Shown here one piece after another: positions 1-64,000 of a stretch of DNA of 64,000 nucleotides; within the stretch, counting starts at the first letter, position 1; every line of letters begins with the position of its first letter. The stretch spans positions 186,001 to 250,000 of the forward strand of contig JAFQOT010000013.1 in the NCBI GenBank assembly GCA_017403065.1, given 5' to 3'. A program made the position numbers and the translations under genes. The DNA is from Clostridia bacterium (GTDB taxonomy: Bacteria; Bacillota; Clostridia; Oscillospirales; Acutalibacteraceae). Under the pieces are notes generated by a model that did not search any database, was not told where the DNA came from, and was given only the letters and a program-made list of their open reading frames with translations.

Positions 1-570
1 TATCATAGCACCGTCGTGTAAAGGAGATTTCGGGAAAAATATATTGTTAATCACAGAAACAGAAGGTTGTGCATCAATAACAGTTCCTGTGCTTATAATT
101 TCAGCTAACTGACTCTTTCTCTCAAAAACAATTAAAGCGCCTATTTTACTTTCAGACATAATACCTGCAGCTTTTGCCACATTATCTATACAATAAGAAA
201 CAGGAGTTTGTTCATCTTCTAAAAGTAAGCCCTTTTTAAAGTTTGTATGTCCTACCTTTTCAAGCAGACGTCGTATTTCAGGTTGGAAAATTACGGCAGC
301 CGCAACAATAGCAGCATTCATAATACCCGAAAGAGCCCACTCAAGTATTACCAGATTGCCCCAATCTGCAATAAGATAAATTACAAGCAGAATAACGATA
401 CCCTTTACAAGCTGACCTGCGCGGGATTCCATTAAAAAGCCGATAAACTTGTATATAACAAATGACATAACCGCTATATCAACAATATCCTGTACTCTGA
501 AATTTGAAATTGCAAAAATCAATTGATTCCATATTGAATAAATTCCGCCCAAAAATTCACCCAAAATCAT
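1..570 (-). CDS. cdaA: Diadenylate cyclase CdaA (3' end outside window)
   Basis: Makes cyclic di-AMP from two ATP at the membrane; in Firmicutes this signal controls potassium and osmolyte transport and wall homeostasis. The ATG at 570 follows an AAAGGA ribosome site. The visible 190 residues begin with hydrophobic segments (about residues 30-100, including QLVKGIVILLVIYLIADWG), then the DAC domain with IFQPEIRRLLEKVG, GALIVFER and the SPLHDGAMI motif, which contains the catalytic DGA and sits right at the window edge. The C-terminal RHR motif is outside the window. The partner regulator CdaR usually lies downstream, also outside. The membrane-linked N-terminus marks it as CdaA rather than DisA or CdaS. 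Confidence 0.95.
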   Translation of the reverse strand, partial: MILGEFLGGIYSIWNQLIFAISNFRVQDIVDIAVMSFVIYKFIGFLMESRAGQLVKGIVILLVIYLIADWGNLVILEWALSGIMNAAIVAAAVIFQPEIRRLLEKVGHTNFKKGLLLEDEQTPVSYCIDNVAKAAGIMSESKIGALIVFERKSQLAEIISTGTVIDAQPSVSVINNIFFPKSPLHDGAMI

Positions 571-648
571 ACATTCCTTTACTACATACTTTATCTATTT
601 TATTTTAACACATCACTTGTTACCATTCAATATATTTTTCAAGTTTTT

Positions 649-1773
649 TTACATTTTTTTATTAAAAAAATCGATTAGCTGATAGATTTCTTTTATATTG
701 TTAAAGCTTGCAACAGAAACCCTCACCGTGCCACTTTTGTCTGTTCCTATCTGGCGGTGGGCAGAGGGTGCGCAATGAAGACCGCCTCTTGTGGCAAACC
801 CGTTTTCAGACAAAATTTTCGCTGTTTTGTCGCTTTCATATCCACGATAATTAAAGGACAACAAGGGCGCATAAGAAAAATCGTTTGGGTCAGGCGTATA
901 AAAAATTATATTCGGATTTTTTATTAACCCGCGGTAAAGCTCTTTTATTAAATTTAATTCCCCTTTATAAATATTGTCTACACCGATTTTTTTAACATAA
1001 TCAATACCCGCCGAAACACCAAAAATTCCAGGTACGTTTATTGTGCCGCTCTCTATCCTTTCAGGTAAATTTTTAGGCTGGTACATTTCTAAAGAATTTG
1101 TTCCTGTGCCGCCCTCAATCAAGGTGTTTCCAATACCCTTTTCACATATTAAAATGCCTATTCCCTCAGGGGCATAAAGTCCCTTATGAGCCGCAACACA
1201 CAGATAGTCGATATGCATTTCTTTCATATTTACAGGCAAAACACCTGCTGTTTGAGCCGCATCAACAGCAAACAAAATACCTTTTTGAAAGCATAGCTCC
1301 CCTATTTCCTTTATGGGCAAAATTTTTCCTAAAACATTTGATGCTCCCGTACAAAAAATCAAACGGGTATTAGGTTTGATTTTATTTTTAAAGGCTTTTA
1401 CCGTGCTGTTATCATCAGTTAAAGAAACCTCGGCAACGTCAAAGCTTATTCCAATTTTGGTAAGCGGTCGCATTACTGCATTATGTTCTAAGGAAGATAC
1501 TATTACGTGGTCACCTTTTTTAAGTACACCCTTTAAAACCGTATTTATACTGTGTGTACAGTTCATTGTAAAGCATACCCTTTCAGGTCCCGAAGCCCCG
1601 AAAAAATCCGCCACCTTTTCTCTTACCTTAAATACCTCTTCCGCTGTTTTAGAGGCGGCGAAATGCCCGCTTCTTCCTGGATTTGCGCTATAATTCACAA
1701 GCGCTTTTTCTACCGCTTTTATAACACCTTGGGGCTTCACCCCTGTAGTTGCAGCATTGTCAAAATATATCAA
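649..1773 (-). CDS. Cysteine desulfurase family aminotransferase (class V)
   Basis: PLP enzyme expected to take sulfur (or selenium) from cysteine or selenocysteine to give alanine and an enzyme-bound persulfide. It has the N-terminal YFDNAATT motif, the PLP lysine in AAHKG (His196-Lys197), and a candidate persulfide Cys334 in RGGLHCAP. The length of 374 residues is normal for this compact subfamily. The start is TTG at 1773 after a GGAAGGTG ribosome site. It is followed upstream in the same operon by a DUF3343 protein, a pairing seen in selenium/sulfur trafficking gene sets, so it may serve a carrier protein rather than general Fe-S assembly. NifS/SufS-type housekeeping activity cannot be excluded from sequence alone. 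Confidence 0.88.
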   Translation of the reverse strand: MIYFDNAATTGVKPQGVIKAVEKALVNYSANPGRSGHFAASKTAEEVFKVREKVADFFGASGPERVCFTMNCTHSINTVLKGVLKKGDHVIVSSLEHNAVMRPLTKIGISFDVAEVSLTDDNSTVKAFKNKIKPNTRLIFCTGASNVLGKILPIKEIGELCFQKGILFAVDAAQTAGVLPVNMKEMHIDYLCVAAHKGLYAPEGIGILICEKGIGNTLIEGGTGTNSLEMYQPKNLPERIESGTINVPGIFGVSAGIDYVKKIGVDNIYKGELNLIKELYRGLIKNPNIIFYTPDPNDFSYAPLLSFNYRGYESDKTAKILSENGFATRGGLHCAPSAHRQIGTDKSGTVRVSVASFNNIKEIYQLIDFFNKKM

Positions 1774-1812
1774 TTATAACACCTTCCTGTAAAAAAAGGG
1801 CGCTAAAGCACC

Positions 1813-2034
1813 CTAATAATCTGATATTGATTGGATTTTAATCCCTGCATTCCTTAATATTTTTTCCGCAGTTATTATATCGTCATCCTCTAATATTATA
1901 GAATATCCGCAGCCCGAATTTTGCGCGGTTGCGGTCACCTTTTCTACCCTTGCCCTGTAGCCTTTTCTTCGTAACAAATCCCTACCCTTAATGGCATAGG
2001 TTACAGAGCCTGTTGTAATAATATACCTTTTCAT
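1813..2034 (-). CDS. DUF3343 putative Se/S carrier-like protein
   Basis: Small protein of 73 residues. The start is taken as ATG 2034 because AGGTGA lies just upstream; a GTG at 2043 is in frame but overlaps that site. It has the typical opening YIITTGSVTYAIKGRDLLRR and a GCGYSI segment with the cysteine presumed to carry the sulfur or selenium. Its C-terminal half resembles the ferredoxin-like fold of the family. It lies 39 bp upstream of the cysteine desulfurase on the same strand, so the two are probably co-transcribed. The family role as a persulfide or selenide carrier is a prediction, not an established reaction. Confidence 0.8.
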   Translation of the reverse strand: MKRYIITTGSVTYAIKGRDLLRRKGYRARVEKVTATAQNSGCGYSIILEDDDIITAEKILRNAGIKIQSISDY

Positions 2035-2081
2035 TTTTATCACCTGATTTAAATCCTATCACTCCATTTTATGCGGACAAC

Positions 2082-3152
2082 TCAAATTTGTCCCTGTTTT
2101 TCCTCATCTAATTGTTCTTTATAATATTTTATTACCACAATAAGTGTTACAGGAAAAATAATAAGCCCCGTAAATCCCAATAATTTTAATCCTAAAAACA
2201 TAGCAAGTAGTGTAAAAAGAGGATTTATACCTATTTGTGTACCGATGATTTTAGGTTCTAAAAAATTCCTTGCTATCACCACAGTTAAATAAACTAAAAG
2301 CAGAGAAAAACCAAAAGCGGTGTTTCCTACGGCAATCTGCAAAAGTCCCCAAGGAATCAGCGCTGTGCCCGCCCCTAAAACAGGAAGTAAATCAATTAAA
2401 GCAATTACAATAGCTACAAAAAAAGGATATTTTATTTTCAAAATCAAAAATGCAAAAAAAAGTAAAATCGTCATTATTAAAAATAATATTAAATATCCTC
2501 TTAAAAGTTTTAAAACACTCTGTGTAAAAATCAGTTTAATTTTAACTAATGTTTGAGATTTTTTATTACCGCACATAGAAAAAAAGAATCTTTTCAAGCC
2601 TTCGTAATCCTTAGCTATATAGCAGCTTGCCACCAATGCCACCAAGGTACTGAATAAAAAGCTTGGCGCACTTTTTACAATATCTGCCAAAAAAGAGGAA
2701 ATCCAATCAGTAAATCTTAATGCCGTGTTTTCCAAGGTTTCGCCCAAAACCTTTGAAGCATCAGAAACCAAATCAGGTGAAAACTGATTTAAAACAGAGT
2801 ATATCTTACTTTCCAAACTTGAAAAAGCATTTGAAATATATGAAATAAAATTAGGCGCATTATCTAATAAATCAGACATACCTCCTACAAGGCCATATAT
2901 TAAGAAAAAAATTATCAAAGCTGCAATTATAAATATTCCTGCTGCTAAAAAAGCAGCGCATAATCGGTCGGATAGTCTTATTTTTTTAGATATAAACCTT
3001 GCGGGTTTTTGTACTAAAAATGCAATAAAAAAAGCTACCACAAAGGGAATTAAATATTCAAAGGTAATTTTACCTAAAAAAACAATAATAGCAGATATTA
3101 CAACTATAAAACTAAAATCTACTAAAAATTTAAGCTTTATTTCCTTTTCCAT
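2082..3152 (-). CDS. AI-2E family permease, YtvI-like sporulation membrane protein
   Basis: Polytopic membrane protein of 356 residues with about seven or eight hydrophobic segments. It carries the family signatures YLIPFVVAFFIAFLVQKPAR near residue 30 and LLPVLGAGTALIPWG plus RNFLEPKIIG in the C-terminal half. The family was named for AI-2 export in E. coli, but in spore formers this branch (YtvI) is a sporulation-expressed membrane protein with unknown cargo. ATG at 3152 follows an AGGTACAGGG site. It is divergent from hom. I favour the YtvI assignment because of the short PFVVAF-type N-terminus and the sporulating host, but a general permease is possible. Confidence 0.78.
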   Translation of the reverse strand: MEKEIKLKFLVDFSFIVVISAIIVFLGKITFEYLIPFVVAFFIAFLVQKPARFISKKIRLSDRLCAAFLAAGIFIIAALIIFFLIYGLVGGMSDLLDNAPNFISYISNAFSSLESKIYSVLNQFSPDLVSDASKVLGETLENTALRFTDWISSFLADIVKSAPSFLFSTLVALVASCYIAKDYEGLKRFFFSMCGNKKSQTLVKIKLIFTQSVLKLLRGYLILFLIMTILLFFAFLILKIKYPFFVAIVIALIDLLPVLGAGTALIPWGLLQIAVGNTAFGFSLLLVYLTVVIARNFLEPKIIGTQIGINPLFTLLAMFLGLKLLGFTGLIIFPVTLIVVIKYYKEQLDEEKQGQI

Positions 3153-3194
3153 ACCCTGTACCTACCATTTTTTTGAAATTTATTAACATTTCTA

Positions 3195-3223
3195 TTGATT
3201 TTGAGAAACTTTTATAATATAAT
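3195..3223 (+). promoter_or_regulatory. Sigma-A promoter of hom-lysC
   Basis: TTGATT at 3195-3200 and TATAAT at 3218-3223 with 17 bp between. This gives a leader of about 80 nt before hom. No T-box or lysine riboswitch was recognised in the leader. Confidence 0.65.
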
Positions 3224-3310
3224 AATATGAAATTATTTCAAAATACCTGAATTTAGTATTAACAAAATTCAAGACAGTATAAATTTTAGGGTTCAAAAAC
3301 GGAGGATTTT

Positions 3311-4543
3311 ATGATAAACGTTGCGATTATGGGTCACGGTGTTGTGGGTTCAGGTGTAGCCGAAATTTTAATAAACCACCCAAAACGCATTGAAAAGGGT
3401 GTAAAAAATCCTATTAATGTAAAGTATATTCTTGATTTAAGGGATTTTGACAACCTTTCCTACAGTGACAAATTTATTAAAGATTTTAACATTATTCTTA
3501 ATGACCCAGAGGTTAAGATTGTTGCCGAGGTAATGGGCGGTTTAAATCCTGCCTACGACTTTGTAAAGGCTTGTCTTTTATCAGGAAAAAGCGTAGTAAC
3601 CTCTAATAAGGAGCTTGTGGCTGCAAAGGGCGCCGAGCTTATTGATATTGCCAAGCAAAACAATGTAAACTTTTTGTTTGAAGCAAGCGTTGGCGGCGGT
3701 ATTCCTGTTTTAAGACCAATGGTACAATGCCTCGCCGCTAATGAAATCACCGAGATTTCAGGTATTTTAAACGGAACAACAAACTACATTTTAAATAAAA
3801 TGATAGTGGATAATATGGATTTTGATTCTGCCTTAAAATTAGCTCAGGAAAAGGGCTATGCAGAAAAAAATCCTGCTGCCGATATTGAAGGTCACGATGC
3901 CTGCCGTAAAATTTGTATTTTAGCGGCATTAGCCTTTGGCAAACATGTTTATCCATCTCAGGTTAAGACCGAGGGCATCACCCAGATTTCATTGGACGAT
4001 GTAGAAGCCGCAGACAGCTTTGGCTGTGTTATCAAGCTAATAGGTCATGCCGAAAAGTTGGATAACGGTAAAATTACAGCCTGGGTAAGACCTACCCTTA
4101 TCAGCCGCGATTCTATACTTTCGGGTGTAAACGGAGTATTTAATGCGATTTTAGTTACAGGCGACCACACAGGCGACGTTATGTTCTACGGCAAGGGCGC
4201 AGGTAAAGAGGCTACTGCAAGCGCTGTGGTTGCTGATATGATGGACTGCGCAAAGCACCTACAGGCTCGCAAGTATCTTTATTGGGAAGACGGTAATGAA
4301 AATTACGTAGAGCAATATCTTAACGAAAAATGCAAAATCTTTGTCAGAGCTTCTTGTGATGATTATGAAAAGCTTTGCGCTAATTTTGAAAGCATTTTCG
4401 GTAATGATAATTTGTGCTACATTAAAAATAAATTCCGCAAGGAAATTTCATTTATAACAAATGCCGATTATGAAAATGTTATAAATGAAAAGCTTGAGAA
4501 ATTGGGCGCGGGCCAAATAAAAACTATACACACTATGCTTTAA
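3311..4543 (+). CDS. hom: Homoserine dehydrogenase
   Basis: Reduces aspartate semialdehyde to homoserine for threonine and methionine synthesis. The N-terminal Rossmann motif is GHGVVGSGVAEIL. The catalytic domain shows NGTTNYIL near residue 155 and YGKGAGKEATASAVVAD near 297, with the conserved catalytic lysine region. The last 75 residues look like a diverged ACT-type regulatory domain. The protein has 410 residues, within the usual range. GGAGG at 3301-3305 precedes the ATG. It is the first gene of a two-gene unit with aspartokinase (17 bp gap), so the first and third steps of the aspartate pathway are made together. Confidence 0.96.
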   Translation: MINVAIMGHGVVGSGVAEILINHPKRIEKGVKNPINVKYILDLRDFDNLSYSDKFIKDFNIILNDPEVKIVAEVMGGLNPAYDFVKACLLSGKSVVTSNKELVAAKGAELIDIAKQNNVNFLFEASVGGGIPVLRPMVQCLAANEITEISGILNGTTNYILNKMIVDNMDFDSALKLAQEKGYAEKNPAADIEGHDACRKICILAALAFGKHVYPSQVKTEGITQISLDDVEAADSFGCVIKLIGHAEKLDNGKITAWVRPTLISRDSILSGVNGVFNAILVTGDHTGDVMFYGKGAGKEATASAVVADMMDCAKHLQARKYLYWEDGNENYVEQYLNEKCKIFVRASCDDYEKLCANFESIFGNDNLCYIKNKFRKEISFITNADYENVINEKLEKLGAGQIKTIHTML

Positions 4544-4560
4544 TTTTGGAGGTTTACGAA

Positions 4561-5769
4561 ATGTCCCTTATAGTTAAGAAGTTTGGAGGCTCTTCCGTTG
4601 CAAATGCTGAAAGAGTTTTCAACGTTGCAAACAGAATTGTAGAAGATTATAAAAAAGGCAACGACATAATAGTTGTAGTTTCCGCTCAGGGTGACACAAC
4701 TGACGATTTAATTGCTAAGGCTAAGGAAATAAATCCTAAGAATGCTTCTAAGCGTGAAATGGATATGCTTTTATCTGCAGGCGAGCAGATTTCTATAGCT
4801 CTTCTTGCAATGGCTATTGAAAAATTAGGTTATCCTGTAGTTTCCTTACTTGGCTGGCAGGCAGGATTTTCAACCGATTCGAACCACGGTATCGCGCGTA
4901 TTAAGGCTGTCAATTCCGAGCGCATTAAAAACGAAATTGAAAAGCACAAAATAGTTGTTATTGCAGGCTTTCAGGGTCTTAATAAATATGATGATATTAC
5001 CACTTTGGGCAGAGGCGGTTCTGATACAAGCGCCGTTGCATTAGCCGCAGCTATGAAGGCTGATTTATGTCAGATTTATACCGATGTTGACGGTGTTTAT
5101 TCTGCTGACCCACGCAAAATTCCTACTGCTGTAAAAATGAACGAAATCAGCTACGACGAAATGTTAGAGCTTGCAACATTAGGCGCTCAGGTGCTTAATA
5201 ACCGTTCTGTAGAAATGGCTAAAAAATATAACGTTGAGCTTGAAGTGCTTTCAAGCCTTGAAGTTAAACCAGGAACAATCGTAAAGGAGAAAGTTAAAAT
5301 GGAAAAAACACTAATCAGAGGCGCTGCTAAGGATAACAACGTTGCTTGTATATCTATTATAGGTCTTGAGGATACCCCAGGCATAGCATTCAAAATCTTC
5401 AACAAAATCGCTCAGTACAAAGTAAACGTTGATATTATTCTTCAGTCTGTTGGTCGCGACAATACCAAGGATATTACATTTACTGTTTCACAGGACCAGA
5501 GCGATGCAGCTATTGAGGCTATCAATTCCTTAAAGGAAAGCCTTAATTACAAAGATTTATCAATAGATACCTCTGTTTCTAAGGTTTCTATCGTAGGCGC
5601 AGGTATGGAAAGCAACCCAGGTGTCGCATCTAAAATGTTTGAAGCTCTTTCAGACGCAGGCATCAATATCAGAATGATTTCTACAAGTGAAATCAAAATT
5701 TCTGTTCTTATTGATGAAAAATATGCTGATAAAGCGGTAGAGGTTGTTCACGACAAATTTATTGGCTAA
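4561..5769 (+). CDS. lysC: Aspartate kinase
   Basis: Phosphorylates aspartate, the committed step to lysine, threonine and methionine. It begins with VKKFGGSSVAN (substrate/ATP-binding KFGGSS), contains GRGGSDTSAVALAAA, and ends with two ACT domains (about residues 265-402) that mediate end-product feedback. ATG 4561 is preferred over the in-frame TTG at 4546 because GGAGG (4548-4552) lies between them at proper spacing; this gives 402 residues. It is co-transcribed with hom. A terminator follows at 5784. Confidence 0.96.
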   Translation: MSLIVKKFGGSSVANAERVFNVANRIVEDYKKGNDIIVVVSAQGDTTDDLIAKAKEINPKNASKREMDMLLSAGEQISIALLAMAIEKLGYPVVSLLGWQAGFSTDSNHGIARIKAVNSERIKNEIEKHKIVVIAGFQGLNKYDDITTLGRGGSDTSAVALAAAMKADLCQIYTDVDGVYSADPRKIPTAVKMNEISYDEMLELATLGAQVLNNRSVEMAKKYNVELEVLSSLEVKPGTIVKEKVKMEKTLIRGAAKDNNVACISIIGLEDTPGIAFKIFNKIAQYKVNVDIILQSVGRDNTKDITFTVSQDQSDAAIEAINSLKESLNYKDLSIDTSVSKVSIVGAGMESNPGVASKMFEALSDAGINIRMISTSEIKISVLIDEKYADKAVEVVHDKFIG

Positions 5770-5783
5770 TAAGAAACATATTC

Positions 5784-5809
5784 GGGCTGTCTTTTGACAG
5801 CCCTTTCTT
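5784..5809 (+). terminator. Intrinsic terminator after lysC
   Basis: GGGCTGTC and GACAGCCC form an 8-bp stem with a 4-nt loop, followed by TTTCTT. It lies between lysC and queH, so queH may be reached only by read-through or another promoter. Confidence 0.7.
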
Positions 5810-5823
5810 GTGAGGTAATTATT

Positions 5824-6390
5824 TTGGTTAAGGTTTTATTGCATTGTTGCTGCGCTCCTTGCTCAGTTTCCTGTATTCAGCCTTTAATACAGGAGGGTTT
5901 TCAGCCTGTAGCTTTTTGGTATAATCCTAATATTCATCCCTTTAAGGAATATGAGGCAAGAAGAAACTGTCTGATAGAATACAGTGAAAAAATCGGTATA
6001 GAGTATATAATTTCAGAAAATTACGGAATTAGGGAATTTGTAAAAAATGTAGCAGATAACATAGAGGGCAGATGTGTCTACTGCTATGCCCACCGTTTAG
6101 AAGAAACCGCAAAATACGCCAAAGAAAACGGGTATGAGTATTTCACCTCTACCCTACTGGCGAGCATATACCAAAATCACGAATTGATGGTAAAGCTTTG
6201 CGAGGAATATGCAAAAAAATACGGTGTTAAATTCTTGTACAGAGATTTCAGACCGAATTTTCGCGACGGCAATAAAAAAGCCCGCGAGGACGGACTTTAT
6301 ATGCAAAAATACTGCGGTTGTATTTTTTCTGAAGAAGATAGGTACAAAAAACAGATTAACAAAGACAAAGAAAGGTTTAAACCCCTTTAA
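5824..6390 (+). CDS. queH: Epoxyqueuosine reductase QueH
   Basis: Reduces epoxyqueuosine to queuosine in tRNA, the last step of queuosine formation, by the non-cobalamin route. The start is read as TTG 5824: the ribosome site GAGGT is at 5813-5816, and the family begins almost directly with KVLLHCCCAPCS. That CCC plus CxxC-like cluster and the later YCYAHRLEETA and KYCGC segments supply the conserved cysteines for metal/cluster binding (former DUF208). The predicted protein has 188 residues, which is normal. The longer TTG start at 5794 would begin inside the upstream terminator hairpin and is unlikely. Confidence 0.9.
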   Translation: MVKVLLHCCCAPCSVSCIQPLIQEGFQPVAFWYNPNIHPFKEYEARRNCLIEYSEKIGIEYIISENYGIREFVKNVADNIEGRCVYCYAHRLEETAKYAKENGYEYFTSTLLASIYQNHELMVKLCEEYAKKYGVKFLYRDFRPNFRDGNKKAREDGLYMQKYCGCIFSEEDRYKKQINKDKERFKPL

Positions 6391-6396
6391 AAAATG

Positions 6397-6430
6397 CCAA
6401 TTCTACTTGCAGTAGAGTTGGTCTTTTTTT
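6397..6430 (+). terminator. Intrinsic terminator after queH
   Basis: A stem formed by CCAATTCTAC and GTAGAGTTGG with a short loop, followed by a run of seven T after GTC. Confidence 0.85.
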
Positions 6431-6544
6431 ATTCTACTTCAAAATTATTTTAGTTATAGCGGCTTTTTTTCTATTAGAGTGTAATTAAAAGATATTTAAC
6501 GTATACTTTATTTGTTAATATTAGATTTAAGGAGCTACTAACTT

Positions 6545-7396
6545 ATGAAACTTAAAAGCGTTAAAATCGTTGCTGATTCATCTTGTGATTTAAAGAAAAT
6601 AGTGGGTGTTCCCTTTGCGGTTTCACCTTTAAAAATAGTTACAGATAATAAAGAGTATATTGACGATGACAAGCTTGATGTATTTCAGATGGTAAAGGAG
6701 CTAAGCGAGTATTCGGGAAGGTCCTCAACCGCATGCCCCAGTCCTATTGATTGGTTAAAAACCTTTGACAATGCAGACTATATTTTCTGTGTTACCATCA
6801 CCTCTTCTTTATCAGGAAGCTACAATTCAGCCTGTATTGCGAGAAATGATTATGAAGAACAAAATCCGGGTAAAAGGGTTTTTGTAATAGATACCCTTTC
6901 TACAGGCCCTGAAATGTACTTAATAATTGAAAAGCTTAATGATTTGATTAACGAGGGTTTGGATTTTGATACAATCTGTGACAAAATTAAGGAGTATAAA
7001 AAAACCACCTCTTTAATTTTTATGCTTGAATCTATGAAAAATCTTGCCAATAACGGCAGAGTAAGCCATCTCACAGCTAAAGCAGCAGGTCTTTTAGGTA
7101 TACGTGTCGTAGGAATTGCAAGCGAAAAGGGTGAGCTTGCCGTATTAGAAAAACCGAGAGGCGAGAAAAAAGCATTAAACTCTATTGTAGGAATAATGAA
7201 AAAATCAGGCTTTACAGGCGGTAAGGTTAAAATAAGCCATTGTTTCAATAAAGAAACTGCCCAAATGCTTGAAAAAATAATTTTAAACGAATTTTCCCAA
7301 ACCCAAATCGAAATTTATGAAACAGGTGGACTTTGCAGCTTTTATGTAGAAAAAGGCGGTTTGCTTGTGGGGTTCGAAAATCATTGCAAAAAATAA
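6545..7396 (+). CDS. DegV family fatty-acid-binding protein
   Basis: DegV/FakB-type protein of 283 residues. Family members bind one fatty acid and present it to the FakA kinase for entry into phospholipid synthesis. Seen here are the opening KIVADSSCDL, the TITSSLSGSYNSA segment that contacts the acyl carboxylate, the helix region with MLESMKNLANNGRVS, and the C-terminal ISHCFN strand. The gene is monocistronic between two spacers. No FakA partner is present in this window. Fatty acid specificity cannot be predicted. Confidence 0.88.
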   Translation: MKLKSVKIVADSSCDLKKIVGVPFAVSPLKIVTDNKEYIDDDKLDVFQMVKELSEYSGRSSTACPSPIDWLKTFDNADYIFCVTITSSLSGSYNSACIARNDYEEQNPGKRVFVIDTLSTGPEMYLIIEKLNDLINEGLDFDTICDKIKEYKKTTSLIFMLESMKNLANNGRVSHLTAKAAGLLGIRVVGIASEKGELAVLEKPRGEKKALNSIVGIMKKSGFTGGKVKISHCFNKETAQMLEKIILNEFSQTQIEIYETGGLCSFYVEKGGLLVGFENHCKK

Positions 7397-7441
7397 GCAA
7401 AGCGTTTATAATAACTGTAAACGAGAAAAAGAGGTGTTACA

Positions 7442-8839
7442 GTGTTAGAAAATATTATTGCAGCTATAAATGACGCGCTATATAGCTATCTACTTATTAT
7501 TATACTGATTGCAGGCGGTTTATTTTTTACCGTTAAAACTAAATTTGTTCAATTCAGACTTTTGGGCGAGCAAATCCGCTCTGTAATGGAAAAGCCTGAC
7601 GGTAACAGTGTTTCATCCTTTCAGGCATTGATGGTATCTACTGCCTCCCGCGTGGGTACAGGCAACATTATCGGTGTTTCCACCGCTATTTGTCTTGGTG
7701 GTTATGGCTCTGTTTTTTGGATGTGGCTTATCGCCATAATTGGTGCAGCTTCAGCCTTTGTAGAAAGTACTCTCGCCCAGATTTATAAAAAAAGAGGGAC
7801 TGAGGGAAGCTATGGCGGTCCCGCATATTATATTGAGAGTGCTTTCAAAAATCGCCCCTTAGCCCTTATTTTTTCTATATTTTTAATCCTAACCTATGGC
7901 TTTGGGTTTAATATGTTGGCTTCGTATAACCTTCAGTCAACCTCTTCGGGATATAACTTTTACAATAAAGATATTTCACCTTGGATTATAGGTTTAATTC
8001 TTGCAATAATCGTGGGCTACTGTTTAATAGGCGGTGGAAAAAGAATTATTAAAGTAACAAGCTGGCTCGTACCGATTATGGGTATTGCTTATATATTAGT
8101 AGCCTTATTAGCGACTGTTATAAATGCTCCGATTTTACCGCAGATTATAAAAAACATTTTTACCCAAGCCTTTGATTTAAAGGCAATTTTCGGCGGTTTC
8201 AGCGGTTCTTGTGTTTTATACGGAATAAAGCGAGGTCTTTTCAGCAACGAGGCAGGCGTTGGCTCTGCCCCTAATGCATCAGCTTCTGCTGAGGTTGAAC
8301 ACCCTGTAAGACAGGGCTTGGTTCAGGTGCTTTCAGTTTTTATTGATACTATATTAGTATGCTCTGCCACCGCATTTCTTTGTCTTAGCTCAGGCATAGA
8401 GCCTGCACCCGAACTTTCAGGCGCCCCCTACGTTCAGCTTGCTTTAAGGGAAAATTTAGGTGAATTCGGTCCTATATTTATAACTATCGCAATGATTCTT
8501 TTCGCCTTTACTACTCTGCTTGGTAACATATTCTATGTTGACCAATGTATCAATTTCATTTTCCGCAAGGTGCCGACAAAAAAGGTTATTCTTATAATTC
8601 ATATTTTACTATCGGTTGTTATATTTATAGGTGCAGGCTTAAGCGCCGACCTTTTATGGAATATTGCAGATATTACAATGGGCGGTATGACCATTATAAA
8701 TATACCTGTCATTCTTATTTTAAGTAAATATGCATTCCGCGCTTTAAAGGATTATGAAATCCAAAGAAAACAAGGAAAACAGCCTGTATTTAAAGCAAAA
8801 AATATCGATTTACCCCACAAAACAGATTATTGGAATTAA
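7442..8839 (+). CDS. Sodium:alanine/glycine symporter (AGCS family)
   Basis: Membrane transporter of 465 residues with roughly ten to eleven helices, bringing in small neutral amino acids with sodium. Family motifs are FQALMVSTASRVGTGNIIGV near residue 58, YGGPAYYIE near 122, and KRGLFSNEAGVGSAPNASA near 263. ATG is replaced by GTG at 7442 after GAGGTG-type spacing. The gene is followed by the double-hairpin terminator at 8855-8934 and converges on rhaD. Alanine versus glycine preference is not resolvable. Confidence 0.93.
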   Translation: MLENIIAAINDALYSYLLIIILIAGGLFFTVKTKFVQFRLLGEQIRSVMEKPDGNSVSSFQALMVSTASRVGTGNIIGVSTAICLGGYGSVFWMWLIAIIGAASAFVESTLAQIYKKRGTEGSYGGPAYYIESAFKNRPLALIFSIFLILTYGFGFNMLASYNLQSTSSGYNFYNKDISPWIIGLILAIIVGYCLIGGGKRIIKVTSWLVPIMGIAYILVALLATVINAPILPQIIKNIFTQAFDLKAIFGGFSGSCVLYGIKRGLFSNEAGVGSAPNASASAEVEHPVRQGLVQVLSVFIDTILVCSATAFLCLSSGIEPAPELSGAPYVQLALRENLGEFGPIFITIAMILFAFTTLLGNIFYVDQCINFIFRKVPTKKVILIIHILLSVVIFIGAGLSADLLWNIADITMGGMTIINIPVILILSKYAFRALKDYEIQRKQGKQPVFKAKNIDLPHKTDYWN

Positions 8840-8854
8840 AAAAGCTATTAGTAG

Positions 8855-8934
8855 CGGAGACACTTCGTAAAGAGGCAGTCTCCGTTTTTTCTATATAAAA
8901 AAATGACACTTTCTATTGGTGAAAGTGTCATTTT
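8855..8934 (+). terminator. Double-hairpin terminator, copy A of an inverted repeat pair
   Basis: Hairpin 1 (8855-8884, stem CGGAGAC/GTCTCCG) is followed by TTTTTT. Hairpin 2 (8904-8930) has a perfect 10-bp stem TGACACTTTC/GAAAGTGTCA flanked by A and T runs, so it can work in both directions between convergent genes. A closely similar pair occurs in opposite orientation at 55673-55747. Confidence 0.8.
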
Positions 8935-8935
8935 G

Positions 8936-9225
8936 GGTTAGATACTTTGAGAAAAATATATGCTTGCCGAAAATAAAGAATATCATTCTCGGCAGATAAA
9001 GTGATATTGCAAACTAAAAGTTTGCAGTGATATTATCGCTTTAAGGCAATAGTGTTATTAAAACCTTACGGTTTAAGTTTTATTTTATTCGACACCAAAA
9101 GTCGCGAAGCGAATACCACTCGGCGTTAGCCGAATATAACAGCAAAGCAATAAAACTCGACCTTGGCGAATAAAACTGGCGTTGTATCCTTACGGGTACA
9201 ACGCCTAACTGACAGTTTTTTTATT
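8936..9225. repeat. Hairpin-array intergenic region
   Basis: Gene-free spacer of about 290 bp made of many short hairpins. Examples are GCAAACT-AAA-AGTTTGC (near 9010), AAACC-TTAC-GGTTT (near 9060), CGGC-GTTA-GCCG (near 9120) and the 9-bp stem GGCGTTGTA/TACAACGCC (about 9179-9206). The last could terminate rhaD on the minus strand. Short ATATTAC/GTGATAT-type spacers recur between them. No ORF with a ribosome site was seen. It resembles REP/MITE-like palindromic filler rather than a known RNA family. Confidence 0.5.
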
Positions 9226-10041
9226 TTAAAGATTTAAGAAGTCCTTGCGGTAATCAAGTCCGAAAGCATCTGCAACGGCCTTTAATTCAGTATCTAAAAT
9301 TGTATTAACGTGAGGCATATGTGCTGTAAGCATATAAAGCTGAGCAGATTTTTCTACAGTCTCAATAAGTCCAAAGGTTTCGTCCATATCTCTGCCTGCG
9401 CCATAGATACCGTGAAGTCCCCAAACAACCAAGCGGTAATCCTCCATCTTTTTAGCGGTAGCAATACCAATTTCGTTATTGCCGCATACCATCCAAGGAA
9501 GAACGCCAATTCCGTCAGGGAAAACAACTATACACTCGGTGCACATTTCCCATATCGTATGTGTGAATTTTTTATCGTCAAGCTCGTGAACGTGGGTCAT
9601 TGCAAGGGTATATGTAGGATGAGTATGCATTACAACGCGGTTAAGAGGGTCTTTTTTCAGTCTTGCTATATGACTCATAAGATGAGCAGGTAATTCACTT
9701 GTAAATCTGCCGCCATCCTTATATCCCCATAAAAGCTCAGCTGTAGTACCGTCTTTAGCAATACGGATAATACCAAGGTTATTTTCAGGGTCAATTTCAA
9801 CATTTTTGAAATACTTGCCAGTACCTGTTACTATGAATATTTTTCCTATAAGTTCGGTAGCGTCGAAGCCAGTAGGAATGGTGCGAATAACGTTGTTAAG
9901 GTCAAGATATTCGGCAACCTCTTTTTCATCTAACATATAGCTGATATTTCCGCCATTTCTTTCGTCCCAACCCTGACGGTACATATTGGCGGTTGTTCTT
10001 TTCATTTCTTCCACAAAGGGAGCAGTCAAAATATCCTTCAT
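9226..10041 (-). CDS. rhaD: Rhamnulose-1-phosphate aldolase
   Basis: Zinc class II aldolase splitting L-rhamnulose-1-phosphate into dihydroxyacetone phosphate and L-lactaldehyde. The N-terminal NMYRQGWDERNGGNIS is the substrate-phosphate region. HTHP (about residue 140) and GLHGIYG (about 208) give the zinc histidines, and the catalytic Glu is in the FTSELPAH segment. The protein has 271 residues, standard for RhaD. It is the last gene of rhaB-rhaA-rhaD, with a 5-bp gap from rhaA. Cytoplasmic; expression is presumably controlled by the divergent AraC regulator. Confidence 0.96.
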   Translation of the reverse strand: MKDILTAPFVEEMKRTTANMYRQGWDERNGGNISYMLDEKEVAEYLDLNNVIRTIPTGFDATELIGKIFIVTGTGKYFKNVEIDPENNLGIIRIAKDGTTAELLWGYKDGGRFTSELPAHLMSHIARLKKDPLNRVVMHTHPTYTLAMTHVHELDDKKFTHTIWEMCTECIVVFPDGIGVLPWMVCGNNEIGIATAKKMEDYRLVVWGLHGIYGAGRDMDETFGLIETVEKSAQLYMLTAHMPHVNTILDTELKAVADAFGLDYRKDFLNL

Positions 10042-10046
10042 TTGAA

Positions 10047-11309
10047 TTAACCTCTTTTACTTAAAATTTCTTGTTCATATTCTTTAACAGTTTGGAACCA
10101 TTCTCCGTCATTGAGAACACCGCAAGCATTACAGTATTCTGACCAAACATCACCGAAAGGTAAAGTTTTAAGTTCTTCACTTACAACCATAAGTTCGGTC
10201 CAGTTATTTTCATCCTGCATTTCCTTAAGCTTAGCATCGGGACTAAGCAATGCCATAAGCAAAGCCTTTTGGAAATTTCTGTAACCAACAGTCCAGGCTG
10301 AAATACGGTTAATAGAAGCATCAAAATAGTCAAGAGCTATTTTAACTCTGCCGTCAAGTCCGCCTGTGCGTACAATTTCCTTTGCAATTTCTTTAGTTTC
10401 ATCGTCAAGTAAAACTACGTGGTCGCTATCCCAACGGATAGGTCTTGTTACGTGTAAAGCAATTTCAGGGAAAAATGTTAAAAGCGCGGGTATTTTATCA
10501 GATACAACCTCTGTAGGATGATAATGTCCATTATCCATTAAAGGAATACATTTTTCCTTGTTCATAGCAGCATAGCTTAATGTAAACTCTGCGCTGCCTA
10601 CAGTATAAGCTTCTACGCCGATACCAAATACCTTTGATTCAACGCAAGGCTTTACAAGGTTAAAATCAAATGGCTCTGATAAAATTTGGTCTATAGAATC
10701 CTTATATCTCATACGCGGACCCATTCTGTCGGCTGGAATATCCTTAAAACCGTCGCCTGTCCAGATATTCATAACACACTGTTGACCTAATTCTTGAGCT
10801 AAGTACTGAGAAATTCTTATACAAGCCTTACCGTGTTCTATCCAGAATTTGCGGGTTTCTTCATTAGGACTTGAAAGTGTTAATGGGTCGCACATTGGGT
10901 GAGAGAAAAAGGTTGGGTTAAAATCACAGCCAAGACCTCTCTCTTTACAAAAATCAACCCATTTTTTAAAGTGCTTGGGTTCTATTTTATCTCTGTCTAC
11001 CCAGCCGCCGTTTTCATCGTCAAAAATTGCGTAGCAAGCGTGTAGATTAAGCTTTTTAGTACCTGGACATAGCTTTAATACAACGTCAATATCAGCCATC
11101 AATTCCTCAGGTGTTCTTGCTCTGCCGGGATAATTGCCTGTTGTTTGAATTCCGCCTGAAAGAGAATCAACCTTTTGGTCAAAGCCTCTAACATCATCAC
11201 CCTGCCAGCAGTGAAGCGCTACAGGTACACTCTTTAATGTCTGAATAGCCTTATCGGTGTCAACACCAAGCTTAGCGTAAATTTCTTTTGCCTGTAAATA
11301 TCTGCTCAT
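10047..11309 (-). CDS. rhaA: L-rhamnose isomerase
   Basis: Converts L-rhamnose to L-rhamnulose. The 420-residue length and start MSRYLQAKEIYAKLGVDTDKA are typical. Seen are the early SVPVALHCWQGDDV segment, the metal-ligand regions LMDNGHYHPTEVVSDK and IRWDSDHVVLLDDE, and the RISAWTVGYRN segment. Asp/His/Glu residues at these places bind the divalent metals. The ATG at 11309 directly abuts the rhaB stop, so translation is likely coupled. Confidence 0.96.
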   Translation of the reverse strand: MSRYLQAKEIYAKLGVDTDKAIQTLKSVPVALHCWQGDDVRGFDQKVDSLSGGIQTTGNYPGRARTPEELMADIDVVLKLCPGTKKLNLHACYAIFDDENGGWVDRDKIEPKHFKKWVDFCKERGLGCDFNPTFFSHPMCDPLTLSSPNEETRKFWIEHGKACIRISQYLAQELGQQCVMNIWTGDGFKDIPADRMGPRMRYKDSIDQILSEPFDFNLVKPCVESKVFGIGVEAYTVGSAEFTLSYAAMNKEKCIPLMDNGHYHPTEVVSDKIPALLTFFPEIALHVTRPIRWDSDHVVLLDDETKEIAKEIVRTGGLDGRVKIALDYFDASINRISAWTVGYRNFQKALLMALLSPDAKLKEMQDENNWTELMVVSEELKTLPFGDVWSEYCNACGVLNDGEWFQTVKEYEQEILSKRG

Positions 11310-12683
11310 TTACTCTACCTCCGTAATTTCAAAAGTTTTAATTATAATTTCACGAGCCTTAATTAAATCAAGGTCGGGATTTAAAAACATAAGCTGAGAA
11401 ATAAGATTTCCCGCCGCCGTTGACTCAACAGGACCGGCAGTGACCCGCTTACCTGTATATTTCTTTGTGAGGCGGTTTAAGTACTTGTCCTTACATCCGC
11501 CGCCTACAATACTTACTTTGTCTACCGTTTTGTTTGAAATTCTTTCAATTTCCTTTACGGTTTTATCATAGCTTGAAGCCAAAGAATGATAAACACAATT
11601 TAAAACGTCACCCAAAGGAAGCTGTGGCTTGCCTAAATAATCACGTATAGCCTCTATCATATTTTCAGGCGCTAAGAATGAATCATCTGTAGGATCGATT
11701 TTTTCAGTAAAATCGCTTTCCATAGCCATAGCCATCATTTCATCGTATGTATACTTTTTGTCAAGATTTTTTCTTATGCTCTGGAAAAGCCACATACCCA
11801 TTATGTTTTTAAGAAAACGGAATCTGTAATCAATTCCGCCTTCGTTTGAAAGGTTAACCTCCATTGCCTCCTTGGTGGTTACAGGATAAAGATTTTCTGT
11901 TCCAACAAGACTCCAGGTTCCAGACGAAATAAATACGCTTTTTTCATCCACAGGGCAGGCTGCCACTGCCGACGCGGTATCGTGCGACGGACAGAAAACA
12001 ACCTTTGAATCAAAGCCTACTATTTCCTTTATTTCTTCAGTAAAATTACCAATATAGGTGCCTGGCAGACTAAGCTTACCGAAAATCGATTTTTTAAGTC
12101 CTAATTTTTCTATTATTTCAAAATCCCAATTTTTATCCTGAGCATTCAATAAATTGGTTGTAGAAGCGTTTGTATACTCGTTTTTCATAACCGAGGTTAA
12201 TTTATAAGACAAGTATTCAGGAATCATTAGCATTTTCTCGGCCTTGTCAAGCTTGCCTGATTTTTTATCCGCATAAAGCTGATAAATAGTATTAAAATCC
12301 TGTCTTTGAATACCAGTACGGGAATATAACTCATCACGGCTTATTATTTTAAAAACCTCTTCAGGTATTCCTGCAGTACGTGAGTCCCTGTAGGAAACGG
12401 CAGGAAGAATTTCTTTACCGTCCTTATCAAAGAGTACGTAATCAACGCCCCAGGTGTCAATAGCTACAGTATCAGGAATTTTACCTATGGTTTTACATTC
12501 CTTAATACCCTCTATAACAGACCGGGTCAGTGCCTCAATATCCCAAACCAGAGTACCGTTTTCATTTTTAAATCCGTTTTCAAAACGGTATATTTCGGTA
12601 CAAGTAAGCTTTCCGTCCTTATATTCACCTAATATATGACGTCCGCTTGAAGCTCCAATATCAATAGCCAAACAAAAAGACAT
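11310..12683 (-). CDS. rhaB: Rhamnulokinase
   Basis: FGGY-family kinase phosphorylating L-rhamnulose at C1. It has the N-terminal AIDIGASSGRHILGEY phosphate-binding segment, the VAIDTWGVDYVLFD motif, SSGTWSLVG near residue 254 and VDKVSIVGGGCKDKYLN near 388 (adenosine site). Its 457 residues are typical. As the first gene of the operon it faces the AraC regulator across a 135-bp promoter region. An L-rhamnose transporter is not in this window. Confidence 0.95.
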   Translation of the reverse strand: MSFCLAIDIGASSGRHILGEYKDGKLTCTEIYRFENGFKNENGTLVWDIEALTRSVIEGIKECKTIGKIPDTVAIDTWGVDYVLFDKDGKEILPAVSYRDSRTAGIPEEVFKIISRDELYSRTGIQRQDFNTIYQLYADKKSGKLDKAEKMLMIPEYLSYKLTSVMKNEYTNASTTNLLNAQDKNWDFEIIEKLGLKKSIFGKLSLPGTYIGNFTEEIKEIVGFDSKVVFCPSHDTASAVAACPVDEKSVFISSGTWSLVGTENLYPVTTKEAMEVNLSNEGGIDYRFRFLKNIMGMWLFQSIRKNLDKKYTYDEMMAMAMESDFTEKIDPTDDSFLAPENMIEAIRDYLGKPQLPLGDVLNCVYHSLASSYDKTVKEIERISNKTVDKVSIVGGGCKDKYLNRLTKKYTGKRVTAGPVESTAAGNLISQLMFLNPDLDLIKAREIIIKTFEITEVE

Positions 12684-12740
12684 TATATCACCTCTTACTT
12701 TTTTTCACTTTAATAATACCCCTTTTTTCAATAAAAATAA

Positions 12741-12775
12741 AGAACTTTATTTGACTTAAAAACTGTCCTTATTTG
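12741..12775 (-). promoter_or_regulatory. Candidate AraC-type operator half-sites upstream of rhaB
   Basis: On the minus strand CAAATAAGGACAG (12775-12763) and CAAATAAAGTTCT (12753-12741) are direct repeats offset by 22 bp, about two helical turns. This is the usual layout of AraC-family half-sites. They lie upstream of a TATTAT -10-like element for rhaB that lacks a good -35, as expected for an activated promoter. Confidence 0.45.
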
Positions 12776-12801
12776 CATTTTAAAAAATTATGTGTTATTA
12801 T
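12773..12801 (+). promoter_or_regulatory. Promoter of the AraC-family regulator
   Basis: TTGCAT (12773-12778) and TATTAT (12796-12801) with a 17-bp spacer, just upstream of the regulator start. It overlaps the distal candidate operator half-site, which would allow autoregulation. Confidence 0.55.
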
Positions 12802-12818
12802 ATAAAAGAGGTGTATAT

Positions 12819-13772
12819 ATGAATAGCGAATTACTTAATAAATTACTTACAATAACAGAAGAAGAGCAAAATTTAATAAAGCTTGAAAATAAAATCAACC
12901 GTAATTTTTATATGGACAGTGAATTAAATGTTGTAAATAGCAAAAAGCTACTGGATAAGAACAAGCTTATAACAGTTCGACCACACACAAGATTTGTCCA
13001 CTTTCCCGAGCACACTCACGACTATATTGAGGTTGTATATATGTGTTCAGGTCAAACCACCCATATAATCAACGGCAAAAAGGTTGTACTTAAAAAGGGC
13101 GACCTGCTGTTTTTATCCCAAAACGCAAAACAGGAAATTTATCCCGCCAAGCAAAATGATATTGCCATAAATTTTATAATACTGCCCCAGTTTTTCGACA
13201 GCACACTTACAATGATAAGCGATGAGGATACACCTTTAAAAAGCTTTATTGTTGACTGCCTTAAAAACAAAAATTCAAATACAGCTTTTCTGCTTTTTGA
13301 AGTTGCAGATATTTTACCTATACAAAATCTTATTGAAAATCTTATTTGGACACTTCTTAACACCACACAAAACAAACGAAAAATAAATCAAACAACTATG
13401 GAGCTTTTGTTTTTACAGCTACTTAATTATACCGATACCCTTTCATACAGCAACGAAAAAGACCATTTATCCATAGAAACCCTAAGATACATTGAGGAAA
13501 ATTATCGTAACGGCTCTTTAACCGAATTAGCAAGTTATCTGCATTACGATTTTGCTTGGTTTTCAAGGGAAATTAAAAACAGACTGGGAAAAACCTACAC
13601 CGAATTAGTTCAGGAAAAAAGACTTTCACAAGCCTGCTATCTTCTTAAAAATACTAATATAAATATAGACGAAATTTCCCGACAAATAGGCTACGACAAC
13701 ATAAGTTATTTCCACCGATTATTTAAAAACAACTATGGCATTACACCTCTTAGCTACAGAAAATCCTTTTAA
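12819..13772 (+). CDS. AraC-family transcriptional regulator of rhamnose genes
   Basis: Protein of 317 residues with an N-terminal cupin sugar-sensing domain (RPHTRFVHFPEHTHDYIEVVY and GDLLFL, about residues 65-120) and a C-terminal double helix-turn-helix (about 215-315). The second HTH ends in the family hallmark ISRQIGYDNISYFHRLFKNN followed by GITPLSYRK. ATG 12819 is chosen because AGAGGTG precedes it; an in-frame GTG at 12792 lacks a site. Divergent position next to rhaBAD makes it the likely L-rhamnose activator, though it is not clearly RhaR or RhaS. Confidence 0.9.
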   Translation: MNSELLNKLLTITEEEQNLIKLENKINRNFYMDSELNVVNSKKLLDKNKLITVRPHTRFVHFPEHTHDYIEVVYMCSGQTTHIINGKKVVLKKGDLLFLSQNAKQEIYPAKQNDIAINFIILPQFFDSTLTMISDEDTPLKSFIVDCLKNKNSNTAFLLFEVADILPIQNLIENLIWTLLNTTQNKRKINQTTMELLFLQLLNYTDTLSYSNEKDHLSIETLRYIEENYRNGSLTELASYLHYDFAWFSREIKNRLGKTYTELVQEKRLSQACYLLKNTNINIDEISRQIGYDNISYFHRLFKNNYGITPLSYRKSF

Positions 13773-13776
13773 TGAA

Positions 13777-13815
13777 AAATGCTCTGACTATAATAACACA
13801 ATCAGAGCATTTTAA
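13777..13815. terminator. Bidirectional terminator
   Basis: ATGCTCTGA/TCAGAGCAT stem flanked by A-rich and T-rich runs, between the convergent AraC gene and trxA. Confidence 0.75.
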
Positions 13816-13852
13816 TATTTTAAATATTTGACAAATTATAAAAACGAATTAT

Positions 13853-14158
13853 TTATCCAAGCATAGCAAGTATTTGCTCTTTTGAACGGTAGCCTACTTC
13901 TCTGCTTACTATTTCGCCATTTTTCATTACAACCAACATCGGAATACTTACCACACCGAATAATCTTGATAACTCAGGCTCATTATCCACATTGATTTTA
14001 CCCACTAAAAGCTGAGGATTTTCATTTGCAATTTCATCCACCAAAGGAGAAACCATCTGACACGGACCGCACCAATCAGCATAAAAATCCAATAAAACGG
14101 TTTTTTCACTTTCCTTTACCGCCTTAAAATTATCATTGTTTATACTTAATACAGACAT
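13853..14158 (-). CDS. trxA: Thioredoxin
   Basis: Cytoplasmic dithiol carrier of 101 residues with the active site WCGPC near residue 29 and the cis-proline in SIPMLVVMKNGE. ATG 14158 follows an AAGGATGAG ribosome site; longer in-frame extension runs through the upstream gene and is rejected. It sits 7 bp downstream of a ferredoxin-thioredoxin-reductase-like protein, forming a two-gene redox unit, so it may be reduced by a ferredoxin-linked route rather than only by NADPH thioredoxin reductase. Confidence 0.94.
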   Translation of the reverse strand: MSVLSINNDNFKAVKESEKTVLLDFYADWCGPCQMVSPLVDEIANENPQLLVGKINVDNEPELSRLFGVVSIPMLVVMKNGEIVSREVGYRSKEQILAMLG

Positions 14159-14165
14159 ATTTTTC

Positions 14166-14372
14166 TCATCCTTTCTCTTTGTAATAAAGCAGACAGTGGC
14201 AATATCCCTCAAAATCAGGATCTGCAATTTGCTCTCTGAATTCTTTACAGATACATTTGTTTTCCGAAGTTTTTTCAATACGGCACGGACAGTAACCACC
14301 TTTAGCCTTTAATCCTTCTTTAATTCGCTTAACAACCTCTTTATTTTCATTTAGTTTAATTTTAGGCTTCAT
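14166..14372 (-). CDS. Ferredoxin-thioredoxin reductase catalytic-chain-like protein
   Basis: Small protein of 68 residues with the cysteine pattern of the ferredoxin-thioredoxin reductase beta chain: GYCPCR, NKCICKEFR and GYCHCLLYY. These six cysteines would form the 4Fe-4S cluster and the neighbouring redox disulfide. It starts at ATG 14372 after AGGAGG. It is directly upstream of trxA. The family is known from plastids and several anaerobes; here it probably hands electrons from ferredoxin to the adjacent thioredoxin. No variable (alpha) chain was found in this window. Confidence 0.85.
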   Translation of the reverse strand: MKPKIKLNENKEVVKRIKEGLKAKGGYCPCRIEKTSENKCICKEFREQIADPDFEGYCHCLLYYKEKG

Positions 14373-14562
14373 AATTACCCTCCTATACATTTGTTTTTTA
14401 TATTATACCATAAAATTGTATGGAAATAAAAGTGTAAAACAAAAATTTTTAAAAAATAACAAAAAAATGTAACAAAAACAAAATTTACCTCAAATAAAAA
14501 GGATTAAAAATCACAAGATAATATTGCAAACGCAAAAGAAATTTTATAGGAGAGAATTAACG

Positions 14563-14748
14563 ATGGCTAAAAATGTAGTACCTGAGGCTAAAGAAGCACT
14601 CAACCGTTTTAAGATGGAAGCTGCTAACGAGGTTGGTGTTAACTTAAAGCAGGGTTACAACGGTGACCTTACTTCTAAGCAGGCTGGCTCTATCGGCGGT
14701 CAAATGGTTAAAAAGATGATCGAATCTTACGAAAACAGCATGAAATAA
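14563..14748 (+). CDS. Alpha/beta-type small acid-soluble spore protein
   Basis: DNA-binding protein of the spore core that protects the chromosome from UV and heat. Its 61 residues include the GPR-protease-like site KMEAANEVG (about residues 13-21) and the conserved DLTSKQAGSIGGQMVKKMI helix region. ATG 14563 follows TAGGAGAG. It is monocistronic with its own terminator and would be expected under forespore sigma-G control, but I did not identify a confident sigma-G promoter. Confidence 0.95.
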   Translation: MAKNVVPEAKEALNRFKMEAANEVGVNLKQGYNGDLTSKQAGSIGGQMVKKMIESYENSMK

Positions 14749-14765
14749 TTGCTTATGCTAATAAA

Positions 14766-14795
14766 AAAATCGGCACAATAGTGCCGATTTTTTTA
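14766..14795. terminator. Terminator shared by SASP gene and mutS2
   Basis: AATCGGCAC/GTGCCGATT 9-bp stem with T run on the plus strand and A run (T on minus) before it. Confidence 0.85.
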
Positions 14796-17180
14796 TTTTA
14801 ATTCTGCTATAGTTACACCGTTTTCACCTTCACCAAAGGTTCCTAACCTAAAGCTTTTAATTGCCTTATGATTTCTTAAATGCGTCTGAACACCATTTCT
14901 AAGCACTCCTGTTCCCTTTCCGTGAATTATACGTATGGTTTCAAGCCCCGAAATAATAGCATTGTCAATGTAACGGTCTAACTCTAAAATTGCTTCATCG
15001 CAGGCCATTCCGCGCATATCAATTTCACCTGATACCTGTCGGGTTGCCCTTGACTGCATACCTGTAACCCTTCTTGTTTTTTTAATTTCAGTAGAAGGCT
15101 TGGATTTTGATTTAACCCTGAGTTCATCGAAGCCTACCCACATTTTTATTGAGCCTGACATTACATACGCCTGCTTTTTGTCAAGCTTTACATCAATTAC
15201 TGTTGCATCTCTACCGATATCAGCTACAAGTACTATATCACCCTTATTAACAGCTGTTACCCTTTCTCCTGTTGCATTAGCTTTTATTACGGGATCGGCT
15301 GTTTCTTCAAGCTCTTTTAGCGTAGATTTATATGCATTACGGGCTCTTTCTGCCATACTTATAGCGTTTTCACTTGTAATGCCCTTTTTTAATTCCTCAA
15401 GCTCATTTAATAAAAGACTTGATTTATATCTTGCGGTTTCAATTATACTGTTGGCGGTTTCTCTTGTTTTTTCCATCAGCTTATTACGTTCAACTTCAAG
15501 CTGATGTTCCCTTTGTTCTGCCCTGTTTTTAGAAGCTAATAGCTCTTGTTTTAACTTTGAAACCTCATTTTTTTCATTTTCCGCCTGATTTTTAGCCCTT
15601 TCCAAAGCAGCCACAACACGCTCAAATCTCATATCCTCTTGCGATACCTGCTGCTTTGCATTTTCAATTATATCTTCAGCAAGTCCCAATCTTTTTGAAA
15701 TGGCAAAAGCGTTTGAACGGCCAGGCATACCGATTATAAGCTTATATGTGGGGCGTAAGGTAGCAACATCAAACTCGCAGGAAGCATTTTCTACACCCTC
15801 GGTATCTATCGCATAGGATTTAAGTTCGGGATAATGTGTAGTAGCCGCAACACGTGACCCAAAAACCGACAAGCGCATTAAAACAGCCTTGGCTAAAGCT
15901 GCTCCTTCAACAGGGTCTGTACCTGCGCACAACTCATCAAAAAGCACTAATGAATCATCATCCGCATTTTCTAAAATCGATATTATGTTAACCATATGTG
16001 ATGAAAATGTAGATAGTGACTGCTCAATGCTCTGCTCATCGCCAATGTCAGCGAAAATCTTTTTAAAAATTGAAATTTCACTTCCGTCATCGCAGGGAAT
16101 CATAAGCCCGCACATAGTCATAAGTGTTAAAAGGCCGATGGTTTTAAGTGTTACCGTTTTGCCTCCTGTATTGGGTCCTGTAATAACTAAGGTTTTATAG
16201 CTTTCTCCTAATGCCACCGTAATAGGCACCACAGATTTATAATGAATTAAGGGATGTCTTGCGTTTTTAAGATAAATTTTCCCTTTTGTATTAAGCTTAG
16301 GCACAATAGCTTTCATTTTATACCCAAGCTTTGCCTTAGCAAAAATCAAATTAAGGCTTACCACCGCCTTATACGAGCTTATAATAGCATCTGCAAAGCC
16401 GCCCGCCTCTACCGAAAGCTCGGCTAAAATACGCTCGATTTCTTCCTTTTCGCGAAGCCGCAATACCCTGATTTCATTATTTGTTTCCACAACTGAAATA
16501 GGCTCTATAAAAACGGTAGAACCAGTAGATGAAGTATCGTGTACAATGCCTGCAACCTGTCCTTTATTTTCAACTTTTACAGGAACTACAAACCTTCCGT
16601 CACGTTGAGTTACAATATTTTCCTGTAAATACTTAGCTGTAGGTCCGTGAATTATTTTTTCCAATATATCACGTATTTTTGATGATTTTGAAATTATTTT
16701 TCGGCGTATATCATATAAAGCTGAAGATGCATTATCATTTAATTCTTCTTCATTTTTTATTGCGAAAGATATTTTTTCCTCTAAATATTTATTTGGAATT
16801 AGGGTATCAAACAAATAATCTATAGCCGATTTTTCTACACCGCTGCAATTTGAACGCCAATCCTTAAGAGAGCGTATAACCCTAAGTGTTTCACCCACAT
16901 CTAAAAGCTCTCTGATAGAAAGAACACCGCCTGACTGGGCGCGGTATAACGAAGGGGCTACGTTATGAACCGAACTGAATACAGGCGCCGAATAACGTGA
17001 CATAAAAATAAATGCATCCTCTGTCTTTTTCAGCTCTGCTGACACCTCACCCAAATCGGTTGAGGGAATAATTTGCAAAGCCTCTTTTTTAGCATCGTCA
17101 ACGGTAGCCTCTGAAGAAAGCAGCTCTAAAATTTTATCTAATTCTAAAGTCTTTAAATATCGGGCAATATTATAGCTCAT
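14793..17180 (-). CDS. mutS2: MutS2 endonuclease / ribosome-rescue ATPase
   Basis: Homolog of MutS without mismatch-recognition domain, 795 residues. The Walker A is GPNTGGKTVTLK (about residue 334) with Walker B LVLFDELCAGTDPVEG. A long coiled coil covers about 520-630, and a C-terminal Smr nuclease domain has DMRGM and IRIIHGKGTGVLR. The family suppresses homologous recombination and, in some Firmicutes, splits collided ribosomes. The start is 2 bp after the recO stop, making a recO-mutS2 unit. Confidence 0.96.
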   Translation of the reverse strand: MSYNIARYLKTLELDKILELLSSEATVDDAKKEALQIIPSTDLGEVSAELKKTEDAFIFMSRYSAPVFSSVHNVAPSLYRAQSGGVLSIRELLDVGETLRVIRSLKDWRSNCSGVEKSAIDYLFDTLIPNKYLEEKISFAIKNEEELNDNASSALYDIRRKIISKSSKIRDILEKIIHGPTAKYLQENIVTQRDGRFVVPVKVENKGQVAGIVHDTSSTGSTVFIEPISVVETNNEIRVLRLREKEEIERILAELSVEAGGFADAIISSYKAVVSLNLIFAKAKLGYKMKAIVPKLNTKGKIYLKNARHPLIHYKSVVPITVALGESYKTLVITGPNTGGKTVTLKTIGLLTLMTMCGLMIPCDDGSEISIFKKIFADIGDEQSIEQSLSTFSSHMVNIISILENADDDSLVLFDELCAGTDPVEGAALAKAVLMRLSVFGSRVAATTHYPELKSYAIDTEGVENASCEFDVATLRPTYKLIIGMPGRSNAFAISKRLGLAEDIIENAKQQVSQEDMRFERVVAALERAKNQAENEKNEVSKLKQELLASKNRAEQREHQLEVERNKLMEKTRETANSIIETARYKSSLLLNELEELKKGITSENAISMAERARNAYKSTLKELEETADPVIKANATGERVTAVNKGDIVLVADIGRDATVIDVKLDKKQAYVMSGSIKMWVGFDELRVKSKSKPSTEIKKTRRVTGMQSRATRQVSGEIDMRGMACDEAILELDRYIDNAIISGLETIRIIHGKGTGVLRNGVQTHLRNHKAIKSFRLGTFGEGENGVTIAELK

Positions 17181-17182
17181 AT

Positions 17183-17938
17183 TTACTCCTTTATACTGTT
17201 AAAAAAATCTAAGGTTGAAAATTGTTGGTCGGCTTGCAATGTTATATAATTCTGAGTAATCTCAGAAAGCCTATCTGCCGCGCTATCATTAAGATTAAAT
17301 GAATAAATCTTATCAAACTGTGAATAAACAATATGCCTCATAGCCGAAAGCAGTCCCTTATCTAAAGGTATCAGACCCTCTTTTTCTTTACATTCATCAC
17401 AGCAAAGAGAGCCGTCATTTAAATTAAAGTACATTATATCGCTTTCAAATTTGCCGCAATTTTCACACGCTACAAGATTAGGACTATACCCTGACAAAAC
17501 TGCAAGCCTTAGCTCTGTTATAGCCTTAATCAACGAGATATTTCGTTTCTCTTTAGTTAAAAAGTGAAGTGAATTTAAAATAAGCCTCAGCATTTCAAAT
17601 GCGGGAGTCTCGCTGGGGGCAAAGCAATATGCAAGCTCGCAAAAATACTGAGCTAAAGAAAGAGCTTTGACATCACTTCCAACCCCGAAAAATACAGCTA
17701 TTGGCGAGGCTTCGTAAATGCGTAAAGTTCCCTTTTTATTAACAAAAGTAAAATTAGAATATGTAAGCAGCGATGTAGCTGCCCCTTTTTTTGATTTTAT
17801 GCTTTTAGCCCCAGGAGCAAAAGCCTTAAGTATTCCGTAATCACGCGTAAAGAGAGTAACCAAACGGTCACTCTCTCCCACATTCATTTCCCTTATTACC
17901 AAACCCTCGGTTGAGAACCGTGTTAATAGCTTGTCCAC
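17183..17938 (-). CDS. recO: DNA repair protein RecO
   Basis: Helps load RecA by displacing SSB. It has 251 residues. The N-terminal OB fold starts TEGLVIREMNVGESDRLVTLFT, and a zinc site is formed by CENCGKF and CCDEC (about residues 148-175). The start is GTG 17938, with the ribosome site AAAGGGAATG lying inside the upstream YqzL-like gene, whose end overlaps recO by 71 nt. Confidence 0.94.
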   Translation of the reverse strand: MDKLLTRFSTEGLVIREMNVGESDRLVTLFTRDYGILKAFAPGAKSIKSKKGAATSLLTYSNFTFVNKKGTLRIYEASPIAVFFGVGSDVKALSLAQYFCELAYCFAPSETPAFEMLRLILNSLHFLTKEKRNISLIKAITELRLAVLSGYSPNLVACENCGKFESDIMYFNLNDGSLCCDECKEKEGLIPLDKGLLSAMRHIVYSQFDKIYSFNLNDSAADRLSEITQNYITLQADQQFSTLDFFNSIKE

Positions 17939-18032
17939 TTATTTCATTCCCTTTGCGAACATTTACAAATTCAAGATAATCAAAAGCACTACCGCTTTTC
18001 ATAAATTTAATCCAGCTTTTATCAAGTTCCAC
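17868..18032 (-). CDS. YqzL-like small protein between era and recO
   Basis: A 54-residue ORF beginning GTG 18032 with SWIKFMKSGSAFDYLEF near its start, similar in pattern to the short YqzL proteins found between era and recO in Firmicutes (aromatic W, then a G, then YL.F). AAAGG lies upstream. It overlaps recO out of frame by 71 nt, and the C-terminal half after about residue 30 is less like the family. Function unknown. The conserved position supports a real gene, but the call remains tentative. Confidence 0.5.
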   Translation of the reverse strand: MELDKSWIKFMKSGSAFDYLEFVNVRKGNEISGQAINTVLNRGFGNKGNECGRE

Positions 18033-18094
18033 ATCACACACTTACCTTTCTAAAATAAGTTTTTGTGCAGAACCTTAAAATATAACAGGTAAAA

Positions 18095-19015
18095 TCAGTC
18101 AAGTCCGTAGGTATGGATTAAGCCCTGACGGTTACGCCAATCCTCCTTAACCTTTACCCATAATTTAACATTTGCCTTAATGCCGAAAAACTTTTCAATA
18201 TCGAAACGCGCCATCGTTCCGATTTTTTTAAGAACAGCGCCGTTTTTACCGATTATAATACCCTTGTGAGAATCCTTTTCACAAATAATTGTAGCCTCAA
18301 CCTCTACGATAGGCTGTCCGTTTACAGTATCCCTCTCTACAAAACGCTCAAGGTCCACCGCAATTCCGTGAGGCACCTCTTTATCAAGAGTTCTCAGCAA
18401 TTTTTCTCGTATCATTTCTGCAACCATAACCTTTTCAGGCTGGTCGGTTACATCATCTTCTGCAAAATAATGGGGTGACGGCTTTGCATACTTATTAAGC
18501 TCAGATAGCAATAACTCTAATCCATCGCCTGTGCGTGCCGACAACGGCACCACCGCGTCAAACTCAAACTCTTTGTTGTATTTAAGAATAATGTTAAATA
18601 GCTCTTCCTTTTTTTGTAAAAGGTCGATTTTGTTTATTACCAAAATTGCCTTTAATTTACGCTTTTTTAGTTCCTTTATAAGCTCAATCTCAGCAGCAGG
18701 CAGAGCTTCGCTGTCGGTTTTAAAACGTGTAACAGCCTCTACCACTAAAACAGCGGCGTCAACATCAGCCATACCGTCCCCCACAGCCTTATTCATATTC
18801 TTATCTAATACATTTTTTGGCTTATGAAAACCTGGGGTATCAATAAAAACAAGCTGTGTTTCCTCTTTTGTAAGTATTCCCATAATTTTAGTACGGGTTG
18901 TCTGAGGTTTGTTAGAAACTATTGCAATTTTTTGACCCAAAAGCTTATTCATAAGTGATGATTTGCCCACATTGGGTCTACCGATTATAGTTATAAAAGC
19001 AGACTTTTCTTTCAT
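18095..19015 (-). CDS. era: GTPase Era
   Basis: Ribosome-associated GTPase that binds the 3' end of 16S rRNA during 30S assembly. G motifs are GRPNVGKSSL, DTPGFHK and NKIDLL. The C-terminal KH domain has GIIIGKNGAVLKKIG. Length is 306 residues. It lies just downstream of ybeY, whose product matures the same rRNA end, with phoH before it: the usual phoH-ybeY-era-recO order with the diacylglycerol kinase and cytidine deaminase genes missing. Confidence 0.97.
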   Translation of the reverse strand: MKEKSAFITIIGRPNVGKSSLMNKLLGQKIAIVSNKPQTTRTKIMGILTKEETQLVFIDTPGFHKPKNVLDKNMNKAVGDGMADVDAAVLVVEAVTRFKTDSEALPAAEIELIKELKKRKLKAILVINKIDLLQKKEELFNIILKYNKEFEFDAVVPLSARTGDGLELLLSELNKYAKPSPHYFAEDDVTDQPEKVMVAEMIREKLLRTLDKEVPHGIAVDLERFVERDTVNGQPIVEVEATIICEKDSHKGIIIGKNGAVLKKIGTMARFDIEKFFGIKANVKLWVKVKEDWRNRQGLIHTYGLD

Positions 19016-19030
19016 TTTAATTCCTTTTAA

Positions 19031-19513
19031 TTAGATTTTATTTATAGCCAGTCCCAAAGCATCTAAGACTGCCTCTTCTTTTTCACGCATTATCGCCTGT
19101 TCAAGTCCTCCGTTTACGTGGTCATAGCCCAGCAAATGAAGTACAGAATGTACCGTCAAAAAGGCTATTTCACGCTCTATTCCGTGACCGTACAAATCAG
19201 CCTGTGCAAATGCGTGGTCTAAGGATATTACCACATCCCCAAGCATAAGCGCATTTGTTGCAGGGTTTTTATCGTAATTACCTTTTTCTCCCAAAGGAAA
19301 AGACAAAACATCAGTAGAAGCATCAATACCCCTGAACTCGTTGTTAATTTCCTTAATCATTTCATCATTAACCAAGGTAACATCTATTTCACAAGGGTCG
19401 TCAAATCCCTCATATTTTAAGGTGGCGTTACAGGCTTTTCTTATTAAAAGTCTGACCCCTGATGGTAGATTTGCATTCTTTTTTCTTAATGTTATATTAA
19501 CTTTTACGCTCAT
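19031..19513 (-). CDS. ybeY: Endoribonuclease YbeY
   Basis: Zinc endoribonuclease for 16S rRNA maturation. The metal motif HSVLHLLGYDH (three histidines) is near residue 120, and the earlier segment FRGIDASTDVLSFP is a family signature. ATG 19513 is chosen; a GTG at 19525 is also in frame. The gene overlaps the end of phoH, indicating translational coupling. About 160 residues, normal. Confidence 0.95.
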   Translation of the reverse strand: MSVKVNITLRKKNANLPSGVRLLIRKACNATLKYEGFDDPCEIDVTLVNDEMIKEINNEFRGIDASTDVLSFPLGEKGNYDKNPATNALMLGDVVISLDHAFAQADLYGHGIEREIAFLTVHSVLHLLGYDHVNGGLEQAIMREKEEAVLDALGLAINKI

Positions 19514-20474
19514 TTTTTTCTGCACTTCTTTCGTATGCCTTTATTATTTCCTGTACTAATCTATGACGTACAACATCCTTTGCCGTAAGACGCGATATTG
19601 CAATACTTTCAATATTTTTTAAAATTCTTACAGCATCCTTTAAGCCCGACTTTTTGCCGTCAGGCAAATCAATCTGGGTAATATCCCCTGTTACAACCAC
19701 CTTAGAATTAAATCCTAATCGGGTTAGAAACATTTTCATTTGCTCGCTTGTAGTGTTTTGAGCCTCGTCTAAAATAATAAAACTGTCGTCAAGGGTACGA
19801 CCGCGCATATAAGCCAACGGGGCAACCTCAATATCCCCTCTTTCCTGACATTTCTGGAAATTTTCCGCTCCCAGCATATCAAAAAGAGCATCGTAAAGAG
19901 GTCTTAAATAAGGATCTATCTTCTGTTGAAGGTCACCTGGTAAAAAGCCTAATTTTTCTCCTGCTTCAACTGCGGGACGGGTCAAAATTATTCTGTTAAC
20001 CTCTTTTGCCCTGAATGCATTAACCGCAAGTGCTACCGCCAAATAGGTTTTTCCCGTACCTGCGGGTCCCACACCTATAGTAATGGTGTTTTTCTTTATA
20101 TTTTCAACATATTGCCTTTGACCTAAGGTTTTAGGTTTTATGGGTTTTCCCTTTGCGGTGATACAAATACAGTCAGCATCTGTTATTTCGGTGATTTTGC
20201 TGTCCTTCCCCTCCTCCACCAGAGAGGCTACGTATTCTATATTCTGGTCGGTGATTTGCTCACCCTTGTTTATAATTTTAATAAGACCTTCTATAGTTCG
20301 GCAGGCATCTGTCACGGCGGTAGCATCGCCCTTTACTTTAATTTGACTGCCGTGACTGGTGACAGTTACACCGTACTTTTTTTCAATGTGTTTAATATTA
20401 ACATCAAAATTGCCGAAAAGATTAACGATTTGCTCTATTCGTTCAATGTCGATAGTATGTTCAAACAATAACAT
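19497..20474 (-). CDS. phoH: PhoH-like ATPase
   Basis: Cytoplasmic P-loop protein, about 325 residues. Walker A is VGPAGTGKTYLAVALAV and Walker B is FIILDEAQN; an N-terminal nucleic-acid-binding region precedes them. Genomic pairing with ybeY suggests an RNA helicase or nuclease-coupled role. Several starts are close together (GTG 20477, ATG 20474, TTG 20468); the site AGGTGA would best serve the TTG, so the exact first residue is uncertain by a few positions. Confidence 0.94.
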   Translation of the reverse strand: MLLFEHTIDIERIEQIVNLFGNFDVNIKHIEKKYGVTVTSHGSQIKVKGDATAVTDACRTIEGLIKIINKGEQITDQNIEYVASLVEEGKDSKITEITDADCICITAKGKPIKPKTLGQRQYVENIKKNTITIGVGPAGTGKTYLAVALAVNAFRAKEVNRIILTRPAVEAGEKLGFLPGDLQQKIDPYLRPLYDALFDMLGAENFQKCQERGDIEVAPLAYMRGRTLDDSFIILDEAQNTTSEQMKMFLTRLGFNSKVVVTGDITQIDLPDGKKSGLKDAVRILKNIESIAISRLTAKDVVRHRLVQEIIKAYERSAEKNERKS

Positions 20475-20523
20475 CACCTGAAAGTGTTAAATATATTTGT
20501 TAATATTTTACCACACTTTCGCC

Positions 20524-21693
20524 TCAATTTCCAGTAGAAATTAGTAATTTTTCCTGTTGTGATATATTTTTGTTGGTTTCGATTACAACCGACATTGTAA
20601 TTGCGTCCTGCTTATATTCAAATTCCTTTGAAATCACCTTGTATTCATTTAATTTTTCCTTTTCAAATGCTTTTTTCATTCTTTCTTCCAAAATTTCTTT
20701 TAATGCCTTTTCATCCCTGTTTAAAACTGTTTTTTTAGTATAACGAAAGCTTTTTTTGTATATTTTAACAGGTATTTGCTCGCCTAAAAAGCTAAAGCTT
20801 TTAATTTTATACGAAAAATTATAGTTTTCGGTTTCTTTACCTAAAAACAAAGGTACTTTAAAGCCTAACACCTCAACTACATACTTATTCTTAACCTTTC
20901 CCGTTTCTGTAAAAGCAATTTTTTTATAATTTTCTTTAAATGTATAGCTTTTATTCACCACAGCAAAAACATCACCCTTGGAGGCTACAAACCGCGTTCC
21001 TCCTGCCGTTTCAATAATACCCGAAACTAAAACATCCCCCTTTTTAACCGTATCGCCTACCTTAACCACACTGTTGCCCGTTTTTATATCCATTTTTTTG
21101 ATTATTCCGTCAAAATTTGCAATTAAATTACAAGGATAAGCTTTGTTATCCTCATTATTCTTTGTTTCGGTGACATTGACCGTTAATCTGCTTCCCTCTA
21201 TATTAAGCGAAGCCCAGGCAAGAGAATCTATCTCAAGCAAAAGCTTCTGACTTGAAATCTTAGGATTTATTTTTGAAATTTTTACCCCCTCATAAATTCC
21301 GATATTTTTACAAGCCTTTAAAATTTCATTTTGTGGCGTTTGCTTGTTACCCTTAACATCTATCACCCATACAAAACCCGTCATATACTCTAAAAATAAA
21401 AGAAATATCAGAACACCTATCAATAATCCCGCCCGTTTTTTATATCGCTTAAATATAAAGGGGGCTCCGTATCTTTTTTCAATATGTAATCTGATTTTCA
21501 TACCCGAAAGATGTGAGGATAAAATCAAAAAATCCCTTACTGTTAAAAAGGCGCTTATGCCGTCGGGTAATATTTGAGTGTTCCATATTGAAATTAAATT
21601 TTTTGCTGAAATATCAAGTATTCTTTCGGGAAATTCACCATAAAATTTTACACGTAAAAAACCGTTTAAAAATCTATAAATCCATATAATCAT
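20524..21693 (-). CDS. yqfD: Sporulation protein YqfD
   Basis: Mother-cell sporulation membrane protein of 389 residues. A single transmembrane segment (about residues 84-104, GLLIGVLIFLLFLEYMTGFV) precedes a long extracytoplasmic part containing VWVIDVKGN and repeated beta-rich segments. ATG 21693 is used because it lies just past the yqfC stop, whereas the longer start at 21717 overlaps yqfC. Its place after yqfC and before phoH matches the conserved Firmicutes order. Confidence 0.93.
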   Translation of the reverse strand: MIIWIYRFLNGFLRVKFYGEFPERILDISAKNLISIWNTQILPDGISAFLTVRDFLILSSHLSGMKIRLHIEKRYGAPFIFKRYKKRAGLLIGVLIFLLFLEYMTGFVWVIDVKGNKQTPQNEILKACKNIGIYEGVKISKINPKISSQKLLLEIDSLAWASLNIEGSRLTVNVTETKNNEDNKAYPCNLIANFDGIIKKMDIKTGNSVVKVGDTVKKGDVLVSGIIETAGGTRFVASKGDVFAVVNKSYTFKENYKKIAFTETGKVKNKYVVEVLGFKVPLFLGKETENYNFSYKIKSFSFLGEQIPVKIYKKSFRYTKKTVLNRDEKALKEILEERMKKAFEKEKLNEYKVISKEFEYKQDAITMSVVIETNKNISQQEKLLISTGN

Positions 21694-21697
21694 ATTT

Positions 21698-22006
21698 TCA
21701 CCCACAACAAAATTCAACTGATGAAATTTCGCCCTTTACTGTTATACTATGATTTTCGTAATGGGTGATTTCAAAACCGTTTCCACAAATTATAAGATTT
21801 CCTTTTCTGAGCTTTAATTTTAAATATGTATCCTTGTATTCAAAAACTCCCAGACATCCGTCTATAATAATTTTATTATTACCGAAAATTTCTGTATGAG
21901 AACTATTTATACTTTTTTCGCTTATAAATTCATCGGCAGTTTTAAAAAGATTCCAGCTGTTCTTTTTTTTGGTTTTTTCAATTTTAAGCTTTCTACCCAC
22001 TTGCAC
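21698..22006 (-). CDS. yqfC: Sporulation protein YqfC
   Basis: Small sporulation protein of 102 residues, a YabP/YqfC fold predicted to be a beta-rich coat/cortex factor. The KIIIDGCLGVFEYKDTYLKL segment and LIICGNGFEI fit the family. It begins with GTG 22006 preceded by GGGAG, and that ribosome site lies exactly at the outer edge of the 279-bp inverted-repeat element. Transcription of the yqfC-yqfD-phoH unit must therefore start inside or beyond that element. Confidence 0.85.
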   Translation of the reverse strand: MQVGRKLKIEKTKKKNSWNLFKTADEFISEKSINSSHTEIFGNNKIIIDGCLGVFEYKDTYLKLKLRKGNLIICGNGFEITHYENHSITVKGEISSVEFCCG

Positions 22007-22015
22007 ACAACTCCC

Positions 22016-22294
22016 TAGGGTAACGAGAGTCGAACCCGTTACGCCTTAAAATTAATAATTTTTCACCTTGTCTTGCCTCATCACTTGTAATACGTCAATA
22101 TTACTGCGTTCTTCGTCTTCGTCCTTTTAAAAAATTCTTTGATTTTAAGGTCGAAGAGTTTATCTCGTACGCTTTTTTTTCGAAAGGCGTAGCGTGAAAT
22201 TTGCAGTAAGGCTTTCGCCTTACAAGAATAAGCGCAAGAAAGGCGGGAAAAAGCGGCGAGAGAAACCGCAATGTGTTCAACTCTCGTTACCCTA
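22016..22294. mobile_element. 279-bp MITE-like element with 20-bp inverted ends resembling tRNA 3' ends
   Basis: The left end TAGGGTAACGAGAGTCGAAC (22016-22035) and right end GTTCAACTCTCGTTACCCTA (22275-22294) are inverted repeats with one mismatch. Read outward, each end looks like a tRNA T-loop plus acceptor strand (GTTCGA followed by a pairing stem and TACCCTA). Inside are hairpins such as GTAAGGC-TTTC-GCCTTAC (about 22206-22223). No ORF or target-site duplication was seen. It lies between yqfC and ylbJ. I did not recognise a known family. Confidence 0.55.
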
Positions 22295-22358
22295 AGATAA
22301 CTTATGAAATTATCATTAAGTTAATACTTAAAAACATATATTTGATTTGGGTGAGCTT

Positions 22359-23375
22359 ATGAAAAAATATTTTAAATTTTTGGGCTTTGGTTTAGTTTTG
22401 TTTCTGATAATTTTAATAATGGCAGAGCCTGAAATTTGTAAAAACCGCGCCATTTCGGGAATACTTTTAAGCGGACGCGTTATTATCCCCTCCACCTTTC
22501 CCTTTACCGTATGCGTTTTATACCTTTTAAAGTCGGGCTTTTGCGGTAATTTTGGCAAAAAGGGAGAGCTTTTTTCTATAATAATTTTATCCTTTATAGG
22601 TGGCTACCCAATAGGAGCCAAGCTCTTAAACGAGCAGGTTAAAAATAATAAACTAAATTCAAATCAAGCCGAAATAATGCTTAGATTTTGCATCAATGCA
22701 GGGCCCGCCTTTATAATCGGGGCTGTAGGAAACGGTATTATAGGCTCGGTGAAAATAGGATATATTCTGTTCGCTTCACATATTTTAGCTTCGTCAATTT
22801 TATTTGCTTTTAATTTTAAAACAAGCTTAAAAACATACAAATTAAGCAATAAAAAAGCAGAAAATCCTGCCGATATATTCGTCTCTTCGGTAAGCGAAGC
22901 TGCCAACGTTTCAATAAACATATGTAGCTTTGTTATTATATTTTCGGTCATTTCGGGATATATGGACTTATTCTCTCAAAAGTTCGCATTTTTAAAGTAT
23001 TTATCCCTAAGCTTAGAGATTACAAACGCAGTATCAAATACCCAAAATATATATTTGATTTCCTTTTTGTTAGGATTCGCAGGGATAAGTGTATGGTGTC
23101 AGATTATATCCCTTGCAAAAGAAATTAAAATAAATGTTTATTCTTTTGTTTTTTTCAGAATTTTACACGGTATTTTAAGCCTTATTTTCACCTTTTGCTT
23201 AATTAAGCTTTTTAAAATCGCTCTGCCTTGTATTTCAAACTCAGTAGACCTATCAGGCAAAGCATTTTATTCCACCCCTGTTTTAACCCTTTCTCTCTTT
23301 ATTATGACAATTATATTCATTATTTCCCTTTTTTCTAAAAATTGTGCTGGTAAACTTTTAGATGATGTGGTATAG
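22359..23375 (+). CDS. ylbJ: YlbJ-like sporulation integral membrane protein
   Basis: Polytopic membrane protein of 338 residues with nucleoside-recognition (Gate) domain features: SGILLSGRVIIPSTFPFTVC near residue 35, GGYPIGAKLLNE near 85 and GPAFIIGAVGNGIIGS near 116. YlbJ is needed for spore core resistance in B. subtilis. ATG 22359 is used rather than the in-frame TTG at 22347. It is divergent from yqfC across the inverted-repeat element. Confidence 0.85.
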   Translation: MKKYFKFLGFGLVLFLIILIMAEPEICKNRAISGILLSGRVIIPSTFPFTVCVLYLLKSGFCGNFGKKGELFSIIILSFIGGYPIGAKLLNEQVKNNKLNSNQAEIMLRFCINAGPAFIIGAVGNGIIGSVKIGYILFASHILASSILFAFNFKTSLKTYKLSNKKAENPADIFVSSVSEAANVSINICSFVIIFSVISGYMDLFSQKFAFLKYLSLSLEITNAVSNTQNIYLISFLLGFAGISVWCQIISLAKEIKINVYSFVFFRILHGILSLIFTFCLIKLFKIALPCISNSVDLSGKAFYSTPVLTLSLFIMTIIFIISLFSKNCAGKLLDDVV

Positions 23376-23413
23376 TTAATATATCACATAATTGTAAAAG
23401 GATATGAAATATT

Positions 23414-23629
23414 ATGTCTGAAAAAGCTTTCAACAAAAAATTGCAAAAATGCTGTGAATACTGTGCTCACGGTACTGTTTCTTCCTATGGGGAGGAGGTT
23501 TTGTGCGTCAAGAAGGGCATAACCAATTATAGAGATTGCTGCAGAAGCTACAAATACGACCCTTTAAAGCGTAATCCTTTAAGGGCAAAAATCTCCGATA
23601 ATTATACACCTGATGATTTTAAGCTTTAA
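23414..23629 (+). CDS. Small cysteine-rich protein
   Basis: A 71-residue protein with six cysteines arranged as CCEYC, then C, then CC in RDCCRSYKYDPLKRNPL. The pattern suggests a zinc-binding or redox fold, and the CRSYKYDPLKR ending is reminiscent of short conserved Clostridia proteins of unknown function. It has an ATG at 23414 and lies 38 bp after ylbJ, so it may be co-transcribed. No function is proposed. Confidence 0.7.
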   Translation: MSEKAFNKKLQKCCEYCAHGTVSSYGEEVLCVKKGITNYRDCCRSYKYDPLKRNPLRAKISDNYTPDDFKL

Positions 23630-23653
23630 TTTTTAAATTCTTTTATTTTTTTG

Positions 23654-23682
23654 TTGACAAATAATTTTCAAAATGATATAAT
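23654..23682 (+). promoter_or_regulatory. Consensus sigma-A promoter of the tRNA cluster
   Basis: TTGACA (23654-23659), 17-bp spacer, TATAAT (23677-23682): a perfect consensus, starting about 8 bp upstream of tRNA-His. Confidence 0.9.
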
Positions 23683-23696
23683 AACTCTCGCGTTAT

Positions 23697-23771
23697 GGTG
23701 GATGTAGCTTAGTTGGTTAAAGCGCCAGTTTGTGGCACTGGAGACCGTGGGTTCGAGTCCCATCTTCCACC
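23697..23771 (+). tRNA. tRNA-His (GTG)
   Basis: Cloverleaf with anticodon loop TTGTGGC, anticodon GTG. The 5' end has the extra G(-1) opposite C73 that is diagnostic for histidine tRNA. The T-arm is GTGGG-TTCGAGT-CCCAT. CCA is not encoded. Confidence 0.95.
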
Positions 23772-23859
23772 CCATAAATTAGCGGTACACAAAAGTGTGT
23801 CGTGAATATTGCGCTGCTGCTTATAGCAGTAGCGCTTTTATTTAAACAAAACAAAATAT

Positions 23860-24045
23860 TGGGGTGTCGTCAAGCGGTAAGACACAGCACTTTGACTGCT
23901 GCATGCGTAGGTTCGTCGAAGTAGTTGGGCAGCCGCGTCAGGCTACCCAATCTACGAAGTCTCGAGCAGTAAGATTTTTTCGGTAACACCCGCTGTGTTC
24001 GAAAAAAGCTACTGCGCAGAGTACCCTGCCACCGTGGTAGGATTC
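23860..24045 (+). pseudogene. Disrupted tRNA-Gln (TTG) with about 107-bp insertion in the T-loop
   Basis: The first 56 nt (23860-23915) are identical to the intact tRNA-Gln downstream, including anticodon TTG. After GTAGGTTCG the sequence departs for about 107 bp and then resumes with CCTGCCACC (near 24024), but the acceptor end reads CACCGTG instead of CACCCCA. The insert contains two strong hairpins: GTAGTTGGGCAGCC with GGCTACCCAATCTAC, and GCAGTAAG...CTACTGC enclosing TTTTTTCG/CGAAAAAA. It cannot fold as a functional tRNA. Confidence 0.8.
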
Positions 24046-24062
24046 TAAATACAATTAAATAT

Positions 24063-24134
24063 TGGGGTGTCGTCAAGCGGTAAGACACAGCACTTTGACT
24101 GCTGCATGCGTAGGTTCGAATCCTGCCACCCCAG
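24063..24134 (+). tRNA. tRNA-Gln (TTG)
   Basis: Complete cloverleaf: acceptor TGGGGTG/CACCCCA with discriminator G, anticodon loop CTTTGAC (anticodon TTG), T-arm GTAGG-TTCGAAT-CCTGC. CCA is not encoded. Confidence 0.96.
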
Positions 24135-24138
24135 CCAA

Positions 24139-24177
24139 AACTCCCGTAAACACTGATGTTTACGGGAGTTTTTCTTT
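24139..24177 (+). terminator. Terminator of the tRNA cluster
   Basis: AACTCCCGTAAACA pairs with TGTTTACGGGAGTT (14 bp), followed by a T run. The stretch from here to 24356 shows no gene. Confidence 0.92.
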
Positions 24178-24356
24178 TTATATATTACTTAGCTAAAAAT
24201 GCCTTTAAACCGCCCTTTTAGGCTAGTTCGTGTTTAAATGCTATGTGATTTTTTATTTCAACAATATACCCGCTAATGCAAGAGCCATAACGATAATTTA
24301 TGTTTTGTTTTAAGAACGAAACCTTTGCTGAACATATTAAATTTGAAGAATACTAT

Positions 24357-26531
24357 TTAATAAAGCTCCCACATTTTAGCATAAAAATCATTTTTATTCC
24401 TGCAAGTGTTTACAGGCAATCCAAACTGCATAAGCTGCGAGCCGCAATACCGTTCGCCTGACACTTTGTCGGTATATATGTAGTTTGGGTCTAACCCTTG
24501 AAGTTTTATGTTTGTTTGGAAATTCAATGCGTGAGTTTTAAGTCGCATCAAACCAACTATTATTCTTTTTTCATAAACATATTCAAAAATAGCATAATCG
24601 TCGGTTTTAGGGTTTGAAAGTCTATAATATTTACCCTTTTGAAAAATATCGAAATTTTCATTATAGAACTTAATAAACTCTTTTATATATTCCCTATCTT
24701 TTTCTTCAATCTTTTCGGGTGCTAATTCATAACCGAACGAGCCTGTGAGTGCAAATATATGTCGTGCCTGCATTGATACCGTTCTACCCGTCTGATGATT
24801 AGGGCAGGCAGATACATGCGCCGACTGACAACTCATAGGATAAATTAGCGAAGTACCATACTGAATTTCGCTTCTTTCTACCGCATCGGTATCATCACTC
24901 GTCCAGATTTGGGGAGTATAATAAAGCATACCTATATCAAATCTACCGCCACCTGAAGCACAACCTTCAAACAGTACGTTCGGGAAATCTGCAGTAAGGC
25001 GTTCAAGCACATCATAAAGGCCTAACATATATCTATGATAATATTCACCCATTTGCTCAGGATTTAAATACGAAGAACCAATGTGTGCCATTGTTCTGTT
25101 GTAATCCCATTTAACATATTCTATGTTCGTAGTTTTAAGAACATCGGCAACACTTTTGTAAACAAAATCGCATACTTCAGGGTTCGTAAGATCAAGCATT
25201 AACTGATAACGGGTTTCGGTAGGTTTTCTGCCATTTATCTGCATCACCCATTCAGGATGTTTTTTAAAAAGCTCACTTTCGGGCGAAACCATTTCCGGCT
25301 CAAACCAAATACCAAGCATTAAGCCTTTTGAATTTACATAATCGCAAAGACTTTCAAGTCCGCATTTGATTTTATCCGCATTAACATTCCAATCACCCAA
25401 AGATGTGCGGTCATTATCTCTTTTACCAAACCAACCATCATCGATAACAAGAAGCTCAACACCTAAATCAGCTGCTGAATCTGCGGCAGATTTTATTGTG
25501 TCATCGGTAAAATCAAAGTAACACGCTTCCCAAAGATTAAGCAATACAGGACGCTTCTTATCCCTGTAAATACCTCTGCAAACTCTGTTTTTAATAAGCT
25601 TATGGAAATTTTGAGAAAGACCGTTTAATCCATTATCACTAAAGGATATTACAAGTTCGGGGGTTGAAAAACTCTCACTCTGGTTTAAATTCCAACGGAA
25701 ATTATCAGGAGATATCCCACCCGAAAGATTAACAACATTATATATGCTCAAATTTGCAGACATTTTATGATTTCCGGAATAAGCAAGAGCTATACCTATT
25801 GCCTCGCCGCTATTTTCGGTAGTATTATGTTCTGCCATAATCATAAAAGGATTAGCATAATGTGAACTTGATCCACAATTTGATTCAACAACTGAACCTG
25901 TATGTAATAGAGGCGCTCTTTCAATCTGCCTTTCCCTTGCCCATGTACCAAAGTTTGAAATAACATCATAGTTTCTATTATCAAAAGCAATGTTACCACT
26001 TAATGCTCGAAGTAAAGTAATCGCTTTTTCGCCGTTATTTGTTATTTTAACCCAACGTGTTATAACATCATAATCATAGAAAACAGCATAAAAAAGACTT
26101 ACCTCTACCTTGCTTATTGCATCTTTGGTTTTAATTTCGAGGGTTTGAACATTGTCGCCGTCTTCCGCATAAGAGGCAGGCAATCCGTCAATTTTAGGTT
26201 TCCCGTTGTGAATACAATAATCAAAAACTCTCAAATCTACAAAATTGGTACCATCAGAATTTAATACTTCAATTGCAGTCGCAGTAATTCCAACCTCGCC
26301 AAAGCCGGGATATTCGAGTAAAGCATTATCAAGTGTAGGTAAATTTTTGCTCATATTGGACTGTGCACTACCGCGATACATAGGACGCTTTGACATATAA
26401 TTATGGTCACAATCGGGTAGTCTTTTACCATAATAAGAATGGCATAGAAAACCGTTTTCATTATGCATCACATAACTTGTGCTTTTAGTATTTAATTGAA
26501 ATTGATTATTAGTTATTTTTATAATATTCAT
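24357..26531 (-). CDS. Alpha-galactosidase (GH36)
   Basis: Hydrolyses terminal alpha-1,6-galactose from raffinose-family sugars and galactomannan. It has 724 residues: an N-terminal beta-sandwich (to about 300), a TIM barrel, and a C-terminal beta domain. LLVIDDGWFG (about 360), the nucleophile Asp476 in YVKWDYNR, FEGCASGGGRFD and the acid/base Asp near 546 in TSDDTDAVER are all present. No signal peptide, so it acts in the cytoplasm on imported oligosaccharides. It stands alone; no transporter lies beside it. Confidence 0.95.
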   Translation of the reverse strand: MNIIKITNNQFQLNTKSTSYVMHNENGFLCHSYYGKRLPDCDHNYMSKRPMYRGSAQSNMSKNLPTLDNALLEYPGFGEVGITATAIEVLNSDGTNFVDLRVFDYCIHNGKPKIDGLPASYAEDGDNVQTLEIKTKDAISKVEVSLFYAVFYDYDVITRWVKITNNGEKAITLLRALSGNIAFDNRNYDVISNFGTWARERQIERAPLLHTGSVVESNCGSSSHYANPFMIMAEHNTTENSGEAIGIALAYSGNHKMSANLSIYNVVNLSGGISPDNFRWNLNQSESFSTPELVISFSDNGLNGLSQNFHKLIKNRVCRGIYRDKKRPVLLNLWEACYFDFTDDTIKSAADSAADLGVELLVIDDGWFGKRDNDRTSLGDWNVNADKIKCGLESLCDYVNSKGLMLGIWFEPEMVSPESELFKKHPEWVMQINGRKPTETRYQLMLDLTNPEVCDFVYKSVADVLKTTNIEYVKWDYNRTMAHIGSSYLNPEQMGEYYHRYMLGLYDVLERLTADFPNVLFEGCASGGGRFDIGMLYYTPQIWTSDDTDAVERSEIQYGTSLIYPMSCQSAHVSACPNHQTGRTVSMQARHIFALTGSFGYELAPEKIEEKDREYIKEFIKFYNENFDIFQKGKYYRLSNPKTDDYAIFEYVYEKRIIVGLMRLKTHALNFQTNIKLQGLDPNYIYTDKVSGERYCGSQLMQFGLPVNTCRNKNDFYAKMWELY

Positions 26532-26690
26532 ACCTGCTCACTTTCCTTAAGTATTTATAGTTTACTATCGCTTCTCTATTTGTGCAATAATACATATCAC
26601 TATAATTAGCAACTTTATTACAAAAAACTTCAAGCTTTAAAATATAAGTCTAAATCATTTAATAACCGTGGGTTTTGTATTTTAAAACTG

Positions 26691-26881
26691 GTCCCGCACT
26701 GCCGTAATGTGCTTAAGATAACCTAGCAAAAAGCCAGGTGGGTTCCGGCCGCGTGGCTTCGCGCTCCCTTCTTCCGAACTCGGCACAGCCGCGGGAGGTC
26801 TGCATACCCGCCACACGAGCTTAGGTCCCAAAAATAATGTTGTAGGGTTATATAAGTCACGGTCCGCGAACAGCGCAGGAA
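26691..26881 (-). ncRNA. ssrS: 6S RNA
   Basis: About 190-nt RNA on the minus strand. Its ends close in an 11-bp helix (TCCTGCGCTG at the 5' end with CAGTGCGGGA at the 3' end). The 5' arm GTTCGCGGACCGTGAC followed by AACCCTAC, and the 3' arm with ACCCACCTGG and CTAGGTT, match the flanks of the central bubble known from Firmicutes 6S RNAs. The middle forms a long G+C-rich rod. 6S RNA mimics an open promoter and binds housekeeping RNA polymerase in stationary phase. SRP RNA was considered because of a TTCGGAAG segment but the overall fold fits 6S better. Confidence 0.82.
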
Positions 26882-26895
26882 CTTTTTAAAACATA

Positions 26896-27207
26896 TTATT
26901 TGTCTTCAATTTCGAAAAAGTTTTCTAAACGGTCAACAAAAGCATCGGCAACGAATTCATATTCATCGTCATCCTCAATTTCGTAATAATACTCACTGCC
27001 ATCTTCCTCGCCAACCTTAACAATAACCAATTCTCCGCTATCGTCAAGCATCTTTTTAGGGTCATCAAAGGTTGGAAGTAGGGCTAAATAACGGCCCTCG
27101 TCGGTTTCAATGGCATCTAAAACCTCGAAGGTATATTCCTTACCGTTATCATCCTCTAATGTTACAATATCAGGATTATACTCGTCTTTCTTTATATCTT
27201 CACTCAT
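26896..27207 (-). CDS. DUF1292 protein
   Basis: Acidic 103-residue protein with the DUF1292 core IVTLEDDNGKEYTFEVLDAI and YLALLP, as in YrzB of B. subtilis. ATG 27207 follows GGGGAGG. It ends 15 bp before the 6S RNA gene on the same strand, so read-through into 6S or a promoter inside its 3' end is likely. No biochemical role is established for the family. Confidence 0.88.
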   Translation of the reverse strand: MSEDIKKDEYNPDIVTLEDDNGKEYTFEVLDAIETDEGRYLALLPTFDDPKKMLDDSGELVIVKVGEEDGSEYYYEIEDDDEYEFVADAFVDRLENFFEIEDK

Positions 27208-27287
27208 TATGATTTCCTCCCCGAGAGTTTATATTCTATTATAATTTTAATATTAAAACGTATTTTAGTCAACTGTAAAATAATACT

Positions 27288-29168
27288 TTAAAAGCTTTTA
27301 TTTTTTTCATACTCTATAACACGTCTGAACTGTGTTTCGTATAATTCACGGTAACCCTTACTGCATTCAAGAAGTTGGTCGTGACTGCCCGTCTGAGTGA
27401 TTTCGCCGTTTTCTAAAAGCATTATTTTATCTGCCGCCATTACTGTAGACAAACGGTGGGCAATAACAATACTTGTACGGTTTTCCATCACCCTGTCAAG
27501 CGCTGATTGAATTAAGCTTTCAGAAACCGAATCCAAAGACGAAGTGGCTTCATCGAGAATAAGTATTTTAGGATTTTTTAAAATTACCCTGGCAATAGAA
27601 ACACGTTGCTTTTCGCCGCCCGAAAGCTTTAATCCGCGATTACCCACAATAGTATCGAATCCGTCAGGCAGACCTGTAATAAAATCATAAATATTAGCCA
27701 CTCTGCAAGCCTCTTCAATTTCTTCTTTTGTGGCATCAGGCTTTGCATATAACAAATTTTCAAGAATTGTTCCGTTGAAAAGATATGTGTCCTGTGTGAC
27801 AGTACCAATATTAGTCCTTAAATAATTCAAATCATAATTCCTGACATCCTCACCTGCAACCATAACCGAGCCGTCTATAACATCATAAAGTCTTGGAATA
27901 AGGCCTATAATGGTAGATTTGCCTGCTCCCGATGTGCCAACTATAGCATACATTTTTCCGTCGGGAACATAAAAGCTCACATTTTTAAGCACACTCTTTG
28001 TTTCTTCATAGTAAAATTTAACATTCTTAAACTCTACACTTGCATTATCAAGAGATGGTTTAACTGGATTTTCAGGATTTTCAATTTCGCATTTTCGGTC
28101 AAGATATTCAAAAATTCTTGTAAACAATGCCAACGACCTTACAAAGCTCACTTCTATATCCAATAACTGTCTTACAGGCTGATAAAGGCGGTTCACCAAA
28201 GCAACCACAACTGTAATATCCCCTACCGTTAAACCTTTATCTATTTTGCCGATAATTAAAAATCCCCCTGCAAAATAAATCATCAACGGAGCAATTTGTA
28301 TAAACATTCCAAGCACTACATGAAACCAGCTGCCTGCCCTATGCTCACGAATTGTAATTTTGGTTGTTTCTTCATTTATGCTTCTGAACTTTTCGTACTC
28401 GGTTTTTTCTTTAGTAAAAAGTTTTACAAGCATTGAACCGCTTACAGAAAGAGTTTCGTTTATATGCTGATTCAGCTCATCCTGTTTTTCCTGAGCAAGA
28501 GAAACCAATTCCCAACGCTTTTTACCCACCTGTTTCGTAGGCAAAATCAGTGCAGGAAGAACAAGTAATCCTACAATAGCCAGACGCCAATCGGTATAAA
28601 ACAAATAAAATACACTGCTTGCCACCGTTAAGGTATTGCTTACAAGAGAAGTAAGAGTTCCTGATATAACAGTGCTTACACCGTTTATGTCGCTGTTCAT
28701 TCGGGTTATGATGTCACCCTGTTTTTCATTTGTAAAGAAGGAATGTGGCATATGCTGTAAATGGTCATACATTTCATTTCGCATATCATAAATAATCCTT
28801 TGGGAAATCCAAGAATTTATATACTGCTCTAAAACCATTATAACCTGTGATGATGCCAAAACTCCAAAGGCGATTAACACGAGCTTTAAAAGGTCATTTA
28901 TTTCACTACTGCCATCACTTATAGCGTCAACAATCCTACCTGTTATAACCGATGGGAACAACCCTAAAACTGCTGATAATGATATTGCAATAAATACTAA
29001 TAAAAAATGCCATTTGTACGGCAGCAGATACCTTACAATTCTTTTCGAAAGACCCTTTGTAAGCTTGGGCTTGTTTTGCTTTTCTTCCTCAGTCAAAAAT
29101 CCCCGCGGACCTCCGGGAAGTCTCATAGGTCCTCGCATACCTGCAGGAGGAGGATTCATAGGTCTCAT
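27288..29168 (-). CDS. ABC exporter, fused membrane and ATPase domains
   Basis: Half-transporter of the MsbA/LmrA-like type, expected to work as a homodimer in export of lipids, drugs or peptides. The six-helix membrane domain covers about residues 50-340. The ATPase has Walker A GTSGAGKST, the signature LSGGEKQR, Walker B ILILDEATSSLD and the H-loop IAHR. ATG 29168 is preferred over TTG 29204. A peculiar cytoplasmic N-terminus rich in Pro, Met, Gly and Arg (MRPMNPPPAGMRGPMRLPGG) precedes the first helix. Its substrate cannot be predicted. It is divergent from the orphan transcript at 29242. Confidence 0.93.
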   Translation of the reverse strand: MRPMNPPPAGMRGPMRLPGGPRGFLTEEEKQNKPKLTKGLSKRIVRYLLPYKWHFLLVFIAISLSAVLGLFPSVITGRIVDAISDGSSEINDLLKLVLIAFGVLASSQVIMVLEQYINSWISQRIIYDMRNEMYDHLQHMPHSFFTNEKQGDIITRMNSDINGVSTVISGTLTSLVSNTLTVASSVFYLFYTDWRLAIVGLLVLPALILPTKQVGKKRWELVSLAQEKQDELNQHINETLSVSGSMLVKLFTKEKTEYEKFRSINEETTKITIREHRAGSWFHVVLGMFIQIAPLMIYFAGGFLIIGKIDKGLTVGDITVVVALVNRLYQPVRQLLDIEVSFVRSLALFTRIFEYLDRKCEIENPENPVKPSLDNASVEFKNVKFYYEETKSVLKNVSFYVPDGKMYAIVGTSGAGKSTIIGLIPRLYDVIDGSVMVAGEDVRNYDLNYLRTNIGTVTQDTYLFNGTILENLLYAKPDATKEEIEEACRVANIYDFITGLPDGFDTIVGNRGLKLSGGEKQRVSIARVILKNPKILILDEATSSLDSVSESLIQSALDRVMENRTSIVIAHRLSTVMAADKIMLLENGEITQTGSHDQLLECSKGYRELYETQFRRVIEYEKNKSF

Positions 29169-29241
29169 AATATTTCGCTTCTTTCTAAATATTCTATTTA
29201 ACAAGTTTTAAACATTTTTCACAAAAGTTTTAAACTTTTTG

Positions 29242-29270
29242 TTGACAAACTGTGTAATATGCATTATAAT
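29242..29270 (+). promoter_or_regulatory. Perfect consensus sigma-A promoter of an orphan transcript
   Basis: TTGACA (29242-29247), 17-bp spacer, TATAAT (29265-29270). The predicted start is near 29277. It drives the region with tiny ORFs that ends at the terminator 29691-29721. Confidence 0.9.
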
Positions 29271-29302
29271 AAAGACAGAAAGAGAGAGGAGGAGTTAGAA
29301 AA

Positions 29303-29341
29303 ATGAAAAATGAAACTCCACCAGCACATTTTATAAAATAA
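29303..29341 (+). CDS. Possible 12-residue leader peptide
   Basis: MKNETPPAHFIK begins at an ATG placed 8 nt after a strong GGAGGAG ribosome site, directly behind the perfect promoter at 29242. The strength of both signals argues that it is translated. The peptide matches no leader I recognise, and no structural gene follows it in the same transcript. Confidence 0.45.
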   Translation: MKNETPPAHFIK

Positions 29342-29690
29342 CTTGAAAGTAGTGAGTCCAATGAAGTAATCAATTAAACTCAGACAAAAAATAATGATTG
29401 GTGAGTCCAATGAAATAGTTATTTTGATTTAGTTATTCCCCTCGGGGCGTTTAAATAAATACCAAATGGTGATTTTATGATTGTTAGGAGACACGTTTCT
29501 AAATAAACTGTAAAGGTGATTCCAATGTACAATTTAAAAAGTTAACCGATTAAATTTTGTTTAAAGCGTATTAAAGTAATTAACTTTTTTCCAAAGTAAA
29601 AATTAGAGATAATATCATTGCTTCCGCATTAACGGAATGTATAAAATTTAGTTGGTTTTAAATCACAAAACTAAATATATTAAAATCTAA

Positions 29691-29721
29691 AACTCCTGTG
29701 AGTAATTCACAGGAGTTTTTT
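29691..29721. terminator. Terminator of the orphan transcript
   Basis: AACTCCTGTG pairs with CACAGGAGTT followed by a T run on the plus strand; the A run on the other side also allows it to serve the minus-strand gene ending at 29730. Confidence 0.9.
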
Positions 29722-29729
29722 GTTATGTA

Positions 29730-30278
29730 TTAGTCCAAGCTGTAATCCTTAAGCTTTCCGCAATACACAGTTTTTGCGTCAGGAATTTTTGTAAAACTCA
29801 TAGGGTGAACTATTCCCTCAAGCTCTTTAGAGCCGTCAATATCAAAGCTTACAAGCATTTCCCTTACAAATTCAGAACAATAGTACCTGTTTTTCATTTT
29901 GATACATATGTTAAAAACAGCGAGCCACAGACCAAAATAATTATACCTATAATTTTTCTTTTGTGAAATCATCTGTTCAAGCTTACGGCACATACCAAAA
30001 TATTTTTCACCGCTCACATCAATAGACAAGACCTTAACCTTGGTATTGTTAAAACGCTTAAATGTGCCGAAATTTTTAGATTCTGTAACAAAGCCGGCCC
30101 AAAAGGGATTATAGGCATTTAATCTTCCAAAGGAATACATAACACTTAAATCATCAACGAAGCTAAGAGAAGCATGATTATATTCGGCGCCGGTAAACAT
30201 TTTAAGTAATTTTGAAAGAATTGTTCCAGTTTGACTTATAACAATATAAATTTGCTTCTGGTCATCAACATTTGTCAT
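29730..30278 (-). CDS. Permuted papain-fold (YiiX/YebB-like) amidase
   Basis: Protein of 182 residues resembling the circularly permuted NlpC/P60 group: a histidine in AEYNHASLSF (about residue 34) comes before the cysteine in RYYCSEFVREML (about residue 137). Such enzymes cleave amide or ester bonds in peptidoglycan or lipids. There is no signal peptide, so it may act in the cytoplasm or on the spore. It is monocistronic and sits upstream of, and divergent from, cotJA. Substrate is unknown. Confidence 0.75.
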   Translation of the reverse strand: MTNVDDQKQIYIVISQTGTILSKLLKMFTGAEYNHASLSFVDDLSVMYSFGRLNAYNPFWAGFVTESKNFGTFKRFNNTKVKVLSIDVSGEKYFGMCRKLEQMISQKKNYRYNYFGLWLAVFNICIKMKNRYYCSEFVREMLVSFDIDGSKELEGIVHPMSFTKIPDAKTVYCGKLKDYSLD

Positions 30279-30429
30279 TGTACCCCTCCCTTTTAACCTA
30301 CATTATATAACAAGCCTCGATTTTTTTCAATATATTTGTAATTTTTTTGTAACGCAAAAGACAAATAATAAATATACTGTTAAAGGACAACCGTATTTGC
30401 CCTAAATTTAAATAAAGAGGAGTATATAA

Positions 30430-30696
30430 ATGGAAAAGAGTCTGCGTGACATTGCTAATATGCTTAAACAAACCGAAATGATGACTCCAGAAGGCTTGCA
30501 CTGTACTGCTACTGACTGCAATAAAAATAATTACTGCAACGCGCCTACACCCAGAAGCCTAACAGGTGGAATTTTAACAATGGCTTTTGTAGATATGCAA
30601 CCCTTAAATGAAGTGTATGAGCTTGATGAAGCATTCAAAAACGGAACCTTGTTCCCCAATATAAACAAACCGTTTTTAGGAGGACGCAAAAGATGA
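30430..30696 (+). CDS. cotJA: Spore coat protein CotJA
   Basis: First gene of cotJABC, 88 residues, with the family core AFVDMQPLNEVYELDEAFKN followed by GTLFPNINKPF. It associates with CotJC in the spore coat. AGAGGAG precedes ATG 30430. Its stop overlaps the start of cotJB (ATGA type), so the operon is translationally coupled. It would normally be expressed in the mother cell under sigma-E. Confidence 0.93.
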   Translation: MEKSLRDIANMLKQTEMMTPEGLHCTATDCNKNNYCNAPTPRSLTGGILTMAFVDMQPLNEVYELDEAFKNGTLFPNINKPFLGGRKR

Positions 30697-30953
30697 AAAA
30701 ACAATTAAAGAAAAAAATTTTTCAGGTAGATTTTGCCATACACGAGCTTTCGCTTTATTTAGATACGCATCCTACCTCGAAAAAAGCTATGGAACTGCTA
30801 CGGGAATACAGAAAATTACGTTCCCAGCTTATAAATGAATATGAAAGACAATTCGGAGATTATATTGTAACAACCGACGACGTATCCGCAACAGGCTGTT
30901 GGGAATGGTTAGAAAACCCATGGCCTTGGGAAATCAATTTTATGGAGGATTAA
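30693..30953 (+). CDS. cotJB: Spore coat protein CotJB
   Basis: 86 residues with the family pattern VDFAIHELSLYLDTHPTSKK and the C-terminal WEWLENPWPWE. It overlaps cotJA by 4 nt and is 3 bp ahead of cotJC. Its role is in coat assembly together with CotJC; no enzymatic function is known. Confidence 0.93.
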   Translation: MKKQLKKKIFQVDFAIHELSLYLDTHPTSKKAMELLREYRKLRSQLINEYERQFGDYIVTTDDVSATGCWEWLENPWPWEINFMED

Positions 30954-30956
30954 GCA

Positions 30957-31586
30957 ATGTGGAAATATGAGAAAAAATTACAATATCCCGTTAATATCAA
31001 AAACCCAAATCCTAAATATGCGCAAATAATAATTTCCCAATATGGTGGTCCTGACGGTGAGTTAGGTGCTTCTATGCGTTATTTAACCCAGCGCTATGGT
31101 CAACCCTTTAACGAAGTTAAAGGAATATTAACTGATGTGGGAACTGAAGAACTTGCCCATTTAGAAATGGTATGCGCTATGGTTCATCAGCTTACCCGCA
31201 ACTTGAGTGAAAAAGAAATTGTAGAAAGTGGCTTTGACAAATACTTTGTCGACCACACCAACGCAGTTTACCCCGTTGCTGCAGCAGGTATACCCTGGCG
31301 TGCTGAATATATTGCCGCAAAAGGCGACGTTTTGGCCGACCTACACGAAGATTTGGCGGCAGAACAAAAAGCAAGGGTTACCTACGACAACCTTATTCGC
31401 TTAATTGATGACCCCGATATACTCGACCCGCTAAAATTTTTAAGAGAAAGAGAAATAGTTCACTACCAACGCTTCGGTGAAGCAAACCTAACTCATTCAA
31501 ACAGATTTATAATAGATTACATAGTGGTAGGAAAGGGACTGTCGAAGCACGGCAGTCCCTTTGAAATTGATAGTGAGTCCAATTAA
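30957..31586 (+). CDS. cotJC: CotJC 5' part with foreign C-terminal tail (interrupted gene)
   Basis: Manganese-catalase-like spore coat protein. Residues 1-175 are normal CotJC, beginning MWKYEKKLQYPVNIKN and including DVGTEELAHLEM (metal-binding Glu and His), DLHEDLAAEQKARVTYDNLI and LREREIVHYQRFGEA. After GGTGAAGC at 31476-31483 the frame enters the inserted element and gives an unrelated 34-residue tail ending at the TAA 31584-31586, instead of the conserved LDSK.FYAFNP.FDK ending. That ending is found at 34329-34415. As it stands the product is a 209-residue chimera; after excision it would be 202 residues. Confidence 0.93.
   Translation: MWKYEKKLQYPVNIKNPNPKYAQIIISQYGGPDGELGASMRYLTQRYGQPFNEVKGILTDVGTEELAHLEMVCAMVHQLTRNLSEKEIVESGFDKYFVDHTNAVYPVAAAGIPWRAEYIAAKGDVLADLHEDLAAEQKARVTYDNLIRLIDDPDILDPLKFLREREIVHYQRFGEANLTHSNRFIIDYIVVGKGLSKHGSPFEIDSESN
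31476..31483 (+). repeat. Left attachment core (attL)
   Basis: GGTGAAGC inside cotJC, codons Gly-Glu-Ala. It is one copy of the 8-bp direct repeat flanking the element. Confidence 0.85.
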
Positions 31587-31990
31587 TAACCATATGCTTT
31601 TTCTAATTCTTCATCAAGGTTATATTTAATTTCTTGATTGCTAAACAGTTGAAATAACTTATAAATATATTTACTGCCTTCTGTGGAAGAATCAAATTCC
31701 TCATAGCACGATAGCAATTTACCGTAATTACCAATTCGAGAAATATATGATAATAAATCGAAATAATCATCACATATAGCATCGAAGCGATAAATAATTG
31801 CCTTGGATATTTTATCACTATCGAGCAGTAACTCAAAATCATCAAAATCTCCATCACTATGAAAATCCTCAATTTCATTTGTGGTAAAAACTTTAAATTC
31901 TTCGTTGTAGTTTAATAGTTTTTTACATTCTTCCAATTGGTATTCGGGAGAAATAAGGTTTTCTTTATTACTAATTATTATTGCTGTCAT
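31583..31990 (-). CDS. Resolvase-fold protein lacking catalytic arginines
   Basis: A 135-residue protein (ATG 31990 after AAGGAG) whose layout follows a serine recombinase N-terminal domain: a first strand AIIISNKE, then SPEYQLEECKKLL, a long acidic stretch, and SKAIIYRFDAICDDYFDLLSYI in place of the usual DRlxR helix. A serine lines up with the catalytic one, but the arginines of the RFxRN motif are replaced by Asp/Ala. No DNA-binding domain is present. It may be a decayed recombinase or a partner that adjusts the intact one. Its stop lies back to back with the chimeric cotJC stop. Confidence 0.6.
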   Translation of the reverse strand: MTAIIISNKENLISPEYQLEECKKLLNYNEEFKVFTTNEIEDFHSDGDFDDFELLLDSDKISKAIIYRFDAICDDYFDLLSYISRIGNYGKLLSCYEEFDSSTEGSKYIYKLFQLFSNQEIKYNLDEELEKAYGY

Positions 31991-31991
31991 T

Positions 31992-32125
31992 TTAATTCTC
32001 CTTTTTGTTTTTATATTCTTCGTGATAACTGTAAATATCTTCGGATAATATTCTGCAAAGAGTTTCTTTTTCTTCTGCAGAAAGATTTGCGATAACATCA
32101 TTACACTTACTTTGTTTTCGTATAA
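31992..32125 (-). pseudogene. Fragment of a small helical protein
   Basis: One frame gives NDVIANLSAEEKETLCRI followed by about 18 more residues ending NKKEN at the stop 31992-31994, a composition typical of a real small protein. No ATG, GTG or TTG start is available: the frame runs into the end of the transglutaminase gene. It could be a truncated leftover or begin at a rare CTG. The 3' end carries the ribosome site for the next gene. Confidence 0.4.
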
Positions 32126-32583
32126 AGTAGGTCAGTAGTTAAATCAACAAAATATCGTTTTGAACCTGTTTCAATGAAGTTGTAACTATGATAATTTAAA
32201 AGATTTACCCGTACATCGCAAACAAAGACTTTCATTTCGGGGAAAATGGTGTTGAAGACAATTTTTAGATAGCAGGAGTAATCAAAGCATAACCCTTTCT
32301 TTTCCTTGACAAAATTATCAAAATCAAACGATTGAAAAATGATGAAAGGGCGGTGATAGGTGTATTCGGTGCAAATTTCATTATTTAATCGAATAATCAA
32401 TTCTTCCGCCGTCTTACAATCGCCGTAACGGTTTAAAATATATTCTTTATTCTCGGCACTAATATTACAGGTGGCAGCACTTACAGTTCCAGTTCGGTTT
32501 TGGTTGTATGTGGTTGCGAACGACATACAAATCACTACCACAAGCAAAACCGAGAGAATTATACTAATAATTTTATTTTTCAT
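32107..32583 (-). CDS. Secreted transglutaminase-like cysteine protease
   Basis: 158 residues with an N-terminal hydrophobic signal or anchor (about residues 4-24) and a transglutaminase-like core: Cys99 in GLCFDYSCYL, His132 in YHSYNFIE and Asp147 in YFVDLTTD form the expected triad. Proteins of this fold cleave or crosslink proteins outside the cytoplasm. It overlaps the recombinase end by 11 nt, so it is co-translated with it. As cargo of an element inside a spore coat gene, a role at the spore surface is conceivable but unproven. Confidence 0.75.
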   Translation of the reverse strand: MKNKIISIILSVLLVVVICMSFATTYNQNRTGTVSAATCNISAENKEYILNRYGDCKTAEELIIRLNNEICTEYTYHRPFIIFQSFDFDNFVKEKKGLCFDYSCYLKIVFNTIFPEMKVFVCDVRVNLLNYHSYNFIETGSKRYFVDLTTDLLYTKTK

Positions 32584-33127
32584 ATGCTTTTACCTTATTA
32601 TAGAAAGTGCTTGATTTCATACCAAGTCGTTTCATTGCTTCAACTGCTGTAATTTCACCCTTTCGCCAGATTTTTACTACCTTTTCAAAATCGGGGTGTG
32701 TGATTGGTTTTCTTCCTTTGTAAACACCCTTTGATTTTGCTATGGCAATGCCTTCGGCTTGCCTTTGATGTAAATATGATACTTCAAGTTCGCTAATAGC
32801 GGCAAAAACAGTGAGCATAAATTTACCAGCAGGGGTGTTAGTGTCTATTGCTTCCTTTTTAGAGACAAAATTAACATTTTTCTTTGTGAGTTCTTCAACA
32901 AGGAATAATAAATCTTTTGTATTACGAGCAAATCTGCTTATTGCTTCTACTACTACCGTATCGCCTTCACGAACAAAAGATAACATTTTCTGTAACTCTG
33001 GGCGGTCAAGTGTTTTTCCTGTCATTTTGTCTATGAAAATTTGCTCAACACCGAGTTCTTTCATTAAAACCTCTTGTCGTGCTTCATTTTGTTCGGCAGT
33101 ACTAGTTCTGATGTATCCGATTTCCAT
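32573..33127 (-). CDS. Small serine recombinase (resolvase/invertase family)
   Basis: 184 residues, complete. The nucleophile Ser9 lies in YIRTSTAEQNEARQ, the catalytic arginines are Arg65 and Arg68 in ISRFARN, and the dimer helix follows (AGKFMLTVFAAISELEVSY). A C-terminal helix-turn-helix (TAVEAMKRLGMKSSTFYNKV) binds DNA. This is the size of gamma-delta resolvase or Hin, not of the large phage integrases used by classical skin elements. ATG 33127 is chosen over TTG 33151. It is the obvious candidate for cutting at the GGTGAAGC repeats. The 130-bp gap upstream contains an 11-bp inverted repeat. Confidence 0.93.
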   Translation of the reverse strand: MEIGYIRTSTAEQNEARQEVLMKELGVEQIFIDKMTGKTLDRPELQKMLSFVREGDTVVVEAISRFARNTKDLLFLVEELTKKNVNFVSKKEAIDTNTPAGKFMLTVFAAISELEVSYLHQRQAEGIAIAKSKGVYKGRKPITHPDFEKVVKIWRKGEITAVEAMKRLGMKSSTFYNKVKAYEK

Positions 33128-33147
33128 TAAATATGTTTTCCTTTCTT

Positions 33148-33207
33148 CCAAATAGGGTGTGAATTTGTTTTTGTATATTCAAAAATTCAATTTTCAACCC
33201 TATTTGG
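33148..33207. repeat. Inverted repeat in front of the recombinase gene
   Basis: CCAAATAGGGT (33148-33158) and ACCCTATTTGG (33197-33207) are perfect 11-bp inverted copies enclosing an AT-rich centre with GAATT/AATTC. It overlaps the 5' end of the recombinase gene and its upstream spacer, so it may be an operator or an accessory recombinase-binding site. Confidence 0.6.
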
Positions 33208-33257
33208 GATATTTTTTTATTCTTTAATTGGGGTATACCTTAAATGAACATGGATTT

Positions 33258-33545
33258 TTATACTTGTTCGTGGCTTTTATCATAGATTGCTTCGCATAGT
33301 AAACGACAGGCAGTTTTAAAGCCAACTAAAAAAGCAGAATATTCTAAATGGCAGGAAGTAAGTCCGATTTTATCTGCATAGATATTAAGAAGTTCTTTCT
33401 GTTCATCAGTCATAGTTTTTTCGAGTTTTTCTCTTGCATCACTTGCTTCCCTTAAAGACTTATTATATTCAACATTTTTAACCATAGGTCTATCAAATAG
33501 ATTAAGGTTTCCGTAAAAAAGGTCTTTTATGGTTTTGCTTGTCAT
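33258..33545 (-). CDS. DUF6809-like protein
   Basis: A 95-residue protein beginning MTSKTIKDLFYGNLNLFDRP, with a central helix segment LEKTMTDEQKELLNIYADKI and a C-terminal YSAFLVGFKTACRLLCEA. The pattern is that of small helical proteins common on mobile elements of Clostridia (DUF6809 type). ATG 33545 follows AAAGGATGG. It is likely co-transcribed with the 62-residue gene upstream and the recombinase downstream. Function unknown. Confidence 0.7.
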   Translation of the reverse strand: MTSKTIKDLFYGNLNLFDRPMVKNVEYNKSLREASDAREKLEKTMTDEQKELLNIYADKIGLTSCHLEYSAFLVGFKTACRLLCEAIYDKSHEQV

Positions 33546-33559
33546 TATTTCACCATCCT

Positions 33560-33748
33560 TTATTCATCATTCAATAGTTCATCGGTTCCGAAGATTTTAT
33601 ATGCCGTAGCATTTCTTCGGTTTTGAGTTTCGATAACAATGGTACTTACACCTTGAGGTAAAGTAATTGTTAATTCTCGCTTGGGCATAGACGGGCAGAA
33701 GTGTATTTGCCCGTCACGGTCTTCGTACTCTAAAATCAGAATTTTCAT
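33560..33748 (-). CDS. Small hypothetical protein, first gene of the element
   Basis: A 62-residue protein (ATG 33748 after GGAGG) starting MKILILEYEDRDGQIHFCPS and ending in IFGTDELLNDE. It is mostly beta-strand by composition, with no catalytic motif recognised. It is the first gene after the structured leader and promoter at 33970-33998, so it could be a regulator or an excision factor, but the sequence gives no direct support. Confidence 0.6.
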   Translation of the reverse strand: MKILILEYEDRDGQIHFCPSMPKRELTITLPQGVSTIVIETQNRRNATAYKIFGTDELLNDE

Positions 33749-33775
33749 TGCCACACCTCCTTAAAGTATGTAGGT

Positions 33776-33923
33776 GGCACCGTCTGGCTCGGTGCCGATG
33801 AAGGAGGAATTTTGAATTGGAAAGAATTTAATTGGTGCCAGATAGACAGAAAAAAGAAATTGGAGAAAAATGAAAAGACTTACATACAGAATCCGCCGTA
33901 AAAACGGAATAGTATGTAAGTCT
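33776..33923 (-). promoter_or_regulatory. Structured 5' leader with attenuator-like hairpins
   Basis: On the minus strand the leader first forms a 12-bp hairpin (33923-33876, AGACTTACATAC with GTATGTAAGTCT) followed by TTTT and another T-rich run, which looks like a terminator. A second hairpin (33796-33776) has the perfect stem GGCACCG/CGGTGCC. The TCTGGCACC at 33842-33834 can pair with the GCCAGA loop of the second hairpin. Mutually exclusive pairing of this kind is typical of attenuation. The rest of 33749-33970 shows no gene in the minus direction. Confidence 0.5.
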
Positions 33924-33969
33924 AAAATTCTTCAAAATATATGTTAATCTCTATTTATTTGACACATTA

Positions 33970-33998
33970 ATTATACCATATTTTTCATTTAAAGCCAA
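33970..33998 (-). promoter_or_regulatory. Promoter of the intervening-element operon
   Basis: On the minus strand TTGGCT (33998-33993), 17 bp, TATAAT (33975-33970), giving a leader of roughly 215 nt. It looks like a housekeeping promoter; no clear sigma-E or sigma-K promoter was found. Confidence 0.6.
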
Positions 33999-34266
33999 GC
34001 CCTAAATAGAAAGTTTTAAAAGATTTTCCGCCCGTCCTCTTGCCAAAACACTTAAAAAGAAAAAATGGTATAATTGCAGATTTATTTCGGTTTGTTTATG
34101 TGTTGGGAGCATTATTTCTATTTATTGAATTACGAATAGAGGGTGGGTGGTAAATGTCTTTTATATGTAAGTATTGATTTTTTAAGTAATATATATTATA
34201 ATATAAATGCAATCAGTTTTTGCAACGAAAAAGGGCAAAAACGACCATTTTTATAAAAAATTGAAA

Positions 34267-34310
34267 AACCTCGTAAGCCCTTGTAAATAAAGGGTTTACG
34301 GGGTTTTGTT
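34267..34310. terminator. Bidirectional terminator at the right end of the element
   Basis: CCTCGTAAGCCCTT (34269-34282) pairs over 14 positions with AAGGGTTTACGGGG (34290-34303, with G-T pairs), flanked by AAAAA and TTTTGTTT. It insulates the element from the cotJC 3' part. Confidence 0.8.
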
Positions 34311-34325
34311 TGAATTGGTAAACTT

Positions 34326-34333
34326 GGTGAAGC
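34326..34333 (+). repeat. Right attachment core (attR)
   Basis: Second copy of GGTGAAGC. The outer flanks of the element combine into a near-symmetric site: GGTAAACTT (34317-34325) to the left of the core in attR, and AAGCAAACC (31480-31488) on the right in attL, centred on the dinucleotide GT. Confidence 0.8.
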
Positions 34334-34415
34334 TTTACGCCTTACAACTGACAAGCTGGATAGTAAAAACTTCTACGCATTTAATCCGAATTTTGATAAA
34401 GGTTACAGGAAATAG
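34326..34415 (+). pseudogene. cotJC: Detached 3' part of cotJC
   Basis: Reading from GGTGAAGCT at 34326, the frame gives Gly-Glu-Ala, then LRLTTDKLDSKNFYAFNPNF and DKGYRK with stop TAG at 34413-34415. This is the conserved CotJC C-terminus missing at 31476. It has no start or ribosome site of its own and is only usable after the 2,850-bp element is removed. Codon phase matches the 5' part exactly. Confidence 0.93.
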
Positions 34416-34427
34416 CAACTATATTGT

Positions 34428-34480
34428 GGAGGGTCTGCGCACCCTCCCGAAAAAAGCAGATGGGAGACCATCTGCTTTTA
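34428..34480 (+). terminator. Terminators of the cotJ operon
   Basis: Hairpin GGAGGGT/ACCCTCC (34428-34447) is followed by AAAAGCAGATGG/CCATCTGCTTTT (34452-34480). They lie just beyond the detached cotJC end, as expected for the original operon terminator. Confidence 0.85.
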
Positions 34481-34518
34481 ATATAAGCTTTTTAAAAATT
34501 AAAAAAATTATAAAAAAT

Positions 34519-34547
34519 TTGACTTTGCTTAAAATGTGTGCTATTAT
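34519..34547 (+). promoter_or_regulatory. Promoter of the antiporter gene
   Basis: TTGACT (34519-34524), 17-bp spacer, TATTAT (34542-34547). Transcription would begin near 34554, only about 14 nt before a terminator-like hairpin. Confidence 0.8.
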
Positions 34548-34560
34548 CTATCAGGCATCA

Positions 34561-34605
34561 AGCACAACCCCTAAGGGCTATGCTCTTTTGGGGGATTTTT
34601 TATTT
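34561..34605 (+). promoter_or_regulatory. Promoter-proximal attenuator before the antiporter
   Basis: CCCCTAAGGGC and GCTCTTTTGGGG fold into a long hairpin (34568-34593) followed by ATTTTTTATTTT, an intrinsic terminator directly at the start of the transcript. An alternative stem AGCA (34561-34564)/TGCT (34581-34584) would put the CCCC in its loop, allowing an H-type pseudoknot with the GGGG. This suggests regulated read-through. It matches no riboswitch class I recognise. Confidence 0.5.
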
Positions 34606-34627
34606 TGAAGAGAAAGAAGTCCTTTTA

Positions 34628-35944
34628 ATGAATTTATTGCTAAGTGTTTCTGTTGCGCTTTTAGCAGGTCTATTAATGACCCGTATTTTTAAAATATTTA
34701 AACTACCCTCTGTTACTGCATATTTAATAGCAGGCGTTTTAATCGGGCCTTATTGTATTGGAGCATTAGGCTTAAACGGTATTGGCTTTAGCTCTATGCA
34801 TTCGGTAGAAAACTTAAGCGTTATATCAGATATAGCCTTAGGCTTTATCGCCTTTTCTATCGGTAATGAATTTCGTCTGGACGAGCTTAAAAAAACAGGA
34901 AAACAGGCAACTGTTATCGGAATCATTCAGGCGCTTTTAGCAACGATTTTTGTTGATTTATCCCTTTTTGGAATTCATTTGTTAATGCCTAATAAATTAA
35001 CCGTTCCTCAGGTTTTAATTTTAGGCGCTATTGCAACTGCCACCGCTCCTGCCGCCACATTGATGGTTGTACGTCAATACAAGGCTAAAGGTCCTTTGAC
35101 AAAGCTTTTGCTCCCTATAGTTGCTCTTGATGATGCAGTAGGTCTGATTATTTTCGCTGTATCCTTCGGTATAGCCAAAACAATAATCAGCGGTAGTATT
35201 GATTTGATTTCTATAATACTGACACCATTGATTGAAATCACAGCTTCTCTTATATTAGGATCTGTTATGGGATGGATTTTAACCCAGCTTGAAAAGCTTT
35301 TTAATTCTAATACAAACCGTCTTAATATGACCATCGGCATTGTGTTAATAACAGCGGCAATGTCCTCTTTGAAATTTAATATCGGTAGCGTACATATAGG
35401 CTTTTCTTCCCTTTTATCCTGCATGATGCTGGGAACTATCTTCTGCAATATTTGTCCTTTATCGCACGATCTTATGGGGGCTGCTGATAAATGGACCTCG
35501 CCGTTATTTGCTCTTTTCTTTGTTATAAGCGGCGCCGAATTAGAGCTTTCGGTATTTAGCGACTGGGGAATAATAATCATCGGTACGGTATACATAATTG
35601 CCCGTTGCTTAGGCAAGTATACAGGCTCAATGTTAAGCGCTAAAGCTACAAAATGCGCGCCTCAAATTTGCAAATACTTAGGCATTACCCTTTTCCCTCA
35701 AGCAGGAGTTGCCTTAGGTATGTGCGCTATAGCGGCTAATGAACTAACCGGAGGAGAGGGCGCTTTAATACGCAACATTACCCTTTTTGCAGTACTTATT
35801 TATGAGCTTGTAGGTCCCCTTCTTACCCGACAGGCGCTTACTGCTGCAGGAGAAATCACAGAAAAAACCGACGAGGTTAAAAACAGACGTCAAACAAAGC
35901 TTGCTGCCGCTTTGGATATGAAGAAAGAAAAAAATCAAAATTAA
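34628..35944 (+). CDS. CPA2-type cation:proton antiporter
   Basis: Membrane transporter of 438 residues with about twelve helices, sodium/hydrogen exchanger (KefB-like) fold. Seen are KLPSVTAYLIAGVLIGPYCIG near the N-terminus, the discontinuous helix region ALGFIAFSIGNEF, and LLPIVALDDAVGLIIFAVSFG with the acidic pair in the ion path. ATG 34628 starts the family-like N-terminus; the longer in-frame start reads through the attenuator. No KTN/RCK domain is present. The ion (Na+ or K+) is not certain. Confidence 0.9.
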   Translation: MNLLLSVSVALLAGLLMTRIFKIFKLPSVTAYLIAGVLIGPYCIGALGLNGIGFSSMHSVENLSVISDIALGFIAFSIGNEFRLDELKKTGKQATVIGIIQALLATIFVDLSLFGIHLLMPNKLTVPQVLILGAIATATAPAATLMVVRQYKAKGPLTKLLLPIVALDDAVGLIIFAVSFGIAKTIISGSIDLISIILTPLIEITASLILGSVMGWILTQLEKLFNSNTNRLNMTIGIVLITAAMSSLKFNIGSVHIGFSSLLSCMMLGTIFCNICPLSHDLMGAADKWTSPLFALFFVISGAELELSVFSDWGIIIIGTVYIIARCLGKYTGSMLSAKATKCAPQICKYLGITLFPQAGVALGMCAIAANELTGGEGALIRNITLFAVLIYELVGPLLTRQALTAAGEITEKTDEVKNRRQTKLAAALDMKKEKNQN

Positions 35945-35957
35945 ATATAATATTAAA

Positions 35958-35994
35958 ATACCACCTGAGTTGCGTTGTCAGGTGGTATTTTTAT
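35958..35994 (+). terminator. Terminator after the antiporter
   Basis: ATACCACCTGA pairs with TCAGGTGGTAT, followed by TTTTTATTTT. Confidence 0.88.
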
Positions 35995-36006
35995 TTTAAA
36001 ATTTAT

Positions 36007-36186
36007 TTAATTAAACATTGTTTGTACGCCGTCTACAAAATCTCCTACAGCCTTCACAAGCTTTGCGGAGCCCTTTGAAATGCTTTTATGGTCCTTAATC
36101 ATCACCTTACCAACTGCCAAAGCAGCAGCGCCCGCTATCATTCCTGCTCCCATTCCCTTTATAAATGACATTGAATTATTTTGCAT
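36007..36186 (-). CDS. Small glycine-zipper membrane protein
   Basis: A 59-residue ORF beginning MQNNSMSFIKGMGAGMIAG. One hydrophobic glycine/alanine-rich helix (about residues 9-27) is followed by a basic amphipathic part (KVMIKDHKSISKGSAKLVKA). GGAGGG precedes ATG 36186. The layout resembles short YtxH-like proteins. It lies alone between the antiporter terminator and secA. Function unknown. Confidence 0.65.
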   Translation of the reverse strand: MQNNSMSFIKGMGAGMIAGAAALAVGKVMIKDHKSISKGSAKLVKAVGDFVDGVQTMFN

Positions 36187-36328
36187 AATAAACCCTCCTT
36201 TTGAATTTATTATTTACTTTTTGACAAGCTTTTATTTATAAAAAATAATAATATTTTTAAAGTAATACTATATTTTTTAACAATTATGTGGTAAAATGTT
36301 ACATATATAATTTTGTGAGGTTATATCA

Positions 36329-39061
36329 ATGGGTTTATTATCAGTGTTATTTGGCAACTACAGCCAGAAAGAAATAAAAAGAATTATTCCCTTAAAAGAA
36401 AAGGTTTTAAAATTAGAGGACGAATACCACAAGCTTTCAAACGAGGAATTACGGGCAAAAACCGACGAATTTAAAGAACGTTTGGAATTAGGTGAAAGTC
36501 TGGACGATATTTTACCCGAAGCCTTTGCCACCTGTCGAGAGGCAAGTGACCGTGTACTTGGTATGCGCCACTTCCCTGTTCAGATTATAGGCGGTATTAT
36601 TTTACATCAGGGTCGTATTGCAGAAATGAAAACCGGTGAGGGTAAAACATTAGTAGCTACCCTGCCTGCATATTTGAATGCCCTTTCGGGAAAAGGCGTT
36701 CATATTGTAACTGTAAATGATTATCTTGCAAAGCGTGACTCTGAATGGATGGGTAAGCTATACCGTTTCTTAGGTCTTTCGGTTGGTCTTATTGTACACG
36801 GAATGAACCACGATGATAAAAGAGAAGCCTATAACGCTGATATTACCTACTGTACAAATAACGAATTAGGCTTTGATTATCTGAGAGATAATATGGTTAT
36901 CTACAAAGAGCAAAAGGTTCAACGCGAGCATAATTTTGCTATTGTGGACGAGGTAGACTCTATTCTTATAGACGAAGCCCGTACACCCCTTATAATTTCA
37001 GGTCAGAGCGATAAATCCACCGACCTTTATTCATCTGCGAACAGCTTTGCCCGTACTCTTAAAATGGTTAAGGTTAAGGAAATGGATGACAAAGCCAGCG
37101 ATGAAGTTACAAATTACGACGGCGATTATGTTGTTGACGAAAAAGCCCATACTGCAACATTAACCCCTGAGGGTGTAAAAAAAGCCGAACAGTATTTCAA
37201 CATTGAAAACCTTAACGACAGTGAAAATATTGCTATAGCGCACCACGTTAATCAGGCAATACGCGCCCACGGTATTATGAAGCGTGATGTTGACTATGTT
37301 GTTAAAGACGGTGAGGTTATCATTGTTGACGAGTTTACAGGACGTCTTATGTATGGCAGACGTTATAACGAGGGTCTGCATCAGGCAATAGAGGCTAAGG
37401 AGGGTGTAAAGGTAGCAAAGGAATCTAAAACTCTGGCTACAATTACCTTCCAGAACTTTTTCCGTCTTTACAGCAAGCTTTCAGGTATGACAGGTACTGC
37501 TATGACCGAGGAAGCCGAATTTCAAGAGATTTATAAATTAGATGTTATTGAAATTCCAACAAACAAGCCCGTTGCCCGTTTAGATGAAAATGACGTTGTT
37601 TACAAAACCGAAAAAGCCAAATATAATGCTGTAATAGAGAAAATAATCGAAAGCAATAAAAAAGGTCAGCCTGTGCTTGTAGGTACGGTTACTATTGAAA
37701 AATCCGAATTGCTTTCGGCTATGCTTAAAAAGAGGGGCATAAAGCACAATGTTTTAAACGCCAAGCACCACGAGCGAGAAGCTGAAATAATAGCTCAGGC
37801 AGGCAAATTCGGAGCTGTTACTATTGCCACGAATATGGCGGGACGCGGTACCGACATTATGCTTGGCGGTAACGCAGAGTATTTAGCAAAATCGGCGCTT
37901 AGACACGACGGTATCAGTGAGGACATTATAACCGAAGCCACTGGCTTTGCCGAAACTGATGATGCTGATATTTTAAATGCCCGTGAGGGTTATAAAAATT
38001 ACTATAATAAATTTAAAAATGAAATTGCGCCTGAAGCTGAAAAGGTCCGTCAAGCAGGAGGATTGTGTATTATAGGTACCGAGCGTCACGATTCAAGACG
38101 TATTGATAACCAGCTTCGCGGACGCGCGGGCCGTCAGGGCGATCCTGGAAACACACAATTTTTCGTATCGTTAGAGGACGATTTAATGCGTCTTTTCGGC
38201 GGTGAACGCATTTCTATGATGATGGATACCTTAAAGGTGGATGAAAATACGCCCCTTGAAAGCGGTATGCTTTCAAAGACCATTGAGGGCGCCCAAAAGA
38301 AAAAAGAGGGTATGAACTTTGCTATCCGCAAAAACACCCTTCAGTACGACGATGTTATGAATAAACAGCGCGAGCTTATTTACGCGCAACGCAACAAGGT
38401 TCTTAATGGCGACGATATAAGAGATACCATCCTTAAAATGATTGATGAAACTGTAGAAAGCTACTGTAGTCTTTATCTTGCAGATGATGAAGTTCACGAT
38501 AATTGGGATTTAAAGGGACTTAAGGAATATTTCTCAGGTTTTATAACAGATGTTGGGGACTTACAATTTAATACCGATGAATTAGCCAACACCTCAAGAG
38601 AGGAAGTTACTGAAAACCTTAAAGATAAAGCCCATAAAATTTATGAAAATCGCGAGACGGAATTTGGAAACGATGTTATGCGTGAAATGGAGCGTGTAAT
38701 GCTCTTACGCTCAGTTGATACCAACTGGATGGACCATATCGATGCTATGGACCAATTACGTCAAGGTATAGGTCTTAGAGCGTACGGTCAGCACGACCCT
38801 GTTATCGAGTACAGAAATGATAGCTTTGAAATGTTCGAAGCTATGACAAACGCTATTCGCGAGCAGACAGCTAAGCTTGTACTAAGCGTAAGAATAAAGA
38901 AAAACGAAGAGGTCAAGCGTGAAAAGGTAGCTAAAGAAATCACCGCGGGAGATAATAAGCCCCTGACGGTGCGAGGTAAGGGTGTTGTAAGCAAAAATGC
39001 CCTTTGCCCATGCGGAAGCGGTAAAAAATATAAGCGTTGTTGCGGCAAAGATATAGAATAA
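36329..39061 (+). CDS. secA: Protein translocase ATPase SecA
   Basis: Motor of the Sec export pathway at the membrane; 910 residues. Walker A is [13 protein letters not shown] (about residue 102), the DEAD-like box [20 protein letters not shown] follows, then NMAGRGTDI and [24 protein letters not shown]. The C-terminal zinc tail [14 protein letters not shown] for SecB/lipid binding is intact. TGTGAGG precedes ATG 36329. It is monocistronic with a terminator at 39067. Confidence 0.98.
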
Positions 39062-39066
39062 AAAAA

Positions 39067-39101
39067 GCGGGTAACTTAATTTAAACAAGTTACCCGTTTA
39101 T
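39067..39101. terminator. Bidirectional terminator between secA and the P-loop gene
   Basis: CGGGTAACTT/AAGTTACCCG 10-bp stem with A run before and T-rich run after. Confidence 0.85.
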
Positions 39102-39106
39102 AATTT

Positions 39107-40177
39107 TTATTTAAAAATATTTTCTGAAAAGCCCTCGGTAAATTTCGTTAATTTTTCAAAGTTCATAGCGTTTATATAGTATTTTTCTAAATCATCATGA
39201 ACTGCTTTAGCCTCTTTCAATACGGCAGCTGCTGAAAAAAGTAATTGCCTGATTGCCTTTTTATTAAATTTAAGCCTTTCCTTTAATATATGAAGATTTT
39301 TCTGACTTACAAATCTACGTGAATGAATACGGCGTATGTTAGTGCTAAAACGAATAAACTCATATTCCCTTACTATCGAAAGGGAAAGCTCAGGTATTAA
39401 AATATGATCGATTATTAAAGAAGGCACAAAAGGATTTTTAACTGTTATTATTTCATAGCCTTTTGATAATGCATCATTACGGATATACTCCATTATAATA
39501 TTTGATGCGGCTGCAAATTCGTCATCTATCACTATTATATTTTTATAATTGTCTGTTATACTTTTTGAATAGGATACAACCCCATCAGGTGTGACTCCCG
39601 TCAAAAAACGAACCCACTCATACGGCTTGTTCAAGGTTTTTGGTATATATTTTTTGCAAAGTCCATTAGCAAAATTTTTTACCTTTTCCTTTTGGGTAAA
39701 GGTACCTTCTATGTTATAATTATCTTCAAATAAGCTACCTGCCGCCCTTAAATACCGCGACGCAGATTTATGAAGCGCTTTGTTTTTCTTTGTCACAGAT
39801 AAAATTTCTTCTGCTCTTTGGCAAATAACTTTTTCATCCCAAAACTCAGCAAAATTAAGTATGGTTTCGCAAACAGCGGGAAAATCAGGGTCTACTGTAT
39901 GTGGGGATGTACCATCCATAATAACCGTCTTTATTTCAGGAAATATTACAGCATCTAAGGAATCAGGGTCGCTGCTACAGGGACAAAGCTCATATTTTAA
40001 CCCCTTTTTCTCCCCTTTTACTGCAATATATTTCATAAAGGTGGATTTCCCCGTACCGGGTCCCCCTTTAATAATATAACATCGCCAGTTTGCGTCAGGA
40101 TTATAAGCGCTTTTAAAGTGACTTACAAAGCCTTCGCAGGAATTTGCCGCCAAAAAATATTTACTGTTATTTTCCAT
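39107..40177 (-). CDS. P-loop ATPase of the PRK06851 type
   Basis: A 356-residue protein with Walker A KGGPGTGKSTFMKYIA (about residue 38) and a second acidic strand NIIVIDDEFAAASN near 230. The order of motifs and the C-terminal helix-rich tail match a conserved but uncharacterised ATPase group found mainly in endospore formers. There are no membrane segments. It is monocistronic. A sporulation role is only suggested by distribution. Confidence 0.75.
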   Translation of the reverse strand: MENNSKYFLAANSCEGFVSHFKSAYNPDANWRCYIIKGGPGTGKSTFMKYIAVKGEKKGLKYELCPCSSDPDSLDAVIFPEIKTVIMDGTSPHTVDPDFPAVCETILNFAEFWDEKVICQRAEEILSVTKKNKALHKSASRYLRAAGSLFEDNYNIEGTFTQKEKVKNFANGLCKKYIPKTLNKPYEWVRFLTGVTPDGVVSYSKSITDNYKNIIVIDDEFAAASNIIMEYIRNDALSKGYEIITVKNPFVPSLIIDHILIPELSLSIVREYEFIRFSTNIRRIHSRRFVSQKNLHILKERLKFNKKAIRQLLFSAAAVLKEAKAVHDDLEKYYINAMNFEKLTKFTEGFSENIFK

Positions 40178-40230
40178 TTTTGTCTTCCTTTCGTAAAAAT
40201 ACTACTTTATATTATTCCTGCAAATATCTT

Positions 40231-40259
40231 TTGACACAAAATAACTTTTATGATAAAAT
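40231..40259 (+). promoter_or_regulatory. Promoter of rnpB
   Basis: TTGACA (40231-40236), 17 bp, TAAAAT (40254-40259), about 8 bp upstream of the mature RNase P RNA. Confidence 0.88.
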
Positions 40260-40266
40260 ACCCTAA

Positions 40267-40619
40267 GAGTCGGTCAGACGGTTGCGAGATTTTAAAATCT
40301 TGAGGAAAGTCCGAGCCCCACAGGGCAGAATAGCGGCTAACGGCCGCCGAGGGTGACCTTAGGGAAAGTGCAACAGAGATATACCGCCGTACCTTTGTAA
40401 TCCGTAATTTGCGTGATTTGTACGGTAAGGGTGGAAAGGCGAGGTAAGAGCTCACCTATCATACGGGAACGTCATGATACTGTAAACCCTATTCGGAGCA
40501 ACGCTAAGTGTAGCTATACATTTGCCCGATGTGCTACGAAAAGCGGCTTGAGCGTAAGGAGCAATCCTACGTCGAGATAGATAACCGTCCGCGACAGAAC
40601 TCGGCTTACCGACCGACTC
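40267..40619 (+). ncRNA. rnpB: RNase P RNA
   Basis: Catalytic RNA that trims tRNA 5' ends. The terminal helix GAGTCGGTC/GACCGACTC closes the molecule. The conserved core is plain: GAGGAAAGTCCGAGCCCC and CAGAACTCGGCTTACCG, plus AGGGTGGAAAGGCG and GTAAACCC. About 353 nt. The J and P regions fit the ancestral type A architecture rather than Bacillus type B, judging by the GTAAACCC segment and its spacing; the type is less certain than the identity. Confidence 0.97.
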
Positions 40620-40629
40620 GTTATAAAAC

Positions 40630-40660
40630 AAATCACGCAAGGCAGCTTGCGTGATTTATT
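40630..40660 (+). terminator. Terminator of rnpB
   Basis: AAATCACGCAAG pairs with CTTGCGTGATTT across a 4-nt loop; also usable on the minus strand by spoIID. Confidence 0.88.
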
Positions 40661-40668
40661 ATTTATAT

Positions 40669-41625
40669 TTATTTTTCAATTTTACAGTCCTTATAATAAT
40701 GCTTTAAAATTTCTTTAAAGCTTTTTCCCTCTTTTGCCATAGCATTCGCGCCGTTTTGACTCATACCTACGCCGTGGCCATATCCTAAAACTGTAAATAT
40801 AAATTTATCATCATTAAAAGTCACAGTAAAATTACTTGACCTTAATTCCAAGGCTTTTCTCACATCAGAGCCTTTTAAACTGTTTTCGCAAAGCTTTAAT
40901 TGGGTTACAGTACCCGTTTCGGTTGTTTTAATATCATTAAAATAATCCTTCGGCTGTGCGGTTTCATTTATATAACCTTTAAGCTTTTCTTTTATCTCGT
41001 CTACTGTAAAGGTAATCTCGGTTTTATACCCTTGGGAAGCTTTATCCCATTCGCTCTTTACCGATTTTAAATAAGGGTAATCTTTACCCCAAACATTTAT
41101 GCAATCTTCCGTTTTGCCTGATGATATTGCGTGGTAAACAGCAAGTATTATTTCGCCGTTATATGTAATTTTATAATTTTCCACACTTTTTACTGCCTGC
41201 ATTATTTTTTTTGTATATTCCTCTGTTTTGCTTCCCCACTTTTCCTTCAGATTTTCCTTTGGTATAAAGCTTTGAGATACATTATGATCGGTAGATAAAT
41301 CATAATCCTTATCTTTATTTAAGTTTCGGTTATAGCAAGCGTAGGTATATGCTGCAACCGCCTGAGCCTTCAAGGCCTCTTCCTCGTACAGAGCAGGCAT
41401 TTCAGCAGCCACCACCCCGAATATATAGTCTGTCGCTTTCATTTCGGTGATTTTTTCAGTTTCAGGGTCATATATTCTGAATGTGTCTGCTTTTAAAGAG
41501 GTTTTTTCAATTTTTGTTTCCTTTTTAGCTGCGGCGATAACCTTTTGACCGTCATTCAGCACTGATAATGGCATTAAAAGCATTACAACTGCTATAAAAG
41601 TTGCTATCCAAAAGATTTTTTTCAT
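40669..41625 (-). CDS. spoIID: SpoIID/LytB-domain protein
   Basis: Peptidoglycan lytic transglycosylase needed for engulfment in sporulation. It has 318 residues with an N-terminal membrane anchor (about residues 4-22). The catalytic glutamate lies in FGVVAAEMPALYEEEALKAQ; the domain continues with YHAISSGKTED and ends with VLGYGHGVGMSQNGANAMA. ATG 41625 is chosen because AAAGAGGT lies 5 nt upstream; the longer in-frame start is not supported. It is divergent from the membrane protein at 41723. Confidence 0.93.
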   Translation of the reverse strand: MKKIFWIATFIAVVMLLMPLSVLNDGQKVIAAAKKETKIEKTSLKADTFRIYDPETEKITEMKATDYIFGVVAAEMPALYEEEALKAQAVAAYTYACYNRNLNKDKDYDLSTDHNVSQSFIPKENLKEKWGSKTEEYTKKIMQAVKSVENYKITYNGEIILAVYHAISSGKTEDCINVWGKDYPYLKSVKSEWDKASQGYKTEITFTVDEIKEKLKGYINETAQPKDYFNDIKTTETGTVTQLKLCENSLKGSDVRKALELRSSNFTVTFNDDKFIFTVLGYGHGVGMSQNGANAMAKEGKSFKEILKHYYKDCKIEK

Positions 41626-41722
41626 AAAAATACCTCTTTTTTTACAATTCTGTTGACTTTTATTTTTTTTGGTTATAAAATTATATTCATCAACAGATGG
41701 TTTTATTACTAAGGAGAATCTT

Positions 41723-42505
41723 ATGAAATTTAATAAGGTTATTGTATTTTTTACCATTTCTACGGTTTTAAGTATAATTACACGTTTTTTCCAAATCAAT
41801 TATACCGTTGATTTCAAAAACGGCTTTTTTTATCAGGAATATACAGGTTTGGGTTACTTTATTATAGCCTTTATTTTTACCTTTGCACTTATTACAGTAC
41901 TGTTTTCCTTTTCATCACACAGACGTCCGAAAAGTCCTCCGTCTAACTCGGTATTTTTAGGAATTTGCTCTTTTATTTTAGCCTTGTCTATTGTGTTTGA
42001 AGCATTTAATGAGTTTTTATTAACATCAAATAATATTCAGACACTTTTATTTAAGGTTTTTGGAATACTTGCGGCGGTATATTTTATAGCGTTGGGATTG
42101 AAACAGTTTATAGATATTCCTCTTCCGAATATGCTATCCCTTATTCCTGCTGTCTATGTTATATTCGTAATCGTTTTAAACTTTACAGCTATATCATCCC
42201 TTGCGCTCATTACAGATAATATTTTCTTACTTTCGGCATATTGTATTGTGCTTCTGTTCTTTATAAACTTCGCAAAGCTTTACAATGCCCTTGAAACCGA
42301 AGGCAATTTTAAAAAACTTTTAGCAACAGGACTTTCAGGATCATTGCTCTGCTTTACACAGTCAATACCCCATTTTATAATCAATATTATTCACAATAAT
42401 TCATATAACCATATTTCTAATATTTCTAACCTTTCCCTTTTTGCATTTGGATTATTTATTATAACCTTTATTTTTAAATGTTTTTCAAAACAAAATGCAG
42501 AATAA
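41723..42505 (+). CDS. Polytopic membrane protein of unknown function
   Basis: A 260-residue protein with seven or eight hydrophobic segments and few charged residues (for example GYFIIAFIFTFALITVLF and AYCIVLLFFINFAKLY). ATG 41723 follows AAGGAG. No family recognised. It lies between spoIID and a GH2 gene; the 56-bp gap to the GH2 gene permits co-transcription, but no functional link is evident. Confidence 0.75.
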   Translation: MKFNKVIVFFTISTVLSIITRFFQINYTVDFKNGFFYQEYTGLGYFIIAFIFTFALITVLFSFSSHRRPKSPPSNSVFLGICSFILALSIVFEAFNEFLLTSNNIQTLLFKVFGILAAVYFIALGLKQFIDIPLPNMLSLIPAVYVIFVIVLNFTAISSLALITDNIFLLSAYCIVLLFFINFAKLYNALETEGNFKKLLATGLSGSLLCFTQSIPHFIINIIHNNSYNHISNISNLSLFAFGLFIITFIFKCFSKQNAE

Positions 42506-42561
42506 TTTTATAAGCTTTACCGCCAAAATAATATTTACATAAATCAATAAGGAGCATAGTT

Positions 42562-44244
42562 ATGGAACATCTTTATAAAGAACATTCCTTAAGAAAACAA
42601 AAGTGTCTTAACGGTGACTGGAAATTCATCACCGACCCTGAAGACAAGGGCACAGAAAATCAATGGTATAAAAATTTTCCCGAGGATTACAGATATATAA
42701 ATGTCCCTGGATGCTGGAATTACGAATTAGACCTATTCGCATATAGGGGCAAAGCATGGTACTTAAAGGAATTTGACACTGATGACTGCTATTTACAAAT
42801 TTCCTTTGGCGCTGTGACAGGTCTTGCTAAAGTTTATCTTGACGGTGAGCTGTTAGGCGAGCATTACGGCGGTTGGCTTTTATTCGAGTTTGAAAAAGAA
42901 GTAAAGGCAGGTAAGCATACTTTAGTCGTTTTGGTTGACAACAGCTCCAACTCCCTTAATACATTTCCATTAAATGTCGTAGACTGGTATAAATATGGCG
43001 GAATTACCAGAAGTGTTGAAGTAACTGAATTTTCAAAGCCCTTTATTAGAAAAAACCGTATTTCTTATTCATTAAACGACACTCTTGATAACGCTTGCGT
43101 TTCAGCAACCGTAACCCTGGTTAATCCTTATAAAAGAGAATATAAAACAACTGTTAAGCTATTTGCCGAAGATAAGCTTATTGCTGAAAAAAAGGTATCC
43201 TTTAAAGGCGAAGAAACCTTTTCCTTTGGTGACGCAGTGCTTGAAGATATAAAGCTTTGGGACATAAACGACGGTAATCTTTATAACTTTAGAATTACTA
43301 CCGATGATGACGATGTTTATGAAAAAATAGGATTTAGAAAAATCGAGGCTAAAAATCAGGCTATATATCTTAATAATAAGAGTATTTTTATGAAGGGTGT
43401 TAACCGTCACGAACAGCATCCTGACTGGGGCTATGCTGTTCCTGCTAACATAAACAAACGTGACCTTCAGATAATTAAAAATCTTAACTGTAACACCATT
43501 CGCGGTTCACATTACCCAAATTCTCACACATTTCTCGATTACCTTGACAGAGAGGGTATGCTTTTCTGGAGTGAAATTCCAATGTGGGGCTTCAAGGAGG
43601 AGGCTTGCGCAGATGAATTAACCCATACCCGCGCTTTAAAAATGCATGAGGAAATGATAGAGCAATACTACAATCACCCTTGTATTGTTATGTGGGGATT
43701 ACATAACGAAATTGTCACTGACACATCAGAAGGCTATGAATTAACCAAAAAGCTATATAATTTCGTTAAAGAAAAAGACAACTCAAGACTTATAGTATTT
43801 GCATCTAACCATTTTGATACAGATATTTGCTTTAATTTTTCAGATGTTATATGTATGAACCGCTACAACGGATGGTATTCAGGAAAAATCAGTGACTGGT
43901 CTGAATTGTTACACGGTATGAGGGATTCTCTTATTCAAAGAGGTCAGGATGATAAACCTATTATTATATCTGAATTTGGCTGTCCCGGTCTTTATGAATA
44001 TAGCTCCTTTAATAACAATAAATGGTCAATGCAATATCAGTCAGACTTTTTAAGCGAGGTTATTACAAATAGTATCAAAGAGCCGGGAATTTGCGGTACT
44101 TTAATATGGCAATTTTGTAATACTGCATCTGATAAGGACCTTGCTAAAGCAAGAGGCTTTAATAATAAAGGTCTTGTAGACGAATACCGCCGACCTAAGC
44201 TATCTTATTACACTGTACGTGATTTGTACAAAAATATTGATTAA
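42562..44244 (+). CDS. uidA: Beta-glucuronidase (GH2)
   Basis: Removes glucuronic acid from glycans or from host drug and hormone conjugates. 560 residues: N-terminal jelly-roll (CLNGDWKF), immunoglobulin-like middle, and a TIM barrel. The acid/base Glu383 is in WGLHNE and the nucleophile Glu471 in IISEFG. The NxK motif that reads the glucuronate carboxylate is present as NNK (534-536) in GFNNKGLVD, and CMNRYNGWYSG matches the E. coli enzyme. The stretch between MWGF and the next helix is short, so it lacks the long Loop 1. No signal peptide. A beta-galactosidase is less likely because of the NxK motif. Confidence 0.88.
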   Translation: MEHLYKEHSLRKQKCLNGDWKFITDPEDKGTENQWYKNFPEDYRYINVPGCWNYELDLFAYRGKAWYLKEFDTDDCYLQISFGAVTGLAKVYLDGELLGEHYGGWLLFEFEKEVKAGKHTLVVLVDNSSNSLNTFPLNVVDWYKYGGITRSVEVTEFSKPFIRKNRISYSLNDTLDNACVSATVTLVNPYKREYKTTVKLFAEDKLIAEKKVSFKGEETFSFGDAVLEDIKLWDINDGNLYNFRITTDDDDVYEKIGFRKIEAKNQAIYLNNKSIFMKGVNRHEQHPDWGYAVPANINKRDLQIIKNLNCNTIRGSHYPNSHTFLDYLDREGMLFWSEIPMWGFKEEACADELTHTRALKMHEEMIEQYYNHPCIVMWGLHNEIVTDTSEGYELTKKLYNFVKEKDNSRLIVFASNHFDTDICFNFSDVICMNRYNGWYSGKISDWSELLHGMRDSLIQRGQDDKPIIISEFGCPGLYEYSSFNNNKWSMQYQSDFLSEVITNSIKEPGICGTLIWQFCNTASDKDLAKARGFNNKGLVDEYRRPKLSYYTVRDLYKNID

Positions 44245-44246
44245 AT

Positions 44247-44286
44247 AAAAATGTGAGAGATATAAAATCTCTCACATTTTTTATTT
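44247..44286. terminator. Bidirectional terminator
   Basis: AAAATGTGAGAGAT pairs with ATCTCTCACATTTT, between the convergent GH2 and GH13 genes. Confidence 0.9.
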
Positions 44287-46137
44287 TGTTATAACTGTAA
44301 ATTCAAAAGGATTTAATTTTATTTTATTATTTAAAGGCATTACACCTATTATATTTTCAAACTTTGTAAACTCCTTTGGTAAATCGATTTCTACTGCAAA
44401 ATCTTCTCGGTTTACAAATATAAATGCCTTGCCTTCATTATTTTTTCGCATATAAGCCAATGCGCCGTTCTGGGCATAAACAGGTATAAACTCACCTGAC
44501 ATAAAAGCCTTTGAATTTCGTCTTATTTTTCCTAAGTCGCGGTAAAAGCTTAAAAGAGCTTTATCCTCTTTTCCCCAAGGATAAGTGGCTCTGCAAAACG
44601 GGTCGCTGCCACCTTGAACGCCTGCCTCATCCCCATAATAAACTGCGGGTATGCCCGGTAGTGTAAACTGAATAACAGCAGCAATTTTAAGCCTTTTTAT
44701 ACCCAATTCGTATTCATCAGGGCTTAAAATAATTTCAGCTTGCTTTTCCCTGTTTGCTCCGTCAATTCTACTTGTGCCTAAAACGGTTAAAATACGCGCC
44801 GTGTCATGAGTTCCGATATGATTCATCAGTAGCTTTACCGACTGGGGCGGATAATTTTCCGTAATATCTAAAACCGTGTTAACAAGCCTTCTGCTATCCA
44901 TACCCTTTGCAAAATCAACTATTGCTGCCGCAAAGGGATAATTCATAACCGAATCAAGCTGTCTGCCTCTTAAAAATCGGCGGCGTACATCGTAGCTTAT
45001 TTTATTGCTCGCATCCTCCCATACCTCGCCTAAAAGGTAATTATCCTGTCCTGAGGATTTAACAGCATCGCGTATCTTATCTAAGATACCGTCGGTTAAT
45101 TCATCTGCAACATCAAGACGCCAGCCCTTTATACCTTTATTTAGCCAATACTTTAAAACTCCATTTTGACCTGTTATAAATTCACAAAATAAAGGATTAT
45201 CCTCAACAGTTTCGGGTAGTGTATCTATTCCCCACCAGGATTCATATTTATCAGGATAATTTTCAAATTTATACCAGTTAAAATAGGGGGATTCCTTTGA
45301 ATTATATGCTCCTAAGCCTGCATATCTGTTATAGCGGTTAAAATAAACGCTGTCGTCACCCGTGTGGGAAAACACACCATCGAGAATTACATAAATTCCC
45401 TTTGCTTTTGCCTTTTTTGTCAGCTGTTCAAGGTCCTTTTCGCTGCCTAACATAGAATCAATTTTAAAATAATCGGCAGTATTATATCGATGGTTTGAAT
45501 GAGCCTCAAAAATCGGATTTAAATAAATACAATTTACCCCTAAAGATTTAAGATAATCTAATTTCTGTGTTATACCCTTAAGGTCGCCGCCGTAATAATC
45601 GTTACCCAAGGTACAGATTTCACCCTCTGCCTGACGGTATTCAGGCTGCTTATCCCATTTATTACAAATATATCTGTCATCGGGAACATTTTTCTTTTGA
45701 CTTCCTGATGCATAAAAACGGTCAGGAAAAATTTGATAAATTATGCCGCCGTCTAACCAATCGGGAGTTTTATAATCATTAAAGTATACCGTTTGTTGCC
45801 AACAGCTAATTTCCTTAGAAACCACACCTAAAGAGGTTTCTGTTTTGGATACAAAAAACTCACCGTATTCGCTTGTATACCTGAAATAATACCAGTAAAG
45901 CCCTTCATCAAGCTTTGTTTCACATTCGTAATATCGATACTCCTCAAGACTTGTTGTAGGGGTCATTTCAATCTGTGAAAAATCACTCTGGCAATCATTT
46001 TTAAGCATTAAGTAAACAGAATGTACCCTTGCATCATTATGAAGCAAAACCTTTAGCCGAAGGGTTTCCCCCTCGGCTAAGGCTCCGATTTTTTCTCTGT
46101 ATAAACTGTTTCTCGAATCAAAAGGATAATACTGCAT
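44281..46137 (-). CDS. GH13 alpha-glucan hydrolase (neopullulanase/maltogenic type)
   Basis: Cytoplasmic alpha-amylase-family enzyme of 618 residues. An N-terminal beta domain of about 120 residues is typical of neopullulanase and maltogenic amylase. The barrel has DGVFSHTGDDS, the nucleophile Asp in GWRLDVADE, the Glu in LLGEVWED and the transition-state Asp in NHIGTHDTARI. No signal peptide. It starts 3 bp after the glgP stop, so the two probably break down glycogen or imported maltodextrins together. Confidence 0.92.
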   Translation of the reverse strand: MQYYPFDSRNSLYREKIGALAEGETLRLKVLLHNDARVHSVYLMLKNDCQSDFSQIEMTPTTSLEEYRYYECETKLDEGLYWYYFRYTSEYGEFFVSKTETSLGVVSKEISCWQQTVYFNDYKTPDWLDGGIIYQIFPDRFYASGSQKKNVPDDRYICNKWDKQPEYRQAEGEICTLGNDYYGGDLKGITQKLDYLKSLGVNCIYLNPIFEAHSNHRYNTADYFKIDSMLGSEKDLEQLTKKAKAKGIYVILDGVFSHTGDDSVYFNRYNRYAGLGAYNSKESPYFNWYKFENYPDKYESWWGIDTLPETVEDNPLFCEFITGQNGVLKYWLNKGIKGWRLDVADELTDGILDKIRDAVKSSGQDNYLLGEVWEDASNKISYDVRRRFLRGRQLDSVMNYPFAAAIVDFAKGMDSRRLVNTVLDITENYPPQSVKLLMNHIGTHDTARILTVLGTSRIDGANREKQAEIILSPDEYELGIKRLKIAAVIQFTLPGIPAVYYGDEAGVQGGSDPFCRATYPWGKEDKALLSFYRDLGKIRRNSKAFMSGEFIPVYAQNGALAYMRKNNEGKAFIFVNREDFAVEIDLPKEFTKFENIIGVMPLNNKIKLNPFEFTVITK

Positions 46138-46139
46138 AA

Positions 46140-48542
46140 TTACTTAAGTGGTGAAGTATGCCAAATATTCTTTGCATAATCTTCTATTGAACGGTCTGCG
46201 GCAAAAATGCCTGATTTTGCAATATTATTAAGTGACATACGGTTCCAGGTTTCTTTATCATTATAAAGGTTAGTCGCTTTCAGCTGCGCTTTTCGATAAT
46301 CGGCAAAATCGGCAAGAGCCATATATCTGTCATTATTTTTAAGCGAATTATAAATATTATCAAAATTCTGACCCGAAATTCCCTTGCCTATAAAATCAAG
46401 GGCCATACGTAGCTCTTGATTATTATTGTAATATTCAAGAGGTGAATATCCACGCTTTTGAAGCTTCAATACCTCAGGTGTAAGCATACCGAATATAATA
46501 ATATTATCATCGCCTACTGCCTTGTGAATTTCAACGTTTGCACCGTCCTCTGTTCCTAAGGTGATTGCACCGTTCATCATAAGCTTCATATTGCCTGTAC
46601 CCGAAGCCTCTGTAGAAGCGAGAGAAATTTGTTCGCTTATATCAGCTGAAGGAATCATTAACTCAGCAAGTGTTACACGGTAATCCTCTAAGAATAAAAC
46701 CTTTAGCTTATCATTTACTTCTCGGTCGTTTTCTATAACCATGGAAAGCTTATGAATCATCTGAATTATTTCTTTAGCGAAAAGGTATCCAGCCGCAGCC
46801 TTAGCTCCGAAAATATAAGTCTTAGGTGTAAAATCTGCATTTGGATTATTTTTTATAAAGAGATAATCGCTGATAATATTTAATGCGTTAAGATGCTGAC
46901 GTTTGTATTCGTGCAGTCTTTTAACCTGCATATCAAATATAGAATCAGGGTCGATAAGCTTTCCTGTCTTATCCTTAACATAATTAGCAAAACGAACCTT
47001 GTTTGAATGCTTTATCTGGGCTAATTTATCAAGAACCGCCTTGTCGTTTTCAAATGCCATAAGCTTTTCAAGATTAGAAGCATCGGCAATAAAATCACTG
47101 CCAATAAGCTCGGTTAAATACTTTGTAAGCTCAGGATTAGCCTGACAAAGCCAGCGTCTATGTGCTATACCGTTTGTTACGTTTGTGAATTTTTCAGGTG
47201 TAATCTTTGCATAGTCCTTAAACAACTCATCAACCAAAATTTTGCTGTGAAGCTTTGAAACACCGTTTACGGTATGACAGGTAGCAACGCAAAGATTTGC
47301 CATTCTGACAAAACCGTTGCTAATAATAGCTGTCCGCTCTGCCAGGGCTAAATCACCTGTTTTTTCTATAATTTCAGCTCGGTATCTGCGGTCTATTTCC
47401 TTAATAATCTGATAAATTCTTGGAATTCTTTGCTCAATAAGGCTTTCAGGCCAACATTCCAAAGCCTCAGACATTATGGTGTGGTTTGTATATGCAACAG
47501 TACCCTTTACAATTTTCCAAGCCTTATCCCAGTTGTAGCCGCATTCATCCAAAAGAAAACGCATAAGCTCAGGTATAGATAATGTTGGGTGGGTATCGTT
47601 TATGTGAATTGCCACCTTATCAGGCAAATTTTCAAGGGTATTATATTTACGAAGATGACGCTTCAAAATATCCTGTACAGAAGCAGATACCAAGAAATAC
47701 TGCTGACGCAATCTTAAAGATTTACCCTCGTAATGATTATCCTCAGGATATAAAACCTTTGAAATAGTTTCGGTCATAGCGCGCTGTTCTAATGCGCGTA
47801 CATAATCGCCCTGATTAAATGCCGACATATCAAAGTCTCTGCACTCAGCACTCCAAAGTCTTAAGGCGTTTACTGTTTTACCGTCCTTACCTGCTACCAT
47901 AAGGTCATAAGGTACAGCATGTACGGTCTGATAATCAACATGCTCAATATGGTGATAGTTACCGTCCCACCATTCATTTATTTTTCCGTCAAAATTAACA
48001 TCTACTGCAGAAGCGGGTCGGGGTTCGAGCCATACGCCGCCGCCAGGTAGCCAGAAATCAGGCATTTCGGTCTGCCATCCGTCAACTAATTTCTGACGGA
48101 ATATACCCAACTCGTAACGGATGCAATATCCCATAGCTGGATATCCACCGCTTGAAAGAGCCTCTAAAAAACAAGCGGCAAGACGACCCAGACCGCCATT
48201 TCCAAGACCTGCATCCGGCTCGAAATCATAAAGCTTATCAAGCTTAACCTTAAAGGTTGCAAGTGCTTTAGACATAGTATCAGTTAAATCAAGATTAAAA
48301 AGATTACTTTTAAGAGAACGTCCCATAAGAAATTCCATACTTAAATAGTAAACTGTTTTTGCCTCTTTTTCATCAGTTTCCTTTTTAAATTTAGCCCTTC
48401 GCTCGCTCATTATTTCAAGCAATACCAGAACGCAGGCTTTATAAAAAAGCTCATCAGAAGCCTGTGAGGGTGTTACACCCAAATTATGCGAAAGCTTCTT
48501 TTCAATCATTGATGCGATTTCTTTTACTGTATATTTTGCCAT
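46140..48542 (-). CDS. glgP: Glycogen/maltodextrin phosphorylase
   Basis: Releases glucose-1-phosphate from alpha-1,4-glucan ends using PLP. About 800 residues from ATG 48542 (GGAG upstream); the longer ORF start at 48629 is not supported. YYLSMEFLMGRSL and PDAGLGNGGLGRLAACFLE lie near the N-terminus. The PLP lysine is in EASGTGNMKLMMNGA, followed by LGTEDGANVEI. It is transcribed with the GH13 gene. Confidence 0.97.
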   Translation of the reverse strand: MAKYTVKEIASMIEKKLSHNLGVTPSQASDELFYKACVLVLLEIMSERRAKFKKETDEKEAKTVYYLSMEFLMGRSLKSNLFNLDLTDTMSKALATFKVKLDKLYDFEPDAGLGNGGLGRLAACFLEALSSGGYPAMGYCIRYELGIFRQKLVDGWQTEMPDFWLPGGGVWLEPRPASAVDVNFDGKINEWWDGNYHHIEHVDYQTVHAVPYDLMVAGKDGKTVNALRLWSAECRDFDMSAFNQGDYVRALEQRAMTETISKVLYPEDNHYEGKSLRLRQQYFLVSASVQDILKRHLRKYNTLENLPDKVAIHINDTHPTLSIPELMRFLLDECGYNWDKAWKIVKGTVAYTNHTIMSEALECWPESLIEQRIPRIYQIIKEIDRRYRAEIIEKTGDLALAERTAIISNGFVRMANLCVATCHTVNGVSKLHSKILVDELFKDYAKITPEKFTNVTNGIAHRRWLCQANPELTKYLTELIGSDFIADASNLEKLMAFENDKAVLDKLAQIKHSNKVRFANYVKDKTGKLIDPDSIFDMQVKRLHEYKRQHLNALNIISDYLFIKNNPNADFTPKTYIFGAKAAAGYLFAKEIIQMIHKLSMVIENDREVNDKLKVLFLEDYRVTLAELMIPSADISEQISLASTEASGTGNMKLMMNGAITLGTEDGANVEIHKAVGDDNIIIFGMLTPEVLKLQKRGYSPLEYYNNNQELRMALDFIGKGISGQNFDNIYNSLKNNDRYMALADFADYRKAQLKATNLYNDKETWNRMSLNNIAKSGIFAADRSIEDYAKNIWHTSPLK

Positions 48543-48727
48543 AAAAACAACTCCGATTAAATAAATATATCCATTTTTATTATTTGCAATTATATAATAC
48601 AATATTCCTAATATTTTTTCAATCACCAACTATAACTATAATTTGCGCTGTTTTTGGTGATTTTGCATAAAAAAATATTAAAAACGCTGTTTTTTAATAT
48701 AAAATATGGCATTTGTAACAAAAAATT

Positions 48728-48760
48728 AAGACCTTGCCGCATCAAGCAAGGTCTTGTTTT
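48728..48760. terminator. Terminator after the small membrane protein gene
   Basis: AAGACCTTGC/GCAAGGTCTT stem with T run on the minus strand. The region 48543-48727 otherwise shows only AT-rich promoter-like sequence and no gene. Confidence 0.85.
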
Positions 48761-48762
48761 AA

Positions 48763-48918
48763 CTATTCGTCGATTTGTGTATAATCGGTGGTATCACATT
48801 CTAAATAATCACCTTTTATACGGTTTTTATTTGAAATTTTATCAAATACAGCTAACGCTCCAACTACGCCGCCGAAAACGGCAAGTAAAGAACCTATAAA
48901 TTTAAAAAATCCTTTCAT
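48763..48918 (-). CDS. Small single-pass membrane protein
   Basis: A 51-residue protein beginning MKGFFKFIGSLLAVFGGVVG, one transmembrane helix (about residues 5-24) followed by a charged tail ending TDYTQIDE. ATG 48918 follows AAAGGGAG; the longer ORF start at 48978 is not supported. It is downstream of cardiolipin synthase? No: that gene ends at 48991 on the same strand upstream, so the two may be co-transcribed. No function is recognised. Confidence 0.65.
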   Translation of the reverse strand: MKGFFKFIGSLLAVFGGVVGALAVFDKISNKNRIKGDYLECDTTDYTQIDE

Positions 48919-48990
48919 AAGCAAAGCTCCCTTTCTGTTAAGCCTTAATACAATAAAATTATAGCATTTAAAATTCAAAATGTCAACAAA

Positions 48991-50523
48991 TTACATAAAC
49001 GGAGCAAATATATGCAGTATGGCTTGCTTTAATCTTAAAAATGCTCCTCTTTTATTCCAATTTTCAAGAGTGATTTCTTGTGATTGGCTCAAAATTTCGC
49101 TAAACTGATTTCTTATATCTAAAACTGAATCGTTATTACAAATCCAGGCGCCGCATTCAAAATGGAATACAAAGCTTCTATAATCCATATTCACCGTGCC
49201 AACGGTAGCAATTTTGTCATCAGATACAAAAATTTTAGAATGTACAAAGCCTGGGGTGTATTCATAAATTTTTATGCCCGCCTCTAAAAGCTCGGCATAA
49301 TTATACTGTGTTACAGGATGAACATACCATTTATCAGGAATATGGGGTGTTACAATTCTTATATCAACACCTGATTTTGCAGCCATTGTCAGCGCATTTT
49401 TCATAGTATTATCAATAATTAGATAAGGTGTTTCTATATATACATACTTTTGCGCCGTATTAAGTATTTGCATATAAAGACCCTCTGCTGGATTACGGTC
49501 ATTCAAGGGGTCATCAGAATAAGGAATTACAAAGCCCTCTCCCGTAACAGTATGCTCAACCAGATGAGTTGGCATTTTAAGCCTCTTGCCTGTAACAAAT
49601 TCCCACATAGAACCAAACATAGCAACAAAGCTTTTAACCGCCTTGCCCTCCATAATCACCGCGCTATCAAGCCAATAGCCGAAACGCTTTTCTTGGTTTA
49701 TATATTCGTCACCGATATTTATTCCGCCGGTAACCGCAACCTTACCGTCAATAACGATAATTTTGCGGTGATTTCGGTTATTCATAAAGATATTGAAAAT
49801 AGGGTTAATAGGATTAAATACCGAAACCTCTATTCCCTCTTTTTTTAGATTTGTGATAAAATCCCTGTGCTGACGTTTAATTGAACCAAAATCATCAAAA
49901 ATAATCTTTATTTCCAAGCCATCTTTGGCTTTTCGGCTAAGGATTGAATGAATACTGTCCCACATTTTTCCCTCAGCCAAAATAAAAAATTCTATAAATA
50001 TATATTTTTCTGCCTTTTCAAGCTCTTGCAAAAGTCGGGGTAAAAACTTTTCCCCTGGTGATAAGTATTCGCAACGGGTACCGTCATACAGGGGATAACC
50101 TGTTTCCCCTGTCAGATAATCTGCCTGACGGGAATGAAACATATCGTAATAACGTAATTTATCACGAACCGACTCATCTTCCTTAAGATACCTCATATAA
50201 CGCGCTTCGCATATCCGCATTTTTTTACGTATGTGGGGTAAAACTCTGCCACCGCCCCATAATAAAAACACCGTAATACCAAAAATAGGAAACAAAAGTA
50301 TAAAAACTATCCAGGCGATTTTATGGTCGGGATTTCCTCTTCGGTTTATGATAATTATAACCGTAACGATACCTATAATCATAGAAAAAGAATATGTCCA
50401 CGCAGAGCTTACCGAAAAATCGTACAGAACGCTGAACATAAAGCCTAATTGAATTAAAAACAGTAATGCCGAAACTATAATTCTTATCGGTATTCTTAAT
50501 CCACGGTTATTCTTGACCTTCAA
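48991..50523 (-). CDS. cls: Cardiolipin synthase
   Basis: Joins two phosphatidylglycerols into cardiolipin at the membrane. Two N-terminal helices (about residues 8-70) precede two phospholipase D motifs: HRKIIVIDGKVAVTGG and HSKIFVSDDKIATVG. The start is TTG 50523, with GAGGTG 6 nt upstream; this gives 510 residues, in line with the family. The longer in-frame start at 50604 is rejected. Confidence 0.95.
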   Translation of the reverse strand: MKVKNNRGLRIPIRIIVSALLFLIQLGFMFSVLYDFSVSSAWTYSFSMIIGIVTVIIIINRRGNPDHKIAWIVFILLFPIFGITVFLLWGGGRVLPHIRKKMRICEARYMRYLKEDESVRDKLRYYDMFHSRQADYLTGETGYPLYDGTRCEYLSPGEKFLPRLLQELEKAEKYIFIEFFILAEGKMWDSIHSILSRKAKDGLEIKIIFDDFGSIKRQHRDFITNLKKEGIEVSVFNPINPIFNIFMNNRNHRKIIVIDGKVAVTGGINIGDEYINQEKRFGYWLDSAVIMEGKAVKSFVAMFGSMWEFVTGKRLKMPTHLVEHTVTGEGFVIPYSDDPLNDRNPAEGLYMQILNTAQKYVYIETPYLIIDNTMKNALTMAAKSGVDIRIVTPHIPDKWYVHPVTQYNYAELLEAGIKIYEYTPGFVHSKIFVSDDKIATVGTVNMDYRSFVFHFECGAWICNNDSVLDIRNQFSEILSQSQEITLENWNKRGAFLRLKQAILHIFAPFM

Positions 50524-50679
50524 AACATTCACCTCTGAAAAAAGTTGTATATATTTTATCATAAATTCATCTATAATGCAAATTATTGTTGTAAACGACA
50601 CCATATTTATGATATACTGTATAAGTATTATTATAGTGTGAAATAAATTTTAACGCACTTTAAAGATCGGAGATTTTTT

Positions 50680-51957
50680 ATGTCAGAGAAAATAATTGAT
50701 TTAGGTAAGGGCGCGCAAGGGCTATTTATAAAAAACAGCCGTTTTAATACCACCCTTATATCCTTTAATTTTTATTTACCCTTAGCTAAGGAAACTGTGG
50801 CAGATTATGCCCTGTTGCCCTTTATTCTAACAAGCTGCAGTAAAAAATATCCCGATTTTTCACTTCTAAACTATAAGCTAAGCCGCCTTTACGGAGCAAG
50901 ACTTGATGCCAGTACAGAAAAGTACGGTGACTATCAGCTTTTAAAAATTAAAATATCTGTTATAAACGACCGCTTTTCATTAGACGGTGAGTCTTTAGTA
51001 AACAGAGCCTCTGATATGCTTTTAGAACTTATATTTAACCCCAACACCGAAAATGAATCCTTTTTAGAAACCGACCTTTGCCGCGAGAAGCGAAAGGCTA
51101 TCGAGCATATTAAAAGTGAAATCAGCGAAAAACGGGTTTATGCCAAAAACAGACTTATCGAAGAAATGTTTAAGGACCAACCCTACTCAGTTGCAAAATG
51201 CGGTAAAATCGAGGATGTAGAAGCCATTACCGGCAAAAGCCTTTACAATGCGTGGGTTAAAATGCTTAAAACGGCATTTTTGAGGGTGAATGTAGTTGGC
51301 TCCTCTATTCCCTCAGGATTTTTTGAAAATATTACAGAAAAATTAGGCACTATACCCCGTGAGGATATACCTATGCCTAAAAATTCCGCTCCCGCTTGTA
51401 GCGTAAAAACGGTAAATACCGTAACTGAAGCTATGGACGTTAAACAAGGCAAGCTTGTTATGGGATTTACTTCCCAGCTTTTCGGTAATGATGATAATTC
51501 CCTGCCTCTTATGATAATGTGCGATATTTTCGGCGGCGGACCTTATTCAAAGCTGTTTTCAAACGTAAGAGAAAAAATGAGCCTTTGCTACTATTGCTCT
51601 GCCTCTTCTGTAAGGCAAAAGGGTCTTATTACAGTGGAGTCAGGCGTTGAATTTGAAAACACCGATAAAGCAAAAACAGCCATATTAAATCAGTTAGACG
51701 CTGTTAAAAAGGGTGATTTTTCTGATTTTGAGTTTTCATCCTCAATAAAGAGTATCTGCGATTCTTTATTTTCATATAACGACAGCCAAAACGCCCTTGA
51801 TTCTTGGTACTGCGCAAAGGTTAATAACGATAATTTGTATTCTCCTGAGGATATTGCAAATAAAATCAAGAATATTACCCGCGAGGATATTATAAACACA
51901 GCAAAAGGCGTGAAGCTTCATACTGTTTACAAGCTTGTTGGGAGGGAAAACAACTAA
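50680..51957 (+). CDS. M16-family peptidase-like protein, YmfF type
   Basis: A 425-residue protein with the two-domain M16 fold but without the HxxEH zinc motif in its N-terminal half (LSRLYGARLDASTEKYGDYQ is in its place). C-terminal signatures such as FGGGPYSKLFSNVREKMSLCY are conserved. It is the inactive partner of the next gene, as in the YmfF/YmfH pair. In B. subtilis related proteins have been linked to EF-P modification. The stop overlaps the next ATG (TAATG), so translation is coupled. Confidence 0.88.
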   Translation: MSEKIIDLGKGAQGLFIKNSRFNTTLISFNFYLPLAKETVADYALLPFILTSCSKKYPDFSLLNYKLSRLYGARLDASTEKYGDYQLLKIKISVINDRFSLDGESLVNRASDMLLELIFNPNTENESFLETDLCREKRKAIEHIKSEISEKRVYAKNRLIEEMFKDQPYSVAKCGKIEDVEAITGKSLYNAWVKMLKTAFLRVNVVGSSIPSGFFENITEKLGTIPREDIPMPKNSAPACSVKTVNTVTEAMDVKQGKLVMGFTSQLFGNDDNSLPLMIMCDIFGGGPYSKLFSNVREKMSLCYYCSASSVRQKGLITVESGVEFENTDKAKTAILNQLDAVKKGDFSDFEFSSSIKSICDSLFSYNDSQNALDSWYCAKVNNDNLYSPEDIANKIKNITREDIINTAKGVKLHTVYKLVGRENN

Positions 51958-53225
51958 TGAAAAAAGAATTTTTTGAAAGCGATATAGGCGAAGCCTATGT
52001 TAAGGCAATACACCCAACAGGTTTAAAGATTTATATATTAGAAAAACCACAGTACAACTCAGCCTATGCTATTTTTGGAACAAAGTACGGCTCTATTGAT
52101 ACCTGTTTTTCAGTAAACGGTGAAGAAACAAAGGTTCCTGAAGGCATTGCCCACTTTTTAGAGCATAAGCTTTTTGAAAGTGAAGACGGCGATGCATTTA
52201 CAAAATATGCAAAAACAGGCGCTTATGCCAATGCTTTTACCTCCTTTGACAAAACCTGTTATTTATTTTCCTGTTCTGATAAATTTTATGAAAATTTAGA
52301 TATTTTGCTTAACTTTGTCCAGTCGCCATACTTTACACAGGCTACCGTAGAAAAAGAGCAAGGCATTATCGGTCAGGAAATCAGAATGTATGACGACAGC
52401 CCAGCTTGGCGAGTAATGTTCAATATGCTATTGGCAATGTATAAAAACCATCCTGTAAGAATTGATATTGCAGGTACGGTTGATTCTATTTCTAAAATTG
52501 ATGCCGATTTGCTTTACAAATGCTATAACACCTTTTATAATCCCTCAAATATGTTTATTTGTATCGCAGGTAATGTTGATACCGAACAGGTGCTTAAAAA
52601 AATTAAAGACAGTATAAAGGTTAGCGAGGGGCTTGAAATCACCCGTATAAATCAAGCCGAGCCTGATAGTGTTTGTGAAAATTACGTTGAGCAAAATTTA
52701 GCTGTAGCTCAACCCCTTTTCTGCTTCGGATATAAAGAAAAAATAGAAAACGAAGTAAGAAGTGTTAAACAGCGTATTGCAACCGCAGTTTTAATGGAAA
52801 TAATTGCGGGAGAAGTATCCCCTCTTTATAAACAGCTTACCGACAAAGGTCTTATAAATGACGAATTTGATTCTGAATACTTTAACGGACAGGGTTATTC
52901 TGCCGTTATATTTGAAGGTGAATCCTCAGACCCTGAGCTTGTAGCTGAGTTAATCAAGGCTGAGGTGGACCGTTTAAAAAACGAGGGAATAGATAAAAAA
53001 CTGTTTTCTGCTGTGCGTTGCGGTATGTACGGAAACGCTATCCGCCTTTTTAACAGCGTTGAAGGTATTGCAATGCAGCTTGTAGACTGCGCTATGAACG
53101 ACAGTTGTCTTTTTGACGAAATTAAATATCTCAAATCTATAACAGTAGAGGATGTTTATAAAAGATTATCCCTTTTAGATAATGAAAAAACCGTTTTATC
53201 GGTTATAAAACCAATGGAGGCTTAA
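51957..53225 (+). CDS. M16-family zinc peptidase, YmfH type
   Basis: 422 residues with the inverted zinc motif HFLEHKLFE (about residue 65) and the downstream glutamate region expected for active M16 enzymes. It forms the active half of the YmfF/YmfH pair. The following lgt gene begins 11 bp later. Which substrate is cleaved cannot be told from sequence. Confidence 0.9.
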   Translation: MKKEFFESDIGEAYVKAIHPTGLKIYILEKPQYNSAYAIFGTKYGSIDTCFSVNGEETKVPEGIAHFLEHKLFESEDGDAFTKYAKTGAYANAFTSFDKTCYLFSCSDKFYENLDILLNFVQSPYFTQATVEKEQGIIGQEIRMYDDSPAWRVMFNMLLAMYKNHPVRIDIAGTVDSISKIDADLLYKCYNTFYNPSNMFICIAGNVDTEQVLKKIKDSIKVSEGLEITRINQAEPDSVCENYVEQNLAVAQPLFCFGYKEKIENEVRSVKQRIATAVLMEIIAGEVSPLYKQLTDKGLINDEFDSEYFNGQGYSAVIFEGESSDPELVAELIKAEVDRLKNEGIDKKLFSAVRCGMYGNAIRLFNSVEGIAMQLVDCAMNDSCLFDEIKYLKSITVEDVYKRLSLLDNEKTVLSVIKPMEA

Positions 53226-53236
53226 AATTAAAAGCT

Positions 53237-54106
53237 ATGGATGTTACAATTTTTTCCCTCGATCTTACTTTAAATCCTATCGCCTTTTCTATAAATATAG
53301 GTAACTTTAGCTGGAATATTTACTGGTATGGTATAATCATCGCGTTGGGCTTTTTATTAGCTCTGATTTACGGCTATATAAATGCAGGACGCTTTAATAT
53401 CAACCTTGACCGTATGTTAGATATAATAATAGTTACTGTACCTGTAGCGATTTTATCAGCAAGGACTTATTATTTAATATTTGACGGTGAAAAATTAGAA
53501 AGTATAGGCGATTTTTTCGGCTTTGGCGACTCTTCAGGCTTTGCAGGACTTGCAATTTACGGTGCTGTTATAGGCGCCGCTTTAGCAGGAAGCTTAATGT
53601 GTAAGCTTCGCAAAGTAAATATTCCCGATATGCTTGACCTTGCGTCCCTTGGTTTTCTTATAGGTCAAGGTGTGGGCCGTTGGGGTAATTTTGTAAATCA
53701 GGAAGCTTTCGGTACCCTTACAGGCAGTAGCTGGTGGGGTATGGAGAGTGTAAATACCATTGCCGTTTGCGGAAAAGGCTTAGTGCATCCCTGCTTTTTA
53801 TACGAGTCAATCTGGTGTATTACAGGATTTTTCATTCTTAACCATTTCAGCAAAAAAAGAGCGTACAGCGGTCAAATTGCACTTATGTACTGCGCTTGGT
53901 ACGGTTTTGGAAGAGCATTTATCGAGCTGTTACGCACAGACAGTCTGATGTTAGGTGCTTTCCGTGTTTCTTCCCTTTTATCCTTTATGCTTTGTGCCGG
54001 CGCTGTTGCAGCTCTTGTTATTATAAATAAAAAACAAAAAGCAATTAACGCTGACAAAACATATATCAAGCTTTTTGAAAATAATGAGGAGATAGAAAAT
54101 GACTGA
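53237..54106 (+). CDS. lgt: Prolipoprotein diacylglyceryl transferase
   Basis: Integral membrane enzyme adding diacylglycerol to the lipobox cysteine of prolipoproteins. It has 289 residues and about seven helices. The Lgt signature GQGVGRWGNFVNQEAFG (about residue 143) and the early WYGIIIALGFLLAL are present. The ATG is at 53237. Its 3' end overlaps the folD start by 8 nt. Confidence 0.96.
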   Translation: MDVTIFSLDLTLNPIAFSINIGNFSWNIYWYGIIIALGFLLALIYGYINAGRFNINLDRMLDIIIVTVPVAILSARTYYLIFDGEKLESIGDFFGFGDSSGFAGLAIYGAVIGAALAGSLMCKLRKVNIPDMLDLASLGFLIGQGVGRWGNFVNQEAFGTLTGSSWWGMESVNTIAVCGKGLVHPCFLYESIWCITGFFILNHFSKKRAYSGQIALMYCAWYGFGRAFIELLRTDSLMLGAFRVSSLLSFMLCAGAVAALVIINKKQKAINADKTYIKLFENNEEIEND

Positions 54107-54950
54107 AATTATTGACGGAAAAATTATTTCTGCCACCGTTAAGGAAAGGGTTAAAGACGGGGTTAAGAAATTAAAGGATAACGGAATTACCGTAGGTCTT
54201 GCTGTAATTATCGTAGGCAGTGACCCTGCCTCTCAGGTATATGTTGCCAATAAGAAAAAGGCGTGTCAGTCCTTAGGTATTATTTCGGAAGAATACGCTC
54301 TGCCTGAAAACACCTCACAGCAAGAACTTTTAGATTTAATTAACGAATTAAACAACAAAAAAAGTATTAACGGTATTTTGTGTCAGCTTCCGTTGCCCGC
54401 CCATTTAGATGAAAAGCTTATAATAAACTCTATTTCACCTGAAAAGGATGTAGACGCTTTTCACCCGGCAAACGTGGGTAAAATTATGATAGGCGACTAT
54501 GATTTTGTACCCTGTACCCCTGCGGGTGTTATGGAAATGCTTACTTATCACAATATTGATATAAGCGGAAAAAACTGTGTTGTAATCGGCAGATCAAATA
54601 TTGTAGGCAAACCTATGGGTATGCTGCTTTTACATAAAAACGGTACTGTTACCATTTGCCATTCAAGAACTAAAAATTTAAAAGAAGTATGCAAAGAGGC
54701 AGATATTCTCGTAGCATCTGTGGGTAAGGCAGGCTTTGTTACAGCTGATATGGTTAAAGAGGGCGCTGTAGTAATAGATGTTGGCATCAACCGTGTTGAC
54801 GGCAAGCTTTACGGCGATGTTGATTTTGATAATGTAAAAGAAAAGGCTTCTGCTATAACTCCAGTGCCTGGCGGTGTAGGACCTATGACTATTGCAATGC
54901 TTATGCAAAACACACTTACAGCCGCAAAAAAACAAAACGGAATAATTTAG
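54099..54950 (+). CDS. folD: Methylenetetrahydrofolate dehydrogenase/cyclohydrolase
   Basis: Bifunctional one-carbon enzyme, 283 residues. Family motifs YVANKKKACQSLGI (catalytic lysine), QLPLPAHLDE, PEKDVDAFHPANVGK and CVVIGRSNIVGKPMG (NADP site), ending TPVPGGVGPMTIAMLMQNT. It overlaps lgt and is followed directly by a membrane protein gene. Confidence 0.97.
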   Translation: MTEIIDGKIISATVKERVKDGVKKLKDNGITVGLAVIIVGSDPASQVYVANKKKACQSLGIISEEYALPENTSQQELLDLINELNNKKSINGILCQLPLPAHLDEKLIINSISPEKDVDAFHPANVGKIMIGDYDFVPCTPAGVMEMLTYHNIDISGKNCVVIGRSNIVGKPMGMLLLHKNGTVTICHSRTKNLKEVCKEADILVASVGKAGFVTADMVKEGAVVIDVGINRVDGKLYGDVDFDNVKEKASAITPVPGGVGPMTIAMLMQNTLTAAKKQNGII

Positions 54951-54959
54951 GTGATTTTT

Positions 54960-55652
54960 TTGATTAAAAGGTTTGTATTGATATTTACCCTACTTATCTT
55001 TATTTTGAGTCCAAATATTTACGCTAAAAGTTATTTGTCTGTAAAAGCTGATGATAATTTTTTAGTTTATGGAGAAAAAACCTCTGATTTAGCCATTGTG
55101 TTAGGTTTAGAGGAAGCTCAACTGGAAAATTACTGCAAAGAAAATAATATTTATTACTTAGCTGCTGATAAAAACAACCATAGACAAATTAAATTAACTG
55201 TAAATTCTACGGATTTTTCTCAATCTGTAGTTAATTTATCCAATTTATCAGATGATAAGCTTATCTCCCTTTCGGACCAGATTTCAGGATTTGAAGATAC
55301 GGTAGGACAGGTTGTAAATAAAAACGGCCAAAAGTTTTTAAAAATAGAAATGCTTTCTTCTGACAGCGGCGGTGAGTATTTACTCACTCAGTATATAACC
55401 GTTGCCGACAAAAACAGCATTACCTTAAGCTTTTTAAATAACAAATCAGTAAATACAGACTATGTGGAAGAAACCTTTGAAAGTCTTTCCTGCTCTGCTT
55501 TTTTAACCGTAGACGAAAAGCAAATCAATGCGCTTAATATAATAATTCCTGTGGCTACTGTTTTGTTTATTGCTGTTTGTCTGATAATAGGCTATACCGT
55601 TATCCGTGATTTACGTAAGCCTGAGGAAGACGATACAACAAATGATGACTGA
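54960..55652 (+). CDS. Secreted, C-terminally anchored protein of unknown function
   Basis: A 230-residue protein with an N-terminal signal (IKRFVLIFTLLIFILSPNIYA, cleavage after a YAK-like site), a soluble outer domain of about 160 residues, and a C-terminal transmembrane helix (IIIPVATVLFIAVCLIIGYTV) with a short acidic cytoplasmic tail. The start is TTG 54960 with AGGTGA upstream. No family recognised. Position after folD is its only context. Confidence 0.75.
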   Translation: MIKRFVLIFTLLIFILSPNIYAKSYLSVKADDNFLVYGEKTSDLAIVLGLEEAQLENYCKENNIYYLAADKNNHRQIKLTVNSTDFSQSVVNLSNLSDDKLISLSDQISGFEDTVGQVVNKNGQKFLKIEMLSSDSGGEYLLTQYITVADKNSITLSFLNNKSVNTDYVEETFESLSCSAFLTVDEKQINALNIIIPVATVLFIAVCLIIGYTVIRDLRKPEEDDTTNDD

Positions 55653-55672
55653 AAAATACGGGTTTAAAACTA

Positions 55673-55750
55673 TGACACTTTCAATCCTCTCGAAAGTGTC
55701 ATTTTTGTTTTAAAAAATAACGGAGCACTTTTTGTCAAGTGTCTCCGTTT
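55673..55750. terminator. Double-hairpin terminator, copy B (inverse orientation)
   Basis: Hairpin TGACACTTTC/GAAAGTGTCA (55673-55701) followed by T run, then CGGAG-CACTT/AAGTG-(T)-CTCCG (55721-55747). On the minus strand this reads in the same order as copy A at 8855-8934. It separates two convergent genes. Confidence 0.8.
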
Positions 55751-55760
55751 GTATAGATAT

Positions 55761-57179
55761 TTAATTTACAATATCAACCTTTATCAAATCGGTATTTCCT
55801 GATTTGCCGTTTGTAACACCGCCTGTTATAACCATCTTATCACCGGTTTTAAGCCCCAAAACATCCTTAGTTGCGCGGGCAGCCGTATAAAAAAGAACAT
55901 CTATTGAATTATAGCTTTCACACATAACAGGAATTACACCCCAGGAAAGCGAAAGCTTTCGCCAGGTCTTTTTCTCGGTGGTAAGACCTATAATATTAAC
56001 ATGGGGACGAAATCTTGATACCATTCGAGCGGTCATACCCGAAAGACTGCACACCGCAATAGCCTTAGCATCAATATCTATTGCCATACCACAGGTTGCG
56101 TGAGAAATAGCGTCAACCGTATTTTTAATTTTAAACTCGCGGTTTAAAAATCTTTTTGCATAGTGTATATTGTTTTCGGTGTTTTGAGCAATTCTTGCCA
56201 TTGTTTCTACTGCCAAAACAGGATATTTCCCTGCCGCAGTTTCACCCGAAAGCATTATAGCGCTTGTACCGTCATAAACTGCATTTGCTATATCCGAAAT
56301 TTCTGCCCTTGTAGGACGTGGATTATAAATCATTGACTCAAGCATTTCGGTAGCAGTAATTACTCGTTTACCTAAAAGACGGCACTTTGTAATAAGCTTT
56401 TTCTGGATAGCGGGCAATTCCTCAAAAGGAATTTCAACACCCATATCACCGCGGGCTATCATTATACCGTCGCATTCATTACAAATTTCTTCAATATTAT
56501 CAACACCTGAACGGTTCTCTATTTTAGCGATAATATCTATATTTTTTGCATTGTTTTCCTTTAGAAAATTTTTAACATCTATCAAATCCTGAGCACAGGA
56601 AACAAATGAGCAGGCTAAAAAGTCAATATCATTTTCTATGCCGAAAAGTATATCCGCCTTGTCCTGTTCGCTCAGATATTTTTGCTTTAATGTTTTGTTA
56701 GGAAAGCTCATACTCTTGCGGTCGGAAAGCTCTCCCCCAATTAACACCTTGCAAATAACATCTGTTTGTGTAGTATCCAAAACTTCAAAGCTTAAAAGAC
56801 CGTTATTTAAGAGAATTATATCCCCTTTATTCATTTCCTTAGGTAAATCCTTATAATTTACCGAAACACGTGTTTTATCACCCTCGATTTCTTCACAGGT
56901 GAAAATAAACTTATCGCCATTATCAAGGAAAACTTTTCCCTCTTTAAAGGTTTTAATTCGGTATTCGGGACCCTTTGTGTCCAAAAGAATTGCAATAGGC
57001 AAATTCAATTTTTCCCTTACCTTTTTAACAACCGCTATTCTCTCTGCGTGGTTTTTATGTGTATTATGAGAAAAATTCAAACGGGCTACATTCATTCCCG
57101 CTAAACACATTTTTTCTACTATTTCTTCACTTTCACAGGCAGGGCCTAATGTACATACTATTTTTGTTCTTCTTTGCAT
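55761..57179 (-). CDS. pyk: Pyruvate kinase
   Basis: Converts phosphoenolpyruvate and ADP to pyruvate and ATP. 472 residues without the extra PEP-utiliser domain of Bacillus-type enzymes. It starts RRTKIVCTLGPA; MNVARLNFSH, the active-site IIAKIENRSGVDN and GVEIPFEELPAIQKKLI motifs, and SGETAAGKYPV are all present. ATG 57179 follows GGTGAT; three codons upstream are unlikely to be used. Confidence 0.97.
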   Translation of the reverse strand: MQRRTKIVCTLGPACESEEIVEKMCLAGMNVARLNFSHNTHKNHAERIAVVKKVREKLNLPIAILLDTKGPEYRIKTFKEGKVFLDNGDKFIFTCEEIEGDKTRVSVNYKDLPKEMNKGDIILLNNGLLSFEVLDTTQTDVICKVLIGGELSDRKSMSFPNKTLKQKYLSEQDKADILFGIENDIDFLACSFVSCAQDLIDVKNFLKENNAKNIDIIAKIENRSGVDNIEEICNECDGIMIARGDMGVEIPFEELPAIQKKLITKCRLLGKRVITATEMLESMIYNPRPTRAEISDIANAVYDGTSAIMLSGETAAGKYPVLAVETMARIAQNTENNIHYAKRFLNREFKIKNTVDAISHATCGMAIDIDAKAIAVCSLSGMTARMVSRFRPHVNIIGLTTEKKTWRKLSLSWGVIPVMCESYNSIDVLFYTAARATKDVLGLKTGDKMVITGGVTNGKSGNTDLIKVDIVN

Positions 57180-57249
57180 AATAATCACCAATAATTATTG
57201 TACCACACTATTAACTTAAAAAACAATCTGTTTTTACACTTTTTTCTTA

Positions 57250-57278
57250 TTGATATACACAATTAAAAATTGTATAAT
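57250..57278 (+). promoter_or_regulatory. Promoter of the MBL-fold gene
   Basis: TTGATA (57250-57255), 17-bp spacer, TATAAT (57273-57278), followed by a short leader and GGAGG. Confidence 0.85.
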
Positions 57279-57310
57279 GAAATTAAAGAATATTGTTTGG
57301 AGGTCACTTT

Positions 57311-58915
57311 ATGAAAATAGCTTTTTACGGCGCTGCACACGAGGTTACAGGCTCTTGCACAATTATTTATGCCAACGGTAAAACTATAATGGTTGACTGC
57401 GGTATGGAGCAAGGACCTGATATATATGATAATGCCGATTTACCTGTCTTGCCCTCCGAAATAGATTATTTATTACTAACCCATGCCCATATTGACCATT
57501 CGGGTAAAATTCCCGCTATGACAGCAAAGGGCTTTCGCGGAAGTATATACTGCACCCTTGCCACCCAAAAGCTATGCAATATAATGCTTTTGGATTCTGC
57601 CCACATTCAAGAATTTGAAGCCAACTGGCGAAACCGCAAGGCAAAACGCTCTGGCAAGGAATTATATGTACCGCTGTACACCACCGAGGATGCCACAAAC
57701 GCCCTTAAGCAATTCAAAGCCTGCGATTACGATAAAGAATACTCTATTTGCGACGGATTAAAAATCAAATTCACAGATGCGGGGCACTTATTAGGCTCTG
57801 CAAGCATAAGTGTTACAGTAACCGAAAACGGCGAAGAAAAAACCATTGTATTTTCAGGTGATTTAGGTAATGTAAACCGCCCACTTATCCGCGACCCGAA
57901 AAGCCCTGAAAAAGCGGATTTCGTAGTAATCGAATCCACCTACGGCACCCGACTTCACGGAGAAAGACCTGATTATGTTGCTCAGCTTACACGTATAATA
58001 CAACAAACCTTTGATAAGAAAGGTAATGTTGTTATCCCCTCCTTTGCCATAGGCAGAACTCAGGAATTATTATATCTTATCCGTATTATAAAGGAGCAAA
58101 AACTAATTGACGGATATAGCAATTTCCCTGTTTATGTTGACAGCCCCTTGGCTACAGAGGCTACCCAAATATACAGCAGTGATTTAACCGATTATTTTGA
58201 CGATGAAACCCTGAAATTATTATCAGACGGTATAAATCCTATAAACTTTCCTAATTTGCGGTTGTCGGTTACAAGCGACGACTCGATGGCTATAAATCGG
58301 GATAATACGCCCAAAATTATAATTTCAGCAAGCGGAATGTGTGAAGCTGGCAGAATACGTCACCATTTAAAACACAATTTGTGGCGCGAGGAAAGCACCA
58401 TTCTTTTTGTAGGCTACCAGTCAGAAGGTACTCTTGGTAGAACGATAGTAGAAGGCGCGCCTACAGTTAAGCTTTTCGGCGAAACCATTCAGGTAAAAGC
58501 CAATATTGAACAGCTTGCAGGTATAAGCGGCCACGCCGACAAAGAAATTTTACTTGACTGGCTTAAGGGCTTTGACAGCAAGCCCCAAGCCGTATTTGTC
58601 AACCACGGCACAGATACGGTTTGTGATGAATTTGCCCAAACAATATCGACACAACTGCAAATTCCTGCAACAGCCCCCTACAACGCCTCTGTATATGACC
58701 TAACAACAGGCGAATGTATTGAAAAAGGCAACACTCAGAGAAAACAAAAGGTTACTTTAAAGGCCGAAAGCCGCCAGTCTACAGCCTTTGGCGGTCTATT
58801 GTATGCAGGCAGACGACTTATGACAATTATAGAAAAATATCGTGAAGCCGCAAATAAAGATATTAGAAAATTTGCAGACCAAATCAATCAGCTTTGCGAT
58901 AAATGGGATAAATAG
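57311..58915 (+). CDS. Metallo-beta-lactamase/beta-CASP ribonuclease-like protein
   Basis: A 534-residue protein with the metal motif HAHIDHSG (about residue 56), the ADFVVIESTYG segment, a beta-CASP region (IPSFAIGRTQELLYLI) and a C-terminal RMMBL part with SGHADKE. This is the CPSF-like group, expected to cut or trim RNA. ATG 57311 follows GGAGG. It is monocistronic. RNase J is less likely because the length and the order of motifs differ. Confidence 0.9.
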   Translation: MKIAFYGAAHEVTGSCTIIYANGKTIMVDCGMEQGPDIYDNADLPVLPSEIDYLLLTHAHIDHSGKIPAMTAKGFRGSIYCTLATQKLCNIMLLDSAHIQEFEANWRNRKAKRSGKELYVPLYTTEDATNALKQFKACDYDKEYSICDGLKIKFTDAGHLLGSASISVTVTENGEEKTIVFSGDLGNVNRPLIRDPKSPEKADFVVIESTYGTRLHGERPDYVAQLTRIIQQTFDKKGNVVIPSFAIGRTQELLYLIRIIKEQKLIDGYSNFPVYVDSPLATEATQIYSSDLTDYFDDETLKLLSDGINPINFPNLRLSVTSDDSMAINRDNTPKIIISASGMCEAGRIRHHLKHNLWREESTILFVGYQSEGTLGRTIVEGAPTVKLFGETIQVKANIEQLAGISGHADKEILLDWLKGFDSKPQAVFVNHGTDTVCDEFAQTISTQLQIPATAPYNASVYDLTTGECIEKGNTQRKQKVTLKAESRQSTAFGGLLYAGRRLMTIIEKYREAANKDIRKFADQINQLCDKWDK

Positions 58916-58956
58916 CACAATTTTGTTAATTTTTTGTATATTTTGTTTAATATCAC

Positions 58957-58985
58957 TTGCAAAAATACAATTTATTGTGTAAAAT
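58957..58985 (+). promoter_or_regulatory. Promoter of the regulator-ftsEX unit
   Basis: TTGCAA (58957-58962), 17-bp spacer, TAAAAT (58980-58985), upstream of the PucR-type gene. Confidence 0.7.
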
Positions 58986-59033
58986 ATAATAGTATAAATA
59001 TTTTTAGTTATCAACGAAGGAAGTGTGCAATTT

Positions 59034-60110
59034 ATGTCAAACCGTCTTTTCCAGGGTGTTATTCATCAAATGAAGGAAGCTATTGACCGTACTTTCGGAG
59101 TAATAGACGAAAATTTAAATATTATTGCCTGCAGCGATTTAGGAAAAATCGGCGAAACAGTATCAGAGCCTTTTTCCGCAGCAAACGAATTATATGTAAA
59201 CGAGGGGTATACTTACAAGCCTTTGGGTACTGCTCAGGGCGCAAGCTACACCGTCTTTGTTGAGGGTGATGATATTCTCGCCGCCAAGTATGTTGGTGTT
59301 ATAGCTGTTGCCTTTACAAACATCAAGTTTTACTATGATGAAAAATATGACCGAAGTAATTTTGTAAAGAATATAATTCTTGATAATATTCTTCCCGGTG
59401 ATATTTACATAAAGGCAAGAGAGCTTTATTTTAATAACGACGTTATGCGTACTGTAATACTAATCCGCGCAACCGACCATCAGGATGTTTCGGTATACGA
59501 TATTGTTCAAAACCTATTCCCTGATAAAGCAAAGGATTTTGTTATAAGCATTAACGAAACCGATATTGCCTTAGTAAAGGAAACCAAGCCTGGCATTGAC
59601 CCAAAAACCATAGAAAAATTAGCCTCTACTATTGCTGATACTATTTCAGGCGAATTTTATGTTCACGCAGTAATCGGAATCGGAACTACTGTTGATAACC
59701 TTAAGGATTTGGCTAAATCCTTCAAAGAAGCTCAAGCGGCATTAGAGGTCGGCAAGGTGTTTGACACCGAAAAAACCATTATATCCTACGATAATTTAGG
59801 TATTGCCCGTCTTATTTATCAGCTGCCCACCACCCTTTGCAAGACCTTTTTAAAAGAGGTATTCAAAATGGGCTCTATTGAAAGTCTTGATCAGGAAACT
59901 TTATTTACAATTCAGCGTTTCTTTGAAAACAATCTTAATGTTTCAGAAACCTCACGTAAATTATTTGTTCACCGCAACACATTAGTTTACAGACTTGAAA
60001 AAATAAAGAAAATTACAGGACTTGATTTAAGAGAATTCGACCACGCAATAATCTTTAAAATCGCCCTTATGGTAAATAAATACCTTAAGAGCAATCCAAT
60101 TAAATACTAA
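59034..60110 (+). CDS. PucR-type helix-turn-helix regulator
   Basis: 358 residues. The C-terminal 60 residues (ENNLNVSETSRKLFVHRNTL and YRLEKIKKITGLDL) are the PucR/CdaR HTH; the middle part resembles a GGDEF-like sensory fold, and the N-terminus an unidentified ligand domain. ATG 59034 follows GAAGGAAG. It stands 19 bp ahead of ftsE and is probably in the same transcript, an arrangement common in Clostridia. What it senses is unknown. Confidence 0.85.
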   Translation: MSNRLFQGVIHQMKEAIDRTFGVIDENLNIIACSDLGKIGETVSEPFSAANELYVNEGYTYKPLGTAQGASYTVFVEGDDILAAKYVGVIAVAFTNIKFYYDEKYDRSNFVKNIILDNILPGDIYIKARELYFNNDVMRTVILIRATDHQDVSVYDIVQNLFPDKAKDFVISINETDIALVKETKPGIDPKTIEKLASTIADTISGEFYVHAVIGIGTTVDNLKDLAKSFKEAQAALEVGKVFDTEKTIISYDNLGIARLIYQLPTTLCKTFLKEVFKMGSIESLDQETLFTIQRFFENNLNVSETSRKLFVHRNTLVYRLEKIKKITGLDLREFDHAIIFKIALMVNKYLKSNPIKY

Positions 60111-60129
60111 AAACTAAAGGAATGAAAAT

Positions 60130-60858
60130 ATGGAGCAGATTTTAAACAGCGAAGCTTCAGTTATTGAAAATCAAAAGCCAATAATTGAGTTTCGAGGTGT
60201 TTCAAAAACCTACCCCACGGGTACACACGCCCTTGAAGATGTTAATATAAAAATCAATAACGGTGAATTTGTTTTCGTTGTAGGCTCATCAGGCGCAGGT
60301 AAAAGCACCTTTATGAAGCTTATTATGCGAGAAGAAAAAGCTAACACAGGCGAAATCAACGTAAATGGATTTAACCTTATGACCATAAAGCATAAGGAAA
60401 TTCCCCTTCTCAGAAGAACAATGGGTATAGTTTTTCAGGATTTCCGTCTTATACCCACAATGAATGTTTTTGACAATGTTGCCTTTGCAATGCACGTTGT
60501 AGGAGCTAGCGGACGCAATATCAGACGTGAGGTTTCCAAGGCATTAAGCAAGGTAGGTCTTGGTAACAAAGCACGTTCTATGCCTATGCAGCTTTCGGGC
60601 GGCGAGCAGCAACGCGTAGGTTTAGCCCGCGCTTTAGTTAATTCGCCTGACCTTATTATTGCGGACGAGCCCACAGGTAACGTTGACCCTAATATGTCTT
60701 ATGATATTGTAAATATGCTTACAGAAATCAATAAATTAGGGACCACCGTGCTTATGGTAACACACGACCATAATCTTGTGCGTGATTTTCAGCATAGAGT
60801 AATTATGCTTGACGGCGGTAAAATTGTAGCCGATAATGCCGGAGGTGGTTTACAATGA
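60130..60858 (+). CDS. ftsE: Cell division ATPase FtsE
   Basis: Cytoplasmic ATPase of the FtsEX complex that switches on peptidoglycan hydrolases. 242 residues; Walker [14 protein letters not shown], signature [13 protein letters not shown], Walker [14 protein letters not shown]. It overlaps ftsX by 4 nt. The downstream M23 hydrolase is the probable target of the complex. Confidence 0.96.
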
Positions 60859-61895
60859 GTTTAGGCAGTGTAAAATACCTTATTAAAGAGGGCTTTAAAA
60901 ACGCATGGGTTAACCGCCTTATGACTTTGGCATCTGTGGGTGTACTTGTGGCCTGTATGATTGTTATCGGACTAGCTTTACTTATCACCGAAAATGTAAA
61001 CAAAGCTATCGGTAATCTTGAACAGCAAAACGTTGTTATGGTTTATATGAAGGATTACAACTGGGCTTTATACAGTGATTCTGCAAAAACAGATGCTACC
61101 GAAAGTTCAACGGAAAATCAGGCAGAAGAAACCGAAGCTGCTGACAAAAACGGCATTAAAGAAAGTGACTATGTTATTCACAACGAGAAAGAGGCTAAAG
61201 CTCTTTGCGATAAAATAGGCGATATTTCAAATGTGGCTACTGTTACCTTTGTTTCAAGCGATGAAGGACTTGAAACCGCCAAAAAATCTATGACCCAAGG
61301 TCAAGAGGATTATTTTACTTTCCTTAACGAAGAATACGGAAACCCCATATCTGCTGCCGCTAAGGTTACTATGAAGGATATGGCGCTTTTCAGCCAGACT
61401 ATAGAGGAGATAGAAAAGCTTGAAGGCGTAGACGTTATTCAGTCGCAGGACGATTTGGCAGATACCATTAACTCTATCAAAAAAGGTGTAGGTGTTGCAG
61501 GTATCTGGATTATAGGTATCTTATTTATAATAGCTCTTGTTATTGTTTCAAACACCATAAGAGTTACTATGTATACAAGAAAGCTTGAAATCAGCATTAT
61601 GAAAGCTGTAGGCGCTACAGATACCTTTATTCGTATCCCCTTTATTGTTGAGGGTATCATAATGGGTATCATTTCTGCAATTATTGCTGAGGGACTTTTG
61701 TATTTCTGCTACAGAGTAGCTACTGAAACAATTATTTCCTCATTAGGTACTACAGATATCGTAAAATACAGCGATATGGCGTGGATTTTATTGTTAGTGT
61801 TTATGGGAATCGGACTTTTTGCAGGTATTGTAGGAAGTATTATAATTATAAGCAAGTATCTTCGCAAAGAAGGTAGCGAATTTGCGGCAATTTAA
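60855..61895 (+). CDS. ftsX: Cell division membrane protein FtsX
   Basis: 346 residues with four transmembrane helices and a large extracellular domain between the first two (about residues 50-205). That domain holds a low-complexity acidic stretch (TDATESSTENQAEETEAADK, about residues 77-96) not usual in short FtsX proteins. The C-terminal helices include TRKLEISIMKAVGATDTFIR. It partners with FtsE and the following hydrolase. Confidence 0.95.
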   Translation: MSLGSVKYLIKEGFKNAWVNRLMTLASVGVLVACMIVIGLALLITENVNKAIGNLEQQNVVMVYMKDYNWALYSDSAKTDATESSTENQAEETEAADKNGIKESDYVIHNEKEAKALCDKIGDISNVATVTFVSSDEGLETAKKSMTQGQEDYFTFLNEEYGNPISAAAKVTMKDMALFSQTIEEIEKLEGVDVIQSQDDLADTINSIKKGVGVAGIWIIGILFIIALVIVSNTIRVTMYTRKLEISIMKAVGATDTFIRIPFIVEGIIMGIISAIIAEGLLYFCYRVATETIISSLGTTDIVKYSDMAWILLLVFMGIGLFAGIVGSIIIISKYLRKEGSEFAAI

Positions 61896-61917
61896 ATTAA
61901 GATTTAAGGAGTAAAGA

Positions 61918-63135
61918 ATGAAAAAGCATTTTATTAAACTTTTATCGGCTGTTTTAATTCTTTCCGCTTTGATTAGCACTGTTTCTATAGCTCAGGTTGC
62001 CGCTGCTTCTGCGAGCCAAATTCAAAACGATATAAACAAGTTAGAGCAGGAATCACAAAAGCTTGAAAAAGAAATCAAGAAGCTTCAGGGTGAAATCAAT
62101 TCCCAAAATGCTCTTAAAAATGCTATTGAGAAAAAAATCTCGGTTGTTACAAAGCAAATTAACCTATGTAATGCAGAAATAAATAAAATTAACGGTCAAA
62201 TTTCTGCAAACAAGGCTGAGATTGACAGCAAAAACAAGCAAATCGAGAATGATAAATTATCCTTTAAAAAGCGCCTTAGAGCTATTCATATGAGCAACAG
62301 CCAAAGCAATGTTAAAATTCTTTTAGGCGCTGATGATTTTTCTGAATTTTTACAGCTTTCACAGCTTACCGCCTCTGTTTCCGCAAGGGACAAGCTGCTT
62401 ATCGAAGGCTTAATTGAGGATATAAAAATTCTTAGAGAAAAGCAGGAAGAAAACAATAAATTACTTGAACAGCAAATTGCTATAAAGGCTACTGTTGCCG
62501 AAAAGCAAAAGGAGCTTCAAACTGAAGAAAACAAAATTCAGTCTGTTATCAATGACATTAACAGCGAAAAGAAAGACATAGAGGCAGACAATAAAGCTAT
62601 TGAAAACGAAATCAAAGCTTTGGAAAGAGAACTTTCAAGTATTGCAGGCTCTAACTCGGGTCAAAATATTATTTATGATGGCGGTCCTTTTTTGTGGCCT
62701 ACTACAATTACAAGAATTTCTTCCTATTTCGGCACACGTTGGGGTAAAAATCATAACGGCTTAGACCTTGCCAACGGTTCATACGGCGCCCCTGTTTACG
62801 CTATTGCTGACGGTATAGTTTATAAACAAGTTGCCACCTGTACACATAATTACCGTAAGGTTGACTCTAAAGGTAATGTTTACAGCTGTGGCTGCGGCGG
62901 TGGATACGGAAACTATGTTGCTATTGACCACGGTTTAAAAGACGGTAACAGATACACCGCATATTACGCCCATATGCAGTCGGTTACGGTTGCTAACGGA
63001 GCCAAAGTTAAAAGAGGTCAGATTATAGGATATGTTGGCTGTACGGGACGTTCCACAGGTCCTCATCTGCACTTTGGTATTGCAGTTAACGGAATTTGGA
63101 AAGACCCATTAAGCTTTTACAGAAAAGTAAATTAA
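61918..63135 (+). CDS. Coiled-coil M23 peptidoglycan hydrolase (PcsB/EnvC-like)
   Basis: 405 residues. Signal peptide (about 1-30), a long coiled coil (about 33-245) and a C-terminal LytM/M23 domain with the zinc residues in NHNGLDLANG and GPHLHFGI. An unusual cysteine-bearing insertion (CTHNYRKVDSKGNVYSCGCG) sits between the metal motifs. It directly follows ftsEX, so FtsX most likely binds its coiled coil and triggers endopeptidase activity during division or elongation. Confidence 0.93.
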   Translation: MKKHFIKLLSAVLILSALISTVSIAQVAAASASQIQNDINKLEQESQKLEKEIKKLQGEINSQNALKNAIEKKISVVTKQINLCNAEINKINGQISANKAEIDSKNKQIENDKLSFKKRLRAIHMSNSQSNVKILLGADDFSEFLQLSQLTASVSARDKLLIEGLIEDIKILREKQEENNKLLEQQIAIKATVAEKQKELQTEENKIQSVINDINSEKKDIEADNKAIENEIKALERELSSIAGSNSGQNIIYDGGPFLWPTTITRISSYFGTRWGKNHNGLDLANGSYGAPVYAIADGIVYKQVATCTHNYRKVDSKGNVYSCGCGGGYGNYVAIDHGLKDGNRYTAYYAHMQSVTVANGAKVKRGQIIGYVGCTGRSTGPHLHFGIAVNGIWKDPLSFYRKVN

Positions 63136-63144
63136 ATTTTTAAT

Positions 63145-63177
63145 GCCGTCACCGGCTTTGACGGTGGCGGCTTTTTA
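63145..63177 (+). terminator. Terminator after the M23 hydrolase
   Basis: GCCGTCACCG and CGGTGGCGGC form a G+C-rich stem followed by TTTTT. It closes the ftsE-ftsX-hydrolase unit. Confidence 0.85.
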
Positions 63178-63184
63178 AGGTGTT

Positions 63185-63664
63185 ATGAAAGTATTCAGAA
63201 TTATTTTTACCAGCCTTTTGATTTTTTGGATGATTTTAATATTTTCCCTTTCGGCTGAAAATGCCGATTCATCATCCCAAACCAGCGGCGAAACAATTAA
63301 ATTTATAATAAATATATTCTACCCTTCATTTGATACGCTTGACTCTACACAACAAACTGCAATGGTAGAATCGTTACAGTTTATTGTACGTAAAACCGCC
63401 CATTTCACCTTGTATGCAATATTGGGCTTTTTAAGCTTTCTAAGCTTTATTACATACAAATCACTTTCCCTTAAAAAGCGGATTTTTATCATATCTTCTG
63501 TTTGTTTTTTATACTCTTTAAGCGATGAATTTCATCAGCTGTTTATCCCAGGCAGAAGCGGTGAATTAAGGGATGTTTTAATTGATTTTTCGGGAAGTAT
63601 GCTTGCAATTTTAATTTTAACCTTTATATCAAATAAAACAAAATTAAAAAAATATATTTTATAG
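63185..63664 (+). CDS. VanZ-like membrane protein
   Basis: 159 residues, four helices. Family marks are the opening RIIFTSLLIFWMILIFSLSA, the RKTAHFTLYAILGF segment and the acidic SDEFHQLFIPGRSGELRDVL motif. VanZ raises teicoplanin resistance in some bacteria; in general Clostridia the family role is unknown. It starts 50 bp after the hydrolase stop, behind the terminator. Confidence 0.88.
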   Translation: MKVFRIIFTSLLIFWMILIFSLSAENADSSSQTSGETIKFIINIFYPSFDTLDSTQQTAMVESLQFIVRKTAHFTLYAILGFLSFLSFITYKSLSLKKRIFIISSVCFLYSLSDEFHQLFIPGRSGELRDVLIDFSGSMLAILILTFISNKTKLKKYIL

Positions 63665-63675
63665 GGGTAATTTAG

Positions 63676-64000
63676 ATGCGAAAAAAGGAATTATTGAAAA
63701 TCAATGAGGAGCTTTTTAAAAGAAATCAGGATATTTTAAACGCTAACGAGGAATTAAAGGCAGAGCTTGATAGACTAAAAAACGAGGTTAAAAGCCTTAT
63801 TGCAAAAAACGACGAATTAAATTCTAAGCTCAATGCTACCGCTACGCTTGAAAATTCAGGGGAAAAACTTACTGCCAACGCATCGATTTCAAAGGAAACC
63901 CAATTAGGCGCGCAGATTATCGGCAAAATAGTAGTCAACTCAGCTAAATACTGTAATGAATTAACCGAAAAACCAAATTCTGATACTAAAGAATTAGTCA
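63676..64000 (+). CDS. Coiled-coil protein, 5' part only
   Basis: Begins ATG 63676 after AGGGGTAA and runs off the window. The visible 108 residues are rich in Lys, Glu and Leu with heptad-like spacing (KINEELFKRNQDILNANEEL), a coiled coil of about residues 5-60, followed by a Ser/Thr-rich part and GAQIIGKIVVNSAKYCN. The latter resembles a domain in short Clostridia division-associated coiled-coil proteins, but I cannot name the family. Confidence 0.7.
   Translation, partial: MRKKELLKINEELFKRNQDILNANEELKAELDRLKNEVKSLIAKNDELNSKLNATATLENSGEKLTANASISKETQLGAQIIGKIVVNSAKYCNELTEKPNSDTKELV

Follow-up and report, generated by a model that had tools for sequence, protein, structure and literature searches.

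The locus and its neighborhood

The window, as we call the whole 64,000-nucleotide (nt) stretch of DNA that was analyzed, comes from a 1.24-Mb genome and contains a putative short RNA gene bounded by a sigma-70/sigma-A promoter and an intrinsic terminator (Table 1). The promoter matches the consensus at 12 of 12 positions and ranked first among 27 promoter-like sites within 5 kb (these sites were counted at a looser threshold, at which 17.9 were expected). Transcription presumably starts near 29277. There is no open reading frame (ORF) of 60 or more amino acids (aa) between the promoter and the terminator. What the interval does contain is five micro-ORFs, which are 12, 2, 2, 9, and 6 codons long; the two shortest are minigenes reading Met-Lys-stop. 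The original prediction had named the consensus promoter, the strong terminator, the lack of a normal gene between them, and the five starts with their two AUG-Lys-stop ORFs, and it was right on each, including the exact positions of the starts. It had also described the sites ahead of the starts as Shine-Dalgarno (SD)-like GGAGG or (A/G)GTGA sequences. Such sequences are present, but they are not generic: the starts at 29361, 29410, and 29525 have in common the longer element (A/G)GTGA(G/T)TCCAATG. Below, we call each copy of this element, with its short ORF, a unit.

TABLE 1 Features of the RNA locus and its surroundings, in window coordinates
Feature	Position	Strand	Sequence or evidence
tRNA	23698–23771		
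tRNA	24063–24134		
6S RNA	26687–26884	−	RF00013, 57.2 bits
DUF1292 gene, divergent conserved neighbor	26896–27207	−	Pfam PF06949 and synteny
ABC transporter gene	27288–29204		
Sigma-70/sigma-A promoter	29242–29270	+	−35 TTGACA, 17 nt, −10 TATAAT
ORF1, 12 codons	29303–29341	+	MKNETPPAHFIK; SD GGAGG at 29288–29292
Unit 1, Met-Lys-stop (ATG at 29361)	29351–29369	+	AGTGAGTCC-A-ATG AAG TAA; element copy AGTGAGTCCAATGAAG
Unit 2, Met-Lys-stop (ATG at 29410)	29400–29418	+	GGTGAGTCC-A-ATG AAA TAG; element copy GGTGAGTCCAATGAAA
Short hairpin ahead of the ORF2 ribosome-binding site (RBS)	29437–29448	+	CCCCTCGGGG; by eye, weak
ORF2, 9 codons (ATG at 29477)	29468–29506	+	MIVRRHVSK; RBS GGTGAT
Unit 3, MYNLKS (ATG at 29525)	29515–29545	+	GGTGATTCC-A-ATG TAC AAT TTA AAA AGT TAA; element copy GGTGATTCCAATGTAC
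Intrinsic terminator	29689–29719	+	14 pairs and T tail
182-aa protein gene	29730–30278	−	No Pfam match
CotJA and Mn-catalase/CotJC-type genes	30430–31586	+	Spore-coat type cluster
RNase P RNA, class A	40266–40624	+	

In the window the ABC transporter gene lies between the RNA locus and the DUF1292 gene, and the 6S RNA directly adjoins the latter. On the other side, the gene for the 182-aa protein is convergent to the RNA, and a homologue of it occupies the same place in only one further locus (L010). The spore-coat type cluster stands beside the RNA in this 1.24-Mb genome.

Conservation of the locus

A DNA search found clear homologues in most of 36 congeners. The arrangement recurs in about 34 of them, always behind a promoter of its own, as well as in further genera of the order, and because of this conservation we consider it to be beyond chance. 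The order of the elements in the 34 genus loci is promoter, ORF1 (if present), units, ORF2 (if present), and last unit. The comparative evidence thus supports the original prediction of an orphan transcript of micro-ORFs that include minimal AUG-X-stop minigenes. The divergent upstream neighbor was a DUF1292 gene in 13 of the 34 loci and an ABC transporter gene in 12 (together, 25 of 34).

Looser versions of the locus, up to about 1.2 kb long, adjoin DUF1292 genes in many genera belonging to two families of the order; the RNAs of these relatives are longer (0.5 to 1.2 kb). Two or more units were present in the region divergent from DUF1292 at 22 of 60 loci from the two families versus 0 of 180 control regions. 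Five loci from other genera (L050, L054, L061, L064, and L075) have RNAs of 0.9 to 1.2 kb, in which ORF1 is longer and blocks made up of ORF2 and a unit without the ATG are duplicated. A 6S RNA also lies in four of these loci (L050, L054, L061, and L075).

Of 394 genomes of the order, 10 contained a pattern of two units and 2 matched the reversed pattern used as a control; two of the 10 matches (L047 and L048) resemble GC-rich coding sequence. About 370 genomes from across the class gave no match beyond the order; note that this strict pattern misses most divergent members. Viral contigs gave 10 two-unit matches, all in repetitive, coding-like sequence without the context of a ribosome site. 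When named genomes were scanned, the matches were in metagenome-assembled genomes (MAGs) of uncultured Oscillospiraceae, Ruminococcus, and Clostridia from the guts of ruminants, horse, and rabbit, and for this reason the order carrying the RNA is probably Oscillospirales. Further matches in GC-rich genomes and in Lactobacillus are likely due to chance.

Searches of Rfam at both gathering and lax thresholds returned only chance matches of the terminator type, and we found no published description of such an RNA in the open-access literature searched. The window RNA including its terminator had a folding z score of −3.03; without the terminator, the values were mostly within about 2 standard deviations of those for shuffled sequences. 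RNAalifold found no consensus fold in the gappy genus alignment, in which little is conserved beyond the micro-ORFs, and no hairpin is common to the units. The original prediction had proposed to seek conserved starts and structure in relatives; the starts were found. A weak TTCC...GGAA hairpin can be seen by eye ahead of the ORF2 RBS in several relatives.

Sequence and spacing of the start-stop units

The sequence GTGANNCCRATG has five matches in the whole genome, three of which are at the RNA locus. The fourth, GAAAGGTGATTCCAATG, is a gene start (L038, near position 1500; G000:C1:35952); the gene resembles one for an iron-type alcohol dehydrogenase. Since GAAAGGTGATTCCAATG begins an ordinary gene, the element is able to act as an initiation site, and it is possible that this gene is coregulated with the units of the RNA. 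Outside the locus, the unit sequence GGTGAGTCCRATG serves once as a gene start in this genome. The ordinary genes of the window mostly have other RBSs.

Each unit consists of an SD sequence (AAAGG, GGAG, or GGTG), TGAGTCCR, and ATG, with about 8 nt from the SD to the ATG, a normal distance. Within the genus, 59 of 77 unit ATGs were closed by a stop within three codons versus 18.5 expected (maximum, 35 in 1,000 shuffles); outside the genus, the value was 34 of 54 versus 11.2 expected (maximum, 20 in 500 shuffles). Because the sequences are related by descent, these shuffle tests overstate the significance, but the figures agree in direction across separate lineages. The second codon of the minigenes varies (Lys, Tyr, Asn, His, Arg, Glu, Gly, and others), and only unit 1 has mostly AAG at this position.

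In about one-third of the distinct units (61 of 182), CCN or AAR replaces the ATG, and yet GTGAGTCC is retained; hence, the element must do more than support AUG initiation. In these non-ATG units, the SD and TGAGTCC are kept, an NTG is in frame, and a stop comes early: in the NTG frame, 50 of the 61 have a stop within six codons, compared with 16 and 37 in the two remaining frames. They may either start at the NTG within (G)TGAGTCC, which would possibly give peptides of the form M-S-P-(M/K/P)...stop, or bind the 30S subunit without an AUG. Among ATG units outside the genus, the NTG was missing in 28 of 84, and the difference between the two classes was not significant (P = 0.20).

The predicted duplexes with the 16S rRNA tail had energies of −14.1 kcal/mol for ATG units and −14.8 kcal/mol for non-ATG units versus −7.9 kcal/mol for the RBSs of window genes and −3.5 kcal/mol for random sites, so that the predicted pairing is about twice as strong as that of ordinary RBSs. 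The tail used was the standard Clostridia sequence; a search of the genus MAGs recovered no 16S 3′ end. The pairing is bulged, GGTGA-n-TCC, not perfect, because of the conserved extra nucleotide in GTGA-N-TCC. As the units were picked by motif, the comparison speaks to the strength of pairing and not to pairing as the selected function.

The predicted micropeptides

ORF1 encodes an acidic, Pro-rich peptide with the pattern M(K/R)x(E/D)xPP(A/E)...K. In pairwise comparisons of 21 distinct cores, the Pro-Pro codons differed 249 times, each time by a synonymous third-position change (0 nonsynonymous). The first Pro codon ends in A or G throughout, consistent with additional pairing to the SD region; by eye, the ACTCCACC codons could pair with that region (ACTCC/GGAGT). 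The distance from the ORF1 stop to the ATG is mostly 16 to 21 nt, and in the window unit 1 follows at 19 nt.

ORF2 encodes a basic peptide of 9 to 13 aa with the consensus M-I/K-x-V-R....K. In most congeners it has 9 codons and ends AAA TAA. Its residues vary: there were 104 synonymous and 711 nonsynonymous pairwise differences in frame versus 71 and 764, and 37 and 761, in the shifted frames. For this reason the case for coding is weaker for ORF2 than for ORF1, and it is built on constancy of start, length, ending, and position. The next ATG was 18 to 20 nt past the ORF2 stop in 20 of 20 cases (18 nt for unit 3 in the window). Outside the genus, ORF2-like basic micropeptides end 9 to 10 nt ahead of the unit NTG in 30 of 38 cases, equal to the geometry in the genus, and they look homologous to ORF2. 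Overall, the comparative evidence favors translation.

Possible functions

We tentatively propose, at a probability of about 0.4 for the whole statement, that the locus is an orphan, ribosome-engaging micro-ORF RNA gene of gut Clostridia that has been inherited vertically beside DUF1292 in one order. Comparison of the sequences supports a conserved transcription unit, a translation signature, a fixed geometry, and an extended complementarity to the 16S tail; ribosome holding and any effect in trans or physiological role are inferred. The working parts of such an RNA, about 0.3 to 1.2 kb long, would be micro-ORFs whose ribosome-binding sites are very strong. Ribosomes would load, translate 2 to 12 codons, and terminate, with the next initiation site 18 to 20 nt past the longer ORFs. 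Through its repeated 30S-binding and start-stop units, the RNA would retain ribosomes or 30S subunits, and ribosomes that terminate at one unit may be handed on to the following one. Such retention could protect and pace the RNA. At high expression the RNA could titrate initiation capacity, although very high expression would be needed to affect the cell's ribosome pool. Separate roles are possible for the two longer micropeptides. We rank ribosome engagement first because the units, and not the peptides, occur at every locus compared.

Of the origins that had been suggested for the transcript, regulatory small RNA and new small-peptide locus both stand. It is unlikely, but deserves weight, that the RNA is a polycistronic micropeptide mRNA whose products are ORF1 and ORF2, with the minigenes as spacing or coupling devices. 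The conservation of ORF1 at the codon level and the recurrence of ORF2-like peptides across genera are what such an mRNA would show, but the differences in ORF2 are mostly nonsynonymous, and the minigenes, which are the most conserved and often the most numerous parts, encode only 1 or 2 residues past Met. In addition, some loci (L033, L044, L046, and L057) are missing ORF1 or ORF2 and still have units. We think it improbable that the RNA is a sponge, in which repeats of GGTGAGTCC titrate an RNA-binding protein or another RNA and the ORFs are secondary. A short motif repeated with variable spacers, which persists without the ATG in the 61 units described above, would suit a sponge; the absence of a shared hairpin or fold would not, and a sponge predicts neither the start-stop closure, nor the fixed stop-to-start spacing, nor the synonymous Pro codons. 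CsrA was found in 0 of 23 genus genomes searched, so the RNA is no CsrA sponge, and we rejected that candidate.

Still less probable is that the start-stop units mainly shield the RNA from endonucleases and that its activity lies elsewhere, for example, in the 3′ part. Strong ribosome-binding sites are distributed along the RNA, and there is a precedent in the axe-txe minigene (see below), but no separate conserved active part was seen in the genus alignment. The original prediction had also considered a ribosome-sensing leader separated from its gene, and had allowed for simple decay. Micro-ORFs and a terminator, both present here, are typical of leaders. However, 31 of the 34 congeners have a terminator downstream of the final unit, and no downstream gene recurs among the 34 loci (at most three have one in common); the gene that follows in the window is convergent. 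None of the homologous regions in dozens of relatives contains a normal, intact gene, which refutes decay. A leader or attenuator of a neighboring gene, or the remains of a gene, is therefore very improbable.

Whatever its function, the novelty is in the architecture of the RNA gene. In a major group of gut bacteria, a conserved RNA gene has apparently been overlooked because none of its parts reaches the length at which genes are called. If it does engage ribosomes, we know of no earlier dedicated RNA that consists of start-stop units, and it would offer a natural setting for the study of initiation, termination, and reinitiation at fixed distances. If it is a micropeptide mRNA, it adds peptides of 9 to 25 residues that are conserved across genera. 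It is possible, if somewhat doubtful, that it represents a new kind of RNA gene acting on the translation machinery across the order: an extended-SD start-stop array with 30S capture or ribosome relay and embedded micropeptides.

Comparison with known systems

No RNA gene known to us consists of a start-stop array of this kind. RNAs of the GOLLD, ROOL, and OLE type are large and have a conserved, stable secondary structure; the folding results that bear on this comparison are given above. The sponge RNAs CsrB and CsrC, whose known partner is CsrA, are similar in being orphan RNAs in which a short G-rich motif is repeated many times; they differ in that the genus here lacks CsrA and the units are translation starts and not GGA motifs presented in hairpins. 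The dual-function small RNAs SgrS and RNAIII, which have one short ORF each, are likewise orphan transcripts with their own terminators that encode a small peptide (translation here is judged from the codon signature). To our knowledge, no dual-function small RNA has a start-stop minigene array at fixed stop-to-start spacing.

Minigenes provide further parallels. The two-codon ORF mg2 of axe-txe, which was proposed to protect its RNA in cis from endonucleases (PMC8708949), resembles the RNA here in that the distance to the next cistron matters, but mg2 acts in cis on the toxin gene, whereas this RNA lacks a recurrent downstream gene. In a title cited in PMC8012679, inhibition by lambda bar is attributed to accumulation of peptidyl-tRNA and starvation for tRNA. 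The original analogy to lambda bar holds for the form, as both lambda bar-type minigenes and the units have an AUG, one or two sense codons (AUG-X-stop in lambda bar), and a stop behind a strong SD. It does not extend to a fixed second codon or to trapping of one tRNA; because the second codon is not fixed, sequestering one tRNA is unlikely to be the common purpose. Minigenes of this type would be expected to cause accumulation of peptidyl-tRNA or toxicity when Pth is limiting; Pth was present in 20 of 20 genomes searched, which is compatible with either outcome. Compared with lambda bar, the RNA described here has several units in one dedicated, vertically inherited RNA gene, and these units combine variable second codons with the extended conserved spacer TGAGTCCR.
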